Positions 1 to 64,000 of a DNA stretch of 64,000 nucleotides are shown piece after piece. The notes beneath the pieces were generated by a model, which saw only the letters and a program-made list of their open reading frames with translations, made no database searches and was not told where the DNA came from. Each line of letters opens with the position of its first letter. The stretch's first letter is position 1. Source of the DNA: Aerococcus kribbianus (lineage in GTDB: Bacteria; Bacillota; Bacilli; Lactobacillales; Aerococcaceae). The stretch covers positions 62,001 through 126,000 of the forward strand of contig NZ_JAPRFR010000002.1 of assembly GCF_026805545.1 (NCBI RefSeq), read 5' to 3'. The translations under genes and the position numbers were made by a program.

Positions 1-758
1 ATAGCTTCTTGGGTCTCAGTAAACGGAATTTCGACAAAGTTAATCCAACCACCAAAGTAAGTCAATTTTTCAGTTAAGGCTTTAGCTTTTTCCAAGGCTT
101 GAGGACTAGTATAGGGTGGTGAAGCAAAGTGAATAGCTGTCAAGCGAATTCCCCGCTTCATCGCGAGATAACCCGCTACCGGTGAGTCAATCCCACCAGA
201 TAACATTAAAACCGCGTTTTGGCTAGTTCCTACTGGCAAACCACCAATGCCTTGGATCCAGTCAAAGCTCAGCAAAAAATCTTGTTTACGAACTTTGACA
301 CGAACAGTTAAATCGGGTTGTTTCATCTTTACTTGTAAATTAGGAAATGACTCTGCTAATTGTCCTCCCAAGTCACGGTTGATGGTATTGGTGTCATAGT
401 CATAATCGTGGTCAGAACGAGAGGTAGCAACCTTAAAACTTTTAATACTTGGATTTTTTTCTAGCTCTTTTTCAACCAATTTAGTGGCATTAGTCATTAA
501 AGCAGAATAATCCCTAGGCATTTCATAGGCCAAAGAATAACTTTGAATACCAAAGACATTTCCCAATCGCATTTCAACTTCCTCTAGTGGAGCCCCATTC
601 AAATTAATAAACATAAAATCATATTCGCGTTGAATAGTGACTTGGGGATAGTCTTCCAATTGTTGTTTGATATTCCGACCCAGGGTATTAATAAAATCCT
701 TTTTATTTTTTCCTTTAGTCGATAATTCACCATAGCGAATCATAATTTTTTCTTTCAT
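1..758 (-). CDS. thiI: tRNA 4-thiouridine synthase ThiI (3' part cut by window edge)
   Basis: ThiI transfers sulfur to uridine 8 of tRNA and, in many bacteria, to the thiazole pathway. The visible product is about 252 residues: an N-terminal ferredoxin-like and THUMP region (starting MKEKIMIRYGELS), then the PP-loop ATP-binding motif SGGIDSPVAGYLAMKRG near residues 185-201. The stop codon lies beyond position 1, so the end of the PP-loop domain and any rhodanese domain cannot be seen. The ATG at 758 follows the strong ribosome site TAAGGAG. The gene starts 9 bases after the stop of a cysteine desulfurase, its expected sulfur donor, so the pair is very probably one operon. Confidence 0.95.
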   Translation of the reverse strand, partial: MKEKIMIRYGELSTKGKNKKDFINTLGRNIKQQLEDYPQVTIQREYDFMFINLNGAPLEEVEMRLGNVFGIQSYSLAYEMPRDYSALMTNATKLVEKELEKNPSIKSFKVATSRSDHDYDYDTNTINRDLGGQLAESFPNLQVKMKQPDLTVRVKVRKQDFLLSFDWIQGIGGLPVGTSQNAVLMLSGGIDSPVAGYLAMKRGIRLTAIHFASPPYTSPQALEKAKALTEKLTYFGGWINFVEIPFTETQEA

Positions 759-767
759 AAATACTCC

Positions 768-1913
768 TTACTGAATTTTTGCAAATTTGGCAACCAACTT
801 ATCCATTACTTGAAGAAAATAATCAATCTCTTCCATAGTGTTATCACTACCAAAACTCAAACGACAAGCATAAGAAGCCCAATCACCAGCTACTCCCATG
901 GCTTTAAGGGTAGAAGAAGCTTGATCAGTAGCACGACTAGAACATGCAGAAGTGGTTGAAGCATAGATTCCTTCATTTTCAAGAGCGTGTACCATGACTT
1001 CACCACGTACCCCTCTAAGAGCAAAACAGAAAACATGGGGGGCTTGATTGGGAGCAGAAAAGATTTTGAAATCAGAGTTTTTGCTCATATAAGCCCGAAT
1101 TTTTTCTTGAAATTGTTTATGATTAGCATTTTCTTGGCTAGCATTTTCCATAGTCAACCTCATGGCCTTAGCCATGGCTACAATTCCAGCTAAATTTTCG
1201 GTAGAGGACCGAAGTTGCCCTTCTTGGCCACCCCCATCCAATAAAGGACTAAGTTTACGATTAGCCTGCTTATAAAGAATACCGACACCTCGAGGACCAT
1301 TGAATTTATGCGCCGATAAAGAGAATAAATCCACCCGAGGATGAATAAGAATATCGGTAAATTTTCCTAGGCTTTGCACCCCATCAACATGGTAGTGAAT
1401 ACTAGGATAATCATTCAAAACCTCCCCAATTTCAGCAATGGGTTGAATAGCTCCTACTTCATTGTTGACTGCCATAATACTTACCAGAATAGTATCATCG
1501 CGAAGGGCTGCCCGCAAGTCATCTGCTGAGACAAGCCCTTGCTTGTTAACGGGTAAATAAGTGACATCAAAGCCTTGACGCTGCAAGTGTTCAAGTGACC
1601 GACGTACTGAGGGGTGCTCAACCTGACTACTGATGATATGACGTCCAAAATTGCCCTTTTCCATTGCCGTCCCTTTAAGAGCAAAGTTATTGGATTCCGT
1701 TCCCCCAGAAGTGAAGATAATTTCTTTGGCTTGGCAAGCAAACAGGTCAGCTATTTGCTGGCGAGCACTCTGCAAGAGTTTATTGGCTTGGTTACCCAAA
1801 TCATGCAAACTAGAAGGATTCCCATAATAGGTTTCCATAGTAGTTAACATAGATTTAAGCACCTGACTATCAAGCTTAGTTGTTGCGGAATTATCAAAAT
1901 AAATTTCGGTCAT
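768..1913 (-). CDS. iscS: Cysteine desulfurase (IscS/NifS family), sulfur donor for ThiI
   Basis: A 381-residue PLP-dependent enzyme that takes sulfur from cysteine as an enzyme-bound persulfide. It begins MTEIYFDNSATT, has the family motif TSGGTESNN (about residues 68-76), the PLP lysine in SAHKFNGPRG (Lys203) and a catalytic cysteine in TSACSSR (Cys324). Length and motifs are full. It lies directly upstream of thiI with a 9-base gap, the arrangement of the dedicated NifZ-ThiI pair of Bacillus, so tRNA thiolation is the likely job rather than general Fe-S assembly. The ATG at 1913 follows GAAAGGAAAATACTG. The gene name is by family; nifZ would be an equally fair name. Confidence 0.92.
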   Translation of the reverse strand: MTEIYFDNSATTKLDSQVLKSMLTTMETYYGNPSSLHDLGNQANKLLQSARQQIADLFACQAKEIIFTSGGTESNNFALKGTAMEKGNFGRHIISSQVEHPSVRRSLEHLQRQGFDVTYLPVNKQGLVSADDLRAALRDDTILVSIMAVNNEVGAIQPIAEIGEVLNDYPSIHYHVDGVQSLGKFTDILIHPRVDLFSLSAHKFNGPRGVGILYKQANRKLSPLLDGGGQEGQLRSSTENLAGIVAMAKAMRLTMENASQENANHKQFQEKIRAYMSKNSDFKIFSAPNQAPHVFCFALRGVRGEVMVHALENEGIYASTTSACSSRATDQASSTLKAMGVAGDWASYACRLSFGSDNTMEEIDYFLQVMDKLVAKFAKIQ

Positions 1914-1949
1914 CAGTATTTTCCTTTCTGCTTTCCTCTAAACAAGAAG

Positions 1950-1979
1950 CAACCCTCCTTGCCTAAGCTTAGAGGGTTG
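1950..1979 (-). terminator. Hairpin between ezrA and iscS
   Basis: A perfect 8-base inverted repeat, CAACCCTC and GAGGGTTG, separated by 14 bases, lies just after the ezrA stop on the minus strand. The following T-tract is weak (CTTCTTGTTT), so it may be a partial terminator that lets some transcription reach iscS-thiI. Confidence 0.5.
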
Positions 1980-1989
1980 ACTTCCAACA

Positions 1990-3711
1990 TTAAATGTTTT
2001 TATTGGCCTTATCTTCTTGGTAGAAGGCAATAATCTTATCTTTTGCTCCTGGTTCATGTTTTTCAATTTCTTGGGTCAAAAGCTCAAAAGCTTCTTGGTA
2101 CTTAAATTCCTGATGGAATAGTTGGGTGGCTCGATCAATCACTTGGCCAATTTCTGGAGAGTGTGGCCGGTAGCGATTAGCATATTGAATGGCATCTTCT
2201 GTCAAAATAGCATAATCAACAAAAGCTTCCGTTTCTTGGTCTAATTGTTCTAAGGCTTCAGCAATAGCTTGAGACAGAGCTTCAATATCATTCATATCTA
2301 ATTTTACTCGGTTCAATTTTGTAGATAATTCGACTATCTGATCATCTGTATCAAAATAACGATCTAAGAAGTCGTTAGGTAAGCCGGGGAGGTGATATTT
2401 CTCCACTGTTCGTTTAATATTGCGAATATCGAGTTCGTAAGCATAAAGATCATCTTTGGCATCACGTTCGCGTTGTCTTAGGTTAGATAGAGAAATTACA
2501 ATTTGTGTTTGACCTTTGTCAATCTCATCTAATCGCTGGTCAATTTCTTTGTATCGATTTTCCATGTCGGAGTAAGCAATAGTATGGGCGCCTAATTCTT
2601 GATTAGTGGCATCGAGATGGTCTTTTTCACGTTCAATTTGTTCCCCATATTCTTGCATTTTACCCATCTCATTTTCATAGAGAAGGTAGGATTGTGCCAC
2701 GCGATCAACTTCCAATATCCCATAACGGTTACTTTCCAAAACTTTTTCAACTTTACGTTGTAGACCGCCCTGATGTTTGCCAATATAATCCCGAGCATAA
2801 ATTTCATTTTCCATGAGTGTATAAGTTTTATCAATTTGTACTTCTGATTTTTTCATCAAACTTTTAGCTTCACTAAGATCACAATCAGCAATTGCTTGAT
2901 TAGCTTCCCCAACAAATTTTTCAGATTTGGCAATTTCTTCGTCAACAGCAACTGATTGTGGGAAGACAAAATTTTCATCTAACATTTGTTGGTAACCTGA
3001 AGCCATATCACTAAGCTGCTCTTCATATTCTTCTTTAACCTTTTGATTAAGCTCAGGTATTTCAGCCATCATGACTTCTAATTCATCAATATCAGCATTC
3101 ACCTGGTCTAAGACCTCACCGGCTTCGATAAAGTCACCCTCATTCATAATTTGATTAAACTTGGTAAAGTCTAATTCAATATATGAAAGATTTTTCTCCA
3201 AAACTTCAGCTGAAGCTCCATAATTATAAGAGTGAGCAAGTAATTGTTTACGAATAGCCGCATAGCGATCATAGCTAGAGTCATAATTTTTCTCATTAGT
3301 AGCTTCACTGTTTAGAATATCTGACAGACGTTGATTAATAGCCTTAACATTATCTTCGGTTTCATTTAATAACTCTTCAACCTTACTTGCCGTTTGCCGT
3401 GCCTTAATCAAAGAAAATTTATCAGTATCTGCTTGAGCAGTCACTAAAGCTGCTTCAATCTCAGGCAACTTATATTGGTTAACCGTTTGCCAATTTGCCT
3501 GTTCACTCTCATAAACACGTCTGGTTTTTCCAGTAACATTTTTATTACGAAGAGTAAATAATTTGTCGGCAACTGGAATCGAAATGATATCTTGTTTCCG
3601 CTCATCTAATTCCATATTTGCTTGGGTCTGCTTGCGCCCCAAAAAATATAGAAGACCATAGCCCACTAAGACAATAATAATTAAAATGAGCAAAGCAATT
3701 AAAAAATTCAC
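1990..3711 (-). CDS. ezrA: Septation ring formation regulator EzrA
   Basis: EzrA is a membrane-anchored negative regulator of FtsZ ring position and a divisome scaffold in Firmicutes. The 573-residue product has one N-terminal membrane segment (about residues 3-24, rich in Ile and Leu), a cytoplasmic start GRKQTQANMELDERKQDI, and then long Glu/Gln/Lys-rich helical stretches that predict spectrin-like coiled-coil repeats to the C-terminus. Length matches the usual 560-575. The ATG at 3711 is preceded by GGAGGAGCGC. An extended -10 promoter lies about 70 bases upstream. The ezrA-iscS-thiI order is common in Lactobacillales and related Bacilli. Confidence 0.95.
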   Translation of the reverse strand: MNFLIALLILIIIVLVGYGLLYFLGRKQTQANMELDERKQDIISIPVADKLFTLRNKNVTGKTRRVYESEQANWQTVNQYKLPEIEAALVTAQADTDKFSLIKARQTASKVEELLNETEDNVKAINQRLSDILNSEATNEKNYDSSYDRYAAIRKQLLAHSYNYGASAEVLEKNLSYIELDFTKFNQIMNEGDFIEAGEVLDQVNADIDELEVMMAEIPELNQKVKEEYEEQLSDMASGYQQMLDENFVFPQSVAVDEEIAKSEKFVGEANQAIADCDLSEAKSLMKKSEVQIDKTYTLMENEIYARDYIGKHQGGLQRKVEKVLESNRYGILEVDRVAQSYLLYENEMGKMQEYGEQIEREKDHLDATNQELGAHTIAYSDMENRYKEIDQRLDEIDKGQTQIVISLSNLRQRERDAKDDLYAYELDIRNIKRTVEKYHLPGLPNDFLDRYFDTDDQIVELSTKLNRVKLDMNDIEALSQAIAEALEQLDQETEAFVDYAILTEDAIQYANRYRPHSPEIGQVIDRATQLFHQEFKYQEAFELLTQEIEKHEPGAKDKIIAFYQEDKANKNI

Positions 3712-3778
3712 ATGCGCTCCTCCAATTCAACTTAAGTCCGGCCCTACTTCCTAGATAAAAGCCTGCCATATAGACATA

Positions 3779-3787
3779 ATTATAGCA
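3779..3787 (-). promoter_or_regulatory. Probable ezrA promoter (extended -10)
   Basis: The minus strand reads TGCTATAAT, an extended -10 element, about 70 bases before the ezrA ATG. No good -35 hexamer is seen at 17 bases, which fits an extended -10 promoter. Confidence 0.5.
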
Positions 3788-3868
3788 TAGACGCCAAGCA
3801 TAATTAAAGACATCTCATTATTTATTTGTGACCTGGCAATTGATTAACATCTTTAGACATAAAAATGC

Positions 3869-3903
3869 CCAAGTAGGAAAGCTAAGCATGCTTAACTACT
3901 TGG
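3869..3903 (-). terminator. rpsD terminator
   Basis: CCAAGTAG and CTACTTGG form a perfect 8-base stem around an inner palindrome TAAGCATGCTTA. On the minus strand the stem is followed by GCATTTTTATG, as expected for the end of the rpsD transcript. Confidence 0.7.
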
Positions 3904-3921
3904 ACAGAAAATTTATTATGA

Positions 3922-4533
3922 TTAGCCTAACTTGTTGTAGTATTCAACGATTAGGGCTTCATCAATTTCTTGGTTCATTTCGTCACGTTCTGGTAAACGT
4001 GTTAATGACCCTTCAAGTTTTTCTTCGTCGAATTGAACATATGGTACATGGCCATATAATCCTTCAACAGAATCCTTGATGATTTGTAATTCTTTAGATT
4101 TTTCGCGAACAGCGACAACTTGACCAACTTCTACATGGTAAGAAGGGATGTCAACGCGTTTACCATCCACAGTAATATGGCCATGGTTAACTAATTGACG
4201 AGCTTGACGGCGAGTAGAAGCTAATCCTAAACGGTAAACCACATTGTCTAAACGTTGTTCTAGTAAAATCATGAAGTTAACACCATGTTTACCTTCTTTG
4301 ATTTTACCAGCTTGGATAAACAAGTTAGCAAATTGTTTTTCATTCATACCGTATAGGTAACGTAATTTTTGTTTTTCTTGTAATTGTGTCCCATACTCAG
4401 ATAATTTACCACGACGGCTGTTACCGTGTTGGCCTGGAGCATAAGGGCGACGAGCTAATTCTTTACCAGTTCCAGAAAGTGAAATACCTAAACGACGAGA
4501 CACTTTCCAGCTTGGTCCTGTATAACGTGACAT
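3922..4533 (-). CDS. rpsD: 30S ribosomal protein S4
   Basis: S4 is a primary 16S rRNA-binding protein that starts assembly of the 30S body, and in Bacillus it represses its own synthesis. The product is 203 residues, the usual Gram-positive length. It begins [16 protein letters not shown] and carries the S4 RNA-binding domain from about residue 92 ([10 protein letters not shown], then [16 protein letters not shown]). It is a single-gene unit with its own consensus promoter, a structured leader of about 170 bases and its own terminator. Ribosome site GGAGGAATTTATAA precedes the ATG. Confidence 0.98.
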
Positions 4534-4564
4534 TTATAAATTCCTCCATTTTATTATGATTGGA

Positions 4565-4700
4565 GTAAAATAATCACTGCCTTTGACCGCATTCGTGCAG
4601 TTCCCCTTAATTTTCTCCCCTTGCAGCCGCGGGATACTCATTCACCATTCTAGTGTTGAACTGTTGACGAGCTTGCTTCAAAGTTGCTGCATTATTTTAC
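4565..4700 (-). ncRNA. Structured rpsD leader, probable S4 autoregulatory site
   Basis: The leader between promoter and ATG is about 170 bases. Its ends are joined by a perfect 10-base long-range helix: GTAAAATAAT at the 5' side (plus-strand 4691-4700) and ATTATTTTAC at the 3' side (4565-4574), the latter ending about 30 bases before the ATG. Shorter pairings are visible inside. Bacillus S4 binds its own leader to repress translation. I infer the same here from position and architecture, since the known consensus was not searched. Confidence 0.55.
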
Positions 4701-4709
4701 ACAAAGACT

Positions 4710-4738
4710 AGAATAACCGAATCTCCTAATAATGTCAA
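4710..4738 (-). promoter_or_regulatory. rpsD promoter
   Basis: On the minus strand, TTGACA (4733-4738), a 17-base spacer and TATTCT (4710-4715). It begins directly after the mtnN stop codon, so rpsD is transcribed independently. Confidence 0.8.
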
Positions 4739-4740
4739 GG

Positions 4741-5427
4741 TTAAATTTGCGAAATAAAATCTAAGGTTAGTTTTGCTGAATTCTTACCTGCCTGATCAAT
4801 AAATTCATCAAATAAGATATTGGCATCCTGGCTGGCAGTATCAGAAATAGCTCGAATAATAAGACAAGGGATATTAAATTGATAAGCTACTTGGGCGATA
4901 GCTGCGCCTTCCATTTCCGTACATTGAGCACGCGGGAAGTCAGCCTTAATTTGTGCTAAAACTCGATTGTCGGCAATAAACGAATCACCAGTTAATACTA
5001 AGCCACTATGGACAGTATAATCATGAGATTGAAATACTTTTTCAATCGCTTGAGACCATTGTTGGCTTGTTGGATATTCTGCCGGCATTTGGGGAATTTG
5101 ACCTGGCTCATAACCAAAGGCTTGGGCATCAGCGTCATGGTACCTGGTAGCATCAGAGATAACAATATCCCCCACTGATAATTCCGGGTTAACCGCGCCT
5201 GCTGATCCTGAATTAATCAATAAATCAGGTGTTTCTTGTGCCAAGACCGTAGCTGCAATCGCGGCATTGACTTTGCCAATTCCTGATTCCACAAAAATAA
5301 TCTGATGGCCCTTAAAAGTGGCTTCCCACCAGGTCAAATGGGCTAAGTGATGTTCCTTCTCAATCATTAAATGTTTACGGTAATAGGTAATTTCTGCTTG
5401 CATAGCAGCAATTATAGCTATTTTCAT
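4741..5427 (-). CDS. mtnN: 5'-methylthioadenosine/S-adenosylhomocysteine nucleosidase
   Basis: MtnN (Pfs) cleaves methylthioadenosine and S-adenosylhomocysteine to adenine and the thio-sugar, clearing inhibitory by-products of methylation and polyamine synthesis and feeding the LuxS pathway. The 228-residue protein starts MKIAIIAAMQAEI, with the general-acid glutamate of the family in this segment. It has the phosphorylase signature NSGSAGAV, the substrate motif TEMEGAAIAQVAY and the catalytic aspartate in AISDTA. It is the last gene of a unit with the NUDIX and small membrane protein genes, only 9 bases after the latter. Confidence 0.97.
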   Translation of the reverse strand: MKIAIIAAMQAEITYYRKHLMIEKEHHLAHLTWWEATFKGHQIIFVESGIGKVNAAIAATVLAQETPDLLINSGSAGAVNPELSVGDIVISDATRYHDADAQAFGYEPGQIPQMPAEYPTSQQWSQAIEKVFQSHDYTVHSGLVLTGDSFIADNRVLAQIKADFPRAQCTEMEGAAIAQVAYQFNIPCLIIRAISDTASQDANILFDEFIDQAGKNSAKLTLDFISQI

Positions 5428-5436
5428 TTAGACCTC

Positions 5437-5937
5437 CTAAAAAAAGAAAGCAATAACAGTAAGAATTATAATTCCTAGTATCAAAACCCCGATACCAATG
5501 TTCAAGAATTGAGCCATTTTATTAGCGCCAAAATACTCTCGCCAAGAACTATCATCTTGCTTGCTTGGATTATCTTGACTATGGCGACGCTGATCAGTCG
5601 GCCTGTCTTTACTCTGTTGATCTCTCTCTACATTTGACTCAGTTTGTAGGTGAGTTTCTTGAGCGCTTTTTTTAGGCGCTTCTTCTGGATCAGAATTTTC
5701 TGCAGCCATCTTTTCTAAATAAGCTTGGATTTCTCTTTGATCAAGTTTTAATTCTCGCGTATAAAAACGGCGCTTATTGGGTTCATATTCCTTTTCCCGA
5801 TTTTTAAAGTGAAATTCTGGTATAGGTTTGCTTTGACTTGCTGACGGCTCCTTGCTGTTTCGGTTTTGAAACTTCTCCCGATTTTTTTGTTCGCGATAAG
5901 CTTTACGCGTCATAATAGTATCTTTTTTGTCAGACAT
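5437..5937 (-). CDS. Hypothetical tail-anchored protein, charged and disordered
   Basis: A 166-residue protein that I do not recognise. The first 135 residues are very polar: Lys/Arg/Glu/Gln-rich, with stretches such as REQKNREKFQNRNSK and DQQSKDRPTDQRRHSQ, so probably disordered. The last 25 residues form one membrane helix (LNIGIGVLILGIIILTVIAFFF), giving a C-terminal tail anchor with the charged part in the cytoplasm. An ATG at 5955 is also in frame, but the ATG at 5937 follows AAGGGTGACTAAA, which is the better ribosome site. It starts one base after the upstream stop and ends 9 bases before mtnN, so it is co-transcribed between them. Confidence 0.75.
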   Translation of the reverse strand: MSDKKDTIMTRKAYREQKNREKFQNRNSKEPSASQSKPIPEFHFKNREKEYEPNKRRFYTRELKLDQREIQAYLEKMAAENSDPEEAPKKSAQETHLQTESNVERDQQSKDRPTDQRRHSQDNPSKQDDSSWREYFGANKMAQFLNIGIGVLILGIIILTVIAFFF

Positions 5938-5938
5938 T

Positions 5939-6493
5939 TTAGTCACCCTTCTCATTTGCTAACCGTTGAATATCCCATTGATTAATCGCATATATGGTTT
6001 TCATATCACAAATTTCTCCTTGAGCGATCGCCGCATGGGCTTGTTCATGATTGAGATAATGTAATTCAATATGCTCATCATCGTCTTGGTCTGGTGCTTG
6101 GTCTAAGCTATAAATATTTTGGCTAGAAAAAATAGTAATTTTTTCATCTAAAAAACCAGGTGACGTATAAAAGCTATCTAACTCTTGCCAATCATTAGCT
6201 GCCAATTGTGTTTCTTCTGCTAGTTCACGCTTAGCCGCTTGTAATAAATCTTCACCAGGGTCAACCAAACCCGCAGGAATTTCTAGAATAGGCTTTTCAA
6301 TGGCCTTACGGTATTGTTTCACTAGAACAATTTGGTCATCTTGGATTGCTAATATCCCTACAGCTGGTGCGTGACGAATCACTTCACGCTTGGCATGTTG
6401 GCCATTAAAAATTTCTACAGTATGCTCTTCCAAGTCAATTAATTGACCTTGGAAAATTGTTTTCTTGTCTATAGTTTTTTCTTGAAATTTCAT
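5939..6493 (-). CDS. nudF: ADP-ribose pyrophosphatase (NUDIX hydrolase)
   Basis: NUDIX enzyme of the ADP-ribose diphosphatase type, hydrolysing ADP-ribose to AMP and ribose 5-phosphate. The product has 184 residues. The NUDIX box is GLVDPGEDLLQAAKRELAEE followed by TQL. The catalytic REL..EE is intact, but the glycine that usually closes the box is Gln. Upstream, PAVGILAIQDDQIVLVKQYR is the typical ADPRase N-terminal fold. The reading frame is open to 6514, but ATG 6493 has AAAGGAG at 8 bases and the protein then starts MKFQEKT, as in relatives. It heads the nudF-orf-mtnN unit. Confidence 0.9.
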   Translation of the reverse strand: MKFQEKTIDKKTIFQGQLIDLEEHTVEIFNGQHAKREVIRHAPAVGILAIQDDQIVLVKQYRKAIEKPILEIPAGLVDPGEDLLQAAKRELAEETQLAANDWQELDSFYTSPGFLDEKITIFSSQNIYSLDQAPDQDDDEHIELHYLNHEQAHAAIAQGEICDMKTIYAINQWDIQRLANEKGD

Positions 6494-6628
6494 GGGCTCA
6501 ACTCCTTTAATCAATGAATGTTTCTTTAATTATCTTGACCTATCATCACTCCAATTAAATCATTCCTAAGTCCGATTCATCTTCTAACTCACCTTGCTAA
6601 ACTGATATTATAGAAAGTAGGTGGTAGG

Positions 6629-7228
6629 ATGATGAAGCAAAATCCCTTGATTATTGGAGTGGGCATCATTGCAGGATTGGCCTTTTTGGGGGCCGTTCAC
6701 CAAGAGTCTCTCATAGGAATGGTTCTTGCCATTAGCGGTTTTACACTAGCCTTATTTTACTATTTTTATAGGCAAAAAGATAGTTTAGCACAAAAGCCAA
6801 CTCTTGATAATAACAAATTGACCCACTATCGGTCGCATGGCTTATCAGATCATGATATAAACTTTTTTAGACAAGAAATGCAAAAAACAACTCAGTCAAT
6901 CCATCAAATCATGACTGAAGTCAACCAAGACCGTCACTTAAAAATGCTCTTTAGTCGTCACAATGGTATCGCTCTACTCCAAAATTTTTGCCAAGCTTTA
7001 ATTCAGCAACCTGAACGCTTAAGTGATGCTTCAACCTACATTTACAAGGACTTACCTGACCTTCGAGCAGAACTGATCCACTACCACCAAATAGACTCTA
7101 AAACTATGAGTTATTATGATTGCGTCATTGCTAAACGACAAAGTAAGCAAAGAATCAACCAATACCTCAGTGACATCGCTGAGGCTTATAATTATTTTAA
7201 TAGAAAGGAAAGTCAAAATGACCAATGA
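6629..7228 (+). CDS. xpaC: XpaC-like membrane protein (5-bromo-4-chloroindolyl phosphate hydrolysis family)
   Basis: A 199-residue protein with two N-terminal membrane segments (about residues 6-24 and 28-45, ending LALFYYFYRQKDS), then a cytoplasmic helical domain rich in Gln and His. It matches the XpaC family, named for a phosphatase-like phenotype in Bacillus; no enzymatic function is established. It overlaps the following telA gene by 11 bases, the conserved xpaC-yaaN pairing of Firmicutes, so the two act together. ATG 6629 is followed by a second ATG. The ribosome site (AGGTGG) is ordinary. Confidence 0.85.
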   Translation: MMKQNPLIIGVGIIAGLAFLGAVHQESLIGMVLAISGFTLALFYYFYRQKDSLAQKPTLDNNKLTHYRSHGLSDHDINFFRQEMQKTTQSIHQIMTEVNQDRHLKMLFSRHNGIALLQNFCQALIQQPERLSDASTYIYKDLPDLRAELIHYHQIDSKTMSYYDCVIAKRQSKQRINQYLSDIAEAYNYFNRKESQNDQ

Positions 7229-8363
7229 AGATAATAAAGAATTAATTGATGACTTGTTAGCTCAACCCTTTATCGAGACTAATAATCCGTTAGATCTAGC
7301 AGATAATGATAAGCCCCAAGAAAGCCTTTATCAAGGTCTCAGCGAAAAACGGCAAAAACAAGCTCAAGCTCTAGCCAAGCAAATCGATCAAAACAATCAA
7401 GATGCCATCGTAAGTTATGGAAGCCAGGCTCAAAAGCAACTCAGCCACTTTAGTCATGAGATGATTTCCGAAGTAAAAAGCAAAGACTTAGGCGAAATTG
7501 GTGACAATTTGCGCGAGTTGATGACCCGCTTAGATAAGTCCGACCCTAAAGAATTAGCCAGCAATAACAAAGACAATCGTATCATCCGTTGGTTTAAGCA
7601 ACAAAGAGCTACGGTTTATGAGCTTAACGCTAAATATCAAGATATTGGTTATCAAATTGATCGCATTGGTGAAGCCTTAAATCAGCAAAAAAATACACTA
7701 TTAAACGATAATCAAAAGCTAGAACACCTCTACCAAGAAAATTATCAATACTTTGAAGCCTTAAATGTTTTTATTGCTGGAGCGCAATTGAAATTAGAGG
7801 AAATTCAAAAACAAGTTCTACCAGAAATGCGCCAACAACTCGACCAAGGAAAAAGTCAAATGGCTATTCAAGAAATGGCTGATTTAGAGGAATTTGCCAA
7901 TCGTTTAGAGAAACGTATTTATGATCTCCAATTATCACGGCAAATTACTATTCAACAGGCACCACAAATTCGTTTGATTCAAAACACTAACCAAAATTTA
8001 GCAGAAAAAATCCAAGCCTCAGTGAATACAGCTATTCCCTTATGGAAAAACCAGATTGCTATCCAACTTTCACTCTTCCGACAAAAGGATGCTTTGGAAG
8101 CTCAACAAGCAGTAAATAATACAACTAACCAACTACTAAGACAAAATGCTGATATGTTAGAACAATCGACCCTTGAAACGGCACGTCAAAGTGAACGCGG
8201 TATCGTTGATATTGAAAGCTTAGAACATAGCCAAGAACGACTCCTCCATACTATTGAAGAAAGTCTTAACATTCAACAAGAGGGGCGGATGAAACGAGCC
8301 GAAGCAGAAAAATCGATGCTTGAAATGGAAAAACAACTCAAAGAAAAATTATTGAATCAGTAA
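7218..8363 (+). CDS. telA: TelA family protein (toxic anion resistance)
   Basis: A 381-residue all-helical protein of the TelA/YaaN/KlaA family, first linked to tellurite resistance and later to nisin and cell-envelope stress tolerance; the biochemical role is unknown. It is rich in Gln, Glu and Leu, with the family core around IIRWFKQQRATVYELNAKYQ and the repeated Gln-rich helices that follow. No membrane segment is seen. The open frame starts at 7116, but the ATG at 7218 after AGAAAGGAAAGTCAAA gives MTNEDNKEL and an 11-base overlap with xpaC, so that start is chosen. Confidence 0.9.
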   Translation: MTNEDNKELIDDLLAQPFIETNNPLDLADNDKPQESLYQGLSEKRQKQAQALAKQIDQNNQDAIVSYGSQAQKQLSHFSHEMISEVKSKDLGEIGDNLRELMTRLDKSDPKELASNNKDNRIIRWFKQQRATVYELNAKYQDIGYQIDRIGEALNQQKNTLLNDNQKLEHLYQENYQYFEALNVFIAGAQLKLEEIQKQVLPEMRQQLDQGKSQMAIQEMADLEEFANRLEKRIYDLQLSRQITIQQAPQIRLIQNTNQNLAEKIQASVNTAIPLWKNQIAIQLSLFRQKDALEAQQAVNNTTNQLLRQNADMLEQSTLETARQSERGIVDIESLEHSQERLLHTIEESLNIQQEGRMKRAEAEKSMLEMEKQLKEKLLNQ

Positions 8364-8465
8364 AAAATAAGTCATATTATTCGTAAATATCAATCAAATG
8401 TTTTATACTATGTTTAGACGTTATGTTAAATAACTAATAATCAAAAATGAAATGGAGGCAATATT

Positions 8466-8714
8466 ATGATTTGGTCATTAATTGTTGGTGGTGTCATCGG
8501 TTGGTTAGCTGGAGCTATTCTAGGCCGCGACGTTCCCGGTGGTATTATTGGTAATATCGTTGCAGGATTAGTAGGTTCTTGGTTGGGTAACTCCTTACCA
8601 TTTGTTGCTGATCTTGGTCCTAGTGTTGGTGGAATGGTTATTATTCCTACTCTTATTGGGGCAATTTTAGTTATCGTAATTTTCTCATGGATTGCTAAAA
8701 CTTTAGCCAAATAA
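8466..8714 (+). CDS. GlsB/YeaQ/YmgE family small membrane protein
   Basis: An 82-residue, very hydrophobic protein with three predicted membrane helices and glycine-zipper character (WLAGAILGRDVPGGIIGNIV, then VAGLVGSWLGNSLP). The family is called transglycosylase-associated, but the function is unproven. In enterococci and lactococci members are stress-induced, usually beside an Asp23/Gls24 gene; none lies next to this copy. The ribosome site AATGGAGGCAATATT precedes the ATG. It is a single-gene unit with a strong terminator. Confidence 0.85.
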   Translation: MIWSLIVGGVIGWLAGAILGRDVPGGIIGNIVAGLVGSWLGNSLPFVADLGPSVGGMVIIPTLIGAILVIVIFSWIAKTLAK

Positions 8715-8734
8715 TTTTTACAAATAATTTTACA

Positions 8735-8776
8735 GGGTGTGTCAGCGTCTCAAAGATGACTGGCACACCCTTTTTT
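8735..8776 (+). terminator. Terminator after the GlsB-like gene
   Basis: GGGTGTGTCAG pairs with CTGGCACACCC (11 pairs, one G-U) and is followed by six T. Confidence 0.85.
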
Positions 8777-8785
8777 ATATGAGAG

Positions 8786-8829
8786 AAGCCCCGTAGATCA
8801 GACCAAATATTGGCCAATCTACGGGGCTT
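8786..8829 (-). terminator. Terminator of the ileS-csp transcript
   Basis: Perfect 13-base inverted repeat (AAGCCCCGTAGAT and its complement) around an 18-base loop, just after the csp stop on the minus strand. The tail on that strand is CTCTCATATAAAAAAGG, with few T, so it may act with the neighbouring plus-strand hairpin, whose A-tract it meets. Confidence 0.6.
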
Positions 8830-8873
8830 AAGTATGCCAGAAACATTTTATGATTATTAAAAGATTAGATTAC

Positions 8874-9086
8874 TTATTGCAAAGAAACATTAACAGCTTG
8901 AGGGCCATTCTTTCCTTCAGCAATATCGAATACTACTTCTTGTTCTGGAAATAATTCTGTCAAATCGCCTGATAGCGCAGAGACATGAACAAATAAGTCA
9001 CCTTCCTCTGGAAAATCTGGTAGTTCAATAAAACCAAAGCCTTTTTCGCTATCGAATATTTTTACTAGACCATAATAATGTGACAT
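8874..9086 (-). CDS. Cold-shock domain protein, divergent, downstream of ileS
   Basis: A 70-residue single cold-shock domain that should bind single-stranded RNA or DNA. RNP1 is KGFGFIEL and RNP2 is DLFVHVSAL. It differs from the usual 66-residue CspA: the segment between the RNP motifs is ELPDFPEEG, and the end reads [13 protein letters not shown] with AVNV instead of the usual AxNV. Its ATG is two bases after the ileS stop and its ribosome site (GAGGAATAGTT) lies inside ileS, so it is expressed from the isoleucine-controlled transcript. That coupling is unusual for a Csp. Confidence 0.88.
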
Positions 9087-9088
9087 AA

Positions 9089-11872
9089 CTATTCCTCATT
9101 TTCTGCTAAGGCTTCTGGGAAATGATTGATTACAATATTTGCACATCGTTGACATAATTGTGGTGCTTCTTCAATTGTACCCACTTCTGGACGATAAGCC
9201 CGACACCGTTGACACTCTTGGCCTTCAGCAGTTTGTACTACTAAGGCATAGTGGTCGTAATTATCTACTTTTTCCGGCGCTTGGTCTAAATCTTTAATTT
9301 CTACTTGGGATACAATTAAATAAGTAGCTAAGTTTTCACCAATATCAGCTAGTAAAGATTGCGTATGGTCATCAGCATAAATAACAAGTTTAGCTTGTAA
9401 GGATTTACCAATACGTTTGTCTTCGCGAGCTGCTTCCAAGGATTTATTAACATTATCACGGAAAGTTAAGAAAGCTGGCCACAATTCGTTGAGTTGGTCG
9501 TGGTTGCTATAGCTTTCAACTTCTGGAAAATCAGCTAATTGTACATAATCCTCTTCTTCATCCAAATAAGACCAAATTTCTTCAGTGGTATGTGGGATAA
9601 TTGGCGTTAATAAGATTGTTAGTTTACGGACTACTTCATACATTACTGTCTGCATGTTACGCCGCTTAGGATCATCTGCCAACTCAATATAGGTAACATC
9701 CTTAGAATAATCCATATAGAAGTTAGACATTTGTAAGGTGAGGAAGTTCAAAATTGTTTGACTTACACCCATGAAGTCATAACGATCATAGGCAGAACGG
9801 ACTTCTTTCACGACTTCATTCAATTGATTCAACATAAATTGATCAATAGGATCCAAATCTTCATATGGCACATAATTGGCTGCTGAATCAAAATCAGCAA
9901 TATTACCTAACATAAAGCGTATAGTGTTACGAATTCGCCGATAAGACTCGGCCACTTGACCTAAAATTTCATCAGAAATTCTCACATCATAATATGAATC
10001 CACAGAAGCCACCCATAAACGAAGAATATCTGCACCTCGTTGACCGACTACATCATTTGGCGAAACCGTATTACCGATTGATTTAGACATCTTACGTCCT
10101 TCACCATCGTTAACAAAGCCTTGTGATAAAACAGATTTATATGGCGCTTGATCATTAACGGCAATTGATGTCAATAAGCTTGAGTTAAACCAACCACGGT
10201 ATTGGTCAGAACCCTCTAAGTACATATCAGCTGGGAATTGTAATTCTTCCCGGGCACGTAAGACACCGTGGTGAGAGGAACCAGAGTCAAACCAAACATC
10301 CATTATATCCTTCTCCTTAGTGAATTCACCATTAGGAGAGCCAGGATGAGTAAAACCTGTAGGAAGTAGATCTTTGGCTTCTCTTTCAAACCAAACATTC
10401 GAACCAAACTCAGCAAATAAATTAGCCACATGAGCAATGGTTTCCGGTGTACAGATTTCACTACCATCTTCAGCGTAGAAAATTGGTAAAGGTACACCCC
10501 ATGCACGTTGACGAGAAATTACCCAATCTCCACGCCCTTCAATCATGTTATAGATACGACGTTGGCCAGAAGGATGTATCCAATTCACATCATGCTCAAT
10601 AGCTGATAAGGTTCGTTCCTTAATTTGATCAACTGAACAGAACCATTGCGGCGTGGCGCGATAAATAACTGGTTTTTTTGTTCGCCAATCATGAGGATAA
10701 GAGTGAATAAATTTGCTTTCTTTTAGCAAAGCACCCTTATTCGCTAATAATTCTACGATCTCAGCATTGGCATCAGCATAGAACTTGCCTTCTAAGCCTG
10801 GAGCTTCACTAGTAAATTTACCTTGACCATCAACAGGACTAAGAATGTCTAAATTGTAAGCTTTGGCAGCATAATAGTCATCTTCCCCGTGACCACCCGC
10901 AGTATGAACTAAACCAGTACCAGAATCAGCCGTCACGTGTTCACCTAGAATTAATAGTGACTCACGATCATAGAATGGGTGTTCTGCCACTAAGTATTCA
11001 AGTTCTTGCCCTTTGACAGTAGAAACCACTTCAACGTCTTCCCAAGCAAGTTCTTGACTCACTGCTTCTAATAACTCAGCAGCCACTAAATAATGTTGGC
11101 CAGCCACTAATACCACCTGATAGTCAAAATTAGGATGCACTGCAACAGCAGTATTAGCCGGTAGAGTCCAAGGTGTGGTGGTCCATATCACTAATTTAGT
11201 GTCTTCAGGAATTTTACCCTTACTATCCTTCAAGTCAAAGGTAATATAAATGCTATAAGATTCCACATCTTTATACTCAACTTCAGCTTCTGCCAGAGTT
11301 GATTCTGAAGATGGTGACCAGTAAACAGGTTTAAGGCCTTTATAAATTAGTCCCTTGGCAAACATATCTCCAAATAAGCGGACTTGTTGCGCCTCATATT
11401 CTGGGTCCAATGTTACATATGGGTTTTCCCAGTCTCCTGCTACTCCTAGACGTTTGAAATCCTCACGTTGTCCTTCAATTTGTTTCCAAGCATACTCTTC
11501 GCATAAACGCCGAAATTCTGCCACCGTCATCGACTTACGGTCTACACCTTCATTAGTTAGAGCTTGTTCAATAGGCAAGCCATGAGTATCCCAACCTGGA
11601 ACATAGGGTGCCCGATAACCAGTCATTGATTTTTCCCGTACAATAATGTCCTTGGTAATCTTATTCATGGCGTGTCCGATATGGATATTTCCGTTAGCAT
11701 ATGGGGGACCATCGTGCAAAATAAATGGGGTTTTATCTTTATTCTTTTCTTGTCGTTGCCAGTAAACACCAGCTTCTTCCCATTCTTTTTGTCGTTCCAC
11801 TTCTTTAACTGCTAAATTCCCACGCATAGGGAATTTTGTTTTTCCAAGATTTAATGTCTCTTTCATCTTCAT
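9089..11872 (-). CDS. ileS: Isoleucyl-tRNA synthetase
   Basis: Class I synthetase that charges tRNA-Ile and edits valine. The product is about 927 residues. The HIGH-type motif is NIHIGHAM near residue 65, the CP1 editing domain follows ([16 protein letters not shown]), and the KMSKS loop is [11 protein letters not shown] near residue 600. The C-terminal zinc site has two CxxC pairs (CQRC and CQRC). An in-frame ATG at 11881 overlaps the ribosome site AAAGGAG; the ATG at 11872 is nine bases from it and is preferred. A T-box leader controls the gene. Its place after divIVA is conserved in Firmicutes. Confidence 0.97.
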
Positions 11873-11892
11873 TGCTTCCATCTCCTTTATAC

Positions 11893-12113
11893 AAAAAAGA
11901 CCTCATCCCAAGGGACGAGGTCATCGTGGTACCACCCAAATTTATAGCACTATAGGCTACATCTCATCGCCTTAACGCGGCATACGCCGATAGCTTCGGT
12001 CACTCCTGGCTGATAATAACCTTTCTTGGCTTACTCCCTTTCAGCTCTAGGGGAGATTCTCTAAAAACTAGGCAAAGATTATTGTAGTCCATTCTTCATG
12101 AAACTTATAAACT
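11893..12113 (-). ncRNA. T-box leader of ileS
   Basis: A T-box riboswitch senses uncharged tRNA. The conserved antiterminator box GGGTGGTACCACG is on the minus strand (plus-strand 925-937 of the 11 kb block, that is 11925-11937). It is followed by a terminator hairpin, GACCTCGTCCC with GGGATGAGGTC (11899-11922), and TTTTTT. An ATC triplet, an isoleucine codon, lies in TTATTATCAGCC (12012-12014) at a likely specifier position, matching the downstream ileS. The 5' end is estimated from the promoter. Confidence 0.93.
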
Positions 12114-12119
12114 AAAATT

Positions 12120-12148
12120 ATCTTACAATAAAAGCAAAATTTTGGCAA
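12120..12148 (-). promoter_or_regulatory. Promoter of the ileS T-box transcript
   Basis: Minus strand: TTGCCA (12143-12148), 17 bases, TAAGAT (12120-12125). It lies in the gap after divIVA. Confidence 0.7.
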
Positions 12149-12166
12149 GATTCAACCTCGAAATTT

Positions 12167-13012
12167 CTACTCGGAATCACTTTTATCAAACTCTTCACCT
12201 TGATCATCTTTGCTTTGTTCAGTTGCTGCTTCCAGTTCAACTGCTTCGTCGTCAGTTTCCTCGTCAATCTTTTCTACATCAGTAGAAGTTTGACTCATTT
12301 TAGCAGCTTCCTCTTCATTTGGTGCTTTGGCTTCAGGATATAGGGCTTCCTCACCTTGAGATTGTAAGATACGTTGGGCTTCTTCAGATAAGACAGCCGG
12401 TTTATCATTGTTAAAGAACGCTTCTTTTTCTTGTTCTTTCTCAACCACTTTTTCTTGGTTAGCTAAAATATCTTGTCCTTGATGGTTTCTCACAGGTAAG
12501 TCTAAGTCAGCTAAGATATTATCCAAGACCGGTGTCTCGACTTGGCTACTTGGATCTTGATCAAAGTATTCAGCCCAACGAGGGTTCTCAAACATCTCCT
12601 TGGCTTGAATTGCCATACCTAAACTTTGGTGCAAATACATGCGGGCTGCTTCTTGAAGTTGATTGCTTTCTCGGTTGACCTCGCTTGCATTTTGTGCGGC
12701 TTGGGTGAGGATATCTTGGGCTGTTTCTTCAGCTTGCTTGACAATCATTTCAGCCTCATCCAAAGCAGCATTACGCAAGCGATCTGCTGCTTCTTGAGCC
12801 ACAACAATGGAACGATTCAGGGTTTCTGATTTTTTGTGAAATTCATCTAATTCAGCATTCCGTTCATAGAGTTCTTGTTGTAAACGTTGGTTGTCCGTTT
12901 CCAGGTTATCCATAGTCCGGGCGACATCTTTTAAAAAGTCATCCACTGCTTGACGTTCGTAACCCGACACTTTCTTTTTGAAGTTTTTATTTTTTACATC
13001 ATTTGCTTTCAT
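12167..13012 (-). CDS. divIVA: Cell-division and polarity protein DivIVA
   Basis: DivIVA binds negatively curved membrane at septa and poles and recruits division and wall-synthesis proteins. The product is 281 residues. The N-terminal lipid-binding domain is recognisable (NKNFKKKVSGYERQAVDDFL, residues 8-27). A long coiled coil follows (about residues 35-140), then an acidic C-terminal tail of about 110 residues rich in Glu, Asp and Gln, longer than in Bacillus and typical of cocci. It follows ylmH by 12 bases in the same transcript. The ribosome site GGAGGTCAGCAA precedes the ATG. Confidence 0.95.
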   Translation of the reverse strand: MKANDVKNKNFKKKVSGYERQAVDDFLKDVARTMDNLETDNQRLQQELYERNAELDEFHKKSETLNRSIVVAQEAADRLRNAALDEAEMIVKQAEETAQDILTQAAQNASEVNRESNQLQEAARMYLHQSLGMAIQAKEMFENPRWAEYFDQDPSSQVETPVLDNILADLDLPVRNHQGQDILANQEKVVEKEQEKEAFFNNDKPAVLSEEAQRILQSQGEEALYPEAKAPNEEEAAKMSQTSTDVEKIDEETDDEAVELEAATEQSKDDQGEEFDKSDSE

Positions 13013-13024
13013 TTGCTGACCTCC

Positions 13025-13825
13025 TTATTTATTAGCAATAATTCCTAATTGAATACGTTGCTTACCTTTACGCGTCACTTGACCTATGTCATCAAGACGT
13101 AAGCGTCCATAGCCTCTAACCGAAATAATATCACCCAAGTGGATATCATTATTAGCTGATTCAGTAAGCAACCAGTTAATTTTTACTGCTCCCGCTGTAA
13201 TCAAATTTTTAGCCTTAGCCCGAGAAATATGCCAAGCCTCGCTAATTACAGCATCCAAACGCAAGGAACTAACTAGGGCCTCTCGTACTGTCCAATCCGA
13301 CTGGGCCGAAATAATTTGTTCGGCATTAGTCAAGCAATCAAAACTTACCGGACTACGACCAATCCGTTTAACTTCCATACTAAGGTAATCTGCAATTGTT
13401 TCATCAACAAAAAACTGCCATACCTCATCATGATTAATGATATCGCCCAAGCGATTACGTTTGATCCCAGATTTGAGAATTGCGCCTAATATCTGCCGGT
13501 GCTCCAAATGATGAAACTTTCTAGGATAGTCAATTTCAATAGCTAACAAGGAAAAATCATCATACTGCCAAGTAAAATAGTTGGGAGCTATAAGACAGCG
13601 CTGGTTTTCTGCTTCAGGATATCCTCCCCAAAAGACATAATAAAAATCATCTGATTTGCCTAAAATTTGACTCAAAACTATTCGTTGACGAGGATTCAAG
13701 AAAGGAGTTAAAACCGGTGCATAAGTACTAGTCACTTGATCTTGCCAATCTAAAACCTTATCGATAAATTCTTGTTCACTAGGATGAAAATGTTGTAACA
13801 CTTGGTCTGAAGCCACAATTGCCAC
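13025..13825 (-). CDS. ylmH: YlmH, S4-domain RNA-binding protein of the division cluster
   Basis: A 266-residue protein with a YlmH-specific N-terminal region and a C-terminal S4 RNA-binding domain (about residues 186-240, with SRAKAKNLITAGAVKINW). Family members bind ribosomes and have been linked to rescue of stalled 50S subunits; in streptococci the locus affects division. The start is GTG 13825 with only a weak ribosome site. A consensus promoter ends 25 bases upstream, so the leader would be only about 18 bases. It is co-transcribed with divIVA. Confidence 0.9.
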   Translation of the reverse strand: MAIVASDQVLQHFHPSEQEFIDKVLDWQDQVTSTYAPVLTPFLNPRQRIVLSQILGKSDDFYYVFWGGYPEAENQRCLIAPNYFTWQYDDFSLLAIEIDYPRKFHHLEHRQILGAILKSGIKRNRLGDIINHDEVWQFFVDETIADYLSMEVKRIGRSPVSFDCLTNAEQIISAQSDWTVREALVSSLRLDAVISEAWHISRAKAKNLITAGAVKINWLLTESANNDIHLGDIISVRGYGRLRLDDIGQVTRKGKQRIQLGIIANK

Positions 13826-13849
13826 TACTTTCTAATCAATAGTAGTTTT

Positions 13850-13878
13850 ATTATACAAGAAACCACTCTAAGACCCAA
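13850..13878 (-). promoter_or_regulatory. ylmH-divIVA promoter
   Basis: Minus strand: TTGGGT (13873-13878), 17 bases, TATAAT (13850-13855). It sits between the terminator after ylmG and the ylmH GTG. Confidence 0.7.
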
Positions 13879-13909
13879 ACTTAAAGACAAGCCGACCCTA
13901 CAATTGCGA

Positions 13910-13972
13910 TCTCAACTAAGAGATAAATAGTTGTATATCACAAAGAGGCTGGGACTTTCCCCAGCCTCTCTC
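13910..13972 (+). repeat. Terminator-associated repeat, copy A
   Basis: Reading on the plus strand: CTCAACTAAGAGATAAATAG, then TTGTATATCACAAA, then the hairpin GAGGCTGGGAC..CCCAGCCTC (13943-13970). Copies B (after hom), C (between spxH and pepF) and D (after rplT) share this order on the other strand. Here the hairpin lies straight after the ylmG stop and must end the ftsA-ylmG transcript, so in this copy the terminator works opposite to the repeat's orientation. Confidence 0.75.
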
Positions 13973-13985
13973 ACTAATAATTAAT

Positions 13986-14255
13986 TTATAAGAAAACTAA
14001 TAAGCCCCGAGAAGCTAAATTCAATACTAAAATACCAATAATGACATTAAAGCTTACACCACCTATTGAGGGAATAATCGCATCAAAAATACTGAGATAA
14101 GGTTCAGCTAGGCGTGCTACGATTTGACCCAATTTAGATTCGCGTGCTTGTGGAAACCATGACATTAGGGCATAAACCACTAAAACTAGGGTATAGTAAT
14201 AGATTAAACGTTGTAAGAGACCAACAATAGAATAAATAGTAATTCTTCCTTTCAC
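13986..14255 (-). CDS. ylmG: YlmG (YggT family) membrane protein
   Basis: A small protein of about 89 residues with two membrane helices (RLIYYYTLVLVVYALMSWF and FNVIIGILVLNLASRGLLVF) separated by a loop with the family motif EPYLSIFDAIIPSIGG. YggT proteins are implicated in septum placement and, in plastids, in nucleoid partition; the mechanism is unknown. The start is uncertain. The frame opens with TTG at 14261 and GTG at 14255, but the only good ribosome site, AAAGGAAG, lies inside the frame after both. It overlaps or abuts the ylmE stop. Confidence 0.85.
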   Translation of the reverse strand: MKGRITIYSIVGLLQRLIYYYTLVLVVYALMSWFPQARESKLGQIVARLAEPYLSIFDAIIPSIGGVSFNVIIGILVLNLASRGLLVFL

Positions 14256-14257
14256 AA

Positions 14258-14938
14258 TCAATCTTGTGGTTGAAACATAATAGAACCTAAACGAACATAG
14301 CTTGCCCCTGCTGCTACTGCCATTTCAAAGTCGCGACTCATTCCCATTGATAATTCTTTACATGGAGAATTAGCGAGGCCTAATTGAACGACTCGGTCCC
14401 TAAGCTGCGCTAAACGACTAAAGTAGGTCATACATTCTTCGGCATTAGCTTGACTAGGGGCCATCGTCATTAATCCTACTACTTCAATGTGATCATAATC
14501 AGTGAGTGACTCAACAAAGTCAAGCAATTGACTGGGAGCTAAACCATGTTTACTTGCTTCTCCAGACACATTAACTTGAATAAAACACTTAACTTGAGCC
14601 TGGGCATGCTTTTGGATTTCCTTGGCAATTTTCAAGCGGTCAAGGGCATGGTAATAGCTAATACGATTAACCACCGATTTGACCTTTCGACTTTGTAAGT
14701 TCCCAATATAGTGCCAGACAATATCATCTGGCAAGTTGGCTTGCTTCTCCAATAAAGATTCAGGACGGTTTTCTGCAAAGTGACGAATACCACAATGATA
14801 AAGCTCTCGAGTTTCTTGAACACTATGGTACTTAGAAACGCAAATCAGCGTGACATGTCGAAAAGACTGTCCCGCTGATTTTTGCCGTGCCTGATCAATC
14901 CGGTCCTGGATAGCAGCCACTCTCTCCATTGGCGTCAT
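14258..14938 (-). CDS. ylmE: YlmE/YggS, PLP homeostasis protein
   Basis: A 226-residue PLP-binding protein (YggS/PROSC family) that keeps free pyridoxal phosphate in balance. The PLP lysine is in ICVSKYHS (about residue 35), with HFAENRPESL, WHYIGNLQSRK, the VNVSGEASKHG segment and the C-terminal LSMGMSRDFEMAVAAG motif that binds phosphate. Its ATG comes two bases after the ftsZ stop with no strong ribosome site, which suggests translational coupling to ftsZ. Its place after ftsZ is conserved in Firmicutes. Confidence 0.93.
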   Translation of the reverse strand: MTPMERVAAIQDRIDQARQKSAGQSFRHVTLICVSKYHSVQETRELYHCGIRHFAENRPESLLEKQANLPDDIVWHYIGNLQSRKVKSVVNRISYYHALDRLKIAKEIQKHAQAQVKCFIQVNVSGEASKHGLAPSQLLDFVESLTDYDHIEVVGLMTMAPSQANAEECMTYFSRLAQLRDRVVQLGLANSPCKELSMGMSRDFEMAVAAGASYVRLGSIMFQPQD

Positions 14939-14939
14939 A

Positions 14940-16208
14940 TTAACGACGACGCTTTCTAAAGAATGGAGGGGTATCTAATTCATCGTCATCATTGATGTCA
15001 TTGTCATAAGAATGATTATCACTGTAGTTATTACTTGGGCGATTATTGAAACTTTGTTGACGTTCACGATCCCGTGATCCATCCCAGTCATCAAACATAT
15101 CGCGTCCTTCATTACTTTGTCGTGGTGCAGTTTGTTTTTCTTCGAATTTTTCAGGACGATTAGAAATTTCGCGACGAGCATTATTAGCTGAGAAGGCAGA
15201 ATGACCCCCGTTACGAGCAGCTTTCTTTTCTTCACGACGCTTTTCAGTATCAATACCAGTTGCGATTACAGTAACAACAACCTCATCTTCTAATGAGTTA
15301 TTGATTGTTGTACCGAAGATGATATTCACTTCGGAAGAGGAAGCCGCAGCTACAATATCAGCAGCATCTTGGGCTTCAAATAAGGTCATATCTTCGCCAC
15401 CAGTAATGTTCAATAGAATTTGTTCGGCACCATCAATAGAAACTTCCAATAATGGAGAAGAAATAGCCTTCTTGGTCGCATCAGCTGTCCGGTTTTCACC
15501 ACTAGACATACCAATACCCATTAAAGCAGTCCCTTGGTTTTCCATTACTGTACGAACATCGGCAAAGTCCAAGTTAACGTAACCGGGTGCAGTAATAAGG
15601 TCAGAAATACCTTGTACCCCTTGACGTAAAACATTGTCTGCTTCACCAAAGGCTTCACGAATTGGTGTCTTCTTATCAACAATTTCCATTAATCGGTTGT
15701 TAGAAATGGTTACTAAAGTATCCACGTGTTGCTTCATTTCAGCAATACCTTCTGCAGCTGAACGCCCACGTTTAGGACCTTCAAAGGTAAATGGACGAGT
15801 GACAACACCAACAGTTAAGGCACCAATTTCTTCCTTGGCAATGCGAGCAACAATAGGTGCCGCTCCGGTACCAGTTCCCCCACCCATACCAGCTGTAATA
15901 AAGATAAGGTCAGCACCTTCTAATGCTTCCTTGATTTGATCTTCACTTTCTTCGGCGGCTTTTTTACCAACTTCTGGTTGCGCACCTGCACCTAAGCCAC
16001 GAGTCGATTTAGGGCCTAATTGAATTTTAACATCTGCGTTTGAATTTTTTAACGCTTGTGTATCAGTATTAGCGACAATAAACTCTACACCGCCAACGTT
16101 TTCCTCAATCATACGGTTAACGGCATTGTTACCCCCACCACCAACACCGACTACCTTGATATTGGCGTTATTCTCGTCAATTAATTGATTATCAAATTCG
16201 AATTCCAT
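14940..16208 (-). CDS. ftsZ: Cell-division GTPase FtsZ
   Basis: Tubulin-like GTPase that forms the Z ring. The product is 422 residues. GTP-binding motifs are [13 protein letters not shown] (about 21-33) and the tubulin signature [10 protein letters not shown] (about 108-117); the T7 loop is [11 protein letters not shown]. After the globular core (about residue 318) is a variable linker rich in Arg, Asn and Ser. The conserved C-terminal peptide [15 protein letters not shown], which docks FtsA, EzrA and similar partners, is at the end. It follows ftsA by 23 bases with GGAGGATTAAAC as ribosome site. Confidence 0.99.
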
Positions 16209-16231
16209 GTTTAATCCTCCTGAATCTTTAT

Positions 16232-17617
16232 TTAGCTAAATAGTTCGTCAAAAAAGTCTTTGGCTTTTTGTAATAGTCCTTCATCTGCTCCTTCTTCCTT
16301 AACAGGTGCAACGGATGAATGATCTTCCGTATGATGAGGACTAAGCGACTGAGTAGGTGCAGGTTCGTCAAAACCTGCTTGGCTTAACTCTTGGTTAGGC
16401 TCACTAGCAATAGACCGCATTTGACTAGTTTTTTCCTTATGGTGACTTGTTTGCGTATTTTGGTCATATTTTTGGGCCACATGGTGAATATCATCTAAAC
16501 GTGCACCGTATTCAATTAGACCAACCGCTGTCGTATAAACCGGATTACGCAAACCAACATAGTCAGGAACATAAGCTCTCACTTCAACACCTAGGACTTC
16601 TTCAGCCAAGTCTAAGGCGCCAGGTAAGGTAGCTGCTCCACCCGTAATGACCACTCCACCTGGTAAGGCAAAGGCTTCGATTTGATCAAGCGGATGCTTA
16701 ATGGTTTCAAAAATTTGCCGTAAGCGAGCTTCAATGATTTCAGACAAATAATGTTCGTCAATCCGTACTGGTTCACGTTTACCAATGGTCTCAACTGGGA
16801 ATAGTTCACTCTCACTGGTATCTGCGGGTAAAGCGTAACCAAATTCACGTTTAATCCGTTCAGCGTTATCTATTGTTGTGTTCAGTATAGTGGAAATATC
16901 TTTGGTTACATATTCGCCACCTTCATGGTCTACATAAGAAAATTTAAGTAGGTTATCATGGAAAACTGAAACAGAGGTTTGTCCTCCACCCATATCAATC
17001 AGAATAGTACCAAATTCGCGTTCACTCTGACTAAGAGCAGCATAGGCATTAGCATAAGGTTGGACAACAAATTCAGAGATGTCCAGACCAGCCTTATTGA
17101 CGCAACGCTTAATGTTATGAATCAAGGTTTTAGGGCCAGTCACCAAATCAGCATAAAGTTCTAAACGAACACCAATCATTCCACGCGGGTCTTTAATGCC
17201 ATCAAATCCGTCAACGATAAATTCTTCAGGAATCACAGAAATGATTTCTCGTTCCGGTGGTACGGCTCTTACTTTAGCTGCTTGAAAGACATTAGCAATA
17301 TCTGTGTCCGTGATCTCGCGATTTTCACTGGCAACAGCAATCATTCCATAACAAGGTTCAATATTGACTTGATTACTTGGGACCCCCACAATAACTTGGG
17401 AAATTTCTTGGTTTGATTTTTGTTCGGCTTGTTTAATTGCCTTTTGAATAGCTGCTACTGTTTTATCAATATCAACGATAACACCACGGCTCAAACCTTC
17501 TGACTTTTCACTACCTACTCCAATAACATTTAATTGTTGGTTCATATATTCTGCGACGACAACTTTTATTGAAGTGGTTCCAATATCTAAACTAACATAA
17601 ATTTCTGGTTGAACCAT
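16232..17617 (-). CDS. ftsA: Actin-like division protein FtsA
   Basis: FtsA anchors FtsZ to the membrane and recruits later division proteins. The product is about 461 residues, with the phosphate-1 loop [15 protein letters not shown] near the N-terminus, subdomain 1C, and the second phosphate loop [16 protein letters not shown] polar insert rich in Ser/His/Glu precedes the C-terminal amphipathic helix [14 protein letters not shown] that binds membrane. The frame opens at 17641, but TAGGAGG lies 10 bases before ATG 17617, giving [10 protein letters not shown]. It starts a new transcription unit after the divIB terminator. Confidence 0.98.
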
Positions 17618-17668
17618 GTTATTGAAACCTCCTATTTCCATTTTAAATTTTTAGTCTATATCGTAATT

Positions 17669-17697
17669 ATTTTAACATAAGTCCACTTGTTTACCAA
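17669..17697 (-). promoter_or_regulatory. ftsA-ftsZ promoter
   Basis: Minus strand: TTGGTA (17692-17697), 17 bases, TAAAAT (17669-17674), about 50 bases before the ftsA ATG and after the divIB terminator. Confidence 0.65.
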
Positions 17698-17723
17698 AGT
17701 GTATTTGCCCAAATATAACATTT

Positions 17724-17764
17724 AAAAAACCTCTAAACTAATCATAGCATTAGTTAGAGGTTTT
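17724..17764 (-). terminator. Terminator after divIB
   Basis: AACCTCTAA..TTAGAGGTT-type stem of about 14 bases with one bulge, followed on the minus strand by TTTTTT. It also has a T-tract on the plus strand, so it may be bidirectional. It separates mraZ-divIB from ftsA-ylmG. Confidence 0.85.
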
Positions 17765-17780
17765 AGAAACTCAAGAGACC

Positions 17781-19127
17781 TTAATTTTCGCCGTTTTGAT
17801 TGACTTGCTCACTAGTTACTGCCGGATCAGACGAGCTAACTTGGTTAGAATTGGCACTGCTTTCACTGCCCTCACTATCATTAGAGTCATTAGCACTACC
17901 ATCATTAGCATTATTTTGACTATCAGAAGGATTGTTTGTGGTCTCTTCTTGGTCACTGTTGCCAGCTAGGTCTCTGCTTTCTTCCCCGACCTCATCTTCT
18001 GTTGATGGATTAGCAGCTTCGTATTCAGCCTTTTCATCGTCTGTAGCAAAAGGATTATTTGCTGGGGTCAATTCTTGATAGAAAACTCCGACTTGCATAT
18101 CTAGCAATCCGGTTTGACCATCTAACTGTTTAGTAATTGAATCATAATATTGCAACTTGCTGGCAAAAGAATTTAACAAACCAAGGACAATATTGCCATC
18201 TCGCATTTTTAAAGCGACAGTTAATTCATTATTCCCCTGATCTTGGGCGTGGATGCTGGCGATTTGCGCTAAAACATCATCAGGTAGAGCCGCCAATTGT
18301 TTACTCATTTCAGCAATTTCTTGATCATCAAAGCCCACAAGCAAGGGACGATCATTAGGCAATTGCGACAATTCATCCTTGATAATCATTTCATTTTCTA
18401 AAAGTGGGTAGTAGAAATCTTCAATTTGCACATAAGCTAATTGACGAAACTCTTCCACGACTAGTTTTACATCATTCCACCCTTCTTGGTGGATAGATAA
18501 GGTCTTAAGACGAGGCATAGTGTCAATCGTATAGTTCTCAATATCACTACGGTTGGCTTTCAGATACCAAGTCGTCATCCTTTGATTTAAACCAGCTGTA
18601 TTAATAATTTCATCTGCTTCTAATACTTCTTGATTCTGTACTTGAATGTCACCTAGGTGGTGCCATGGACTAAGTAAATAAAGAGAAAAAAGCATCAAGA
18701 TAAGAGGCAAGGCTAAAATTCCCCATTGTCGAGCAGATAAAGTAGCTATGCCATTAACAGAATGCCGAGGCTTTTCTGTTTTCGCTTTCTGCCCATTAGG
18801 AGCAGACCGACGAGGAAGAAATTTAGTCAATTTACTGGTGAACTTTTCATCATCACTTGCTCGTGCTGAAAGCCAATCGCTATTCTTATCGTGATCAAAG
18901 TCCGCAGAATGATTCTGCTCGGTTTCATCATCATTAGCAAGCTCGACTGGGTTCGACTGCTTTTTAGCAGCCAAACGTCGCTTCTGACTAGGACGTAAAA
19001 CCTTGCTTGACTGACTAGTCTCCATGCCCTCACCATCAGACTGCTTAGCATTGGGATCGACACGATCAACCCTATCTTGGTTAGCAGTTGATTCTTCTTC
19101 GGATGACTGGTACTTATCCCAATCCAT
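17781..19127 (-). CDS. divIB: Division protein DivIB/FtsQ with long disordered ends
   Basis: DivIB joins FtsL and DivIC in the complex that activates septal wall synthesis. The 448-residue product has a cytoplasmic N-terminal region of about 130 residues, charged and Ser-rich. One membrane helix follows (GILALPLILMLFSLYLL, about 137-153), then an extracellular POTRA domain (DIQVQNQEVLEADEIINTAG) and the beta domain. The last 85 residues are an Asn/Ser/Asp/Glu tail of very low complexity outside the membrane. Typical DivIB is 260-400 residues, so both ends are extended. It is the last gene of the mraZ operon. Confidence 0.93.
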   Translation of the reverse strand: MDWDKYQSSEEESTANQDRVDRVDPNAKQSDGEGMETSQSSKVLRPSQKRRLAAKKQSNPVELANDDETEQNHSADFDHDKNSDWLSARASDDEKFTSKLTKFLPRRSAPNGQKAKTEKPRHSVNGIATLSARQWGILALPLILMLFSLYLLSPWHHLGDIQVQNQEVLEADEIINTAGLNQRMTTWYLKANRSDIENYTIDTMPRLKTLSIHQEGWNDVKLVVEEFRQLAYVQIEDFYYPLLENEMIIKDELSQLPNDRPLLVGFDDQEIAEMSKQLAALPDDVLAQIASIHAQDQGNNELTVALKMRDGNIVLGLLNSFASKLQYYDSITKQLDGQTGLLDMQVGVFYQELTPANNPFATDDEKAEYEAANPSTEDEVGEESRDLAGNSDQEETTNNPSDSQNNANDGSANDSNDSEGSESSANSNQVSSSDPAVTSEQVNQNGEN

Positions 19128-19141
19128 GGCTTCCCTCTTTT

Positions 19142-20236
19142 CTAAATAATGGATTCAATTGCGGCAATTAATAGGTCGGTAGCATTAGGATAACCTACTG
19201 ACTGAGCATTTTGACTCATTATCCGACGCCTATCATCATCGCCCATCAGTTGATCAATAGCTTGTAACAGCCTGTCAGGTGTGAGCTCCGCTTCTAATAG
19301 CATTTCCGCCCCATCGACCTCAACTAAGGAGCGAGCGTTATATTCTTGATGATTTTCAGTGACATTAGGGCTAGGAATTAAAATACTAGGCGTTCCTAGT
19401 GCTGTTAATTCTGTTAGGGTAGTTGCCCCTGAACGACAAACCACCAAATCAATAGTATTAAATAATTCTGGCATATTATCGATATAAGCTTGTACTTTAA
19501 TATTATCCCACTGGTTAAAATCAGCAAATTTCTGAGCAAATTCTTCGTAATACACCGCACCAGATGCTACTAGAACTTGATAATCTCGTTGCTCCAGCTG
19601 TGGAATGATTGCAGCCAAGGCCTCATTAATTTTCAAAGCACCACGACTTCCGCCAAAAATTAAAACGGTTGGTCGCCCATTTTTTAAGCCATATGCCGTC
19701 AAGTCAGCTTTTTCTGAAATATTGGCCACTTCTTGGGCACGAGGATTACCAGTAACCACGATTTTTTCCGGATACTTGGCAAAATCCTTCCGTACACGCT
19801 CAAAGGCAATAGCAATTTTATCGACATAACGACTCAAGAACTTATTAGAAATCCCCGCTACCGAATTTTGTTCATGAATTATAGTAGGAACATTTAAGCG
19901 ACTGGCTGCATATAGAACTGGGGCACAAACATAGCCTCCTGTTCCGACAACAACGTCAGGCTTAAAATCTTTAATTAATTGTTTAGCCCGACGCACGGCG
20001 CTAAGCATTAACCATACTGTTTTGACGTTATCCAATGAAATAGACCGTCTAAGTCCCTGGATGTCCACCGTTTCAAAAGGAATCCCGGTTTTAGGAATCA
20101 ATTCTGCTTCTAAACCTTTTTTGGTGCCAACATAGAGAAATTCAGCATCAGGGTATTTATTTTTCAATTCTTTTTGCAAAGCTAGGGCTGGATAAATATG
20201 ACCTCCTGTTCCCCCGCCTGATAATAGTACACGCAT
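19142..20236 (-). CDS. murG: UDP-GlcNAc transferase MurG
   Basis: GT28 glycosyltransferase that adds GlcNAc to lipid I to make lipid II on the inner membrane face. The product is 364 residues: the acceptor loop GGGTGGHIYPALAL at residues 7-20, the second G-loop GTGGYVCAPVLYAA, and the donor motif VVCRSGATTLTELTALGTPS with the following PSPNVTENHQEYNAR. All family signatures are intact. It sits 12 bases after murD and before divIB, the usual Lactobacillales order. Confidence 0.98.
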   Translation of the reverse strand: MRVLLSGGGTGGHIYPALALQKELKNKYPDAEFLYVGTKKGLEAELIPKTGIPFETVDIQGLRRSISLDNVKTVWLMLSAVRRAKQLIKDFKPDVVVGTGGYVCAPVLYAASRLNVPTIIHEQNSVAGISNKFLSRYVDKIAIAFERVRKDFAKYPEKIVVTGNPRAQEVANISEKADLTAYGLKNGRPTVLIFGGSRGALKINEALAAIIPQLEQRDYQVLVASGAVYYEEFAQKFADFNQWDNIKVQAYIDNMPELFNTIDLVVCRSGATTLTELTALGTPSILIPSPNVTENHQEYNARSLVEVDGAEMLLEAELTPDRLLQAIDQLMGDDDRRRIMSQNAQSVGYPNATDLLIAAIESII

Positions 20237-20248
20237 ATCGCTGCTCCT

Positions 20249-21625
20249 TTATTTGTGTATTAACTCCTGTACTGCTTGGATAAAACAATCGCCACGTTCT
20301 TCAAAACTATTGTATTGGTCCCAGGAGGCATTAGCTGGTGACAAAAGAATTGTATCGCCTTCTTGAGAATGAGCATAGGCTAAGTCCACAATATGAGTCA
20401 TTTCTTCTGCTTGTCCAAAAACAGGAATAGCTAATTTCTCTGCTAAGTCAATTAATTTTTCCTTGGATTCACCAAATACAATCATCCCTTTAACATGTTT
20501 GAGATAAGGGGCCAAGGCCTCAACACTGTTACCACGGTCAAGACCACCAGCTAACCAAATCACTGGACTAGTAAAACTCTTAAGCGCAGTGATAGTAGCT
20601 TCATTGTTGGTTGCCTTAGAGTCATTAAAGAATGCCCGTCCTTGATAGTCCTGTACAAATTGCAGACGATGACTAACACCATAGAAATTTGCTAAAGCCT
20701 TTTGAATACTAGCATTATCGACAGCATATAACTTAGCAATAGCCACAGCAACTAAGGCATTAGCCACATTATGATTGCCTGGCAAAGGAAAAAGTTCACG
20801 ATCAGCCACTTTCTCATCTTGCCACATCAAGGCTTTTTCTTGGCGATTATACCAAGCTCCTTGGTCGAGTTTTTGCTCTAGGGAAAACGGAATAATTGCC
20901 GCCTTCGTATGGTAAGATTCTCCTGACCATTGCTCTTGATCTGCATTTAAAATCAAGTAATCCTCTGCTTCTTGGTTAGCTGTAATCCGCCATTTGGCTG
21001 CCTTATAAGCCGCCAAAGACCCATGATAGTCTAAATGGGAAGGATAGATATTAGTAATTGCAGCAATATGGGGGCGGAAATCTTGACTCCCTTGTAATTG
21101 GAAACTAGATAACTCCAATACTATGCGATCGTTAGTTTCAGCAGTCATCGCCACATCTAAACTGGGCACACCAATATTTCCGGCTAGATAAACATTTCCC
21201 TTATCTTGCTTGGCTTGACTCAAAATATTATAAGTGAGTTGACTAGTTGTCGTCTTTCCATTTGAACCCGTAATTCCGATAATCTCTCCAGCAGTTAAAC
21301 GATAAGCACATTCGATATCAGTAATAACACTCAACCCTTTAGCCATGGCGGCCTGTATTAAGGGATTAGAATAAGGAATTCCTGGGTTCTTAACTATTAA
21401 GACAAAATCTTCCTCTAACAAGGACACAGGATGACCACCCGAGACAACCCGAATATTCTCTTCTATTAAGGATTGGGCTTGCGGATTTTCTTCAAGCGGT
21501 GCTTGGTCATTCACAGTCACTAAGGCCCCTAATTGGGTGAGATGTCTGGCAACACTCATCCCCGTCTTAGCCAACCCTAGGACTAGGACCTTTTTATTTT
21601 TAATGTCATCGGCAAATTTCATCAT
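20249..21625 (-). CDS. murD: UDP-MurNAc-L-Ala:D-Glu ligase MurD
   Basis: ATP-dependent ligase that adds D-glutamate to UDP-MurNAc-L-alanine in the cytoplasm. The product is 458 residues with an N-terminal Rossmann domain (VLVLGLAKTGMSVARHL), the ATP loop GITGSNGKTTTSQL, the Mur ligase motifs ITNIYPSHLDYHG and PLPGNHNVANALVAVA, and the C-terminal NDSKATNNEAT and WLAGGLDRG. Two ATGs adjoin at the start (21625 and 21622), both within reach of AAGGGGTTG. It is followed by murG after 12 bases. Confidence 0.98.
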   Translation of the reverse strand: MMKFADDIKNKKVLVLGLAKTGMSVARHLTQLGALVTVNDQAPLEENPQAQSLIEENIRVVSGGHPVSLLEEDFVLIVKNPGIPYSNPLIQAAMAKGLSVITDIECAYRLTAGEIIGITGSNGKTTTSQLTYNILSQAKQDKGNVYLAGNIGVPSLDVAMTAETNDRIVLELSSFQLQGSQDFRPHIAAITNIYPSHLDYHGSLAAYKAAKWRITANQEAEDYLILNADQEQWSGESYHTKAAIIPFSLEQKLDQGAWYNRQEKALMWQDEKVADRELFPLPGNHNVANALVAVAIAKLYAVDNASIQKALANFYGVSHRLQFVQDYQGRAFFNDSKATNNEATITALKSFTSPVIWLAGGLDRGNSVEALAPYLKHVKGMIVFGESKEKLIDLAEKLAIPVFGQAEEMTHIVDLAYAHSQEGDTILLSPANASWDQYNSFEERGDCFIQAVQELIHK

Positions 21626-21637
21626 AATTACAACCCC

Positions 21638-22585
21638 TTAAAATACTAGTAACGCCAACAATGATGCTAATAATTGTACGGTCCAGAAAACAATGTCAAC
21701 TTTCCATTCTGACCATCCCTTCATTTCAAAATGATGATGAATTGGGCTCATCAAGAAGACACGCCGCTTGGTTAATTTATAGGACGTCACCTGAATCATC
21801 ACTGACAGGGTCTCAATAATATAAATCAAACCAACTAATAAAAGGGACCATGGATTATTGAGCAAGACGGAAATCACTGCCAAGACAGCGCCTAGAGCTA
21901 GTGATCCAGCATCCCCCATAAAAATTTTAGCGGGTTTGACATTAAAAGCAATAAAGCCGATTAAACCACCCACAATAGCCAAACAAGCGATTGTAATAGC
22001 GACCTGCCCTTCTCGCCAAGCCAAAACAGCAAAAGTCAGAAAACTAATAATTCCACAGCCTGAAGAAAGACCATCTAAGCCATCAGTTAGGTTAAAGGCA
22101 TTTGAAAAACCAGTCATCCAAATCAAGAGAAATACCAGTAAAATCAAAGGTTGTTGCAACTCTCCTATAAAAGGTAAGGGCAAATGTACTTGCAAATCAA
22201 AAACATTGAATAAAACCAGCATCAAGGCAGATCCTAGTAGTTGCAATAAAAATTTTTGTTTAGACGATAAGCCTTCATTTTGTTGTTTAAAAATTTTCAA
22301 GAAATCATCTAAATAGCCAATCCCAGCAAAGAAAACCAAGGCTAGCATGATAACCCACAAATATGCCAAAGATTTTTGGTTAAATAACATGGTTAATAGT
22401 AAGGACAGACAGATTGCGAAGATAAAGACCACGCCCCCCATGGTTGGGGTACCAGACTTGGCTTGGTGCCAAGCGGGCCCTTCCTCTCTAGTTACCTGTC
22501 CAAATTGCTTTTGCCGCATAAAGCGAATAAAAAACGGCATAATTAGTAGTGTTAATAGTAAGGAAATAATAAAAGCTAATAACAT
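21638..22585 (-). CDS. mraY: Phospho-MurNAc-pentapeptide translocase MraY
   Basis: Integral membrane enzyme that transfers phospho-MurNAc-pentapeptide to undecaprenyl phosphate, making lipid I. The product has 315 residues and about ten membrane helices. Active-site motifs are GYLDDFLKIF, NAFNLTDGLDGL, KIFMGDAGSLALGA and the histidine-rich MSPIHHHFEMKGW. A MraY family start is apparent (LLAFIISLLLTLL). It lies 15 bases after the PBP gene and 12 before murD. Confidence 0.98.
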   Translation of the reverse strand: MLLAFIISLLLTLLIMPFFIRFMRQKQFGQVTREEGPAWHQAKSGTPTMGGVVFIFAICLSLLLTMLFNQKSLAYLWVIMLALVFFAGIGYLDDFLKIFKQQNEGLSSKQKFLLQLLGSALMLVLFNVFDLQVHLPLPFIGELQQPLILLVFLLIWMTGFSNAFNLTDGLDGLSSGCGIISFLTFAVLAWREGQVAITIACLAIVGGLIGFIAFNVKPAKIFMGDAGSLALGAVLAVISVLLNNPWSLLLVGLIYIIETLSVMIQVTSYKLTKRRVFLMSPIHHHFEMKGWSEWKVDIVFWTVQLLASLLALLVF

Positions 22586-22600
22586 AATTCACTCCCAAAA

Positions 22601-24742
22601 TTAAGATTCTTGTAATTGCACTACAACTTCGTCACCAGTCTCGAGTGAACTGCCAGCAGACACACTTTGCGCCACAACTAAGCCATCACCCTCAGTGACT
22701 AAGTTAATTCCTAGCATATCAGCCAGGGATTTGGCGGTCGTTAAATCTAAACCAGTGAAATCAGGGACACTCTGTTGACCATCTGTCAATAAATAGACCG
22801 GTGCGCCCAAAGAATATTCGCTGCCAGGCTTCGGTACCTGGTCAATAATTTGATTTCCATCGCCTAAGACTTGGCCGCCAATAAAGCCTTGCTCAGACAG
22901 TAACTGTTGGGCTGAATTTTTATTTTGTCCGGTTAAATCAGGCACCTGTCCAGTTTCATAGCCAGATTGGGTTGCTAATTCGCCATAGTCTAAAGCCCGA
23001 GTCATTAACGGAATAAAAATATCCGCTAACATTGCTTGGCTACCATCTGAAGTATTTGACTGTGGCCGCTCAATAGTCAAATAGAGAATATATTGTGGGT
23101 CATCCACTGGAGCAAAACCAACCACTGAGAACAAGTAGTCAAATGAGCCTTGCATGTACTGACCGGCATCCGGATCATAAATTTCTGCAGTACCCGTTTT
23201 CACCGCAATATCGCGACCATCTATCTGATAGCCTCCAGTAGTTGAATTAGGAATTTCCATGGCTTGTGAGAGATACTCTAAGGTTTTATGCGCAGTTTCT
23301 GCAGAAATGGGCTGGCCTTTTTCTTCCGCTGCTTGGCTTACCAAATTACCTGATTCATCTTCATAACGATCAATGCTTTGTAGCGCCATCATCTTACCAT
23401 CATTAGCTATGGCAGTAAATGCCTGCATCATTTGCCAAGGTGACACATAAATCCCTTGACCAAAAGAAGTTGACGCCTTCTCAAATTCGTATGAATAATT
23501 CATTGAACCAGTGACTTCGTTAGCGAAACCAGAATTGGGTTTTTGTAGGAGTCCAAATTCATACATATATTGCTCCCATTTATCATAACCAATCTTGCCC
23601 ACCAATTCCACCATTAATACGTTAGAGGAATGGGCTAGTCCTTCCAGTTCAGAAATAACACCCCAACCGACTTTATTGTAATCACGAATGGTTTGATTAC
23701 CAATAGAAATTGCTCCTGATTGGTAAGTAGCATTAGGATTAAAAACACCCTCTTCAATAGCGGCTGCTAGGGTTAATACTTTAATAGTTGAACCCGGTTC
23801 AAAAGCTCGCTCTACTAGAAGGTTTTGCCACATGTCATCCAAGCCTTCCTTGCTTTGAGCATTGAAGGTTGGTCGTTGACTGGCGGCAACAATTTTTCCA
23901 GTATTAGGTTCCACTAACATAGCTGTCATGGTTTCAGGTTGGTAACGGTCATAAGCATTGGTGAGTAAACTTTCCAAATACGTTTGTAAACGAGAATCTA
24001 AACTAGTATATAAGTCTTGACCGTCCACTGGTGCTTCAATGACTTGGTTGCCATCTACAGTGTAATCGTCATGGTTGGTGGTCACTGATTGTTTTCCATT
24101 TTTACCTTTGAGTGTATCATCCTTGGCTAATTCTAGACCTAATTGCCCAGCCAAACGACTTTCATCATTGTCTTGGGCATTCTTGAAACTCGCATAACCA
24201 ATTAAATGAGAAGCAAAGACTCCATTGGGATAGAGCCGAGTTGGTGTTTCATTGAAGGTAATTCCTTGCAAGTTCTCAGCTTCAATTTCCTTCATTTTTG
24301 CATAAGACAAGTTTTGACCGGCAGAACCAAATTCCACTTGGCTAACGTCAGGCGTTTGTAGGATTTCTAATATTTCTTCTTTGGAAAGATTGATGTGTTG
24401 ACTGAGAACTTCTGCTGTTTTTTCCTTGTCTTCAACATGGTTAGCCGGGCCATCAGGATCTGTCCATTGATCCGTTAAAACAGCTAGCAATGAATAAGAA
24501 GTAGCATCCATAGCAATAGGATTACCACCGATATCATAGATGGTTCCCCGTTTTGCTTGCAGGGTGCTACTTCTCTCATGTAAAGCTAGGGCATTTTCTC
24601 TAAGATCTTGATGGTTTACCTGTCCAAATATCATTAATTGCCCTAATCTTAAGGCAAAGACAAGAAAAACAGCCAAAAGAACCCCCAACATGAGTTTAAG
24701 AAATTGGTTACGGTTTTTTTGGCTCTTATGTTTTGTTTTCAT
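22601..24742 (-). CDS. pbpX: Division-specific PBP (PBP2X type) with PASTA domains
   Basis: Class B penicillin-binding protein that crosslinks septal peptidoglycan with FtsW. The product is 713 residues: one membrane anchor (about 17-38), a dimerisation domain, and the transpeptidase with SxxK (EPGSTIKVLTLAAA), SxN (SSNVLMVEL) and KTG (AVKTGTAEIYDP). Two C-terminal PASTA repeats follow (VPDLTGQNKNSAQQLL and VPDFTGLDLTTAKSLA). Its ATG overlaps the ftsL stop by four bases (ATGA), so translation is coupled. The domain order equals pneumococcal PBP2x, hence the symbol. Confidence 0.95.
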   Translation of the reverse strand: MKTKHKSQKNRNQFLKLMLGVLLAVFLVFALRLGQLMIFGQVNHQDLRENALALHERSSTLQAKRGTIYDIGGNPIAMDATSYSLLAVLTDQWTDPDGPANHVEDKEKTAEVLSQHINLSKEEILEILQTPDVSQVEFGSAGQNLSYAKMKEIEAENLQGITFNETPTRLYPNGVFASHLIGYASFKNAQDNDESRLAGQLGLELAKDDTLKGKNGKQSVTTNHDDYTVDGNQVIEAPVDGQDLYTSLDSRLQTYLESLLTNAYDRYQPETMTAMLVEPNTGKIVAASQRPTFNAQSKEGLDDMWQNLLVERAFEPGSTIKVLTLAAAIEEGVFNPNATYQSGAISIGNQTIRDYNKVGWGVISELEGLAHSSNVLMVELVGKIGYDKWEQYMYEFGLLQKPNSGFANEVTGSMNYSYEFEKASTSFGQGIYVSPWQMMQAFTAIANDGKMMALQSIDRYEDESGNLVSQAAEEKGQPISAETAHKTLEYLSQAMEIPNSTTGGYQIDGRDIAVKTGTAEIYDPDAGQYMQGSFDYLFSVVGFAPVDDPQYILYLTIERPQSNTSDGSQAMLADIFIPLMTRALDYGELATQSGYETGQVPDLTGQNKNSAQQLLSEQGFIGGQVLGDGNQIIDQVPKPGSEYSLGAPVYLLTDGQQSVPDFTGLDLTTAKSLADMLGINLVTEGDGLVVAQSVSAGSSLETGDEVVVQLQES

Positions 24743-25170
24743 TTATCAACGTTCCTTATCGCATCTTCATTCATTTCTAATCCGCGGTCTTTAGCAATGT
24801 CAGTTACCCGGTCATAACGAGAGAGTTCTTGAACTTCTTGACCTAAATTTCCTTTTTCTACATTGACTTGTTCAATTTCATATTCAATATCTTGCAATTG
24901 CTTAGAAGATTCTACTACTTGATTACGGGAAGTAATTAAGAAAGCAAGTGCTAGCATAAAAAAGGCAAAGGCACAAAAAATTGCAAAGGCATCTTTCCCA
25001 GTAAAAAAGGTCGTGGTTTCAACTGATTCGCCAGCTTTGGGAACAGGGTTCACTAAACTTGAATCTGATAAGTTATTATTGCGACGGCGCTCGGGATTAG
25101 GGACAGCCTTTTGAGCAGGCATTGCATAATATGCAACTTGTTTTTCTTTTTGCAAGATAAATATAGCCAT
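24739..25170 (-). CDS. ftsL: Division protein FtsL
   Basis: Small bitopic protein that binds DivIB and DivIC and helps activate septal transglycosylation. The product is 143 residues: a charged cytoplasmic part with ERRRNNNL, one membrane helix (AFAIFCAFAFFMLALAFLIT, about 60-79) and an extracellular leucine-zipper-like coiled coil (QLQDIEYEIEQVNVEKGNLG) ending RYDRVTDIAKDRGLEM. Sequence conservation in the family is low, so the call rests on architecture and on the position between rsmH and the PBP gene. Confidence 0.93.
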   Translation of the reverse strand: MAIFILQKEKQVAYYAMPAQKAVPNPERRRNNNLSDSSLVNPVPKAGESVETTTFFTGKDAFAIFCAFAFFMLALAFLITSRNQVVESSKQLQDIEYEIEQVNVEKGNLGQEVQELSRYDRVTDIAKDRGLEMNEDAIRNVDK

Positions 25171-25185
25171 GACTCTATGTCCTTT

Positions 25186-26145
25186 CTATTGACTGTTGTT
25201 ATTACGCTCAATAATACGTAATTTGGCACTTTGAGCTCGAGGGTTAAGGGCTAATTCTTCTTCTGAGGCTTGAATTGGTTTTCTAGTAATTAACTGATAA
25301 TCAGCCTGCAAATCAGCATCAGGAATCGGAAGTTTTTTGGGTAATTCTTTAGGTGTGGAAACAGCTTTAAACATTTGTTTTAAAATACGGTCCTCTAAAG
25401 ATTGGAATGAGATTGCAGAAATACGTCCACCCTCATTCAAGAGTGCTAAGGCTTGGTCTAATGACTCTTCAATAGCCGTTAACTCATCATTAACTGCAAT
25501 TCGAATCGCTTGGAAGACCCGTTTGGCAGGATGACCGCCCTTTCGACGTGCCGGAGCAGGAATTGCTTCTTTGATAATAGCCACCAACTCTGCAGTTCGC
25601 GTAATACGATGATCTGCCCGCCGTTTTTCAATTTTCCTAGCAATCTGTTTTGAAAATTTCTCTTCGCCATAACGGAAGAAAATACGGACTAAGTCCTCAT
25701 AAGACCACTCATTGACCACAATCTCTGCAGTTAAATCTTGACTTTGATCCATCCGCATATCTAATGGCGCATCTTGGTGGTAAGAAAACCCACGACTGGT
25801 TTCGTCAACTTGAGGAGAGGAAATTCCTAAATCATAAAGAAAACCATCCACAGAATGCACATGGTGTTTGGCTAACTCTTCCTCTAAGGAGCGAAAATTG
25901 TTATGAATTAAAGTTACTCGACCTTCAACAATCTCATCAGCAAGATAAGACTCGGCATGGTTAATAGCCTTCTGATCTTGATCAAAAGCATAGAGATGAC
26001 CTTCTTTGGAAAGCTGCTTAAGGATTTCCTTACTATGGCCAGCTCCACCTAGGGTACAGTCAACATAGATTCCATCTGTTTTGATATTAAGGCCATCCAC
26101 TGATTCCTGTAAGAGCACAGAAATATGTTGAAATTCCTTCGTCAT
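25186..26145 (-). CDS. rsmH: 16S rRNA m4C1402 methyltransferase RsmH (MraW)
   Basis: SAM-dependent methyltransferase that modifies the N4 of C1402 in the ribosomal P site. The product is 319 residues with the start [15 protein letters not shown], the SAM motif [30 protein letters not shown] and the family signature [14 protein letters not shown]. It is the second gene of the mraZ operon, 23 bases after mraZ and 15 before ftsL. The location in the division cluster is almost universal in bacteria. Confidence 0.98.
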
Positions 26146-26168
26146 TCTAAGCCTCCTCTAACAATTTT

Positions 26169-26600
26169 CTAGAAACCAAAGTCCAACATGTCTTCGGCAA
26201 TATCTTCAAAACTTGCTTCCACATTATCAGCAAATGTTTCCCATTTTTCTTGGCTCCAAATTTCGATGCGATCAGAAACGCCAACTATCTGACATGATTT
26301 TTGCAAATCAGCATAATCAACTAAGGTTTTAGGAATATTAATTCGCCCTTGCTTATCGAATTCCACTTCAGAAGCCGCTGAATAAAAGAAGCGTGTAAAA
26401 GCTCGAGCTTCCTTCTTAGCTAAGGGTAATTTTTTTAATTTTTCTTGGATAATAGTCCAATTATTCAAAGGATAGCCAAAAACACAGCCATCAAGCCCAC
26501 GAGTAATCACAAAATGTTCCCCAAGATCTTCTCGTAGTTTAGCTGGAATGATGAGACGCCCTTTAGCGTCAATGTTATGTTTAAATTCACCGATTAACAT
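26169..26600 (-). CDS. mraZ: Transcriptional regulator MraZ
   Basis: MraZ is an AbrB-fold DNA-binding protein that controls the dcw operon it heads. The 143-residue product contains two SpoVT/AbrB-like halves: [20 protein letters not shown] near the start and a second, [19 protein letters not shown], around residue 82. The frame is open to 26609, but ATG 26600 follows CAGGTGATGATT and gives the family start MLIGEF. Three 10-base direct repeats upstream look like its own operator. Confidence 0.97.
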
Positions 26601-26636
26601 AATCATCACCTGAGCTTCCTTTTACTGTCCTTAGTC

Positions 26637-26662
26637 TACCACATCTCCCCACTTTTCACCAC
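26637..26662 (-). promoter_or_regulatory. MraZ operator: three GTGG repeats with 10-base period
   Basis: On the minus strand GTGGTG (26657-26662), GTGGGG (26647-26652) and GTGGTA (26637-26642) occur exactly ten bases apart, 37-62 bases before the mraZ ATG. MraZ boxes in other bacteria are short G-rich direct repeats with the same helical spacing. A degenerate fourth unit (AGGGGG) lies at 26667-26672. Confidence 0.75.
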
Positions 26663-26846
26663 AAATCCCCCTAATTTTTATAAAAAAGTCTCCAAGTCAC
26701 CTAAATATCTTTTGGGGTTAATTTCTTAACAAAAATTAAAGAAAATATTGATTAATAAATCATTGATCAGTCCTATAATTGGATAATTAGAGATAAATAT
26801 TGTATGCTTAATAAAATATTTACACTACTAGTAAAGGAGACTCTTT

Positions 26847-28082
26847 ATGTCTAAGATATTCACCGAAATCACTAGTGAAGATTTCGCTCGCTATGCCCAA
26901 AACCACCCTACTAGCTTCCAACAAACAAGCGAGATGGCTGCTTTGAAAGAAGCTAATGGTCACGAGCTTTACTATCTCGGCCTAAAAAATGACCAAGAGC
27001 TCACTTTTGCCTGTTTAGTCACACGTACCAAGCTCAGAATCGGTTACAAGTTCTTATTAGAGGATTTAGTTTTAAGCAATAATACCAATGACTTTGCTAT
27101 TTTTATGCCAGCTTTGATTGATTTTGTGAAGAAACACCAGGGCTTGTATTTACAAGTTTCGCCAATTTTGTTACAGACCCAACGTCTTAATGACGGGACT
27201 CTTGAGCCCTTAAATCAAAACTATATCCAGGCTATGGAAGAACTGGGTTTCAGCCACGATGAAACTGGACCTGGCCATGCTTCTACTTCTAGTCCCAACT
27301 GGATTTATATCAAAAAACTTACCGGTCTTAACCCAGAAAATGTTTCCGAAAGTTACCAAAAAGAAGGCCGTTATTCCATAAAAAAAGCAAAAAATTTCCA
27401 TATTTCTCTACGTGCCCTAACTAGTGATGAGCTCGAACAGTTCAAAGCGATTACTGCTGAAACTAGCCAACGTCTTGATTTTCCAGATAAAGATTTATCT
27501 TATTACCAAGAGCTTTATCGCATTTATGGCGACGATGCCCGTTTTATCTTGGCTGAACTTGATATTCCTGCCTATCTGGATTCTCTAGCTGCTCAGGAAA
27601 GCAAACTGCAAGACCAGCTTAAAAAGATCGAAGCCAAGCTTGCTGAAAATCCTAATAGTAAGAAGAAAAATAACCAACACCGTGAAGTATCTAGTGAAAT
27701 TGCGAGTTTCGTTAAACGCCAAGAAGAAGCCAAAACTTGGTTAGAGGAAGAACAAAAGGATGTCATTCCTTTGGCTTGTGGCCTATATATTTTCCATCCC
27801 AATGAAACAATCTATCTCTTCTCAGGTACTAGAGAAAAATATAAACACCTTTATACCCCTTATTTAATCCAAGACGCTATGATTAAAGAAAGCCTTCGTC
27901 GTAACATTCCTCTCTTTAATTTTTACGGCATCTCTGGAGAATTTGATGGTTCTGATGGTGTTCTACGTTTTAAAGAAGCCTTTAACGGCCAAGCGGTAGA
28001 AAAAATGGGGACCTTTACTTACATTACCGCTCCACATAAATACCGCCTCTACACAACTTTCAAAAAAATCTTAAATAGATAA
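26847..28082 (+). CDS. Fem-family aminoacyltransferase (peptidoglycan branch, FemABX/MurMN type)
   Basis: A 411-residue protein of the FemABX family, which adds amino acids from aminoacyl-tRNA to the lysine side chain of lipid II to build the interpeptide bridge. Two GNAT-like halves are visible, with GYKFLLEDLVL early, SYQKEGRYSIKKAKNF in the middle and the C-terminal YLFSGTREKYKHLYTPYLIQ. A coiled-coil arm (about residues 251-315, Lys/Glu-rich) is inserted as in FemA and MurM. Which amino acid it adds cannot be read from the sequence. It is divergent from mraZ and has its own terminator. Confidence 0.88.
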   Translation: MSKIFTEITSEDFARYAQNHPTSFQQTSEMAALKEANGHELYYLGLKNDQELTFACLVTRTKLRIGYKFLLEDLVLSNNTNDFAIFMPALIDFVKKHQGLYLQVSPILLQTQRLNDGTLEPLNQNYIQAMEELGFSHDETGPGHASTSSPNWIYIKKLTGLNPENVSESYQKEGRYSIKKAKNFHISLRALTSDELEQFKAITAETSQRLDFPDKDLSYYQELYRIYGDDARFILAELDIPAYLDSLAAQESKLQDQLKKIEAKLAENPNSKKKNNQHREVSSEIASFVKRQEEAKTWLEEEQKDVIPLACGLYIFHPNETIYLFSGTREKYKHLYTPYLIQDAMIKESLRRNIPLFNFYGISGEFDGSDGVLRFKEAFNGQAVEKMGTFTYITAPHKYRLYTTFKKILNR

Positions 28083-28086
28083 AAAA

Positions 28087-28130
28087 ACCAGCTACTAACC
28101 CCAATTTCTTGGGAGTGGTAGCTGGTTTTT
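28087..28130 (+). terminator. Terminator of the fem gene
   Basis: ACCAGCTAC pairs with GTAGCTGGT, with an inner CCC/GGG, followed by TTTTT. The A7 on the left also gives a minus-strand T-tract. Confidence 0.85.
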
Positions 28131-28269
28131 CACATAATAAATGAGATTAGGATAATGACACCAGGTTAAAATCTTTATACCGTTGATATTGTGGCGAAAA
28201 CGTCACAAATTGCCTTTGAGACAAAACTTTTAGATTTTGGATTTTATCAATAGTATTTAAAAAGTAAAA

Positions 28270-28299
28270 AGACCGTGCACACTAATACATACATGGTCT
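28270..28299 (-). terminator. Terminator for the yqeG-DUF3397 transcript
   Basis: AGACCATG pairs with CACGGTCT on the minus strand (one G-U pair) and is followed by TTTTTACTTTTT. Confidence 0.6.
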
Positions 28300-28433
28300 C
28301 AGAATTTATTTTTTCCTGTCTACTTGACAAGAGACAGTTTATAAAATGCCTAGCCTCTTTGCTTGGTATGAATATTTAGCGTTGTTAATAAGCAAAAAAG
28401 ACATGTCCTGTGTCATTGCTTACTTCACAACTC

Positions 28434-28811
28434 TTAACTAATAACTACTTGAATAATCCGATAGACGACCAAAATATAATACACAACGAAGACAAAAATA
28501 AAGGCAGTATTAGATAAGTTCCGCCAAAAATGAGGCCAATCGACCTTTTCTTGTCGACGAAATCGTTTAAATAATCGTACAAAGGCATACAAGGCAATCA
28601 CAAAAACCAAGGCTGGAACTAGGGAAAAATAGAAAGCATTGGTGGAAATAAAATGAAAGCAAAGCCATAAAATAGGATGGATGACATCAACTACTGCTAA
28701 TTTAATATGCTTGCCATCTGTCAAATAAGGTCTACCATAACGATTAACAAGTAATATTGTTAATAAAGGCAGAATATATAAGAATATTTCACTCCAATGA
28801 AAAGGATACAT
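28434..28811 (-). CDS. DUF3397 family membrane protein
   Basis: A small membrane protein of about 125 residues with four predicted helices (for example IFLYILPLLTILLVNRYG and NLSNTAFIFVFVVYYILVVY). It belongs to the DUF3397 family, often found beside mraZ in Lactobacillales and Bacillales; no function is known. The frame opens with TTG at 28823, but the ATG at 28811 is preceded by TTGAGGTTAAAC, so that start is chosen. It follows yceD after a gap of about 40 bases. Confidence 0.8.
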   Translation of the reverse strand: MYPFHWSEIFLYILPLLTILLVNRYGRPYLTDGKHIKLAVVDVIHPILWLCFHFISTNAFYFSLVPALVFVIALYAFVRLFKRFRRQEKVDWPHFWRNLSNTAFIFVFVVYYILVVYRIIQVVIS

Positions 28812-28851
28812 GTTTAACCTCAATTCTACTGACTAGTGCCTAGCCAACATT

Positions 28852-29409
28852 TTAATCGTCATTGTCTTCTTGGTCTGAAAATAAGTTTTTTAGCTTAGCC
28901 ATACGAGGATCAACTGATTCTTCTTGTTCTTCGCTTTCTTGAGCATAACCTTCTTCACTCAAAACTTGCCAATTCTTGCCTTCAGGATAGGCGTCCGCCT
29001 CCTTCTCAGCTTCAGTATAAACTTGCAAAGGTAAATGAGTGATCACATTATCTAGCAAGATTTGATTCAAGTCGACTGTTTCACTCGTTAAATCTAGAGG
29101 AATCACATCTTCTTCGTCTACAATATCGCTAGCACCATGTTCTGTATATAAGCGTTCCTTGATTGGAAAATTTAAGGAAACATCAACAGCCTCTAATGAC
29201 CGTGTTGAAGGTAAAACGAGGTCAATAGCCACTGATAACTGTAAGAGAATCGTTCCTTCCTCATACAAAATTATCCCCTGCACTGTTAAAGGCTTCGCTT
29301 CAATGATATCCGAATGGCGGTCTTTCAATTGATCAACCAAATCAACAGTTTCATCAATCATCAATGGCTCAGCAGCCAAAACTCTTAGTTCACGTGTTGA
29401 CCATTTCAT
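28852..29409 (-). CDS. yceD: YceD/DUF177 family protein
   Basis: A 185-residue acidic protein of the DUF177 family, tied to 23S rRNA metabolism in plants and bacteria. The core (EEGTILLQLSVAIDLVLPST, then DVSLNFPIKERLY and EDVIPLDL) is recognisable; the C-terminal 30 residues are Glu/Asp-rich. In most bacteria it is followed by rpmF (ribosomal protein L32); here the next gene is DUF3397 after about 40 bases, with no room for rpmF. Its ATG shares one base with the tmcAL stop. Confidence 0.88.
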   Translation of the reverse strand: MKWSTRELRVLAAEPLMIDETVDLVDQLKDRHSDIIEAKPLTVQGIILYEEGTILLQLSVAIDLVLPSTRSLEAVDVSLNFPIKERLYTEHGASDIVDEEDVIPLDLTSETVDLNQILLDNVITHLPLQVYTEAEKEADAYPEGKNWQVLSEEGYAQESEEQEESVDPRMAKLKNLFSDQEDNDD

Positions 29410-30647
29410 TACTTGTCAGTCTCCTTTTTCTTGATTATTATCGGTTGACGTCCAATATTTTCTGAGTCTTTTGTTTGCATTATTAGTGAATAAAGGCGGT
29501 CTGCGTTCAACCACAAGGGCCACATCTTTTCACATTGTCGGTTAACCCGACTAATAAGCTGCCACTGAGAATTAGCCGTTGCCTTATTAAGAGTCTTTAG
29601 GTAGGACTGTCCTCTTGATGTCATCCCTAAAAGATTTAATGGCTGCGGACCTGCCAAATAATGGGCCATACTTGTTTTTTTTACTCCTAAAACCAGCATA
29701 AGAGCTGCTCGTTGCAAGCGACTCACAGACCAATTACGATTACGACAGCGACCAATAAAATCAGTCATATTGTCGGCTTGCTTGGCTGCGGCTAGCATCT
29801 TGTATTCAATACCTTCTTCAACCTGGTAATAGTCTGAAAGTTCACTGATTGGTGTTGTCAATAAGCGATAGCGTAAATAAGGGTATAAGGCTGTCCACCC
29901 GCCTAATACTGGCGCTTTTTCTAATTGCATCTGAAGTGCTAGAGGGAGCTTGCCTCGATATACTTCTGATTCTTCTATTAAACTCCGACGAATTTGACTC
30001 CCGCTCATAAAATTTGAGCCAAGATTAACATCAGTATCATCTTGTCGATGTTGAGCTCCTATGCGTTGGATGGGGTAATAGGCGATTTTTTGCTTAGCCA
30101 GGCTAGCTTCTCGAATATAGGCATAGGCTAGAAGGGTATTACTTTTTTGCTGGAAATCCACCTGACTAGCAGAAACTATGTCTTCCTTTACGATAGCCTG
30201 ATTCAAAGCCCAGTGACGACGTTCAGCATAAGACATATTAGCAGACACTTGGTAGCTGGCCTGTAAATAACTCTCAAATTTTTTTGGATGAGCAGCCTCC
30301 CACTGGGCTAAATTAATATAATCAGTAAAGTTAGCGTCCTCTACACCAAAAATTAAAGATTGGCAATCTAAGCCAGTTAATGCACTAACCGCTCCCTTAG
30401 CAAAACCATCAGCAGCTTGTGTCGCCCACCATAATGGCAGTTCCACCACTAAATCAGCACCTTGCTTCAAAGCAGTCTCAGACCGTGCCCTTTTAGAAAT
30501 AATGGCAGGCTCTCCCCGTTGGACAAAATTACCACTCATTACAGCCACAATAACGGCCTCAGGAAATTTCCGTCGTGCTTCTTCAAGTAAGTAAGCATGG
30601 CCATTGTGAAAGGGATTCCACTCACAGATAAGACCAAGGCTTTCCAA
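29409..30647 (-). CDS. tmcAL: tRNA(Met) cytidine acetate ligase TmcAL (YlbM)
   Basis: Nucleotidyltransferase-like enzyme that activates acetate with ATP and acetylates C34 of elongator tRNA-Met. The product is 412 residues with the HxGH-type motif ICEWNPFHNGHAYLL at the start, AVMSGNFVQRGEPAI and the second nucleotide motif VNLGSNFMSGSQIRRSL. In the Bacillus protein (YlbM) this activity is established; here the function is by homology. It lies six bases after yqeM in the ribosome-assembly operon. Confidence 0.92.
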   Translation of the reverse strand: MESLGLICEWNPFHNGHAYLLEEARRKFPEAVIVAVMSGNFVQRGEPAIISKRARSETALKQGADLVVELPLWWATQAADGFAKGAVSALTGLDCQSLIFGVEDANFTDYINLAQWEAAHPKKFESYLQASYQVSANMSYAERRHWALNQAIVKEDIVSASQVDFQQKSNTLLAYAYIREASLAKQKIAYYPIQRIGAQHRQDDTDVNLGSNFMSGSQIRRSLIEESEVYRGKLPLALQMQLEKAPVLGGWTALYPYLRYRLLTTPISELSDYYQVEEGIEYKMLAAAKQADNMTDFIGRCRNRNWSVSRLQRAALMLVLGVKKTSMAHYLAGPQPLNLLGMTSRGQSYLKTLNKATANSQWQLISRVNRQCEKMWPLWLNADRLYSLIMQTKDSENIGRQPIIIKKKETDK

Positions 30648-30653
30648 AGCAAC

Positions 30654-31397
30654 TTACCCCTTTCTACAAGTAAAAAAGACCCGTTTACTAGTTGAAGTTA
30701 CAGGCTGGTGAGTAAAATCAGCGGTAATCCCTAAAACATTAAAACCAGTTTTTTGTAAAGCTTCTTGGTAATCTGCTATAGGCCAGACATTTTGTTGGTG
30801 AATTTCTTCGTGACGTTGGTATAAGCCAGTCTCTTCCTCAACAAAAATATTTAAATTATGGTCAATAGTATTTACCCCTCGAACTTGGTCACTAGTCCAA
30901 GTAAATACCACATCATCCCACTCATAAACATATGAATAGCCAGGATAAACCTCATTAACATAATTAGGATGAATAATATCGAAAATAAAATAACCACCTG
31001 AGTTTAACTGATCATAAATATGAGAGAAAATCTGCTCTACCTGATCAGAATCAGTGATATATAGGAGACTATCACAGTACAAAGTAACCACATCTAAAGA
31101 TTGACCCGCAATATCAAAAGTTTGCATATCAGCCACTGAAAAATTAATATCTGTTGCTCTAGCTTTAGCTATTTCTTTAGCTTGGGCAATCATCTCACTA
31201 GATGCATCGAGACCTTGGATTTTATAGCCATATTCTTTTGCATATATAGCTAATTTGCCATCCCCACAAGCTAAATCCACCCATTCTTTATTGAGCAAAT
31301 CTTCTACTTGGTCTTGAGTAAACTGTAGCCACTGATAATAGAGACTATCATCAAACAAGCGACAATAAACTTGACTGAAACGATTATAAATAGCCAT
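30654..31397 (-). CDS. yqeM: YqeM-type SAM-dependent methyltransferase
   Basis: A 247-residue class I methyltransferase of unknown substrate. SAM motifs are WVDLACGDGKLAIYAKEYG (I), GLDASSEMIAQA (II) and ADMQTFDIAGQSLDVVTLYC (III-IV). The YqeM signature YVYEWDDVVFTW is present. It is the conserved partner of rsfS and yqeK in Firmicutes and shares one base with the end of rsfS. That context suggests an RNA or ribosome-related target, which is inference only. Confidence 0.9.
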   Translation of the reverse strand: MAIYNRFSQVYCRLFDDSLYYQWLQFTQDQVEDLLNKEWVDLACGDGKLAIYAKEYGYKIQGLDASSEMIAQAKEIAKARATDINFSVADMQTFDIAGQSLDVVTLYCDSLLYITDSDQVEQIFSHIYDQLNSGGYFIFDIIHPNYVNEVYPGYSYVYEWDDVVFTWTSDQVRGVNTIDHNLNIFVEEETGLYQRHEEIHQQNVWPIADYQEALQKTGFNVLGITADFTHQPVTSTSKRVFFTCRKG

Positions 31398-31762
31398 TAT
31401 TTTTTAATCCACTCCTCAATATTAACTAAAGGGGCATCTACCCACATTTTTTCTAAATTATAATACTCACGTTCACTATATAGAAAGACATGGACAACCA
31501 CATCATAACAGTCGATGAGAATCCAACGTGTTCCTTCTTTTCCTTCGACATTACGGATGGCAAAATCGGCCTCTTCGACACCCTCATAAATACTATCAAC
31601 AATCGCTTTTACTTGGCGTTCATTGTTCCCACTCATAACCACAAAATAATCAGTCAAAGGGGTTAAGTTGTGGACATCAAGGGCTACAATATCATGGGCT
31701 AGCTTATCTTCAGCAGCAAGAACAATGGTTTTCAATAATTCGGTATTTAATCCGTCTGTCAT
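31397..31762 (-). CDS. rsfS: Ribosomal silencing factor RsfS
   Basis: RsfS binds L14 on the 50S subunit and blocks subunit joining when nutrients are short. The product is 121 residues with the motif DIVALDVHNLTPLTDYFVVM, NVEGKEGTRWILIDCYDVVV and HVFLYSEREYYNLEKMW, all standard. It begins one base after the yqeK stop and ends within the start of yqeM, so the three are co-translated. Confidence 0.96.
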   Translation of the reverse strand: MTDGLNTELLKTIVLAAEDKLAHDIVALDVHNLTPLTDYFVVMSGNNERQVKAIVDSIYEGVEEADFAIRNVEGKEGTRWILIDCYDVVVHVFLYSEREYYNLEKMWVDAPLVNIEEWIKK

Positions 31763-32362
31763 TTAATTCTCCTTTTTTTCCATCCAGTCGTTATAAATAA
31801 TAATTGTTTCAGGGTAAATTAAGTTTTCGCGTTCGATTTGTAGGGCTAAGGATGCTTTAATCTTATAATTGACGGCAGCATCCAAGTCTTTTTCAGCCAA
31901 GGCTCTTGCCTCGTCTACACCCGGAAAATCTCGGCCATCTTCAATATAATCAGCGACAAATAGAATTTTTTGGTTTAGGGTCATGTTCTGCTTGCCTATA
32001 GTATGGCCCCAAACCCCACCAAGAATATCAGGGTTGGTAATATTAAAACGATCACGTCCGATATAAGCGGCTAGCGGTCCATGCCAGATAGCTGACCCAT
32101 AGTTTAACCATTCCGGGTCGAAATTATCTTTATCTTGATAAGTCAGCAAAACATCCTCAGACATTTCTTTAGCAAAATCATGCAATAGACTAGCCAACGA
32201 CACTATTTCCAAATCACCATTAAAACGCTCAGCTAGTTGCAATGCTTTTTCTTCAACACGTAAAACATGCTTAAAACGTTTTTTCGAGATATTTTCTTTG
32301 AGTGCAACTAAAAAATCAGCCCGTGAACAATTCATTAAATCTTCACTATAGTCTTCAATCAA
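31763..32362 (-). CDS. yqeK: YqeK, HD-domain diadenosine tetraphosphatase
   Basis: HD-domain phosphohydrolase; YqeK of Firmicutes symmetrically cleaves Ap4A to ADP, lowering this alarmone. Motifs: KKRFKHVLRVEEKALQLAE, the HD pair in SLLHDFAKEM, AIWHGPLAAYI and KILFVADYIEDGRDFPG. The start is unclear because the frame runs back into nadD. A TTG at 32362 has AAAAGGGG seven bases upstream and overlaps nadD by 8 bases; an ATG at 32335 is the alternative. It would be about 199 residues with the TTG start. Confidence 0.88.
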   Translation of the reverse strand: MIEDYSEDLMNCSRADFLVALKENISKKRFKHVLRVEEKALQLAERFNGDLEIVSLASLLHDFAKEMSEDVLLTYQDKDNFDPEWLNYGSAIWHGPLAAYIGRDRFNITNPDILGGVWGHTIGKQNMTLNQKILFVADYIEDGRDFPGVDEARALAEKDLDAAVNYKIKASLALQIERENLIYPETIIIYNDWMEKKEN

Positions 32363-33005
32363 GATAAAGCCCCTTTTCATTAATATAATCTCTAACTTCT
32401 TCAGCCACCAAATAGCGAATGGATTGGCCGTGTGCACACTTCCGCCGAATAGCACTAGAAGAAATGTCGCTACCTATGATATCCACGGTAATGATAGGAT
32501 AAGCTGTTTCCAAAGAATAACCTTCCCGTTTCACACCTACAAAGCTGATCAAATCTACTAAATCATTGATGCGATACCAGTTATCTAAGTCAGCCACCAT
32601 ATCACCACCAATGATGAAATAAAAATGTGTATTAGGATACAGGGTAGTGAGTATTTCCATAGTATCAACGGTATATGATTTGCCTTTGCGGTCTAACTCA
32701 ATCGTTTCAATAGCGAAGTGATCGTTATCCCTAATGGCTAAGTCTAACATGTTTAAACGATGGTCATCAGCAAGGGTCTCCTTAGGCGTTTGATGGGGAG
32801 GTATAGCGTTTGGCATAAATAAGATACGATCTAATTGTAACTGATTATAAACTTGTTCAGCAATCAAAGTATGACCGTTGTGAACTGGATTAAAGGTGCC
32901 TCCTAAAATACCGACACGTTCTTTCTTGGTTTCCCCTAGTTTTTGACTTTGACTGACAAGCTCAGGCGCCTTCATTAATGTTTTTGTTTGACAGAAATTT
33001 CCCAT
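32355..33005 (-). CDS. nadD: Nicotinate-nucleotide adenylyltransferase NadD
   Basis: NadD converts nicotinate mononucleotide to deamido-NAD with ATP, an essential step to NAD. The product is 216 residues. Motifs: GILGGTFNPVHNGH (HxGH type, about 33-46) and GSDISSSAIRRKCAHG near the C-terminus (ISSTxIR). The N-terminal 28 residues before the core are longer than in many relatives; ATG 33005 follows AAGGATTGATGGCTA, and ATG 32975 is an alternative. It sits between yhbY and yqeK in the conserved order. Confidence 0.96.
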   Translation of the reverse strand: MGNFCQTKTLMKAPELVSQSQKLGETKKERVGILGGTFNPVHNGHTLIAEQVYNQLQLDRILFMPNAIPPHQTPKETLADDHRLNMLDLAIRDNDHFAIETIELDRKGKSYTVDTMEILTTLYPNTHFYFIIGGDMVADLDNWYRINDLVDLISFVGVKREGYSLETAYPIITVDIIGSDISSSAIRRKCAHGQSIRYLVAEEVRDYINEKGLYLD

Positions 33006-33011
33006 TAGCCA

Positions 33012-33329
33012 TCAATCCTTAACTTCTTGGCGAAGAGCTGATGAGATTTTTTGGTGCTTATTGTCTTTAGCGGGGCGATAAAGTGTCATCACTCGTCCAA
33101 TCGTCTGGAGCAATTCCGCATTGAGTTCTTGACTCAATATTTGACCAGCACTTTTGATATCTTCATCCGAATTTTGTAAGATATTTACTTTTATGAGCTC
33201 ACGCTTTTCTAATAAGTCATCGAGTTGCTTGACAAGTTCGGGGTTGAGACCGTTCTTCCCAATTTGAAAGAGTGGTTTAAGTGAATGAGCTTCTTTCTTC
33301 AGAAATTTCTTTTCCTTATTAGTTAGCAT
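33012..33329 (-). CDS. yhbY: YhbY, CRM-domain RNA-binding protein
   Basis: A 105-residue CRM-domain protein that associates with pre-50S ribosomal particles. The fold signature is NKEKKFLKKEAHSLKPLFQI, with the CRM-loop GKNGLNPELV, then RELIKVNIL, and TIGRVMTLYRPAKD at the end of the domain. Its place between yqeH and nadD supports a ribosome-assembly role. Confidence 0.95.
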   Translation of the reverse strand: MLTNKEKKFLKKEAHSLKPLFQIGKNGLNPELVKQLDDLLEKRELIKVNILQNSDEDIKSAGQILSQELNAELLQTIGRVMTLYRPAKDNKHQKISSALRQEVKD

Positions 33330-33342
33330 AATCTCTTCCTTT

Positions 33343-34458
33343 CTAAATTAATGGTGACCGTAAATAAACAGCAATACCGCGTGGTACATGAATAGCAATA
33401 TCAGCGGCTTTGGGAATATTTAACCAACCTAAACCAGAAATTACTAGGTCTGTATTCTCACGAATATGAAATTCGCGACGTACCAAGGTTGGAAACTCAG
33501 CTATTGTCCCGGCTTGAGGTGGTGTTAAAAGCCCGCCTAGATGTTTATCATAAAATTCATCTGAGCCTTCAAGCTTGCGGCGATGGATATCTAAGCGTCG
33601 AGAGAAATAAGCGGTAATCCCCATTTTCTCACCCGATAAATAATCAAAGCGAGCTAAGCCCCCCATAAACAATGTCTGTTGATCATTCAACTGATAGGTT
33701 CTAGGCCGTAATTCATCTGCAGGCATCACTAATTTCAAATCATCTAAATCTAGTAACGATGTCATTTGATTGCTATGAATTATCCCTGGTGTATCAACAA
33801 GAACGCTATCATCTTCAAAAGGAATTTCAATCAAATCTAAAGTTGTCCCCGGATATTGACTGGTGGTAATCACTTGGGCATCCACACCAGTTGACTGAAG
33901 GAGCCGGTTGATTATGGTGGACTTTCCAACATTAGTCACTCCCATAATATAAACATCCTTACCATGGCGCATGCTTTCAATTTTATCTAATAATTCATCC
34001 ACCGCTTTACGTTTCTTAGCTGATAGTAAGAGAATATCATCAACCTTGATTCCCAAATCCTTTAATTGACCTTGTAACCAATTCTGTAGTCGGTTAGGAT
34101 TCAATGATTTAGGTAAGAGATCCAATTTATTGGCGACCAACAAGACAGGATTATCACCAGTAAAACGATTCAACCCCGATATAATTGATCCTGATACATC
34201 AAAAATATCAATCACATTGACGATTAACGCATCCTTATTCGATAAATCGTTTAGCAAGGCAAGAAATTCATCCTCACTAGTGGATACTTTTTCTAATTGG
34301 TTATAGTGACGTAATTTAAAACATCGTTGGCAATAAAGCTCACCTGTTTCGATGCCTTTATCATATGATGATTGGGGCGTATAGCCTCGTTCTCCTGCTT
34401 GTTCTGATTGTAGGCGGGCCCCACAACCAATACAATAAACTGCTTCCTCTTTAGTCAA
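33343..34458 (-). CDS. yqeH: Ribosome biogenesis GTPase YqeH
   Basis: Circularly permuted GTPase needed for 30S subunit assembly. The product is 371 residues: an N-terminal zinc finger (CIGCGARLQ and YCQRCFKLRHYN), then GTPase motifs in permuted order, G4 VANKLDLLP, G5 LSAKKRKAV, G1 GVTNVGKSTIINRLL and G3 VDTPGI, followed by a C-terminal domain. It overlaps yqeG by eight bases. Confidence 0.97.
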   Translation of the reverse strand: MTKEEAVYCIGCGARLQSEQAGERGYTPQSSYDKGIETGELYCQRCFKLRHYNQLEKVSTSEDEFLALLNDLSNKDALIVNVIDIFDVSGSIISGLNRFTGDNPVLLVANKLDLLPKSLNPNRLQNWLQGQLKDLGIKVDDILLLSAKKRKAVDELLDKIESMRHGKDVYIMGVTNVGKSTIINRLLQSTGVDAQVITTSQYPGTTLDLIEIPFEDDSVLVDTPGIIHSNQMTSLLDLDDLKLVMPADELRPRTYQLNDQQTLFMGGLARFDYLSGEKMGITAYFSRRLDIHRRKLEGSDEFYDKHLGGLLTPPQAGTIAEFPTLVRREFHIRENTDLVISGLGWLNIPKAADIAIHVPRGIAVYLRSPLI

Positions 34459-34978
34459 TCATTTTCCCCCATTTCAGTTCTGGATTTCCTTTTAATACCC
34501 GTTTAAAAATAGCTTGTTCAATACGGCGGTTGAATTGAGTGACCTTACCGTCCGAACTTGCTATTGGTTTCACTAGAACACTTTGTAGACCTAGACGATT
34601 AGCGGTAAATATATCAGTTAGTAACTGATCACCAACTACCACAACTTCTTCTTTAGGTAGAGCTAATTTTTTCAAAGCTTGGCGCATACCATGCCGCAAC
34701 GGTTTCTTAGCCATAGCCTGATAACGAATACCATAATCAGCTGCTACCCTTTCGACTCGTTTCTTAGAGTTATTGGACACAATAACCACAGGAATTTCGG
34801 CTTGAGCCATCATCTGTAACCAATCAGCCATCTCTTCACTAGCATCTGGTTCATTCCAAGCAATTAGAGTATTATCTAAGTCGGTAATCACTCCTTTTAT
34901 GTGTCGTTTCTGTAATTGTTCTGGCTTTAATTGATAGATGGATTCGACCATCCAAGTTGGTTTAAAATATTTAGTCAC
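34451..34978 (-). CDS. yqeG: YqeG, HAD-superfamily phosphatase (subfamily IIIA)
   Basis: HAD-type phosphatase of the YqeG group with unknown physiological substrate. The product is about 175 residues: GVITDLDNTLIAWNEP (motif I), VIVSNNSKKRV (motif II) and VVVGDQLLTDIFTANRLG (motif III). The open frame goes to 35056, but an extended -10 promoter at 35010-35018 excludes that start. GTG 34978 follows AGGGGG at nine bases and gives the family start VTKYFKPTWMV. It heads the ten-gene run ending with DUF3397. Confidence 0.92.
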   Translation of the reverse strand: MTKYFKPTWMVESIYQLKPEQLQKRHIKGVITDLDNTLIAWNEPDASEEMADWLQMMAQAEIPVVIVSNNSKKRVERVAADYGIRYQAMAKKPLRHGMRQALKKLALPKEEVVVVGDQLLTDIFTANRLGLQSVLVKPIASSDGKVTQFNRRIEQAIFKRVLKGNPELKWGKMID

Positions 34979-35009
34979 ACAATTGAGCCCCCTAGTTTTT
35001 ATCCCCTTA

Positions 35010-35018
35010 AGTATATCA
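35010..35018 (-). promoter_or_regulatory. yqeG operon promoter (extended -10)
   Basis: Minus strand TGATATACT, an extended -10 element 32 bases before the GTG start of yqeG. Confidence 0.55.
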
Positions 35019-35082
35019 CAGCCACTTAGAAAACGGTAGGATTGGCCCTGACACATTACGCAGTGAGAATAAGATTAAATAG

Positions 35083-35155
35083 AAAAAAGACTGGGAATCT
35101 CATCCCAGCCTTTTTTTGTGATATATGACCATTGATCTCTTAGTCGAGTTCTGAA
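35083..35155 (-). repeat. Terminator-associated repeat, copy B (hom terminator)
   Basis: Minus strand: CAGAACTCGACTAAGAGATC, then AATGGTCATATATCACAAAA, then the stem AGGCTGGGA..TCCCAGTCT with TTTTTT. It ends the hom transcript. It shares its flank with copies A, C and D. Confidence 0.75.
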
Positions 35156-35320
35156 ATGCAGCTCCTTCAACTGTGTCATAAAATCATTTGGATATTGTTT
35201 GTCTAGTCATCAGTTGGGCTCTCAAAAGCAGGACTGACGTGCGTTTCCCAAAAGGCTTTGGTAGTGTGTCGCTATCTTCAGCCTTTTGGTCCAACGCTTC
35301 CGTCCTAACGCTTTTCATCG
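35133..35320 (-). repeat. Structured hairpin repeat, unit U1
   Basis: Plus-strand ends are CTCTTAGTCGAGTTCTGAAA at the left and TAACGCTTTTCATC at the right. Inside is a long imperfect hairpin: AAAAGC/GCTTTT (35224-35229 with 35310-35315), AGGAC/GTCCT (35230-35234 with 35302-35306), GCGTT/AACGC (35241-35245 with 35293-35297) and CCAAAAGGCT/AGCCTTTTGG (35248-35257 with 35280-35289). An extra segment of about 70 bases separates the left end from the hairpin. Confidence 0.65.
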
Positions 35321-35328
35321 CACCCTAT

Positions 35329-35440
35329 CTAGTCGAGTTCTAAAAAACAGCCCCATCAGTATTTTTTGCAAATGAGTCAGTATTCTGCGAATACTTCCTA
35401 TTTTTAAACAAATTCTTTGGGGCTAACCGTTTTTCATCTC
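35329..35440 (-). repeat. Structured hairpin repeat, unit U2
   Basis: It begins CTAGTCGAGTTCTAAAAAAC and ends GGCTAACCGTTTTTCATC on the plus strand. Pairings: AAAAAC/GTTTTT (35343-35348 with 35429-35434), AGCCCCA/TGGGGCT (35349-35355 with 35418-35424) and an apical AGTATTC-TGC-GAATACT (35379-35395). It lies directly after the hom stop, and most of its 110 bases match unit U3 after rplT. Confidence 0.85.
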
Positions 35441-35444
35441 ATCC

Positions 35445-36719
35445 TTATTGTCCTAATATAGGATAGATACGATCGATACTTATCCCATCAATGTTTTCTA
35501 TTTCTGCAATCAATTCCTTGCTATCTTGCCAGGTCATTGCTTGGCTGATTGCCAACACATGGTGGCGTCCAATGGGAGTTAATTGATTGAGACTAGCCCC
35601 GTATTTTTCAAACAAGGCCGTTAACTTAAACAAGCCCTTGTCTCGATCTAGCAATTTAAAATGATAGAAATTAGCAAAGATTTCTCGATCAGCGGCAGAT
35701 AAGTTTAAGGGCACATGATAACGGGATAAAGCAGGGATGTGTTCTTGATGAACAAGAGCATCGACAATTTTTAGAATATCAGCTACAACCATATTTCCTG
35801 TTGGTAGCGCACCAGTGCCTGGCCCGTAAAACATCACTTCTCCACTAGCCCAGCCTCTGGTATAAATAGCATTCATTGGGCCAGTAACAGTAGCTAACTG
35901 ATGATTCTTTGGCACTAGACTTGGCCCTACCTGAACAGATAAAGCGCCATCATCATCCAAAATAGCTGTTGCTAAAGGCTTAATCAGATAACCTAACGTA
36001 CTAGTATTTTTAATATCTTCTGACGTCACATGATCAATACCGCGAATGGCCATTTTATCTAGAGGAATAGTCATCCCAAAGGCCAAACGACACAAGATGG
36101 CAAGCTTACGCGCAGCATCCAAGCCGTCAATATCATTAGTCGGGTCAGTTTCGGCAAAACCTTTATCTTTTGCAGCTTGCAAGGCTTCTTCAAAGGACAG
36201 GCCTTGGTCAGTCATTTCACTCAAAATATAATTACTAGTTCCGTTGATAATCCCTGACAAGGAATGAAGGCCTTCAGCACGGAAACTTGTCCGTAAACTC
36301 TCTAAAATGGGAATACCACCCGCAACGGCAGCCTCATAGTACAAGGCCAAGCCTTGGCTTTGGGCCAAGTTTGTCAACTCTTCTCCATTTTGAGCCATTA
36401 AAATTTTATTAGCAGTCACCACATGTTTGCCTGCCTTCAGCGCAGCTTCAATACAATCTTTAGCAAAGTCCACTCCACCCATGGCTTCCACAACAATCGT
36501 AATGGATTCATCTGTCAGTATGGCATCTAAAGAATCTACAAGTTCAAAGTCATGATGGGCTGTTTTGACATAGTTACCGCGATTTCTAAGCAAGGCCTTC
36601 TTTACTTGCACCTGACAAGCCATTGACGTAGCAATTTTCTCTTCTTGTTGTTTAAGCACCTGATAGGTCCCACTTGCAACTGTCCCGAAGCCTAAGAAGG
36701 CGATATAAATTGTCTCCAT
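35445..36719 (-). CDS. hom: Homoserine dehydrogenase
   Basis: NAD(P)-dependent reduction of aspartate semialdehyde to homoserine, the branch to threonine and methionine. The product is 424 residues: the Rossmann motif IAFLGFGTVASGTYQVL, the substrate region with GGIPILESLR and the signature GLDAARKLAILCRLAFG (preceded by DPTNDIDG), then a C-terminal ACT domain (about residues 345-424) for feedback control. A GTG at 36722 adjoins, but ATG 36719 is six bases from AAAGGAG. No thrC or thrB follows; the gene is followed by the hairpin repeats. Confidence 0.96.
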   Translation of the reverse strand: METIYIAFLGFGTVASGTYQVLKQQEEKIATSMACQVQVKKALLRNRGNYVKTAHHDFELVDSLDAILTDESITIVVEAMGGVDFAKDCIEAALKAGKHVVTANKILMAQNGEELTNLAQSQGLALYYEAAVAGGIPILESLRTSFRAEGLHSLSGIINGTSNYILSEMTDQGLSFEEALQAAKDKGFAETDPTNDIDGLDAARKLAILCRLAFGMTIPLDKMAIRGIDHVTSEDIKNTSTLGYLIKPLATAILDDDGALSVQVGPSLVPKNHQLATVTGPMNAIYTRGWASGEVMFYGPGTGALPTGNMVVADILKIVDALVHQEHIPALSRYHVPLNLSAADREIFANFYHFKLLDRDKGLFKLTALFEKYGASLNQLTPIGRHHVLAISQAMTWQDSKELIAEIENIDGISIDRIYPILGQ

Positions 36720-36730
36720 CACAGTCTCCT

Positions 36731-38257
36731 TTATTTTTGACTATTATAATGATTAATGTAGTCTTGGATAAAATCAGTGTCTGCTTGGTAGTCTTCCTTT
36801 TGTCCGTTAATTAAGAAATAGGCATCTGACCCTTTACCTGCAACTAAAACAACCACTCCTTGCTCTAATTCTTGAGCATCAGATAAGGCTTGGCTAATTG
36901 CAGCGTGACGGTCATGAATAAAATCATTAACTTCAGCATCAGGATTGACTTCATAGATGGCTTGAGCAATTTCACTAGCAATGGCTGAAGGATCTTCAAA
37001 ATTATAGTCATCTGAAGTAAGGTAAGCTTTGTCAGCGGCCTGACCAATAACTTGTCCCATATCCTGACGACGACTTTGTCCTTTATCACCAGCTGAACCT
37101 GTTACCACCCAAACTAAGTGGTCTGGGAATAGAGAATGAGCAGCTTCTATCAACTGTTCCATACTAAGTTTATTGTGAGCATAGTCAACAATTGCCTTGA
37201 CCTGGTTGTCCTCAGAACGATAGACTTCCATCCGCCCTTCAGCCTTGGCATCAGATAAGGCCTGGTTAATTATAGTATATGATACACCATAGGCTCGTGC
37301 CATGATTAAAGCCATCAAAGCATTGTCAATATTAAAAATACCTGGCATGCCCAAATGAATTTCTTCTACTTCATCGCCATGGTGAACCTTAAATGTTTGT
37401 CCATTATCATCAGCTCTAATTTCATCCACCCAATAATCTGCCGCTGAATCATCACGACTAAAAGTGATAATTTCTTCAATTGACGAACTTGCCTCAGCTG
37501 CTGCCAGTACTTGGTCTCGGTAATCAGTGTTCCAATTAATCACTGCTAAACGCCCATAGTCAAAGAGACGGAGCTTGCTCTGGAAATAATCCTCAAAATT
37601 AGGATGCTCACTGCTACCAATATGGTCAGTGGAAATATTGAGAAATCCCACTACATCAAAAGACATCTCATCAACACGATGGTATTTCAAGGCCTGACTA
37701 GATACTTCCATGGTGAGAAAATCAATACCTGATTGTCTGACATGATCTAACTGTTCAAATAAGGGCAGGGATTCTGGAGTCGTTAATGCTGACGGTTTAC
37801 GATCAACCCCATCATAAGTCAATGTAGATGAGAAATAAGCCGTTTCTTTGCCACCAACTGACTTCTCATAACAATCTAAAATCTTTTTAAGAAAGGTTGT
37901 GGTAGTTGTTTTGCCCTTTGTTCCGGTAATTCCTGCAAGCTTGTAAGCTTGCCAAGGCTGGTCATAGAAATAATTTGCTACAATTGGCATTGCTTGGCGC
38001 ACATCTTTAACAATTAAAGCAGGCAAGTCAATTCCATAATCTCTTTCACTCACATAAGCCACCGCTCCAGATACTTGAGCTGCCTTTAAATAGTCAACAC
38101 GAAAATGAGCCCCTTTACAAAAGAACAAGGTTCCCGCACTGACTTCTCGAGAATCATAAGTCAAACTAGTCACAGTCGCATTGCCATTATCAGGTCCAGT
38201 TACAAGAAGGCCCCGCTTAGATAATTTATCAGCAATATCACTCAATTTAAAAGTCAT
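36731..38257 (-). CDS. murE: UDP-MurNAc-tripeptide synthetase MurE, probably lysine-adding
   Basis: ATP-dependent ligase that adds the third amino acid of the peptidoglycan stem. The product is 508 residues: GITGTKGKTTTTTFLKKI (ATP loop), TTPESLPLF, FLNISTDHIGSSEHPN and the C-terminal VVTGSAGDKGQSRRQDMG. The specificity motif that is DNPR in diaminopimelate enzymes reads DDYN here (in TSDDYNFEDP), consistent with lysine-type enzymes. It is eight bases upstream of hom. Ribosome site AAGGAGACTATA. Confidence 0.93.
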   Translation of the reverse strand: MTFKLSDIADKLSKRGLLVTGPDNGNATVTSLTYDSREVSAGTLFFCKGAHFRVDYLKAAQVSGAVAYVSERDYGIDLPALIVKDVRQAMPIVANYFYDQPWQAYKLAGITGTKGKTTTTTFLKKILDCYEKSVGGKETAYFSSTLTYDGVDRKPSALTTPESLPLFEQLDHVRQSGIDFLTMEVSSQALKYHRVDEMSFDVVGFLNISTDHIGSSEHPNFEDYFQSKLRLFDYGRLAVINWNTDYRDQVLAAAEASSSIEEIITFSRDDSAADYWVDEIRADDNGQTFKVHHGDEVEEIHLGMPGIFNIDNALMALIMARAYGVSYTIINQALSDAKAEGRMEVYRSEDNQVKAIVDYAHNKLSMEQLIEAAHSLFPDHLVWVVTGSAGDKGQSRRQDMGQVIGQAADKAYLTSDDYNFEDPSAIASEIAQAIYEVNPDAEVNDFIHDRHAAISQALSDAQELEQGVVVLVAGKGSDAYFLINGQKEDYQADTDFIQDYINHYNSQK

Positions 38258-38279
38258 TATAGTCTCCTTACACTTAGTA

Positions 38280-38309
38280 AAGAGGTTGAGACATCTGTCC
38301 CAACCTCTT
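38280..38309 (-). terminator. Hairpin between ykuJ and murE
   Basis: AAGAGGTTGaGAC pairs with GTCcCAACCTCTT. It lies after ykuJ and only 23 bases before the murE ATG; on the minus strand the T-tract is short (CTCTTTACT). It may be a leaky terminator or attenuator for murE-hom. Confidence 0.65.
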
Positions 38310-38355
38310 CCAATTCATTTGGGCAAATACAAGCCTACCCGATTATCTACTCATT

Positions 38356-38583
38356 CTATTGAAGTAATTCAAAAATTTCCATAGCGACAACGTCAATATC
38401 ATCAAATTGGAAGGTTTCCTTTACTTCATGATCGTCTAATTCAAAACTTTCATTTTCGCGATTATAGCGAACCAAACATTTCTCTACGCCTTCTTTTTCA
38501 AAGCGACGAACTTCAACAGCAGAATCATCGGCTGTCATCGCTTCTAAACGAGAAATAATGGCTTTTAACTGTGATGGTTTCAT
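38356..38583 (-). CDS. ykuJ: YkuJ family (DUF1797) protein
   Basis: A 75-residue protein of the YkuJ family, small alpha/beta proteins of unknown function found across Firmicutes. Recognised by the start SQLKAIISRLEAM, the core EVRRFEKEGVEKCLVRY and the end TFQFDDIDVVAMEIFELL. It is preceded by GAAAGGAGAATACTC. It lies about 80 bases after the glycosyltransferase gene and upstream of murE. Confidence 0.9.
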   Translation of the reverse strand: MKPSQLKAIISRLEAMTADDSAVEVRRFEKEGVEKCLVRYNRENESFELDDHEVKETFQFDDIDVVAMEIFELLQ

Positions 38584-38662
38584 GAGTATTCTCCTTTCAT
38601 AATCCTACCTAGATTATTGTAACGAAATAACCCGCAAATAAAAAGAGAAAGCTGTTATTAAA

Positions 38663-39901
38663 TTAATCTTTTTTATGCTTATTACGTTTATCGTTGTAAC
38701 CCATTCGTTGATCCATTTTTGGTACATAAAATAATTTCTCAGTGAGCTGGCTTAGGTCCGTCACTAGGGATTTTCTGGGTTGGACTTGACTATATATAGC
38801 ATAGAGTTGTTCATAAAAATGCTCTGCCGATACATGGTGAATTAATTGGTCTAAGTGACTTGAATACTCTTTACTGTTTGCCTTAACTTCCAATACAGCA
38901 GCCTCGAATTTATCAGGATGATCAAGCAGCACTCCGAATGGTTGAATTTTAGCTAGATTCATTAAATAATCGGAAGCATAAGCAACAACAGGTAAACGAT
39001 TTGTAATCGCCTCTAAAAAGGTTAAACCCTGTGTTTCTGAGGTAGATAAATTAACATAGAGATCAGCCATCTGGTAATAAGAACTAAGTTTTTCGTGATC
39101 AATAGCCCCAGTGAAATGAACATGGTCTCCTAAACCACGACTAGCGACTGCATTTTCCAGGTTTTTTCTTTCCGGTCCGTCTCCCACTAAAACTAAATGG
39201 GCATGAGGCAAGTGCTTGAGCAAGTTTGGCAAACGATCAATAATAGCAATTAAGTTTTTCTCATAGGCAAGTCGGTTTACTGACAGCATAACAAAATCAT
39301 CAGCACTTAAAGTCAATTTGTGCCGCAAATCCATTAGTTCTGCTTGAGAACAACAATCTGGAATCGGAACCCCAGTTGGGACGATAGCAATTTCTCTTGT
39401 TACCCCATAGGATTCTAATACTTCCTTGATAGTTTGGCTTGGGGTAATCACTTCGTCCGCTTGCTGACAATAGAGCCGCGATAGCTTACGTACAGTTTCC
39501 TTGGAAATCAGCTTCCCATTCATAATATAGTGTAAATATTTCTCATACCAAGTATGATAAGTATGAACCAGAGGGAGACCTAAAATCCGTGATGCAGTGA
39601 TACCTAACATACCCATAGAAAATTCAGTTTGAGTATGAATAATATCAATCTTTAAATCTTTTACTTTCTTAACCACCGGGCCAAAGAAGGTAACTGCCAC
39701 TCGTCGTTCTTTGAAGAATAGAAAAGGAATAGATTCATAACGAAAAATATGATCCTCGTCTTTATTAGCTTGAGGGTCAGTAGTGGTGAAAATATAAACC
39801 TCGTGACCATGCGCTTCGAAGGTATCTTTTAAGACCTTAACAGAAGTCGCAACGCCACTTAACTGAGGAAAATAAGTGTCAGTAAAAATGGCAATTTTCA
39901 T
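38663..39901 (-). CDS. GT4 glycosyltransferase, probable diacylglycerol glucosyltransferase
   Basis: A 412-residue GT-B enzyme. The N-terminal part (MKIAIFTDTYFPQLSGVATS, then IDIIHTQTEFSMGMLG and LVHTYHTWYEKYLHYI) matches the glycolipid synthases that make monoglucosyl-diacylglycerol, the anchor precursor of lipoteichoic acid. The donor site shows VGDGPERKNLE and the EX7E-type motif STSETQGLTFLEAITNRLP. Lipid rather than sugar acceptor is inferred from this resemblance. The C-terminus is basic (NDKRNKHKKD), fitting peripheral membrane binding. It stands as its own unit. Confidence 0.85.
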   Translation of the reverse strand: MKIAIFTDTYFPQLSGVATSVKVLKDTFEAHGHEVYIFTTTDPQANKDEDHIFRYESIPFLFFKERRVAVTFFGPVVKKVKDLKIDIIHTQTEFSMGMLGITASRILGLPLVHTYHTWYEKYLHYIMNGKLISKETVRKLSRLYCQQADEVITPSQTIKEVLESYGVTREIAIVPTGVPIPDCCSQAELMDLRHKLTLSADDFVMLSVNRLAYEKNLIAIIDRLPNLLKHLPHAHLVLVGDGPERKNLENAVASRGLGDHVHFTGAIDHEKLSSYYQMADLYVNLSTSETQGLTFLEAITNRLPVVAYASDYLMNLAKIQPFGVLLDHPDKFEAAVLEVKANSKEYSSHLDQLIHHVSAEHFYEQLYAIYSQVQPRKSLVTDLSQLTEKLFYVPKMDQRMGYNDKRNKHKKD

Positions 39902-40002
39902 TCCTTCCCTCCTTTGTCTTCATCATATTACACGCCTCAAGAAAACACAATAAGCCCCTATAAAATTAAAGAAAAAAATAAAATTCTAAATTTTCCAATC
40001 AA

Positions 40003-40039
40003 TAAAAAATGCCATGCATGACTTACCATACATGGCATT
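40003..40039 (-). terminator. ptsHI terminator
   Basis: AATGCCATG pairs with CATGGCATT around a 14-base loop. On the minus strand it is followed by TTTTTTATTG. Confidence 0.9.
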
Positions 40040-40103
40040 TACTAGAATTTCACTAGTTATGAGTTGACACTTAGCACGACAACTCAATTCATTCTAGCAA
40101 GCT

Positions 40104-41831
40104 TTATTCAATCCCGGAAACATTAGCTTTAACCAATTCTGCGACTTGGTCAGAAGTTGTACATTCATACAAAGCTTTTTCTACTAATTTTTCCATTTCA
40201 CTCTTGTCTAATTTAGACATCAAGCTCCGTGTCTTCAAAACAGATGAAGCAGACATAGAGAATTCATCTAGTCCCATCCCAACTAATAATGGTACAGCTG
40301 TTTGATCTCCAGCAACTTCACCACACATACCAGTCCATTTGCCTTCTTTGTGGGCAGCATCAATCACATATTTGATTAAGCGTAAAACAGATGGATTATA
40401 TGGTTGATAAAGGTAAGACACATGTTCATTCATCCGGTCAGCAGCCATTGTGTATTGGATAAGGTCGTTAGTTCCGATTGAGAAGAAATCTACTTCCTTA
40501 GCGAATTGATCAGCTAATACAGCAGCGGCTGGAATTTCAATCATGATACCTAATTGAATATCATTAGCAATTTCAATACCATCTGCTTGTAGTTTTTCTC
40601 TTTCTTCGTCTACGATTGCCTTAGCATCACGAAACTCTTGTAAATTGGAAATCATTGGGAACATAATCCGTAATTTTCCATAAACAGAAGACCGTAATAA
40701 AGCACGAACTTGAGTCCGTAATAAGTGGTCTTGGTCTAAACCAATTCGAATTGCCCGGTAACCTAAGAACGGATTCATTTCCTCAGGCAATTGTAGGTAT
40801 GGTAAGTGTTTATCTCCACCAATATCCATGGTTCGAACCACTACTGGACGGTCACCCATATTCTCTAAGACTGCCTTATAGGCTTCAAACTGTTCATCTT
40901 CAGTTGGCATTTCATCGGAATCCATGTAGAGGAACTCTGTTCGGTATAAACCAATTCCTTCCGCCCCATTTTGGTTAACCCCTTCTAAATCTTTAGGTGT
41001 ACCAATGTTGGCAGCAATTTCGAATTCAGTGCCATCTGCAGTAAGCGATTTAGCATCAACCAATTTAGCCCATTCTGCTTTTTGGTCTAAGAAGGCCTTT
41101 TGCTTGGCTTTGTATTCCTCAACAGTATCTTGGTCAGGGTTAACTAGTACATTGCCATCTAAGCCATCGACAATCACTAAGTCACCATTAGAGACTTCTT
41201 TGGATATGGAACCGGTACCAACTACGGCAGGAATTTCCAAACTCCGTGACATAATAGCGGAGTGAGATGTTCTACCACCAATATCAGTGGCAAAGCCCTT
41301 CACATAACGTTTGTCTAATTGTGCAGTGTCAGAAGGAGTAAGGTCATAAGCCAATACGACTACTTCGTCATCTAACATTGATAAATCAGGCATTTGCACA
41401 CCCAATAAGTGGGCAATTATTCGGTCAGTAACGTCTTTAATATCCGCAGCCCGCTCTTGCATGTAAGGATTGTCTTCCATGTTTTGGAAGAGTGTGATAA
41501 ACATATCAGCAGTTTCACGAACAGCTGATTGAGCATCATAGCTTTGTTCCTTAATTTTCTCAACGAAGGCATTCTTCATTTCAGGGTCAAGCAAGATTGA
41601 TAGGTGAGCATCAAAAACAGCCGCTTCTTCTTCAGAAAGACTTTCAGCAGCCTTAGCTTTGATTTTTTCAATTTCTTGCCGAGACACTTCAACGGCATCC
41701 TCAAGCCGAGTCACCTCGGCCTCAGGATCGTCATTTTTGCCTAATTCAAAACTCAAGTTTGGTTCGGCCAATAAGAATGCTTTGGAGATTGCAATGCCAT
41801 CACTTGCAGCAATTCCCATTAATGTATTCAT
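40104..41831 (-). CDS. ptsI: PTS Enzyme I (phosphoenolpyruvate-protein phosphotransferase)
   Basis: First enzyme of the sugar phosphotransferase system; it takes phosphate from PEP and passes it to HPr. The product is 575 residues, the usual size. The phosphorylated histidine is in [20 protein letters not shown]-binding motifs are [13 protein letters not shown] and [19 protein letters not shown], and the catalytic cysteine is in GMCGEVAGD. The frame extends to 41939 inside ptsH, but ATG 41831, one base after the ptsH stop, gives [12 protein letters not shown] and is the family start. Confidence 0.98.
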
Positions 41832-41832
41832 C

Positions 41833-42099
41833 TTATTCAGATAACCCTTCTTTTTGCATAGTTTCGCTGATTGCTTGGATAGCTTCTTCTTCGTCTTCAC
41901 CATCAGCAGTAATTGTAACATCAGAACCTTGGCCAACACCTAGGGACATAACACCCATAATTGACTTCAAGTTAACTGATTTTTCTTTGTATTCTAAGTT
42001 AATTTCAGATTGGAATTTGCTAGCAGTTTGCACTAATAGAGTCGCAGGACGTGCGTGAATTCCTGTTTCAGCTGTAATGTTAAATTCTTGTTTCTTCAT
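41833..42099 (-). CDS. ptsH: PTS phosphocarrier protein HPr
   Basis: HPr carries phosphate from Enzyme I to the sugar-specific EIIA domains and, when phosphorylated on Ser46 by HPr kinase, acts with CcpA in carbon catabolite control. The 88-residue protein shows His15 in [11 protein letters not shown] and Ser46 in [12 protein letters not shown], so both regulatory sites are present. ATG 42099 follows AAGGAGTTGTC. The open frame extends to 42183, but that part is leader. ptsI follows after one base. Confidence 0.98.
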
Positions 42100-42262
42100 A
42101 GTAAAAGACAACTCCTTTTTTAATTTAATAGACTCGCGAAAAGTTTTTGTAAAAGAAAACTCTTTCACATAATAATTTACCACGAATCGCTATTATGAAC
42201 AACTATTTTAGCCTATTTCTCTTGATTTTGCTAGTCAAAGCAAGCTTTTCTAATCAAAAAAG

Positions 42263-42291
42263 TTGAAAGTCAATATTGGTCAGTATATAAT
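42263..42291 (+). promoter_or_regulatory. clpE promoter
   Basis: TTGAAA (42263-42268), 17 bases, TATAAT (42286-42291). The spacer is occupied by a CtsR box. Confidence 0.8.
42268..42284 (+). promoter_or_regulatory. CtsR operator 1 at clpE
   Basis: AGTCAAT-ATT-GGTCAGT matches the CtsR tandem heptad RGTCAAA-NAN-RGTCAAA and fills the promoter spacer, so binding would block RNA polymerase. Confidence 0.7.
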
Positions 42292-42302
42292 ACTTATATA
42301 AA

Positions 42303-42319
42303 GGTCAAGTAAAATCAAA
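42303..42319 (+). promoter_or_regulatory. CtsR operator 2 at clpE
   Basis: GGTCAAG-TAA-AATCAAA is a second near-match to the CtsR tandem heptad, just downstream of the expected transcription start. Confidence 0.65.
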
Positions 42320-42371
42320 ACATTTCGCTTGATCAAATAATTCTAATGATTCCATCACAAGGAGTGATTAA

Positions 42372-44546
42372 ATGAAATGTCAAAATTGTGGTGAACGCCA
42401 AGCTGTTGTCCATATGTACGCCAACATCAATGGTCAACGCCAAGCCATTAACCTCTGCCAAGATTGCTATGCCAAAATTGCGCATGGCCAAAGTAATTCT
42501 AATAACTTATCAAACTACTCCAATAACCCTAGTGGTTTTGGTGACTTATCAGACTTATTCCGCCAACTCCAAAACAACCAAGCCAACCCTAATCGAGCTA
42601 ATCCTTTCCAAGCCGCCCAAGCCCAACAAGGCGGTGGCAATAACGGAAACTCCCTATTGGATTCCTATGGCCATAATATTACTGACCAAGCACGACAAGG
42701 TTTGATTGACCCTATTATTGGTCGCGACAAGGAAATCAACCGGGTCATCGAAATCTTAAACCGGCGATTAAAAAACAATCCTGTACTTATTGGCGAAGCC
42801 GGAGTAGGTAAAACAGCCGTTGTCGAAGGTCTAGCACAAAAAATTGTTGAAAAAGCTGTTCCCGAAAAATTACAAAACAAAGAAGTTATCCAATTGGATG
42901 TGGTCTCTTTAGTTCAAGGAACAGGCGTTAGAGGCCAATTCGAAGAAAAGATGCAGCAATTAATCAATGAAGTTCGTGTTAACGAGAATATCATTCTCTT
43001 TATCGACGAAATTCATGAAATAGTAGGAGCTGGTAGTGCGGAAGGTTCAATGGACGCTGGTAATATTCTTAAACCCGCTCTTGCCCGTGGCGACATGCAA
43101 CTGTTGGGCGCCACCACCCTTAATGAATACCGGCAAATTGAAAAGGACGCTGCCCTAGAAAGACGTCTTCAGGCGGTCCGTGTTGATGAACCTTCTGTCG
43201 AAGACAGCCTTGCTATTATCGAAGGCATTAAAGAGAAATACGAAGAATACCATAACGTCACTTATGATTCCGACGCGATTGAAGCCACGGTAAAACTTTC
43301 TGATCGTTACATCACTGACCGTCAACTACCTGACAAGGCTATTGACTTACTTGATGAAGCAGGCTCTAAGAAAAACCTTACCATCCCTTTTGTGGATAAG
43401 GAAGCGTTAGAAAAACAAGTGGCCGAATTAGAAAAACTGAAAACTATGGCAACTGATGCCGAAGATTATGAAAAGGCTGCTTACTATCGGGACCAACTCA
43501 GTAAATATAATGACATGTTAGCTAAAAACATCGATCTTCCCGAGAAGCGTCCTGTAGTAAGTCGCCAAGACATCCAAAATATTGTCGAAGAAAAAACGGG
43601 TATCCCTGTTGGTGACTTAGAAGAACAAGAACAAAGTCAACTTCTCGACCTTGATAAGAACTTGAAAAAGCATGTTATTGGTCAAGATCAAGCCGTGGAT
43701 CAAGTAAGCCGAGCTATTCGGAGAAACCGTGTTGGCCTTGCTCGTCAGGACCGACCAATCGGCTCCTTCCTATTCGTGGGACCAACCGGTGTCGGTAAGA
43801 CTGAATTAGCCCGGCAACTGGCCTTAGAACTCTTTGGCTCTAGTGATGCCATGGTTCGATTTGACATGAGTGAATATATGGAAAAACACTCAGTGTCTAA
43901 ATTAATTGGTTCTCCTCCAGGTTATGTTGGTTATGAGGAAGCTGGACGTCTTACTGAACAGGTGCGGCATAAGCCTTACTCACTAATTCTCCTGGATGAA
44001 ATCGAAAAAGCCCACCCTGACGTTTTAAACATTTTCCTACAAATCATGGAAGACGGTCGTTTGACCGACGCTCAAGGGCGGACTGTCTCCTTCAAAGATA
44101 CCATTGTAATCATGACTTCTAATGCTGGTTCAGAAGGAGTAGAAGCTAGTGTTGGATTTGGTGCCTCACAAACAGGCAAACAAAACTCTATCCTTGATAA
44201 ATTAGGTGACTTCTTTAAACCAGAATTCTTAAATCGATTCGACGATATTATCGAATTCGATTCCCTAACCAAGGACGAATTAATTGTGATTGTTGACCTT
44301 CTGCTAGCTCAAATGAATGCCATGCTCGCTGGTCAAGAAATCCAAGTCAAAGTCACCGATAAAGTCAAAGACCAACTCGTTGAGCTGGGTTATAATCCTA
44401 AACTTGGTGCACGTCCATTACGCCGAGTCTTACAAAACTATATTGAAGACCAAGTTGCCGATGCTTATCTAAAGAATCCGCAACTACATGAAATCCAATT
44501 CGATATAGATGATGACAATAAAATTATCGTGTCACAAACAAATTAG
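42372..44546 (+). CDS. clpE: Clp ATPase ClpE
   Basis: Stress-induced AAA+ unfoldase that works with ClpP. The product is 724 residues. The N-terminal zinc finger typical of ClpE is [10 protein letters not shown] with NLCQDCY, then an Asn/Gln-rich linker. AAA module 1 has Walker [14 protein letters not shown] and Walker [10 protein letters not shown]; a UVR-like coiled coil includes [15 protein letters not shown]; module 2 has [13 protein letters not shown] and [14 protein letters not shown]. Two CtsR boxes at the promoter indicate heat-stress repression by CtsR. Ribosome site AAGGAGTG. Confidence 0.98.
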
Positions 44547-44564
44547 TGGTAAAATTAAACCATG

Positions 44565-44602
44565 AAAAAGGACCTGGAAAATTAATTTTCCAGGTCCTTT
44601 TT
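44565..44602 (+). terminator. clpE terminator (perfect 19-base palindrome)
   Basis: AAAAAGGACCTGGAAAATT and its exact complement, ending in TTTTT. It can work in both directions. Confidence 0.92.
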
Positions 44603-44610
44603 ATAGCTTC

Positions 44611-44680
44611 ATTAAATCGGGGAGGTAGATTTATTTACTCTGAAAGTTAAACAGTAGTCTAACTAATTTTCCGATTTAAT
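44611..44680. other. Long-range inverted repeat between clpE and prfC
   Basis: ATTAAATCGG (44611-44620) and CCGATTTAAT (44671-44680) are exact complements 50 bases apart, with an inner pair AGTTA/TAACT (44646-44650 with 44660-44664). There is no T-tract and no reading frame. It could be a small RNA or a 3'-end structure of prfC; nothing else is recognisable in this convergent gap. Confidence 0.45.
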
Positions 44681-44822
44681 CGACTTGATGGATAATTCAC
44701 TTCCCACCTAGCTACTCTTAGACTTTTTCAATCCTAATCAAAAACTCTATAATCATACAAAACAATGAGCTATTATATACGTCTTGCCTCTCATATAATA
44801 TAGAGTCCCTCATCTACTAGGC

Positions 44823-46409
44823 CTATTCTTCTGTTTCCAACAATGAGTCCAACGTCACATCAGGATACTTGCCAGCAAACCAATTAAGGGCAAATTGATT
44901 TTCAAACAAGAAGACTGGCTGTCCAAAGCGGTCCTTACATAAGAGATTCCGACTAGATGACATCTTAGGATCCAGGTCATCCTCTTTAATCCAACGAGCC
45001 ATTTTCCGTCCCATAGCTTCCATAGTTACCTCAGAATTATATTCATTTAAAAGCCGTGCTTGGAACACTTCAAACTGCAATTGTCCCACTGCTCCTAGAA
45101 TATACTCTTCTGTATGCCAAGTTTTATAGAGCTGTATAGCCCCTTCTTGCACCAACTGCTCCATCCCTTTATGGAAGGATTTTTGTTTCATGACATTTTT
45201 TGGGGACACCTTCATAAACAATTCCGGTGTAAATTGCGGCAAAGCTTTAAAACTTACAGCTTCCTTGCCAGAGTAGATCGTATCACCAATCTGGAAGTTC
45301 CCTGTATCATAGAGACCAATGATATCACCAGCAACCGCCGCCTTAACATTCTCCCGGCTATCAGCCATAAAACGAGTGGTATTATTTAGACGGATTTTCT
45401 TATTGGTACGCTCAACGTTAACTTCCATGCCTTCTTCAAAAGACCCAGAACAAATACGGACAAAGGCAATCCGGTCCCGATGACGGGGGTCCATGTTAGC
45501 CTGAATTTTAAAGATAAAGCCAGTTAGCTTTTCTTCTAATGGGTCGACCACACGCTCTGGATCACGTGTTTCCACTGGACCAGGAGCAGGAGAAAAGTCA
45601 ACAAAAGCATCTAAGAAAGTTTGTACCCCAAAACCAGTTAAGGCTGACCCAAAGAAAACTGGAGTTAATTGACCAGAGGCAATTGCTTCAGCATCAAAGT
45701 CGTTACCAGCTTCACTTAATAACTCTACCTCTTCTAAGGCTTGGCTATAAATGGTCGATTCCTTAAAGTCATGGTCACCTAATGCTTGACCATCGTCATC
45801 CACAGAGACGATAGAATCATCTTCACTCTCTTCTGATAGGTTTAATTCAATGCGTTTGTTATGGATATCGTATAATCCCAGTAAGTTTTTCCCCATACCC
45901 ATAGGCCAATTCATTGGATACGCATCAATACCTAAGACCTCTTCTAGTTCTCCCACTAAGTCAATAGCTTCGCGCCCATCACGGTCCAACTTGTTCATAA
46001 AGGTAAAAATAGGAATACCCCGCATAGCACAAACTTGGAAGAGTTTCTTGGTTTGCGGTTCAATCCCCTTGGCGGTATCAATAACCATAACCGCGGCATC
46101 AACAGCCATCAAAGTCCGGTAAGTATCTTCAGAGAAATCCTCATGGCCAGGGGTATCGACAATATTAATTTGGTGGCCATCATAATCGACTTGCATAACT
46201 GATGAAGTCACGGAAATCCCCCGTTTTTGTTCAATCTCCATCCAGTCAGACTTAGCAAATTTTCCTGATTTTTTCCCTTTTACCGTCCCTGCTTGACGAA
46301 TAGCCCCTGAGTACAAGAGTAACTGTTCGGTAATGGTGGTCTTCCCAGCATCGGGATGGGAAATAATCGCAAAGGTCCGGCGTTTATCCACTTCTGTTTG
46401 TAATGTCAT
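44823..46409 (-). CDS. prfC: Peptide chain release factor 3
   Basis: GTPase that recycles RF1 and RF2 from the ribosome. The product is 528 residues. GTPase motifs: [14 protein letters not shown] (G1), GISVTSSVM (G2), VDTPGHEDF (G3) and MNKLDRDG (G4); the RF3 C-terminal domain has [14 protein letters not shown]. The frame opens at 46418, but AGAAGGA is eight bases before ATG 46409, so MTLQTEV is the start. It is transcribed alone towards clpE. Confidence 0.97.
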
Positions 46410-46523
46410 TGTCGTCATCCTTCTTTATTTGTCCTGTTTATTCCAACCCAGTCTCCAACCAACAAACACTGAAGACTAGCTTAAATGCCATACTATCATA
46501 ACATAGTTTAGCCGAGAAAAATA

Positions 46524-46532
46524 TGCTATAAT
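46524..46532 (+). promoter_or_regulatory. Extended -10 promoter of the GNAT gene
   Basis: TGCTATAAT, 35 bases before the ATG of the acetyltransferase gene. Confidence 0.5.
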
Positions 46533-46567
46533 AAGCCTAACTATTATTCAATTTAAGGAGTTGTGTT

Positions 46568-47017
46568 ATGAACATCATTTGGACAACCGACTTAAACAGT
46601 GAGGCTTACCAGGATAGCTTAGCCATACGTCGTCAAGTATTTATCGATGAACAGGGGGTAGCTGAAGCTATCGAAATCGATAAAAATGAGGAAGATTGCT
46701 ATCATGTTGTCGGTTATGAAAACGGCACGGCACTAGCTACCGCTCGTTTACTAGCTAAGACTCCAACTGATGTTAAATTACAGCGGGTAGCAGTCTTAAA
46801 AGACTGGCGTCAACAAGGTTACGGACGTGATATCGTTTTTTCTGCTCTCGAAAAAGCCCGTGAAGAAAAATTCAGCACGGTTATTTTAGGCGCCCAAATG
46901 AAAGCTATCCCCTTCTACCAAAATCTTGGTTTCGAACTTGATGACAGCGAACCCTACAAAGAAGCAGGTATCTTACACCGTGACATGATTTATAAACTGT
47001 ATCAAGACCAAGATTAA
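46568..47017 (+). CDS. GNAT acetyltransferase, YjcF type
   Basis: A 149-residue GNAT-fold enzyme. The N-terminal strand SLAIRRQVFIDEQGV is typical of the YjcF/ElaA-like group, and the acetyl-CoA site is QRVAVLKDWRQQGYGRDIV. The C-terminal GAQMKAIPFYQNLGFEL is conserved. The acetyl acceptor is unknown. A single-gene unit with its own promoter and terminator. Confidence 0.88.
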   Translation: MNIIWTTDLNSEAYQDSLAIRRQVFIDEQGVAEAIEIDKNEEDCYHVVGYENGTALATARLLAKTPTDVKLQRVAVLKDWRQQGYGRDIVFSALEKAREEKFSTVILGAQMKAIPFYQNLGFELDDSEPYKEAGILHRDMIYKLYQDQD

Positions 47018-47048
47018 GACACCCGCAAAGCAAAACCAATATATATAA

Positions 47049-47086
47049 AACTCCCCTATAGTTTTCACACTTTAGGGGAGTTTTTT
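47049..47086 (+). terminator. Bidirectional terminator between GNAT gene and mgtE
   Basis: AACTCCCCTA and TAGGGGAGTT, a perfect 10-base stem, with TTTTTT on the plus strand and AAAA before it. Confidence 0.88.
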
Positions 47087-47105
47087 AGAACTTTGTATTA
47101 AGCCG

Positions 47106-48518
47106 TTATTGTAAGTATGGCATGAAATAAGAGGCAATAGAAAAATAAATTAACACTGAAGTTAAGTCAGACAAGGTAGTAATAAAAGGTCCAGAGGCTA
47201 CGGCTGGGTCAAAACCTAATTTATCCATTAAAATCGGAATCAATGATCCAGCTAGGTTGGCTACAGTAATAGCTGCTAGCATGGCAATCCCAATCACTAA
47301 ACCAAGGGCAATATTTTGTCGCCAAACCGAAATCACTGCAAAAATAACAAAACCAGTAATGGCTCCAGAAATAAGTCCTGTAGTAATTTCACGAACCACC
47401 ATGTCGAAGAAGGAACTCACTTCATCGTCAGGTGTCGCCAAGCGCCGTACAGCCACAGCCAAAGATTGGGTTCCTGCATTACCGGCTGTACCAGTAATCA
47501 AAGTAATAAAAATCGATAAAATAGCAACTTCTGCAATCATATCTTCAAACTGGCTAATTAATGTAGACGTTCCCATCCCTAAAAAGAGTAAGGTGATCAA
47601 CCATGGCAAACGTGATTTAGATGATTTTAACGGGTTTTCGTATTGTTCATCAACATCAACCCCGGCCAAACCAGAGTAGTCTTGGGTCGCTTCATCATCG
47701 ATAACATCAATAATATCATCAACGGTAACAATCCCAATCAATTCCCCGGTTTCCTCGATAACCGGTATAGCCAAGAAATCGTAGTCTTTAATCGTTTTAG
47801 CAATAGAATTTTGGTCTTCCTTAACATCGACGGCCACAATCCGATCAGACATCAAATCATACACCATTTCATTTCCCTGACTTATAATCAAATCACGCAA
47901 AGAAAGTACCCCGACCAAGCGATTATCATCATCAACCACATAGAGATAGTAAATAGTCTCTGCTGAACTAGCCTTAGCCCGCAACAAGGTCATAGCTGAT
48001 TTCACCGTTTGATTAGCCTTAATACTGACGAATTCAGTTGTCATAATGGCCCCAGCCGTCTCATCAGCATAATTCATCAAGGATTTAATATCATCCGCTG
48101 ACTCTTTGGGCATTAGACGCATGTAGGTTCTGACTTGTTCTAGGGACAATTCATTTAAAATATCTACCGCATTATCAGTATACATAAAGGATAGCAAATT
48201 AGCAGCATAACGATCATCCATGTCAAATAAGAAGGTGAAAATTTGTTCTTCATCTTCCTCATCAATAATGTCATAGACTTCAGATAGTTCTTTGGGGGTC
48301 AGGAAATGGTGAACTTTTTGCCGTTGTTCAGGATCCAAATTCAAATACATTTGCGCTTGGTCAAAAGAGTGATTCTGTAGAAATTCTTCTCTAAATCCTT
48401 CGCGGTCATTGGCTGCTAAAAGGTCAATAACATGGGCTTGAATTTCCTCTTCTGTCATTTGGGCCTTATCGTATAGTTCAACCTCATCGACCTTGTTAAT
48501 TTCATCTTTCTTGGACAT
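47106..48518 (-). CDS. mgtE: Magnesium transporter MgtE
   Basis: Mg2+-gated magnesium channel. The product is 470 residues: an acidic N-terminal domain with superhelical repeats (about 30-140), two CBS domains (about 140-265; MTTEFVSIKANQTVKSAM, DRIVAVDVKEDQNSIAKT) that sense Mg2+, and a five-helix membrane domain with the signature TGTAGNAGTQSLAVAVRRLA and the pore region AANLAGSLIPILMDKLGFDP. No Mg2+ riboswitch is possible in the 14-base gap to rluD, so it is probably read from the upstream gene. Confidence 0.96.
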   Translation of the reverse strand: MSKKDEINKVDEVELYDKAQMTEEEIQAHVIDLLAANDREGFREEFLQNHSFDQAQMYLNLDPEQRQKVHHFLTPKELSEVYDIIDEEDEEQIFTFLFDMDDRYAANLLSFMYTDNAVDILNELSLEQVRTYMRLMPKESADDIKSLMNYADETAGAIMTTEFVSIKANQTVKSAMTLLRAKASSAETIYYLYVVDDDNRLVGVLSLRDLIISQGNEMVYDLMSDRIVAVDVKEDQNSIAKTIKDYDFLAIPVIEETGELIGIVTVDDIIDVIDDEATQDYSGLAGVDVDEQYENPLKSSKSRLPWLITLLFLGMGTSTLISQFEDMIAEVAILSIFITLITGTAGNAGTQSLAVAVRRLATPDDEVSSFFDMVVREITTGLISGAITGFVIFAVISVWRQNIALGLVIGIAMLAAITVANLAGSLIPILMDKLGFDPAVASGPFITTLSDLTSVLIYFSIASYFMPYLQ

Positions 48519-48532
48519 AAGTCACCTCATTT

Positions 48533-49417
48533 TCACTGCTGGGATAATTCTTGTAAATCTTGGGGAACCGGAGCTTCAATCGTGATTTTTTGCTCAGAAA
48601 TAGGATGGACAAAGGAAATTTTCTGGCAATGCAAAGCTTGACGCTCTATGCCATAAGCTAAAGACCCTCCATACAGATCATCCCCTACTAGAGGCGCCTG
48701 GCAATGGGCAAAGTGGACGCGAATCTGGTGGGTCCGTCCAGTATGTAAAATCACTCGATAATAATTGAAGCGCGGATCTTGTTTCCACAACTCATATTCT
48801 GTCATCGCTGGTTTACCATCCACACTGACTTGACGTTCAATAATAGAGTTGGGGCTTCGACCAATAGGAGCCTCAATAAAACCATGAGCATGGTCCCCTA
48901 CTAGTTTATCAGTAATTGCCAAATATTGCTTCATTATCTGCTTTTGTTGCAGAATTTTGTCTATTAAGGAATGGGCAAAGGCGTGTTTGGCAAATAACAT
49001 AATGCCTGAAGTGTCGCGGTCTAAACGGGTTACCACATGAATCACTTGGTTGGCGTAATCTTGACGTTGGTAATAAGCCTTCAAAATATTGGCCATAGAC
49101 CCTTGAGGATTATATTGAGAAGGAATAGACGTATAGCCAGCCGGTTTATTGACCGCAATATAATGGTCATCTTCATATAAAATATCAATCGCCTGATCTA
49201 TTGGCGGGATAATTTCTTGTTTACCCTCTGGTGGCAAGACCACGCGAATATGGTCGCCAACAGCCAATTGGCGGGTAGCGATAGCCTGGCGCTCATTGAC
49301 ATAAATATTGCCCCCATGAAACTTAATCCGTGAGAGCAAGCGCCGGGATATTCCCTTTTTCTTCAAAAACTGTTTCACCACGGCAGGTTCATCAACCCAC
49401 CAATCAAAAGTTAACAT
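48533..49417 (-). CDS. RluD-type 23S rRNA pseudouridine synthase
   Basis: A 294-residue RluA-family pseudouridine synthase. An N-terminal S4-like domain (KKKGISRRLLSRIKFHGGN) precedes the catalytic domain; the catalytic aspartate is in VVTRLDRDTSGIMLFAKH (HRLD motif with V-T-R-L-D here) and the motif GRTHQIRVHFAH is intact. The target uridine is not assignable; relatives modify 23S rRNA. Order relQ-nadK-rluD equals Bacillus yjbM-yjbN-yjbO. Confidence 0.93.
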   Translation of the reverse strand: MLTFDWWVDEPAVVKQFLKKKGISRRLLSRIKFHGGNIYVNERQAIATRQLAVGDHIRVVLPPEGKQEIIPPIDQAIDILYEDDHYIAVNKPAGYTSIPSQYNPQGSMANILKAYYQRQDYANQVIHVVTRLDRDTSGIMLFAKHAFAHSLIDKILQQKQIMKQYLAITDKLVGDHAHGFIEAPIGRSPNSIIERQVSVDGKPAMTEYELWKQDPRFNYYRVILHTGRTHQIRVHFAHCQAPLVGDDLYGGSLAYGIERQALHCQKISFVHPISEQKITIEAPVPQDLQELSQQ

Positions 49418-49444
49418 AAACGTACTATATCCTTTTCTAATCTC

Positions 49445-50269
49445 TTATTTATCACTATCAATGTTACTAATGAAACTATTCTTTACTCGGTCCCAAAAAT
49501 GAGTGTGCCGATAACGAGCAAAATGCACCCGTTCCTTAGCTACTCGATAAATAATCTTTTCAACATCCTCGGCCTGATAAATCTCGTGGTCAATAGAGAG
49601 TGTCACTCCTGACATCTGACCGTCTTGAGGAATAATTGTCACATACTCATCACTAGGAAATAACATAGAAGACGACAAGGTACGGTAAACACGATTATTA
49701 ATTGAGGCAATTTCAGTTAATTGGATAGCGTCTAAACGAGGATGAACGACTGCCCCACCCAGTGATTTATTTAAACCAGTGGACCCGGTTGGGGTAGATA
49801 AGCATAAGCCGTCACCTTTGAAGAGTTCAAAATGTTCCTTTCCAATGAAGACTTCAGTAGTCATTGTGCCCTCGTAGCGGCGAATGGCTGATTCATTAAG
49901 AGCTAAATAGCGTTCACGACGACCATCACGTCGGGTGACAGCCACCTCTAACAAGGGATAAGACACACTATCTGTTTCTCCATGAGCTCGGTCTGCCAAC
50001 AGGGCATGAATAAACTCATCTAGTTCCTCAACCAACCAATCTGTATAGAAGCCTAAGTGGCCAGTGTGGATACCCACAAAGCGAACTTGGTCCAATAAGT
50101 TTTCATAGGCGTGAAAAGCATGCAGAAGAGTCCCATCACCGCCAATAGAAATTACTAGATTTGGGTTTTCCTGGTCCATTTGCAAGTTATCCTCATTAAT
50201 GACTTCAAGAATTCGCCCCTTAATCGTTAAGGCTTGCCTACCCTCACCGTTTACTATAGCTATCCGCAT
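49445..50269 (-). CDS. nadK: NAD kinase
   Basis: Phosphorylates NAD to NADP. The product is 274 residues, with the nucleotide motif VISIGGDGTLLHAFHAY, GIHTGHLGFYTDWL, LNESAIRRYEGTM and the glycine-rich GDGLCLSTPTGSTGLNKSLG. It lies between relQ and rluD in the order conserved in Firmicutes, with gaps of about 25 bases. Confidence 0.97.
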   Translation of the reverse strand: MRIAIVNGEGRQALTIKGRILEVINEDNLQMDQENPNLVISIGGDGTLLHAFHAYENLLDQVRFVGIHTGHLGFYTDWLVEELDEFIHALLADRAHGETDSVSYPLLEVAVTRRDGRRERYLALNESAIRRYEGTMTTEVFIGKEHFELFKGDGLCLSTPTGSTGLNKSLGGAVVHPRLDAIQLTEIASINNRVYRTLSSSMLFPSDEYVTIIPQDGQMSGVTLSIDHEIYQAEDVEKIIYRVAKERVHFARYRHTHFWDRVKNSFISNIDSDK

Positions 50270-50292
50270 ACTTAGCCTCCTCTTAATTCAGC

Positions 50293-50913
50293 TTAGCCCT
50301 TATTCGTTTTAAAGTAATCCTGTGCAATCTGAATTTCTTCACGAATTTGTGACATTTCCTCATCTAACCGGAAGGCGGCTTCCGCTGCCCGTTCTAAACG
50401 TTTGTGTAGGCTCTGGGGATAATCACCATCATACTTATAATTCAATGAATGTTCAATGGTTGCCCAGAAGTTCATAGCCAAGGTACGGATTTGAATTTCC
50501 AATAAGATATGATGGGCACCAGTCACTCTTTCCACAGGGTAATCGATTACAAGATGATAGGAACGATAACCAGAATCCTTTTTGTTTAAGATATAATCGC
50601 GTTCTATGACAATATCAAAGTCTTGTCGCTCCCGCAATAGTTGAACGACAAGGTAAATATCCTCAACAAATTGACACATGACCCGCAAACCGCCAATATC
50701 TTGTACTTCTTCTTCTAAACGACTAGCATCCAATTTTCTTGCTTGAACCTTTTCACGAATACTATCTGGTGTTTTCACTCGTCCAGTCACAAATTCAATC
50801 GGTGAATGCTGTCCAACTTCCAAATATTCTCGGCGAATTCCCTTGAGTTTAACTTTCAATTCTTCAACAGCCTGGTAATAGGGAGCTAGCATTCTTTCCC
50901 AATCTTCTACCAT
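50293..50913 (-). CDS. relQ: Small alarmone synthetase RelQ (YjbM type)
   Basis: Single-domain (p)ppGpp synthetase without a hydrolase domain. The product is 206 residues. Synthetase motifs: VTGRVKTPDSIREKVQARKL, DIGGLRVMCQFVEDIY, KDSGYRSYHLVIDYPVE and EIQIRTLAMNFWATIEHSLN. RelQ forms a tetramer and is induced by wall stress in Bacillus. Ribosome site AAGGTGATTGC. It is divergent from the CYTH gene, as in the Bacillus yjb cluster. Confidence 0.96.
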   Translation of the reverse strand: MVEDWERMLAPYYQAVEELKVKLKGIRREYLEVGQHSPIEFVTGRVKTPDSIREKVQARKLDASRLEEEVQDIGGLRVMCQFVEDIYLVVQLLRERQDFDIVIERDYILNKKDSGYRSYHLVIDYPVERVTGAHHILLEIQIRTLAMNFWATIEHSLNYKYDGDYPQSLHKRLERAAEAAFRLDEEMSQIREEIQIAQDYFKTNKG

Positions 50914-50999
50914 GCAATCACCTTACTTCCTTTATCTACCATACAAATCCTTGCCACCATAGTCACTAAATTTCAACCATAATTTTGGGCATTCACCCT

Positions 51000-51008
51000 A
51001 TTTTAGCA
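51000..51008 (-). promoter_or_regulatory. Possible relQ operon promoter (extended -10)
   Basis: Minus strand TGCTAAAAT about 90 bases before the relQ ATG. No clear -35 hexamer. Confidence 0.35.
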
Positions 51009-51066
51009 TATTCTACCCACTGATAGCTCCTCAAAGGAACAAAAACCTAGAATTAATTGCTCTCAT

Positions 51067-51096
51067 TTGGCAATTACTTGCCGTTCTTGATACAAT
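51067..51096 (+). promoter_or_regulatory. Promoter of the CYTH gene
   Basis: TTGGCA (51067-51072), 18 bases, TACAAT (51091-51096), 20 bases before the ATG. Confidence 0.6.
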
Positions 51097-51116
51097 AGCC
51101 AAAAGGGAGCGATACT

Positions 51117-51713
51117 ATGGCACAAGAGTTAGAAATCGAATTCAAAAATATCATTTCTGCGCAAGAATATCAGGCTCTATTTCAGGCCTATAGTTTTTCT
51201 GATCAAGACAAAAGTAGGCAACGAAATATTTATTATGATACCCCTGACCATCTCTTAAAAGAAAAGGACGCTGCCCTCCGTTTAAGAGTCACTGATCATT
51301 ATGCTCACGTTACCCTTAAACAAAGTATTGAAGAAAATCAAAAACTTGAAACTACCGATAGTATTAGCCATGACGAAGCCAATAAAATCTTAGACAATCA
51401 AGAAAGCACTGCTTTTTCTCCGGAAGTGAGTCGTGTGCTCAAAAATTTAGGTGTAAACTCTGAAGACTTATATGCTTTCGCTGACTTTACGACAATTCGT
51501 TATGAAAAAGAATTGCCAATAGGGCTCTTAGTCTTAGACCAGAGCTATTTTTCTCATTTTACCGATTATGAACTCGAATTAGAGGTAGCTAACCACCAAG
51601 ATGGCCAAACTGCTTTCCAGCAATTATTAGAAGACCATGGCATCAGCAAACGTCCGGCGCAAAATAAAATTGCTCGCTCACAGTTAGACCAGGCTACTTA
51701 TCGCTTTGACTAA
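51117..51713 (+). CDS. CYTH domain protein (YjbK type), putative triphosphatase
   Basis: A 198-residue CYTH-domain protein. The EXEXK-type N-terminal motif is ELEIEFKNII, and basic and acidic residues alternate through the tunnel strands (RQRNIYYDTPDHLL, ALRLRVTDHYAHVTLK, YELELEV). The family includes triphosphatases, and the Bacillus relative lies in the same yjb cluster; an activity on inorganic polyphosphate is possible but not shown. Its end overlaps the open frame of spxH but not its chosen start. Ribosome site AAAGGGAG. Confidence 0.88.
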   Translation: MAQELEIEFKNIISAQEYQALFQAYSFSDQDKSRQRNIYYDTPDHLLKEKDAALRLRVTDHYAHVTLKQSIEENQKLETTDSISHDEANKILDNQESTAFSPEVSRVLKNLGVNSEDLYAFADFTTIRYEKELPIGLLVLDQSYFSHFTDYELELEVANHQDGQTAFQQLLEDHGISKRPAQNKIARSQLDQATYRFD

Positions 51714-51723
51714 GTCATATTCT

Positions 51724-51751
51724 TTGCACTCTAAAAAACTCATGATACAAT
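51724..51751 (+). promoter_or_regulatory. spxH promoter
   Basis: TTGCAC (51724-51729), 16 bases, TACAAT (51746-51751) with an extended TGA before the -10. It lies just after the CYTH gene. Confidence 0.6.
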
Positions 51752-51804
51752 ACATAAGTGCAAAATCAGATAGAGTTAATGAGAAAATGAAAGGAGTGTC
51801 TCCA

Positions 51805-52503
51805 ATGGCTCAATCTTATCGATCACATAAGAATAACTTTGAGTCAAACGACCACCACATTTTTGAGTTATTCTTGTTTGTAAACCCCATCGGTAACCAC
51901 TGTTTAAACTGTGAAAAAGAAGTGATGAATTTTGTCAAAAACACTGACAAAAAAGTATATATCCGCTTCGTTGCCTGTAATAATTTCCAAGTTTTCAATG
52001 AATCACTAAAACATAGAGAAAACCGTCCTAATAGCCTTAGGGAGCGTAATCAAATGTATTATTCAGCTCGCGAAATTGCCATGGCTTTTAAAGCGGCCCT
52101 ACTTCAAGGTAGAAAAATTGGTCGGTCCCTACTCATGCAATTACAAGAACATTTCGGTCAAAACCAACACCCCTTTTCTCGAGAAGAGATGATTCGTATC
52201 GCCACTAATAATAAGGGGGTTGATATTGACGTTTGGCTAGAAGATATCGACTCCCCTCTAACCGTAGATAGTTTCAAAATGGACCAACAATTATCTAAAC
52301 AAATGAAGATCAAAACGACACCTACTCTAGTGATTTTTGATAATAGCAATTATTCTTATGGTCTTAAATTAGAACATGATATCAATCAAAAAACTATCGC
52401 TGAAATTATTAGCCAAATGGAAGCCGAATCTGACCGTTTAAATCATCAAAAAAAGCAAAAATCTTGCTTGCATATCCTACCGGCTCGTTTTGAAGAAAGT
52501 TAA
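51805..52503 (+). CDS. spxH: ClpXP adaptor SpxH (YjbH), DsbA-like
   Basis: SpxH (YjbH) delivers Spx to ClpXP for degradation; it has a thioredoxin/DsbA-like fold. The product is 232 residues with FELFLFVNPIGNHCLNCEKE, where CLNC is the CxxC site near the N-terminus, and the C-terminal TPTLVIFDNSNYSYGLKLE. The frame opens at 51706, but ATG 51805 follows AAAGGAGTGTCTCCA, downstream of the promoter. It is near spx (57027), its substrate gene, and next to pepF as in Bacillus. Confidence 0.92.
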   Translation: MAQSYRSHKNNFESNDHHIFELFLFVNPIGNHCLNCEKEVMNFVKNTDKKVYIRFVACNNFQVFNESLKHRENRPNSLRERNQMYYSAREIAMAFKAALLQGRKIGRSLLMQLQEHFGQNQHPFSREEMIRIATNNKGVDIDVWLEDIDSPLTVDSFKMDQQLSKQMKIKTTPTLVIFDNSNYSYGLKLEHDINQKTIAEIISQMEAESDRLNHQKKQKSCLHILPARFEES

Positions 52504-52553
52504 TGTTAGTAACAAAGACAGGTAAGTTAAAACCAAAATTCAAATAAAGCGAC

Positions 52554-52612
52554 AAAAAGGCTGAGACCAATGTCTCAGCCTTTTTCTTATATACAACTAT
52601 TTATCTTCTAGT
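52554..52612 (-). repeat. Terminator-associated repeat, copy C
   Basis: On the minus strand: ACTAGAAGATAAATAGTTGT, ATATAAG, then the perfect stem AAAAAGGCTGAGAC/GTCTCAGCCTTTTT (52554-52585). The hairpin serves both spxH (plus) and pepF (minus), which converge here. The flank matches copies A, B and D. Confidence 0.75.
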
Positions 52613-52716
52613 CAGTTTCCAAAAAGTCAAAACAGACTGCCTTTCCTAAACTGTTTAGATTCGGATTGTCTCCTTCAGATATGATCCGCCCCTACCACGA
52701 TTGACCCATATCCTTT

Positions 52717-54513
52717 TTAATCGTTGACTAATTGCTTCAATTCATCTAAGCGCTCTTGGAATTGTTCCATGGCATCTTCAATATAATTAGCATTAGTCAT
52801 ATCAATTCCCGCTCGTTTCATTACTTCAATAGGATAATCACTAGACCCCGCTTTGAGATAGTTGAGGTAATCTTCTCTGGCTTGTGGGTCTCCTGATAGT
52901 AATCTTTTGGCAAGGCTATTCGCAGCCGCAAAACCAGTGGCATATTGATAGACATAGTAATTCATATAGAAATGCGGAATCCGCGACCATTCATAGGCGA
53001 TAGTAGGGTCATCCCCTAAAGCTTCTCCATAGTATTTATGGGTCAATTCATAATAGTTTTCTGACAAGAAATCAGCGGATAGGGCTTGACCATTCGCATC
53101 AGACTCATGCATAAATTGTTCAAATTCAGCAAACTGAGTTTGTCTAAAAATTGTTCCCTTAAAACCATCTAAATATTGGGTCAATAAATAGATTTGTTCC
53201 TGATCATCAGCAAGCTCTTCTAATAAATAGGCAGTTAAGAGGTTTTCGTTAGTGGTGGAAGCAATTTCTGCCACGAAAATCGAATAATCGCCATAAACAT
53301 AATCTTGGTTTTGCCGTGTGTAATAAGAATGCATAGAATGTCCTAATTCATGAACCAAGGTATATAGGTCATTCAAGGAATCTTGCCAGTTCAATAAGAC
53401 ATAGGGATTGGTATCATAAGCACCTGAAGAATAGGCACCTGATCGTTTACCAATATTTTCATAAACGTCAATCCATCCCTGGTCAAAAGCTTGTTCTAAA
53501 TCCTCCAAATATTGTTGGCCTAGCGGTGCTAAGGCCTTAAAGACTATTTCCTTGGCCTCTTCATAAGTAAAGGTAATAGGATCATTCTTAGTTAAAGGTG
53601 TATATAAATCATAGAATTCAAGGGAATCCACGCCTAGTAATTCTTTACGTAAGGCCACATAATCATGCAAGAGAGATAGGTTATCATTTACTGTACTTAC
53701 CAAAGTATCATAGACCGACTCAGGTATGTGATTTTGATCTAAGGCTGCTTGCCGGGCCGAATCATAATGGCGGGTACTAGCAATAAAATTGTGGTGTTTG
53801 ATATTACCACTCATCAATTGCGCAAAAGTATTCTTTAATTCTTGGTAAGAGGCATAGTACTGTTTAAAGGTCCGCTCTCTAAGGTCACGATCACTAGATT
53901 CCAATAAGACACCATAAGTGCCATGGCTTAAGGAGATTTCATTATCATCTTCACCATCTACCTTGCCAAAAGTCATATCAGAATTATTTAACACTGCAAA
54001 GGTATTGCTCGCATTAGCAAAAACTTGGCTACCTCCTGCTAAAAGCGCCTCTTGGTCGGGGCTCAAAACATGATCTTTGCTATCAACAAGGGATTGGAAA
54101 AAATGACCATAGTCATCATGTTGAGTTAACTCTCCTAGAAGACTATCATCTAGGGCCAAAAGTTCTGGTTCAAACCAAGCCATTTTTTGACCAACTTGGG
54201 CGGCAATGGCTTGCATTTGACTCTGCAAACTCAAATAATGGTTGTTGGAGGTGTCTTGGTCGGATTTTAGATGACTATAAACATAGAGTTTCTCTAGTTT
54301 GCGACTAATGGCTAAAATGCCTTCAAGGGCCGCAATCACTTGAGCCTTACCTTGGTCTAAACTGCCACGATATTCTTCCACTTGGTCAAGTGATTCCATA
54401 AAATCTGCTAAGTCTGCCTCAAAGGCTTCGTCATCTGGATAAATTGTCGTTAAATCCCATTGATACTTAGGGTCATTGGCTTCTCGAGCCTGTGCTTCAA
54501 TAATATTTCCCAT
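52717..54513 (-). CDS. pepF: Oligoendopeptidase F
   Basis: Cytoplasmic zinc metallopeptidase (M3 family) that cuts peptides of about 7-17 residues. The product is 598 residues with the zinc motif LVHELGHSMHSYY and the third ligand in FVAEIASTTNENLL; M3B features such as GAYSSGAYDTNPYVLLNW are present. It is 46 bases after coiA and shares a likely transcript with it, the order coiA-pepF seen in Bacillus and streptococci. Confidence 0.97.
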   Translation of the reverse strand: MGNIIEAQAREANDPKYQWDLTTIYPDDEAFEADLADFMESLDQVEEYRGSLDQGKAQVIAALEGILAISRKLEKLYVYSHLKSDQDTSNNHYLSLQSQMQAIAAQVGQKMAWFEPELLALDDSLLGELTQHDDYGHFFQSLVDSKDHVLSPDQEALLAGGSQVFANASNTFAVLNNSDMTFGKVDGEDDNEISLSHGTYGVLLESSDRDLRERTFKQYYASYQELKNTFAQLMSGNIKHHNFIASTRHYDSARQAALDQNHIPESVYDTLVSTVNDNLSLLHDYVALRKELLGVDSLEFYDLYTPLTKNDPITFTYEEAKEIVFKALAPLGQQYLEDLEQAFDQGWIDVYENIGKRSGAYSSGAYDTNPYVLLNWQDSLNDLYTLVHELGHSMHSYYTRQNQDYVYGDYSIFVAEIASTTNENLLTAYLLEELADDQEQIYLLTQYLDGFKGTIFRQTQFAEFEQFMHESDANGQALSADFLSENYYELTHKYYGEALGDDPTIAYEWSRIPHFYMNYYVYQYATGFAAANSLAKRLLSGDPQAREDYLNYLKAGSSDYPIEVMKRAGIDMTNANYIEDAMEQFQERLDELKQLVND

Positions 54514-54559
54514 GAGAAATTCCTCCTTTTTTTCTAATCCTATTCTAACATAGGCAGGT

Positions 54560-55645
54560 CTAAGAGGGTAATGACAGGTGTTTACGAAAATCAGCTATTA
54601 AATGACCTAACCACTGCTGAACTATAAATGTTGATAACTGACTAGTAACCACCAATACATCCTTAGCCTTTAAATAATCCAAATAAGTCTTGAGACCAAA
54701 TCGATCTAAATGTGGGTCCACCAACTTGAGATAAACTAATACTTCCCAGTCATAGCAGCTAGAAAAAATGCACTTTTGTTGGTAAGACAAGCAATCATGG
54801 GCCATGGTTACTAAATTCTTACCATGAAGATAAAGTGCCTCTAATAAAGGCAAATGATTGTCTTGCCTTAGGTAGGCTTGTAAAAAGCGTCCGTTTGCTG
54901 ACTGAGTGTACTTGCTTTTCTTGATTTGCGGGCTGGCTATCTGCTTATTTGCTCTTAAGGCTAATCCGTCGAGAGCTCGCCACAAGCATAAATACTCTTG
55001 GATACTTAACTGACATTGTCCCCTACTTTGACCATAATAATCTAAAAATACCAATAAAACTTTCTGACTTCCTTCATTCCAATAAGGCAAAAAGAGTCCG
55101 ACTTTAGGGTGCCATTGCAAAAAAGTAATCAGTAAATTACTAAAGTGTTTCCCATTTTTATAGCGATAATGTCGGGACTTTCTACCTAAGAGCCAAATGA
55201 CTCGAATGTCTTGATTAGCATAATCATTTTCCCTAGCCTGCACTGCCATCTCGGAGATTGGCGCATACTGGATTTCAATGGTATAGGCGGTATCTTGAAA
55301 TTCTAAGTAAACATCGGCACGCCGCTTACCGTCTGCACAGATTTTTTCCATTTGTACTGGCATACACTCTGCCATTAGCTGCTTGGCTATAGCTAACTTA
55401 CTCTGCATGTGTAAGCTAGATTCTCCTTGGTGCTTAGTCGCTTGATCTGCTCGTTTTTGATGAGCAAAATGTGCCCTAGTCCTAGGCCCCTGACGAAAAA
55501 CAACTTCTTGCTGACAACGTGGACACAACAAACGCAAAGCAAGGCGTTGTTCAGGGGGTAATTTACTGTAAACATCGGCAGAGATTGTTGTGTTTTTATT
55601 TATAGAATTTATACCTTCTCGATCTAGGTATAGTGCATATTTCAT
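54560..55645 (-). CDS. coiA: Competence protein CoiA
   Basis: CoiA is a competence-induced nuclease-like protein required for recombination of transformed DNA. The 361-residue product has a zinc-binding N-terminal region (LLCPRCQQEVVFR, then RAHFAHQKRA) and a nuclease-like core with GKRRADVYLEFQDTAYTIEIQ, containing the D..E.Q motif of restriction-like folds. The C-terminal 150 residues are less conserved. Strong ribosome site AGGAGGCGGTCGAA. The presence of coiA suggests competence genes exist elsewhere in the genome; no competence promoter box is apparent upstream. Confidence 0.9.
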   Translation of the reverse strand: MKYALYLDREGINSINKNTTISADVYSKLPPEQRLALRLLCPRCQQEVVFRQGPRTRAHFAHQKRADQATKHQGESSLHMQSKLAIAKQLMAECMPVQMEKICADGKRRADVYLEFQDTAYTIEIQYAPISEMAVQARENDYANQDIRVIWLLGRKSRHYRYKNGKHFSNLLITFLQWHPKVGLFLPYWNEGSQKVLLVFLDYYGQSRGQCQLSIQEYLCLWRALDGLALRANKQIASPQIKKSKYTQSANGRFLQAYLRQDNHLPLLEALYLHGKNLVTMAHDCLSYQQKCIFSSCYDWEVLVYLKLVDPHLDRFGLKTYLDYLKAKDVLVVTSQLSTFIVQQWLGHLIADFRKHLSLPS

Positions 55646-55700
55646 TTCGACCGCCTCCTATTAATAAATACGAGAAAAAAGGCGAAAAAAACGGAACTAT

Positions 55701-55729
55701 AAAAAAGCATGAACATTTCGTCCATGCTT
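55701..55729 (-). terminator. trpS terminator
   Basis: Minus strand: AAGCATGGAC-GAAAT-GTTCATGCTT, a 10-pair stem with one G-U, followed by TTTTTT. Confidence 0.9.
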
Positions 55730-55782
55730 CAAATAACGATTGAATCAACTTACTTAATTTTATTAAAACACTTCGCACTAAA

Positions 55783-56796
<1,014 letters not shown>

Positions 56797-56798
56797 TC

Positions 56799-56807
56799 AT
56801 TATAGCA
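56799..56807 (-). promoter_or_regulatory. trpS promoter (extended -10)
   Basis: Minus strand TGCTATAAT, 27 bases before the trpS ATG. Confidence 0.55.
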
Positions 56808-56910
56808 CAAGTTAAAGACCTATAGGCTGTTTAATAGCTAGGAATCTTATACTAACTTTATTTAAATCTTGTTTTCAGACGAATCAGTCTTATACTCAAA
56901 AAGTCGATTA

Positions 56911-56929
56911 TGAACAATCCGTGAACAAT
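56911..56929 (+). promoter_or_regulatory. Direct repeat upstream of spx
   Basis: TGAACAAT occurs twice with an 11-base period (56911-56918 and 56922-56929), about 45 bases before the spx -10. It is a candidate binding site for a regulator; the protein is unknown. Confidence 0.35.
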
Positions 56930-56971
56930 ATGTGATATGAGTAAATCAATATAGTTTTAATCTGGAAAATG

Positions 56972-56980
56972 TGTTATAAT
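56972..56980 (+). promoter_or_regulatory. spx promoter (extended -10)
   Basis: TGTTATAAT, with no good -35 hexamer, 46 bases before the spx ATG. Confidence 0.55.
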
Positions 56981-57026
56981 AGATTTATGAAGGTAACTAA
57001 TAGTCACTCACAAAGGGAGAGATTAG

Positions 57027-57422
57027 ATGGTAAAATTATACACGTCTCCAAGTTGTACTTCATGTCGTAAAGCACGTGCATGGTTAGAAGAAAATAACAT
57101 CGAATACACAGAACGCAATATTTTCTCAGAAGCACTATCAATCGACGAAATCAAAGAAATTTTACGAATGACTGAAAATGGAACGGAAGAAATTATTTCA
57201 ACTCGTTCTAAGGCTTTCCAAGATTTAAACGTTGATATTGAAGAAGTAGGATTAAATGAACTATTCTCATTAATCCAAGCCAACCCAGGTTTACTTCGTC
57301 GTCCAATTCTTTTAGACGATAAACGCCTCCAAGTTGGTTATAACGAAGACGAAATTCGTCGTTTCTTACCACGCGATATTCGTGCGGTAGAATTACAAGA
57401 AGCCCTCTTGGCGATGGGTTAA
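57027..57422 (+). CDS. spx: Transcriptional regulator Spx
   Basis: Spx binds the RNA polymerase alpha subunit and controls thiol and oxidative stress genes. The product is 131 residues with the redox switch CTSC (Cys10 and Cys13), [32 protein letters not shown] and the [19 protein letters not shown] motif. It is a single-gene unit with an extended -10 promoter. Its adaptor gene spxH, mecA and clpE lie within 15 kb. Confidence 0.96.
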
Positions 57423-57440
57423 TTTACTTGGCAATATTAG

Positions 57441-57468
57441 AGGTTGGGATTTGTCCCAGCCTTTTTTT
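57441..57468 (+). terminator. spx terminator
   Basis: AGGTTGGGA-TTTG-TCCCAGCCT with one G-U pair, followed by TTTTTTT. The stem resembles the repeat-family terminators, but the repeat flank is not present. Confidence 0.88.
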
Positions 57469-57533
57469 GTATACTCATTTCCATCGCCTTACTCTGAGAA
57501 AAATATTATCCACTATCTTTTTGCATTATTAGT

Positions 57534-57569
57534 CACTTAATGCTATCATTAGCATTTAATAAGTAAGTG
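57534..57569. promoter_or_regulatory. Inverted repeat upstream of mecA
   Basis: AATGCTA-TCAT-TAGCATT (57539-57556) within a wider, imperfect CACTTA..TAAGTG pair (57534-57569), 65-100 bases before the mecA ATG and overlapping the probable promoter region. It could be an operator. Confidence 0.35.
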
Positions 57570-57635
57570 TGCGATTTTACTATTCTTGCCTGTTTCGTTA
57601 TACTTATACTAAGGCAAAAGATTGAGGTGACCCCT

Positions 57636-58349
57636 ATGGAAATGGAATATATCAACGAAAATTTAATTCGCGTTTTTATCGAAAATAGTGATATGGCTGA
57701 GCGCGGCATTTCATTTATTGACCTCATGAGTAACCAAGAAGAAGTCGAAAAATTCTTCATGAACATTCTTCATGAAGTCGATGTTAGCAAACAATTTGAA
57801 AATACAGAAGCCATTACCTTCCAAGTTTTACCTAAAAAAGGCGGTATTGATCTCTATATCTCTAAAGCTCAAGAAGACGGTATGCCCTTCCAAAAAGATA
57901 TTTTAGAACAGATTGCTAACAACCATGATGATGACTTCTCCCTAAGTGATTTAGATCAGCTACTTGATGATGATGACGAAGACGAAGAAGATGAAATCAG
58001 TGAAGAAGCGGAAGCCGATGAGTTCGAAGATAGTCCACAAAAAGTCTTCAAAGGAATTGTCGCACTTTACTTCAATATGTTTGAAGACTTCTTAGCCTTC
58101 TCCCAAGACTTCACCCATGAGCATTTACCAATTGATCTTTATCTTTTTGACAATCATTACTATATTATTATTGATTTTACGGCAGTTCATTATTTAGCTG
58201 ATGATGTCAAATCCTTATTAGCTAGCTTCTCTGAATTTGCCGACAAGTCTGACTACGCCCCAGCCTATATCAAGGAACACGGGAAACGTTTAATTGCTAA
58301 TAATGCCCCTAGTCAAATCAAGAATAGCTTCAACCAATTCATGGATTAA
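57636..58349 (+). CDS. mecA: Adaptor protein MecA
   Basis: MecA targets proteins such as ComK or ComX to ClpCP and activates ClpC. The product is 237 residues: an N-terminal substrate-binding domain (EYINENLIRVFIENSDM, then RGISFIDLMSNQEEVEKFF), a very acidic linker (about residues 108-128, a run of Asp and Glu) and a C-terminal ClpC-binding domain. The frame opens at 57567, but ATG 57636 follows GAGGTGACCCCT and starts MEMEYINENL, as expected. Confidence 0.94.
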   Translation: MEMEYINENLIRVFIENSDMAERGISFIDLMSNQEEVEKFFMNILHEVDVSKQFENTEAITFQVLPKKGGIDLYISKAQEDGMPFQKDILEQIANNHDDDFSLSDLDQLLDDDDEDEEDEISEEAEADEFEDSPQKVFKGIVALYFNMFEDFLAFSQDFTHEHLPIDLYLFDNHYYIIIDFTAVHYLADDVKSLLASFSEFADKSDYAPAYIKEHGKRLIANNAPSQIKNSFNQFMD

Positions 58350-58382
58350 AAATGTGAATAAAAACCAATTTAAGCCGTTAAA

Positions 58383-58413
58383 AAGCCTGTAAGTCTAAGC
58401 TTACAGGCTTTTT
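58383..58413 (+). terminator. Bidirectional terminator between mecA and lplA
   Basis: AAGCCTGTAAG-TCTAAG-CTTACAGGCTT, a perfect 11-base stem, with TTTTT on the plus strand and AAAAA on the other side. Confidence 0.9.
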
Positions 58414-58438
58414 GCATTGTACTAGTTGACTGACGCTT

Positions 58439-59458
58439 TTATAGCATGATTTCTAATAGGTCATCACTCGTTATTTGACCAAAATACTTATTGATATCCA
58501 CTTGCTTAAGTGCTTGTTTAAGTCCAGCTTCATCATAAGAAGCACCCGTTAATATTTCTTCCACATCAGAGATTTCCCCAAGGCCAAAGAAATCACCATA
58601 AATTTTAACGGCTTGAATGTGTCCTCTAGAAATATTAAAATGGCATTCAATTTGACCAGCTGGCGTCCGTCCATCTTTAACGATTTCATAATCGGGATTT
58701 TCACCGAAGTTCCAGTCATCATTACCAGTGTATTGCTCTTTAAAGGCAATAATTTGCTCCCAATCCTCATCAGTTAAGACATATTCCTTCACATCAGCAA
58801 CATCATCAACCGCGAAAATATTTAACAATAAACGCGTACGGAAGTCTTTGATAGTCATGTCAGCATATTGGGCATCTAAATAAGGTTTGATATTAGTAAC
58901 CCGACTACGCACCGATTTGATTCCCTTAGATTTCAATTTAGCTTGTTTAGGTTTAAGTACGTTCATCGTTTCATCAATATCAACGTCAAACATTAGTGTC
59001 CCATGAGCAGTCATCCGCCCATTAGAAGAATACATGGCATTTCCGGAAAACTTCTTACCATTAATCAGTAAGTCATTACGACCCTGCAATTCTGCACCTT
59101 CGACACCCATTTTATGGAGCGCATTAATGACAGGTTTTGTGAATTTCTTGAAGTCACGGAAGGAATCTCCCTCATCCTTAGTAATAAAACAAAAACTAAT
59201 ATTTCCATAATCATGATAGACTGCCCCTCCACCAGAAAAACGGCGGACAACTTTGACATCATGTTCCTTAACACAGTCTTCATTAATTTCCGCTCGGGTA
59301 TTTTGATTTTTACCAATAATGATGGAAGGCTGATTAATATAGAAGAGTAAGATAGGCTCATCTAGTAACTTCTCATTCAACAAATAATATTCAATGGCTA
59401 AGTTTAAACTAGGGTCATAAATTTCTTCACCATGGCGTTCATTCTTTACATAATACAT
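58439..59458 (-). CDS. lplA: Lipoate-protein ligase LplA
   Basis: Activates free lipoate with ATP and attaches it to E2 or GcvH lipoyl domains. The product is 339 residues with VVRRFSGGGAVYHDYGNISF (RRxxGGG motif), GRNDLLINGKKFSGNAMY and HGTLMFDVDIDETMNVLK, then a C-terminal accessory domain of about 90 residues as in E. coli LplA. No pyruvate dehydrogenase or glycine-cleavage gene lies beside it. Transcribed alone or with the upstream GNAT gene after about 80 bases. Confidence 0.95.
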   Translation of the reverse strand: MYYVKNERHGEEIYDPSLNLAIEYYLLNEKLLDEPILLFYINQPSIIIGKNQNTRAEINEDCVKEHDVKVVRRFSGGGAVYHDYGNISFCFITKDEGDSFRDFKKFTKPVINALHKMGVEGAELQGRNDLLINGKKFSGNAMYSSNGRMTAHGTLMFDVDIDETMNVLKPKQAKLKSKGIKSVRSRVTNIKPYLDAQYADMTIKDFRTRLLLNIFAVDDVADVKEYVLTDEDWEQIIAFKEQYTGNDDWNFGENPDYEIVKDGRTPAGQIECHFNISRGHIQAVKIYGDFFGLGEISDVEEILTGASYDEAGLKQALKQVDINKYFGQITSDDLLEIML

Positions 59459-59537
59459 TTATCAATCGCTTCCTCTCTTGCAACGCTATTAGGTAGTGAT
59501 CTAAACTCTACCCATTATACCACAAAATTAAAGGGCT

Positions 59538-60047
59538 TTAACGATCAAGCAATTTATCATAGGTCAGTCGTCGACCTCCATCACCAACCACCGTTTCACC
59601 AGTTAGTGAGAAACCTGCCTTTAAGATAAGGTGTTGCATGATTCGATTATCGGGATGGGTGTCAACTCTTAAGGTATTAACGCCTTGGTCACGGCTAATT
59701 TCTTCAATTGCCTTGAAAATCTGCTGGGCTATGCCCTGACCCTTGCTTTCCTTGGCTACCATAAAACGATGGATGGCAAGATAGGGAGCTGTGGACCGCC
59801 AATTCCCAGACGAGAGTGTCTGGTAGTACGGATCATGAGCTGCTAGCACCCAAAAAGCTTGCACCTGCCCTTTGGAATCTTCCCAGACATAGCCCTCTTG
59901 GTCAGCGATTGCTTGGTCTAAATCATTAATACTAACACTGGCATTTTGCCACTGATCAATCCCTTGGTCAGCCAAAAATTGAATGGCATCTTCTAATATT
60001 TGTGTGAGACGAGAGCGGTCCTCTGGTCGTCCTAATCGATAAGACAT
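59538..60047 (-). CDS. GNAT acetyltransferase
   Basis: A 169-residue GNAT-fold protein. The acetyl-CoA site is IHRFMVAKESKGQGIAQQIF, and TLRVDTHPDNRIMQHLILKA with GFSLTGE is the typical C-terminal part. The acceptor is unknown. The ribosome site GGAGGAATAATAT lies only a few bases after the T-tract of the metQ terminator, so it may be expressed by read-through from the met operon or from an unseen promoter. Confidence 0.88.
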   Translation of the reverse strand: MSYRLGRPEDRSRLTQILEDAIQFLADQGIDQWQNASVSINDLDQAIADQEGYVWEDSKGQVQAFWVLAAHDPYYQTLSSGNWRSTAPYLAIHRFMVAKESKGQGIAQQIFKAIEEISRDQGVNTLRVDTHPDNRIMQHLILKAGFSLTGETVVGDGGRRLTYDKLLDR

Positions 60048-60060
60048 ATATTATTCCTCC

Positions 60061-60099
60061 AAAAAACCTCCCTTGACCCATCGATAGGGCAAAGGGAGG
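60061..60099 (-). terminator. Terminator of metNIQ
   Basis: Minus strand: CCTCCCTT..CCC pairs with GGG..AAGGGAGG, followed by TTTTTT. Confidence 0.9.
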
Positions 60100-60112
60100 C
60101 TATTATTATTCA

Positions 60113-61015
60113 TTAAGCATTTTCTTGTACTTGAGCAAAGTCAGCCTTGATATCATCATTATCTGTCCAAGCTTTTTGGTCGGCGCCAGATGTGACTTCT
60201 TTAATTTTTTCTTCTGTTTCTGGCGTTTGATATTCAGCGACTATTTTTTGTACCCAATCTTGATCAGTGTCTTCAGCTTTAACCGCAATAGCACACTTGT
60301 ATTGAGAACCAACCTGACTCAAGTCATCAGTATCCACGAAAATACCATCTTTATCTGGAACAAGTCCAGCATCAACAGCATAGTTGGTATTAGCAATAAC
60401 TGCAGCAGCGTCGCCTAAGCTACGTGGCACTTGGGCAGCGTCAACTTCAGTAATTTTGATATTTTTATCATTACTTTCAATATCAGAGACGGTTGGACTG
60501 ATGCCTGCATCATCTTTGATATCAATGACACCAGCTAATTCTAATAATAAGAGGGCACGGCCACCATTAGTGGCATCGTTAGGAATGACAACCTCATCCC
60601 CATCTTGGAGATCATCAAGGCTGTCATATTCATTAGAATAAGCAGCCATTGGTGACACATAGGTGTATCCTACTGGTGTTAAGTCTTCACCAGAACTTTC
60701 TAGATAGTCATTCAAGAAAGCCAAATGCTGGAAGGCATTGAGGTCCAAACTGTCATCAGCAAGGGCTGAATTAGGTTGGACATAGTCATCGAAGACAACG
60801 ACGTCCAAAGAAATACCTTCTTTTTCTTCTAGACGTTTGGCGACATCTTCCCAAACTTCACGTTCGACATCTCCAACAACCCCAATAGAATAAGTTTGGT
60901 CTTCGCTAGACCCACTGTCTGCTTGGTCATTGGTATCATTATTGCTAGCGCCACACGCTGCAAGAATTGCTGTAGAAGCTAATAATACACTTGTTGCTTT
61001 TAACCATTTCTTCAT
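60113..61015 (-). CDS. metQ: Methionine ABC transporter substrate-binding lipoprotein MetQ
   Basis: Membrane-anchored receptor for methionine. The product is 300 residues with a lipoprotein signal (MKKWLKATSVLLAS, lipobox LAAC, Cys21) and a Ser/Asp-rich spacer. The NlpA-type core follows: SIGVVGDVEREVWEDVAKRL, NAFQHLAFLNDYL, YSNEYDSLDDLQDGDEVVIP and NDATNGGRALLLLE. It is the last gene of the metN-metI-metQ operon. Confidence 0.95.
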   Translation of the reverse strand: MKKWLKATSVLLASTAILAACGASNNDTNDQADSGSSEDQTYSIGVVGDVEREVWEDVAKRLEEKEGISLDVVVFDDYVQPNSALADDSLDLNAFQHLAFLNDYLESSGEDLTPVGYTYVSPMAAYSNEYDSLDDLQDGDEVVIPNDATNGGRALLLLELAGVIDIKDDAGISPTVSDIESNDKNIKITEVDAAQVPRSLGDAAAVIANTNYAVDAGLVPDKDGIFVDTDDLSQVGSQYKCAIAVKAEDTDQDWVQKIVAEYQTPETEEKIKEVTSGADQKAWTDNDDIKADFAQVQENA

Positions 61016-61042
61016 AAAAAAATTCCCCCAATTCCTAAACTC

Positions 61043-61717
61043 TTAATGTTCAACTTTTTTAACCAAACGGTCGGCAATGGCTTGAGACACAAAAACCATT
61101 ATCAAAATAATTAGCGTCGATACTAGAGTAACGTCCCCTTGGAAACGATTATACCCCCGAGTAATGGCTAAGTTCCCTAGTCCACCACCACCGATAGTAC
61201 CAGCCATAGCGGTAATCCCAATAACGTTAATAATTGATAAAGCAGATACACGAATAATACCAGGTAAGGCTTCGCGTAAATAGACCCGAGAGACAATATC
61301 CCATGTGGATGACCCCATGGCTTGCGCTGCCTCAATAACACCAGGATTTACCTCAACCAAGGCATTTTGAATTTGCCGAGCAAAGAAAGGTACCGTTGCA
61401 ACCACTAATGGAACGATAGCTGCAGTGGTCCCGATAGAAGTCCCTACAATAAAGCGAGTCACCCCGACTAGTAATGCCATCATAATTACAAAAGGAATAG
61501 ACCGGAAAATATTGACGATCTTATCTAAGACATAATAAACGGGCCCATTTTCCTTGAGACCACCAGGTTGAGTTAAAACTAAAACAATACCGATAATAAT
61601 TCCTAAGGTAAAACCAATCAAACATGTTAGAACCGTCATATATAAAGTTTCCAAGGTTGCCGTAACAAATTCTTCCGGTATTTCTTGGACATTTTCAAAA
61701 AAGCTAGTTAATATCAT
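61043..61717 (-). CDS. metI: Methionine ABC transporter permease MetI
   Basis: Membrane subunit of the methionine importer, 224 residues with five membrane helices. The EAA loop that contacts the ATPase is VIEAAQAMGSSTWDIVSRVY, and the family features PFVIMMALLVGVTRFIVG and GTIGGGGLGNLAITRGYNRF are present. Its start overlaps the end of metN by four bases. Confidence 0.96.
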   Translation of the reverse strand: MILTSFFENVQEIPEEFVTATLETLYMTVLTCLIGFTLGIIIGIVLVLTQPGGLKENGPVYYVLDKIVNIFRSIPFVIMMALLVGVTRFIVGTSIGTTAAIVPLVVATVPFFARQIQNALVEVNPGVIEAAQAMGSSTWDIVSRVYLREALPGIIRVSALSIINVIGITAMAGTIGGGGLGNLAITRGYNRFQGDVTLVSTLIILIMVFVSQAIADRLVKKVEH

Positions 61718-62775
61718 GCCTTACCTCCCTCTTGGAAATATTCTTCTAAATCATATTCATAAGCTGAAATGCCTTGCCCATTGATAAAATCAATTGCCTT
61801 CTGAACATCTCCTGCTTCCCCTTCCATAGAAATTAATAAGGTGCCTACAGGGGTATTTTGCAGAATTTCCACATTACCAAATAAGATATTGGCACGAACA
61901 GCAAAGCGTTCGGCTAACATAGAAATCAATGGGTCACCAGTTGAAGCACCTGCAAAGGAAATCCGTAAAACACGATCATTTGGCCCAATATTCAAGAGTT
62001 CAGGATGATTTAATACTTTTTGAATCCCCTTTTCAATTGGTGAGGCTGATTCAATAAAGTTCTTGGTCAACTCTGCCTGTGGATTAGAGAAGATATCAAA
62101 AATGGTTCCCTCTTCAATTACATGGCCATCCTCCATAACAGCTACCCGATTACAAATTTCTTTGATAACAGACATTTCGTGGGTAATTATAACCACTGTT
62201 AAACCTAGTGATTGGTTAACATCTTTCAACAATTCTAAGATTGATTGCGTCGTCTTGGGGTCAAGGGCTGAAGTCGCTTCATCGCAAAGCAAGATATCAG
62301 GATCATTGGCTAAAGCCCTTGCAATAGCTACCCGTTGTTTCTGTCCACCAGACAATTGTGAAGGGTAAGCATTGGCCTTATCTGCTAAACCAACTAATTC
62401 GAGTAAGCTATTAATCTTGTCCTCTTTTTCTTGGCGACTCAAGTCTGAGTGTTTTAATGGATAAGCCACATTACCCGCCACTGTCCGAGCATTCATCAAA
62501 TTAAAGTGTTGGAAAATCATCCCAATTTTCTTACGTACTTGGCGTAGGCCCTGGATAGGCATTTCTGTTAAGTCCTTATCATTAACAATAACCGATCCTT
62601 GCGTTGGTTCTTGGAGCATATTGATGGTCCGAACCAAGGTTGACTTCCCTGCACCAGAATAACCGATTACGCCATAAATTTCGCCTGCTCCAATAGAGAC
62701 AGAAACATCTTTAACTGCGTTGACGGGACCATTAGGTGTATCAAAGGTCACCGTAATATCTTTCAAATCTATCAC
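61714..62775 (-). CDS. metN: Methionine ABC transporter ATP-binding protein MetN
   Basis: ATPase of the methionine importer. The product is 353 residues: Walker A GYSGAGKSTLVRTINML, Q-loop MIFQHFNLM, signature LSGGQKQRVAIARAL, Walker B DILLCDEATSALDP and the switch histidine in VVIITHEMS. A C-terminal NIL domain (about 270-345) binds methionine and gives trans-inhibition. The start is GTG at 62775 after AAGGAAGTG. A MET-box-like palindrome lies upstream. Confidence 0.97.
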   Translation of the reverse strand: MIDLKDITVTFDTPNGPVNAVKDVSVSIGAGEIYGVIGYSGAGKSTLVRTINMLQEPTQGSVIVNDKDLTEMPIQGLRQVRKKIGMIFQHFNLMNARTVAGNVAYPLKHSDLSRQEKEDKINSLLELVGLADKANAYPSQLSGGQKQRVAIARALANDPDILLCDEATSALDPKTTQSILELLKDVNQSLGLTVVIITHEMSVIKEICNRVAVMEDGHVIEEGTIFDIFSNPQAELTKNFIESASPIEKGIQKVLNHPELLNIGPNDRVLRISFAGASTGDPLISMLAERFAVRANILFGNVEILQNTPVGTLLISMEGEAGDVQKAIDFINGQGISAYEYDLEEYFQEGGKA

Positions 62776-62804
62776 TGCGTCACTTCCTTTTCTTATACTT
62801 TAAT

Positions 62805-62833
62805 ATTGTAGCAGTTGTCCTCTGATATGAAAA
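62805..62833 (-). promoter_or_regulatory. Probable metNIQ promoter
   Basis: Minus strand: TTTTCA (62828-62833), 17 bases, TACAAT (62805-62810). The -35 is poor, which fits dependence on an activator bound at the upstream MET box. Confidence 0.5.
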
Positions 62834-62855
62834 ATAGTTAATTAATATGACGAGT

Positions 62856-62872
62856 TATAGCCTAAAACTATA
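62856..62872 (-). promoter_or_regulatory. MET-box-like operator of metNIQ
   Basis: Minus strand TATAGTTTTAGGCTATA differs at three positions from the streptococcal MET box TATAGTTTNAAACTATA that LysR-type methionine regulators (MtaR/MetR) bind. It lies about 58-74 bases upstream of the expected transcription start. Confidence 0.6.
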
Positions 62873-62913
62873 CCAATGCCACTTACATTAGCTTTTCAAA
62901 TATAGAAGGAAAT

Positions 62914-62983
62914 AAAAAAGCTGGAACGAGTGGTTCCAGCTTCATTATATATATGAACATTTATCTCTTAGTTGAGTTCTGAA
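62914..62983 (-). repeat. Terminator-associated repeat, copy D (rplT terminator)
   Basis: Minus strand: CAGAACTCAACTAAGAGATA, then AATGTTCATATATATAATG, then the stem AAGCTGGAAC-CACTC-GTTCCAGCTT (62918-62942) and TTTTTT. It ends the infC-rpmI-rplT transcript and adjoins hairpin unit U3. Confidence 0.8.
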
Positions 62984-63077
62984 AAACAGCCCCATCAGTA
63001 TTTTCTGCAAATGAGTCAATATTCTGCCAATACTTCCCATTTGCAGACAAATCCTTTGGGGATAACCGTTTTTCATC
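62959..63077 (-). repeat. Structured hairpin repeat, unit U3
   Basis: It begins ATCTCTTAGTTGAGTTCTGA and ends GGGATAACCGTTTTTCATC on the plus strand. Pairings: AAAAAC/GTTTTT (62982-62987 with 63068-63073), AGCCCCA/TGGGGAT (62988-62994 with 63057-63063, one mismatch) and CTGCAAATG/CATTTGCAG (63005-63013 with 63038-63046). It lies straight after the rplT stop and matches unit U2 after hom. Confidence 0.85.
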
Positions 63078-63083
63078 TTATTC

Positions 63084-63437
63084 TTATAGTGCTGCTTTGG
63101 CCTGATCGCAAATAGCTGCAAAAGCATCAGCATCATTAACTGCTAAATCAGCCAACATTTTACGGTTAATATCAACGTTTGATTGTTTCAAGCCATTGAT
63201 TAATTTGCTGTAGCTTAAGCCGTTTTGACGAGCAGCAGCGTTGATACGAGTAATCCATAGACGACGGAAGTCACGTTTCTTTTGACGACGGTCGCGGTAT
63301 GAATAAGTGTAAGATTTCATAACAGCTTGTTTAGCTGTCTTGTATAACTTAGACTTAGATCCATAATAACCTTTTGCTAATTTTAAATATTTTTTACGAC
63401 GATTGCGGCTAACAATACCACCTTTAACTCGTGCCAT
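63084..63437 (-). CDS. rplT: 50S ribosomal protein L20
   Basis: L20 binds 23S rRNA early in 50S assembly and in Bacillus represses its own operon through the leader. The product is 117 residues: [20 protein letters not shown] and [20 protein letters not shown] at the start, then [20 protein letters not shown], all standard. The last gene of infC-rpmI-rplT, about 100 bases after rpmI. Its 3' region carries the hairpin repeat and terminator. Confidence 0.98.
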
Positions 63438-63533
63438 ATTATTTCCTCCTTATACAAACGACAGATCCATTATCGGCGCTGTCTCGATGATTTTTACAAG
63501 ATTTAATCTGCGATTAGATTACTAAATGTCCAA

Positions 63534-63725
63534 TTATGGAAGCATTTGGTCAATGCGTCGTTGGTCTGAAGCAGATACCATTGTTAATGGTTTATGTTGA
63601 CGACGTTGTTTCTTAGTCTTACCGTGGAAACGGTGAGAACGTTCAGAATGAGAACGTTTTAATTTACCAGATGCAGTACGTTTGAAACGCTTAGCAGAAG
63701 CGCGATGTGTTTTTTGTTTAGGCAT
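63534..63725 (-). CDS. rpmI: 50S ribosomal protein L35
   Basis: Small basic 50S protein of 63 residues, with the family start [20 protein letters not shown] and the middle [18 protein letters not shown]. It lies 26 bases after infC. Ribosome site GGAGGAAATTGTA. Confidence 0.98.
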
Positions 63726-63751
63726 TACAATTTCCTCCTATAATTCTAAGA

Positions 63752-64000
63752 TTATTTGTCTTGCTTAGGTGCAAGTTGTAAGAACATGGAACGGCCTTCC
63801 ATTTTAGCTTTTTGTTCCACTTGGGCAATATCTTCCATTTCACTAGCGAAACGCTCTAATACCTCACGTCCAATTTCTTTGTGAGTAATTGCCCGACCAC
63901 GGAAACGAATTGATACACGAACTTTGTCGCCTTTACCGATAAATTTACGGCCTTGACGAAGTTTCGTTTCGAAGTCATTTTGTTCAATTGTTGGACTCAA
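63752..64000 (-). CDS. infC: Translation initiation factor IF-3 (5' part cut by window edge)
   Basis: IF-3 prevents premature joining of subunits and checks the start codon. Only the C-terminal domain of 82 residues is in the window: [40 protein letters not shown] and ending [12 protein letters not shown]. The TTG at the window edge is an internal leucine codon (LSPTIE in relatives), not a start. The operon leader, where L20 control would act, lies outside the window. Confidence 0.97.

Follow-up and report, generated by a model that had tools for sequence, protein, structure and literature searches.

ERIC elements form a single long, imperfect hairpin (about 127 bp) and are transcribed in mRNAs in Yersinia. 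In Enterococcus faecalis, the EFAR repeat, reportedly described by Venditti et al. in 2007, is said to be assembled modularly from sequence types and to integrate into a stem-loop target. The Efa-1 element of the same species is 163 bp in length, present in 65 copies, intergenic and composed of two adjacent stem-loops (Cozzuto et al. 2008, PMC2267715). Here we describe a family of structured, modular 3'-UTR repeats in Lactobacillales that is much wider than the kind known from one species. The starting point is the hom locus of Aerococcus kribbianus, within a 64,000-nucleotide stretch of contig NZ_JAPRFR010000002.1 (positions 62,001 to 126,000 of the forward strand; hereafter the window, to which coordinates refer unless prefixed). 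The repeat is probably a modular, non-autonomous mobile 3'-UTR hairpin element of the Efa-1/EFAR kind, in an Aerococcaceae form, with a shape that is kept by selection on RNA.

Layout of the hom locus

The host gene hom (35445..36722, minus strand) encodes homoserine dehydrogenase (Pfam Homoserine_dh, 1.4e-56) and ends in a TAA stop codon at 35445-35447. The RNA strand of the units at this locus is likewise the minus strand, that of hom. Directly 3' of the stop codon lies a complete unit of type B (35330..35444, minus strand, 115 nt), a bulged hairpin that reads GGATGAGATG...AGAACTCGACTA, is matched by covariance model R1 (G000:C2:97330-97444, E=5.7e-21) and folds at -31.4 kcal/mol compared to -25.7 kcal/mol for the opposite strand. 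A 4-nt spacer separates this unit from a second complete unit, of type C (35211..35325, minus strand, 115 nt), which reads GGGTGCGATG...GAGCCCAACTG, is also matched by R1 (G000:C2:97211-97325, E=4.4e-21) and folds at -44.4 kcal/mol. The next element is the 3' remnant of a type-A unit (35141..35208, minus strand), which ends in the linker AGAACTCGACTA and was recognized by its similarity in sequence to full type-A units from other parts of the genome. A conserved tail, GATCAATGGTCATATATCAC, and an intrinsic terminator, AAAAGGCTGGGAtgagatTCCCAGTCTTTTTT, complete the array (together 35083..35140, minus strand). The terminator occupies about 35083-35119 and reads GGCTGGGATGAGATTCCCAGTCTTTTTT; the same tail and terminator are found 3' of many other arrays.

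The original prediction had described two tandem units with nearly the same ends, differing interiors folded into long hairpins, basal stems with compensatory changes and an asymmetric bulge. The shared ends, the long hairpins with differing interiors and the compensatory stems were all confirmed at this locus, and the bulge measures 3-4 nt. The second of the proposed units (U2) is the type-B unit, with its limits corrected to 35330-35444, whereas the first (U1, 35133-35320) is not a single unit but the complete type-C unit plus the type-A remnant. Placement between the hom stop codon and the terminator was also as proposed. This sense position supports the further claim that the repeat lies inside the mRNA, its transcription being presumed from position.

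The window contains a third complete unit, type-B-like (62969..63083, minus strand), which is matched by R1 (G000:C2:124969-125083, E=1.5e-15) and folds at -41.7 compared to -29.7 kcal/mol for the opposite strand. This unit is located directly 3' of the rplT stop codon and has the same tail and terminator downstream; the ORF upstream (63084-63437) reads by eye as ribosomal protein L20.

Copy number, structure and covariation

Linker-centred units were extracted from the genome, and 21 of these were used to build R1. Six sequence types, A to F, were distinguished among the extracted units. The linker TAGTCGAGTTCT occurs 18 times in the genome as an exact match and 47 times when one mismatch is tolerated, compared to 12 for the reversed control. 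By use of R1, 135 matches at E<=1 were detected in the 1.58-Mb genome, about 120 of them below 1e-4. The units form 75 arrays (loci) with up to six units per chain; neighbouring units share the same orientation in 60 of 61 pairs and are mostly separated by spacers of 2-4 nt. The covariance-model search of the genome, set as a test beforehand, thus returned many copies, which are not confined to the hom locus. Type-F units (e.g., G000:C1:349636-349754) contain AAGGAGACAAAAAATG, which resembles a ribosome site with a start codon and begins a short, putatively coding frame across the linker.

Within the Aerococcaceae, R1 matches were found in at least 41 of 76 genomes and at least 11 of 21 genera, and within the order Lactobacillales in at least 85 of 395 genomes and at least 25 of the 80 genera sampled. 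These counts are lower bounds, as the wide searches scored a small number of candidates in each genome. No R1 match was found in four species of the genus (G004, G005, G008 and G011), compared to dozens in others, a pattern suggestive of loss or late arrival. In Rfam 15, no family matched the window units, four array loci or a further 12 loci from other genomes at the gathering threshold. Neither of the outcomes named beforehand as refuting the original prediction was obtained.

Units are about 115-119 nt in length and are joined by the common linker CGACUA-AAA-GGRUGNGA. Read from the base upward, the usual layout is a basal stem of 4 bp, a 4/2 loop, a stem of 8 bp, a 3-4/0 bulge and a stem of about 8 bp, followed in the upper part by a small loop, a stem of 4-6 bp, a 3/2 loop, two more stems and an end loop of mostly 3-5 nt. 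The bulge is on the 5' side only and starts with G in 28 of 40 units; a purine loop, GGA/GAA, is present at the 3/2 loop, also in 28 of 40. The basal stem GGRUG/CYCGAC covaries within the linker, with GGAUG paired to CUCGAC and GGGUG paired to CCCGAC. The unit ends GGRTGNGA and CGACTA show no inverted repetition of the MITE type other than this basal stem of 3-4 bp.

Covariation was analyzed for 80 units from other genomes, in an alignment that was fitted to the R1 model itself. Over the 15 model pairs, 94.3% of cells were paired; two-sided changes were detected in 342 cells and were represented at all 15 pairs. The covariation score was 0.732, compared to at most 0.146 with the partners slid (about 0.15 when slid by one column). 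An alignment-free scan of 40 units less than 75% alike, which used end distances only, ranked the diagonals of the model stems first. The top diagonals joined positions 9-15 with -12 to -18 and positions 23-27 with -22 to -26, and the four-base register shift between them corresponds to the bulge. Pairing is thus conserved while sequence changes. Taken together, the 135 R1 matches, the covariation of 15 of 15 model pairs in other genomes and the alignment-free recovery of the stems place the hom-locus repeat far beyond chance.

The two strands of the unit differ. The host-gene strand folds better in 77 of 80 units, and single changes at paired positions give G-U rather than A-C at a ratio of 92:52 among the copies of this genome and 30:16 in other genomes, a modest excess of G-U. 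This bias in stability and G-U favours selection on RNA but is not conclusive, because the copies are related, the cells are non-independent and the purine loops add stability. The earlier proposal that the fold is kept by selection or by a copying mechanism is supported by the many copies, the strong covariation and the same gene-end placement here and in other genera.

Placement at gene ends and turnover of arrays

The arrays of this genome follow a same-strand gene in 59 of 75 cases. A sense stop codon is present within 20 nt of 43 of the 75 arrays, compared to an antisense stop codon for one. In other genomes, a sense stop codon was found within 30 nt for 39 of 57 arrays and an antisense one for a single array, and in three congeners read in depth the counts were 35 of 55 (sense) and 0 (antisense). 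Overlap with an ORF call was limited to 6 of 75 arrays, although single gene-array distances may be off because gene calls relied on a simple ORF rule. Downstream, a terminator-like hairpin with a T run lies within 130 nt of 42 of 54 sense arrays, compared to 0 for shuffled sequence, and the T run begins most often 51-56 nt past the array. These results show a structure under covariation in sense position between stop codon and terminator.

Perfect GGCTGGGA...TCCCAGCC hairpins number 27 in the genome, of which 20 adjoin an array by coordinate comparison. Five solo hairpins of this kind were read; four were without tail and one had a unit remnant. A recurrent terminator, GAGGCTGGGA..TCCCAGCCTC (L204, L120, window 35083-35119 and many array ends), is located mostly 3' of arrays and is preceded by GATAAATGTTCATATATTA or by a second tail form, GAAAACNTATAACTAGGATAAATCGAA.

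Comparison with the three congeners revealed that host genes are hardly shared. Among 45 array-bearing genes of these species, 3 had a clear orthologue among the array-bearing genes of this genome; about 1.7 would be expected by chance, a rough estimate that assumes arrays to be placed independently among about 1450 genes. The type of site is thus conserved but not the individual site, as predicted by dispersal with selection for harmless sites. The congener hom is only about 45% identical and has no alignable flanks, and no empty site for a whole array was found in comparison with the congeners, which are too distant.

This turnover bears on whether the units constitute a family of cis-acting regulatory RNAs dedicated to particular genes, acting for instance on mRNA stability or through protein binding, and kept gene by gene in their 3' UTRs. 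Such a family would account for the strong covariation, the conserved GGA/GAA loop and bulge and the sense position between stop codon and terminator, but it is disfavoured by host genes that differ between species as by chance, as well as by a copy number that varies between 0 and more than 100 in a single genus and by chains that reach six units. We therefore consider gene-by-gene regulation unlikely and favour a mobile element of the Efa-1/EFAR kind.

Array composition was examined with regard to how units are gained and lost. None of 47 adjacent typed pairs in this genome consisted of same-type neighbours, compared to 8.3 expected by shuffling (p=0.0002), and the compositions include EFBAC, FDBDC and CABDE. 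Growth by tandem duplication is thus disfavoured in this genome; in G001, identical neighbouring units do occur. Partial units at array ends are asymmetric, with a 5' piece following 25 of 75 arrays and a 3' piece preceding 6 of 75. A CRISPR-like polarity, with newer units at the 5' end, was rejected, as the divergence of first and last units is equal (p=0.93).

At one site, located behind a small holin-like gene, the sequences of two Lactococcus and two Enterococcus plasmids are nearly identical apart from a difference of exactly one unit. A 10-bp linker repeat, CGTCGTTTAT, is present at the joint, and the difference could be a deletion between the 10-bp repeats instead of an insertion. The L. 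garvieae plasmids that lack the hairpin were discarded as a clean empty site, as the neighbouring gene is absent as well. In Enterococcus and Lactococcus plasmids (L223, L224 and L228), the unit is located directly behind the stop codon of a short gene, which is annotated in one record as a putative holin-like toxin. These comparisons show that arrays gain or lose single units and that host genes turn over from species to species.

Exchange of complete units precisely at the linker is also what would be expected of a hairpin site that acts in single-stranded DNA, whether attC-like or replication-linked, with a site-specific recombinase exchanging units at the linker. In attC sites, structure is kept and sequence is not, similarly to the units described here. 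The sense orientation to genes and position before terminators, the bias of G-U to one strand and the lack of genes between units all argue against such a DNA-level site, which we regard as very unlikely. That the units are merely strong bidirectional transcription terminators is highly unlikely: the gene-end position is as would be expected, but the units have no U run, and a separate terminator follows most sense arrays (see above).

We return to the mobile 3'-UTR hairpin element as the preferred explanation. As to its mobility, manner of movement and effect on the mRNA, we infer the following. The unit, which folds into one long hairpin, would form part of the 3' UTR of the preceding gene and be transcribed in sense with it, as judged from its position. 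Units of different types are chained via the common linker, and the chain ends in the tail and intrinsic terminator. The element is presumably non-autonomous and mobile, and may survive where the 3' UTR can be lengthened without touching coding sequence or terminator. Its shape would be kept because an RNA hairpin is needed, most likely one that renders the inserted stretch nuclease-resistant and harmless to the host mRNA; recognition of the hairpin by the copying machinery is an alternative need. More speculatively, the units may represent a mobile class that is copied as, or recognized via, structured RNA, enters transcripts in sense between stop codon and terminator and is moved by a not-yet-known enzyme. 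We hold this to be doubtful; if true, a bacterial order would harbour a very large number of interchangeable 3'-UTR hairpin modules, preserved through compensatory evolution.

The family represents an RNA structure found across an order, with over 100 copies in one genome, that is absent from Rfam. Two questions become testable: by what means such elements move in the absence of a Y1 transposase, and how the mRNA is affected when long hairpins are chained between its stop codon and terminator. The repeats are also relevant to annotation, assembly and small-RNA work in Lactobacillales.

Comparison with known repeats

REP/BIME elements mobilized by a RAYT (HUH, Y1) transposase are likewise clustered intergenic palindromes with bulged stems, but their units are 20-40 nt rather than 115 nt, and Y1_Tnp (PF01797) was not found in this genome (G000) or in its congeners G001, G002 and G012, all of which have many unit copies, so that REP/RAYT is ruled out for this genome and is almost certainly not the explanation of the units.

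Other repeats were compared by description rather than by sequence. RUP and BOX of Streptococcus pneumoniae are small dispersed intergenic repeats, and BOX is modular; the layout of BOX modules differs from that of units of the hom-locus type. ERIC resembles the present units in its long imperfect hairpin, but is from another phylum and does not form chains.

The closest relation is to Efa-1/EFAR. Genome G318, which we take to be E. faecalis based on the presence of the E. faecalis ddl primer site, has R1 matches with weak scores (E=5.8e-5 to 0.03). Its units show the same succession of stem, GUUUA bulge and stem, with a terminator hairpin downstream, and 47 matches to one of these units, taken together with its tail, are present in that genome. 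A similar layout was observed in a named E. faecalis record. Based on these matches, the stem order, the 47 copies and the similar record, Efa-1 and EFAR, compared by description, appear to be the E. faecalis branch of the unit family. The original statement that no named family fits thus holds for Rfam but not for the E. faecalis branch, which resembles published Efa-1 (EFAR).

Similar to the Aerococcaceae units, Efa-1/EFAR is intergenic, structured and palindromic, with dozens of dispersed copies, and its reported variable assembly of types is likewise seen in the arrays of this genome. Efa-1/EFAR consists of a pair of adjacent stem-loops of about 163-170 bp, to which the 115-nt unit plus tail and terminator corresponds here, the T run beginning most often 51-56 nt further on. 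Unlike Efa-1/EFAR, the Aerococcaceae units form chains of up to six, with six types and over 100 copies in one genome. Beyond Efa-1/EFAR, we show sense placement and covariation for units from many genera, and a repeat known from one species is now linked to a family of many genera that is placed in sense in 3' UTRs.
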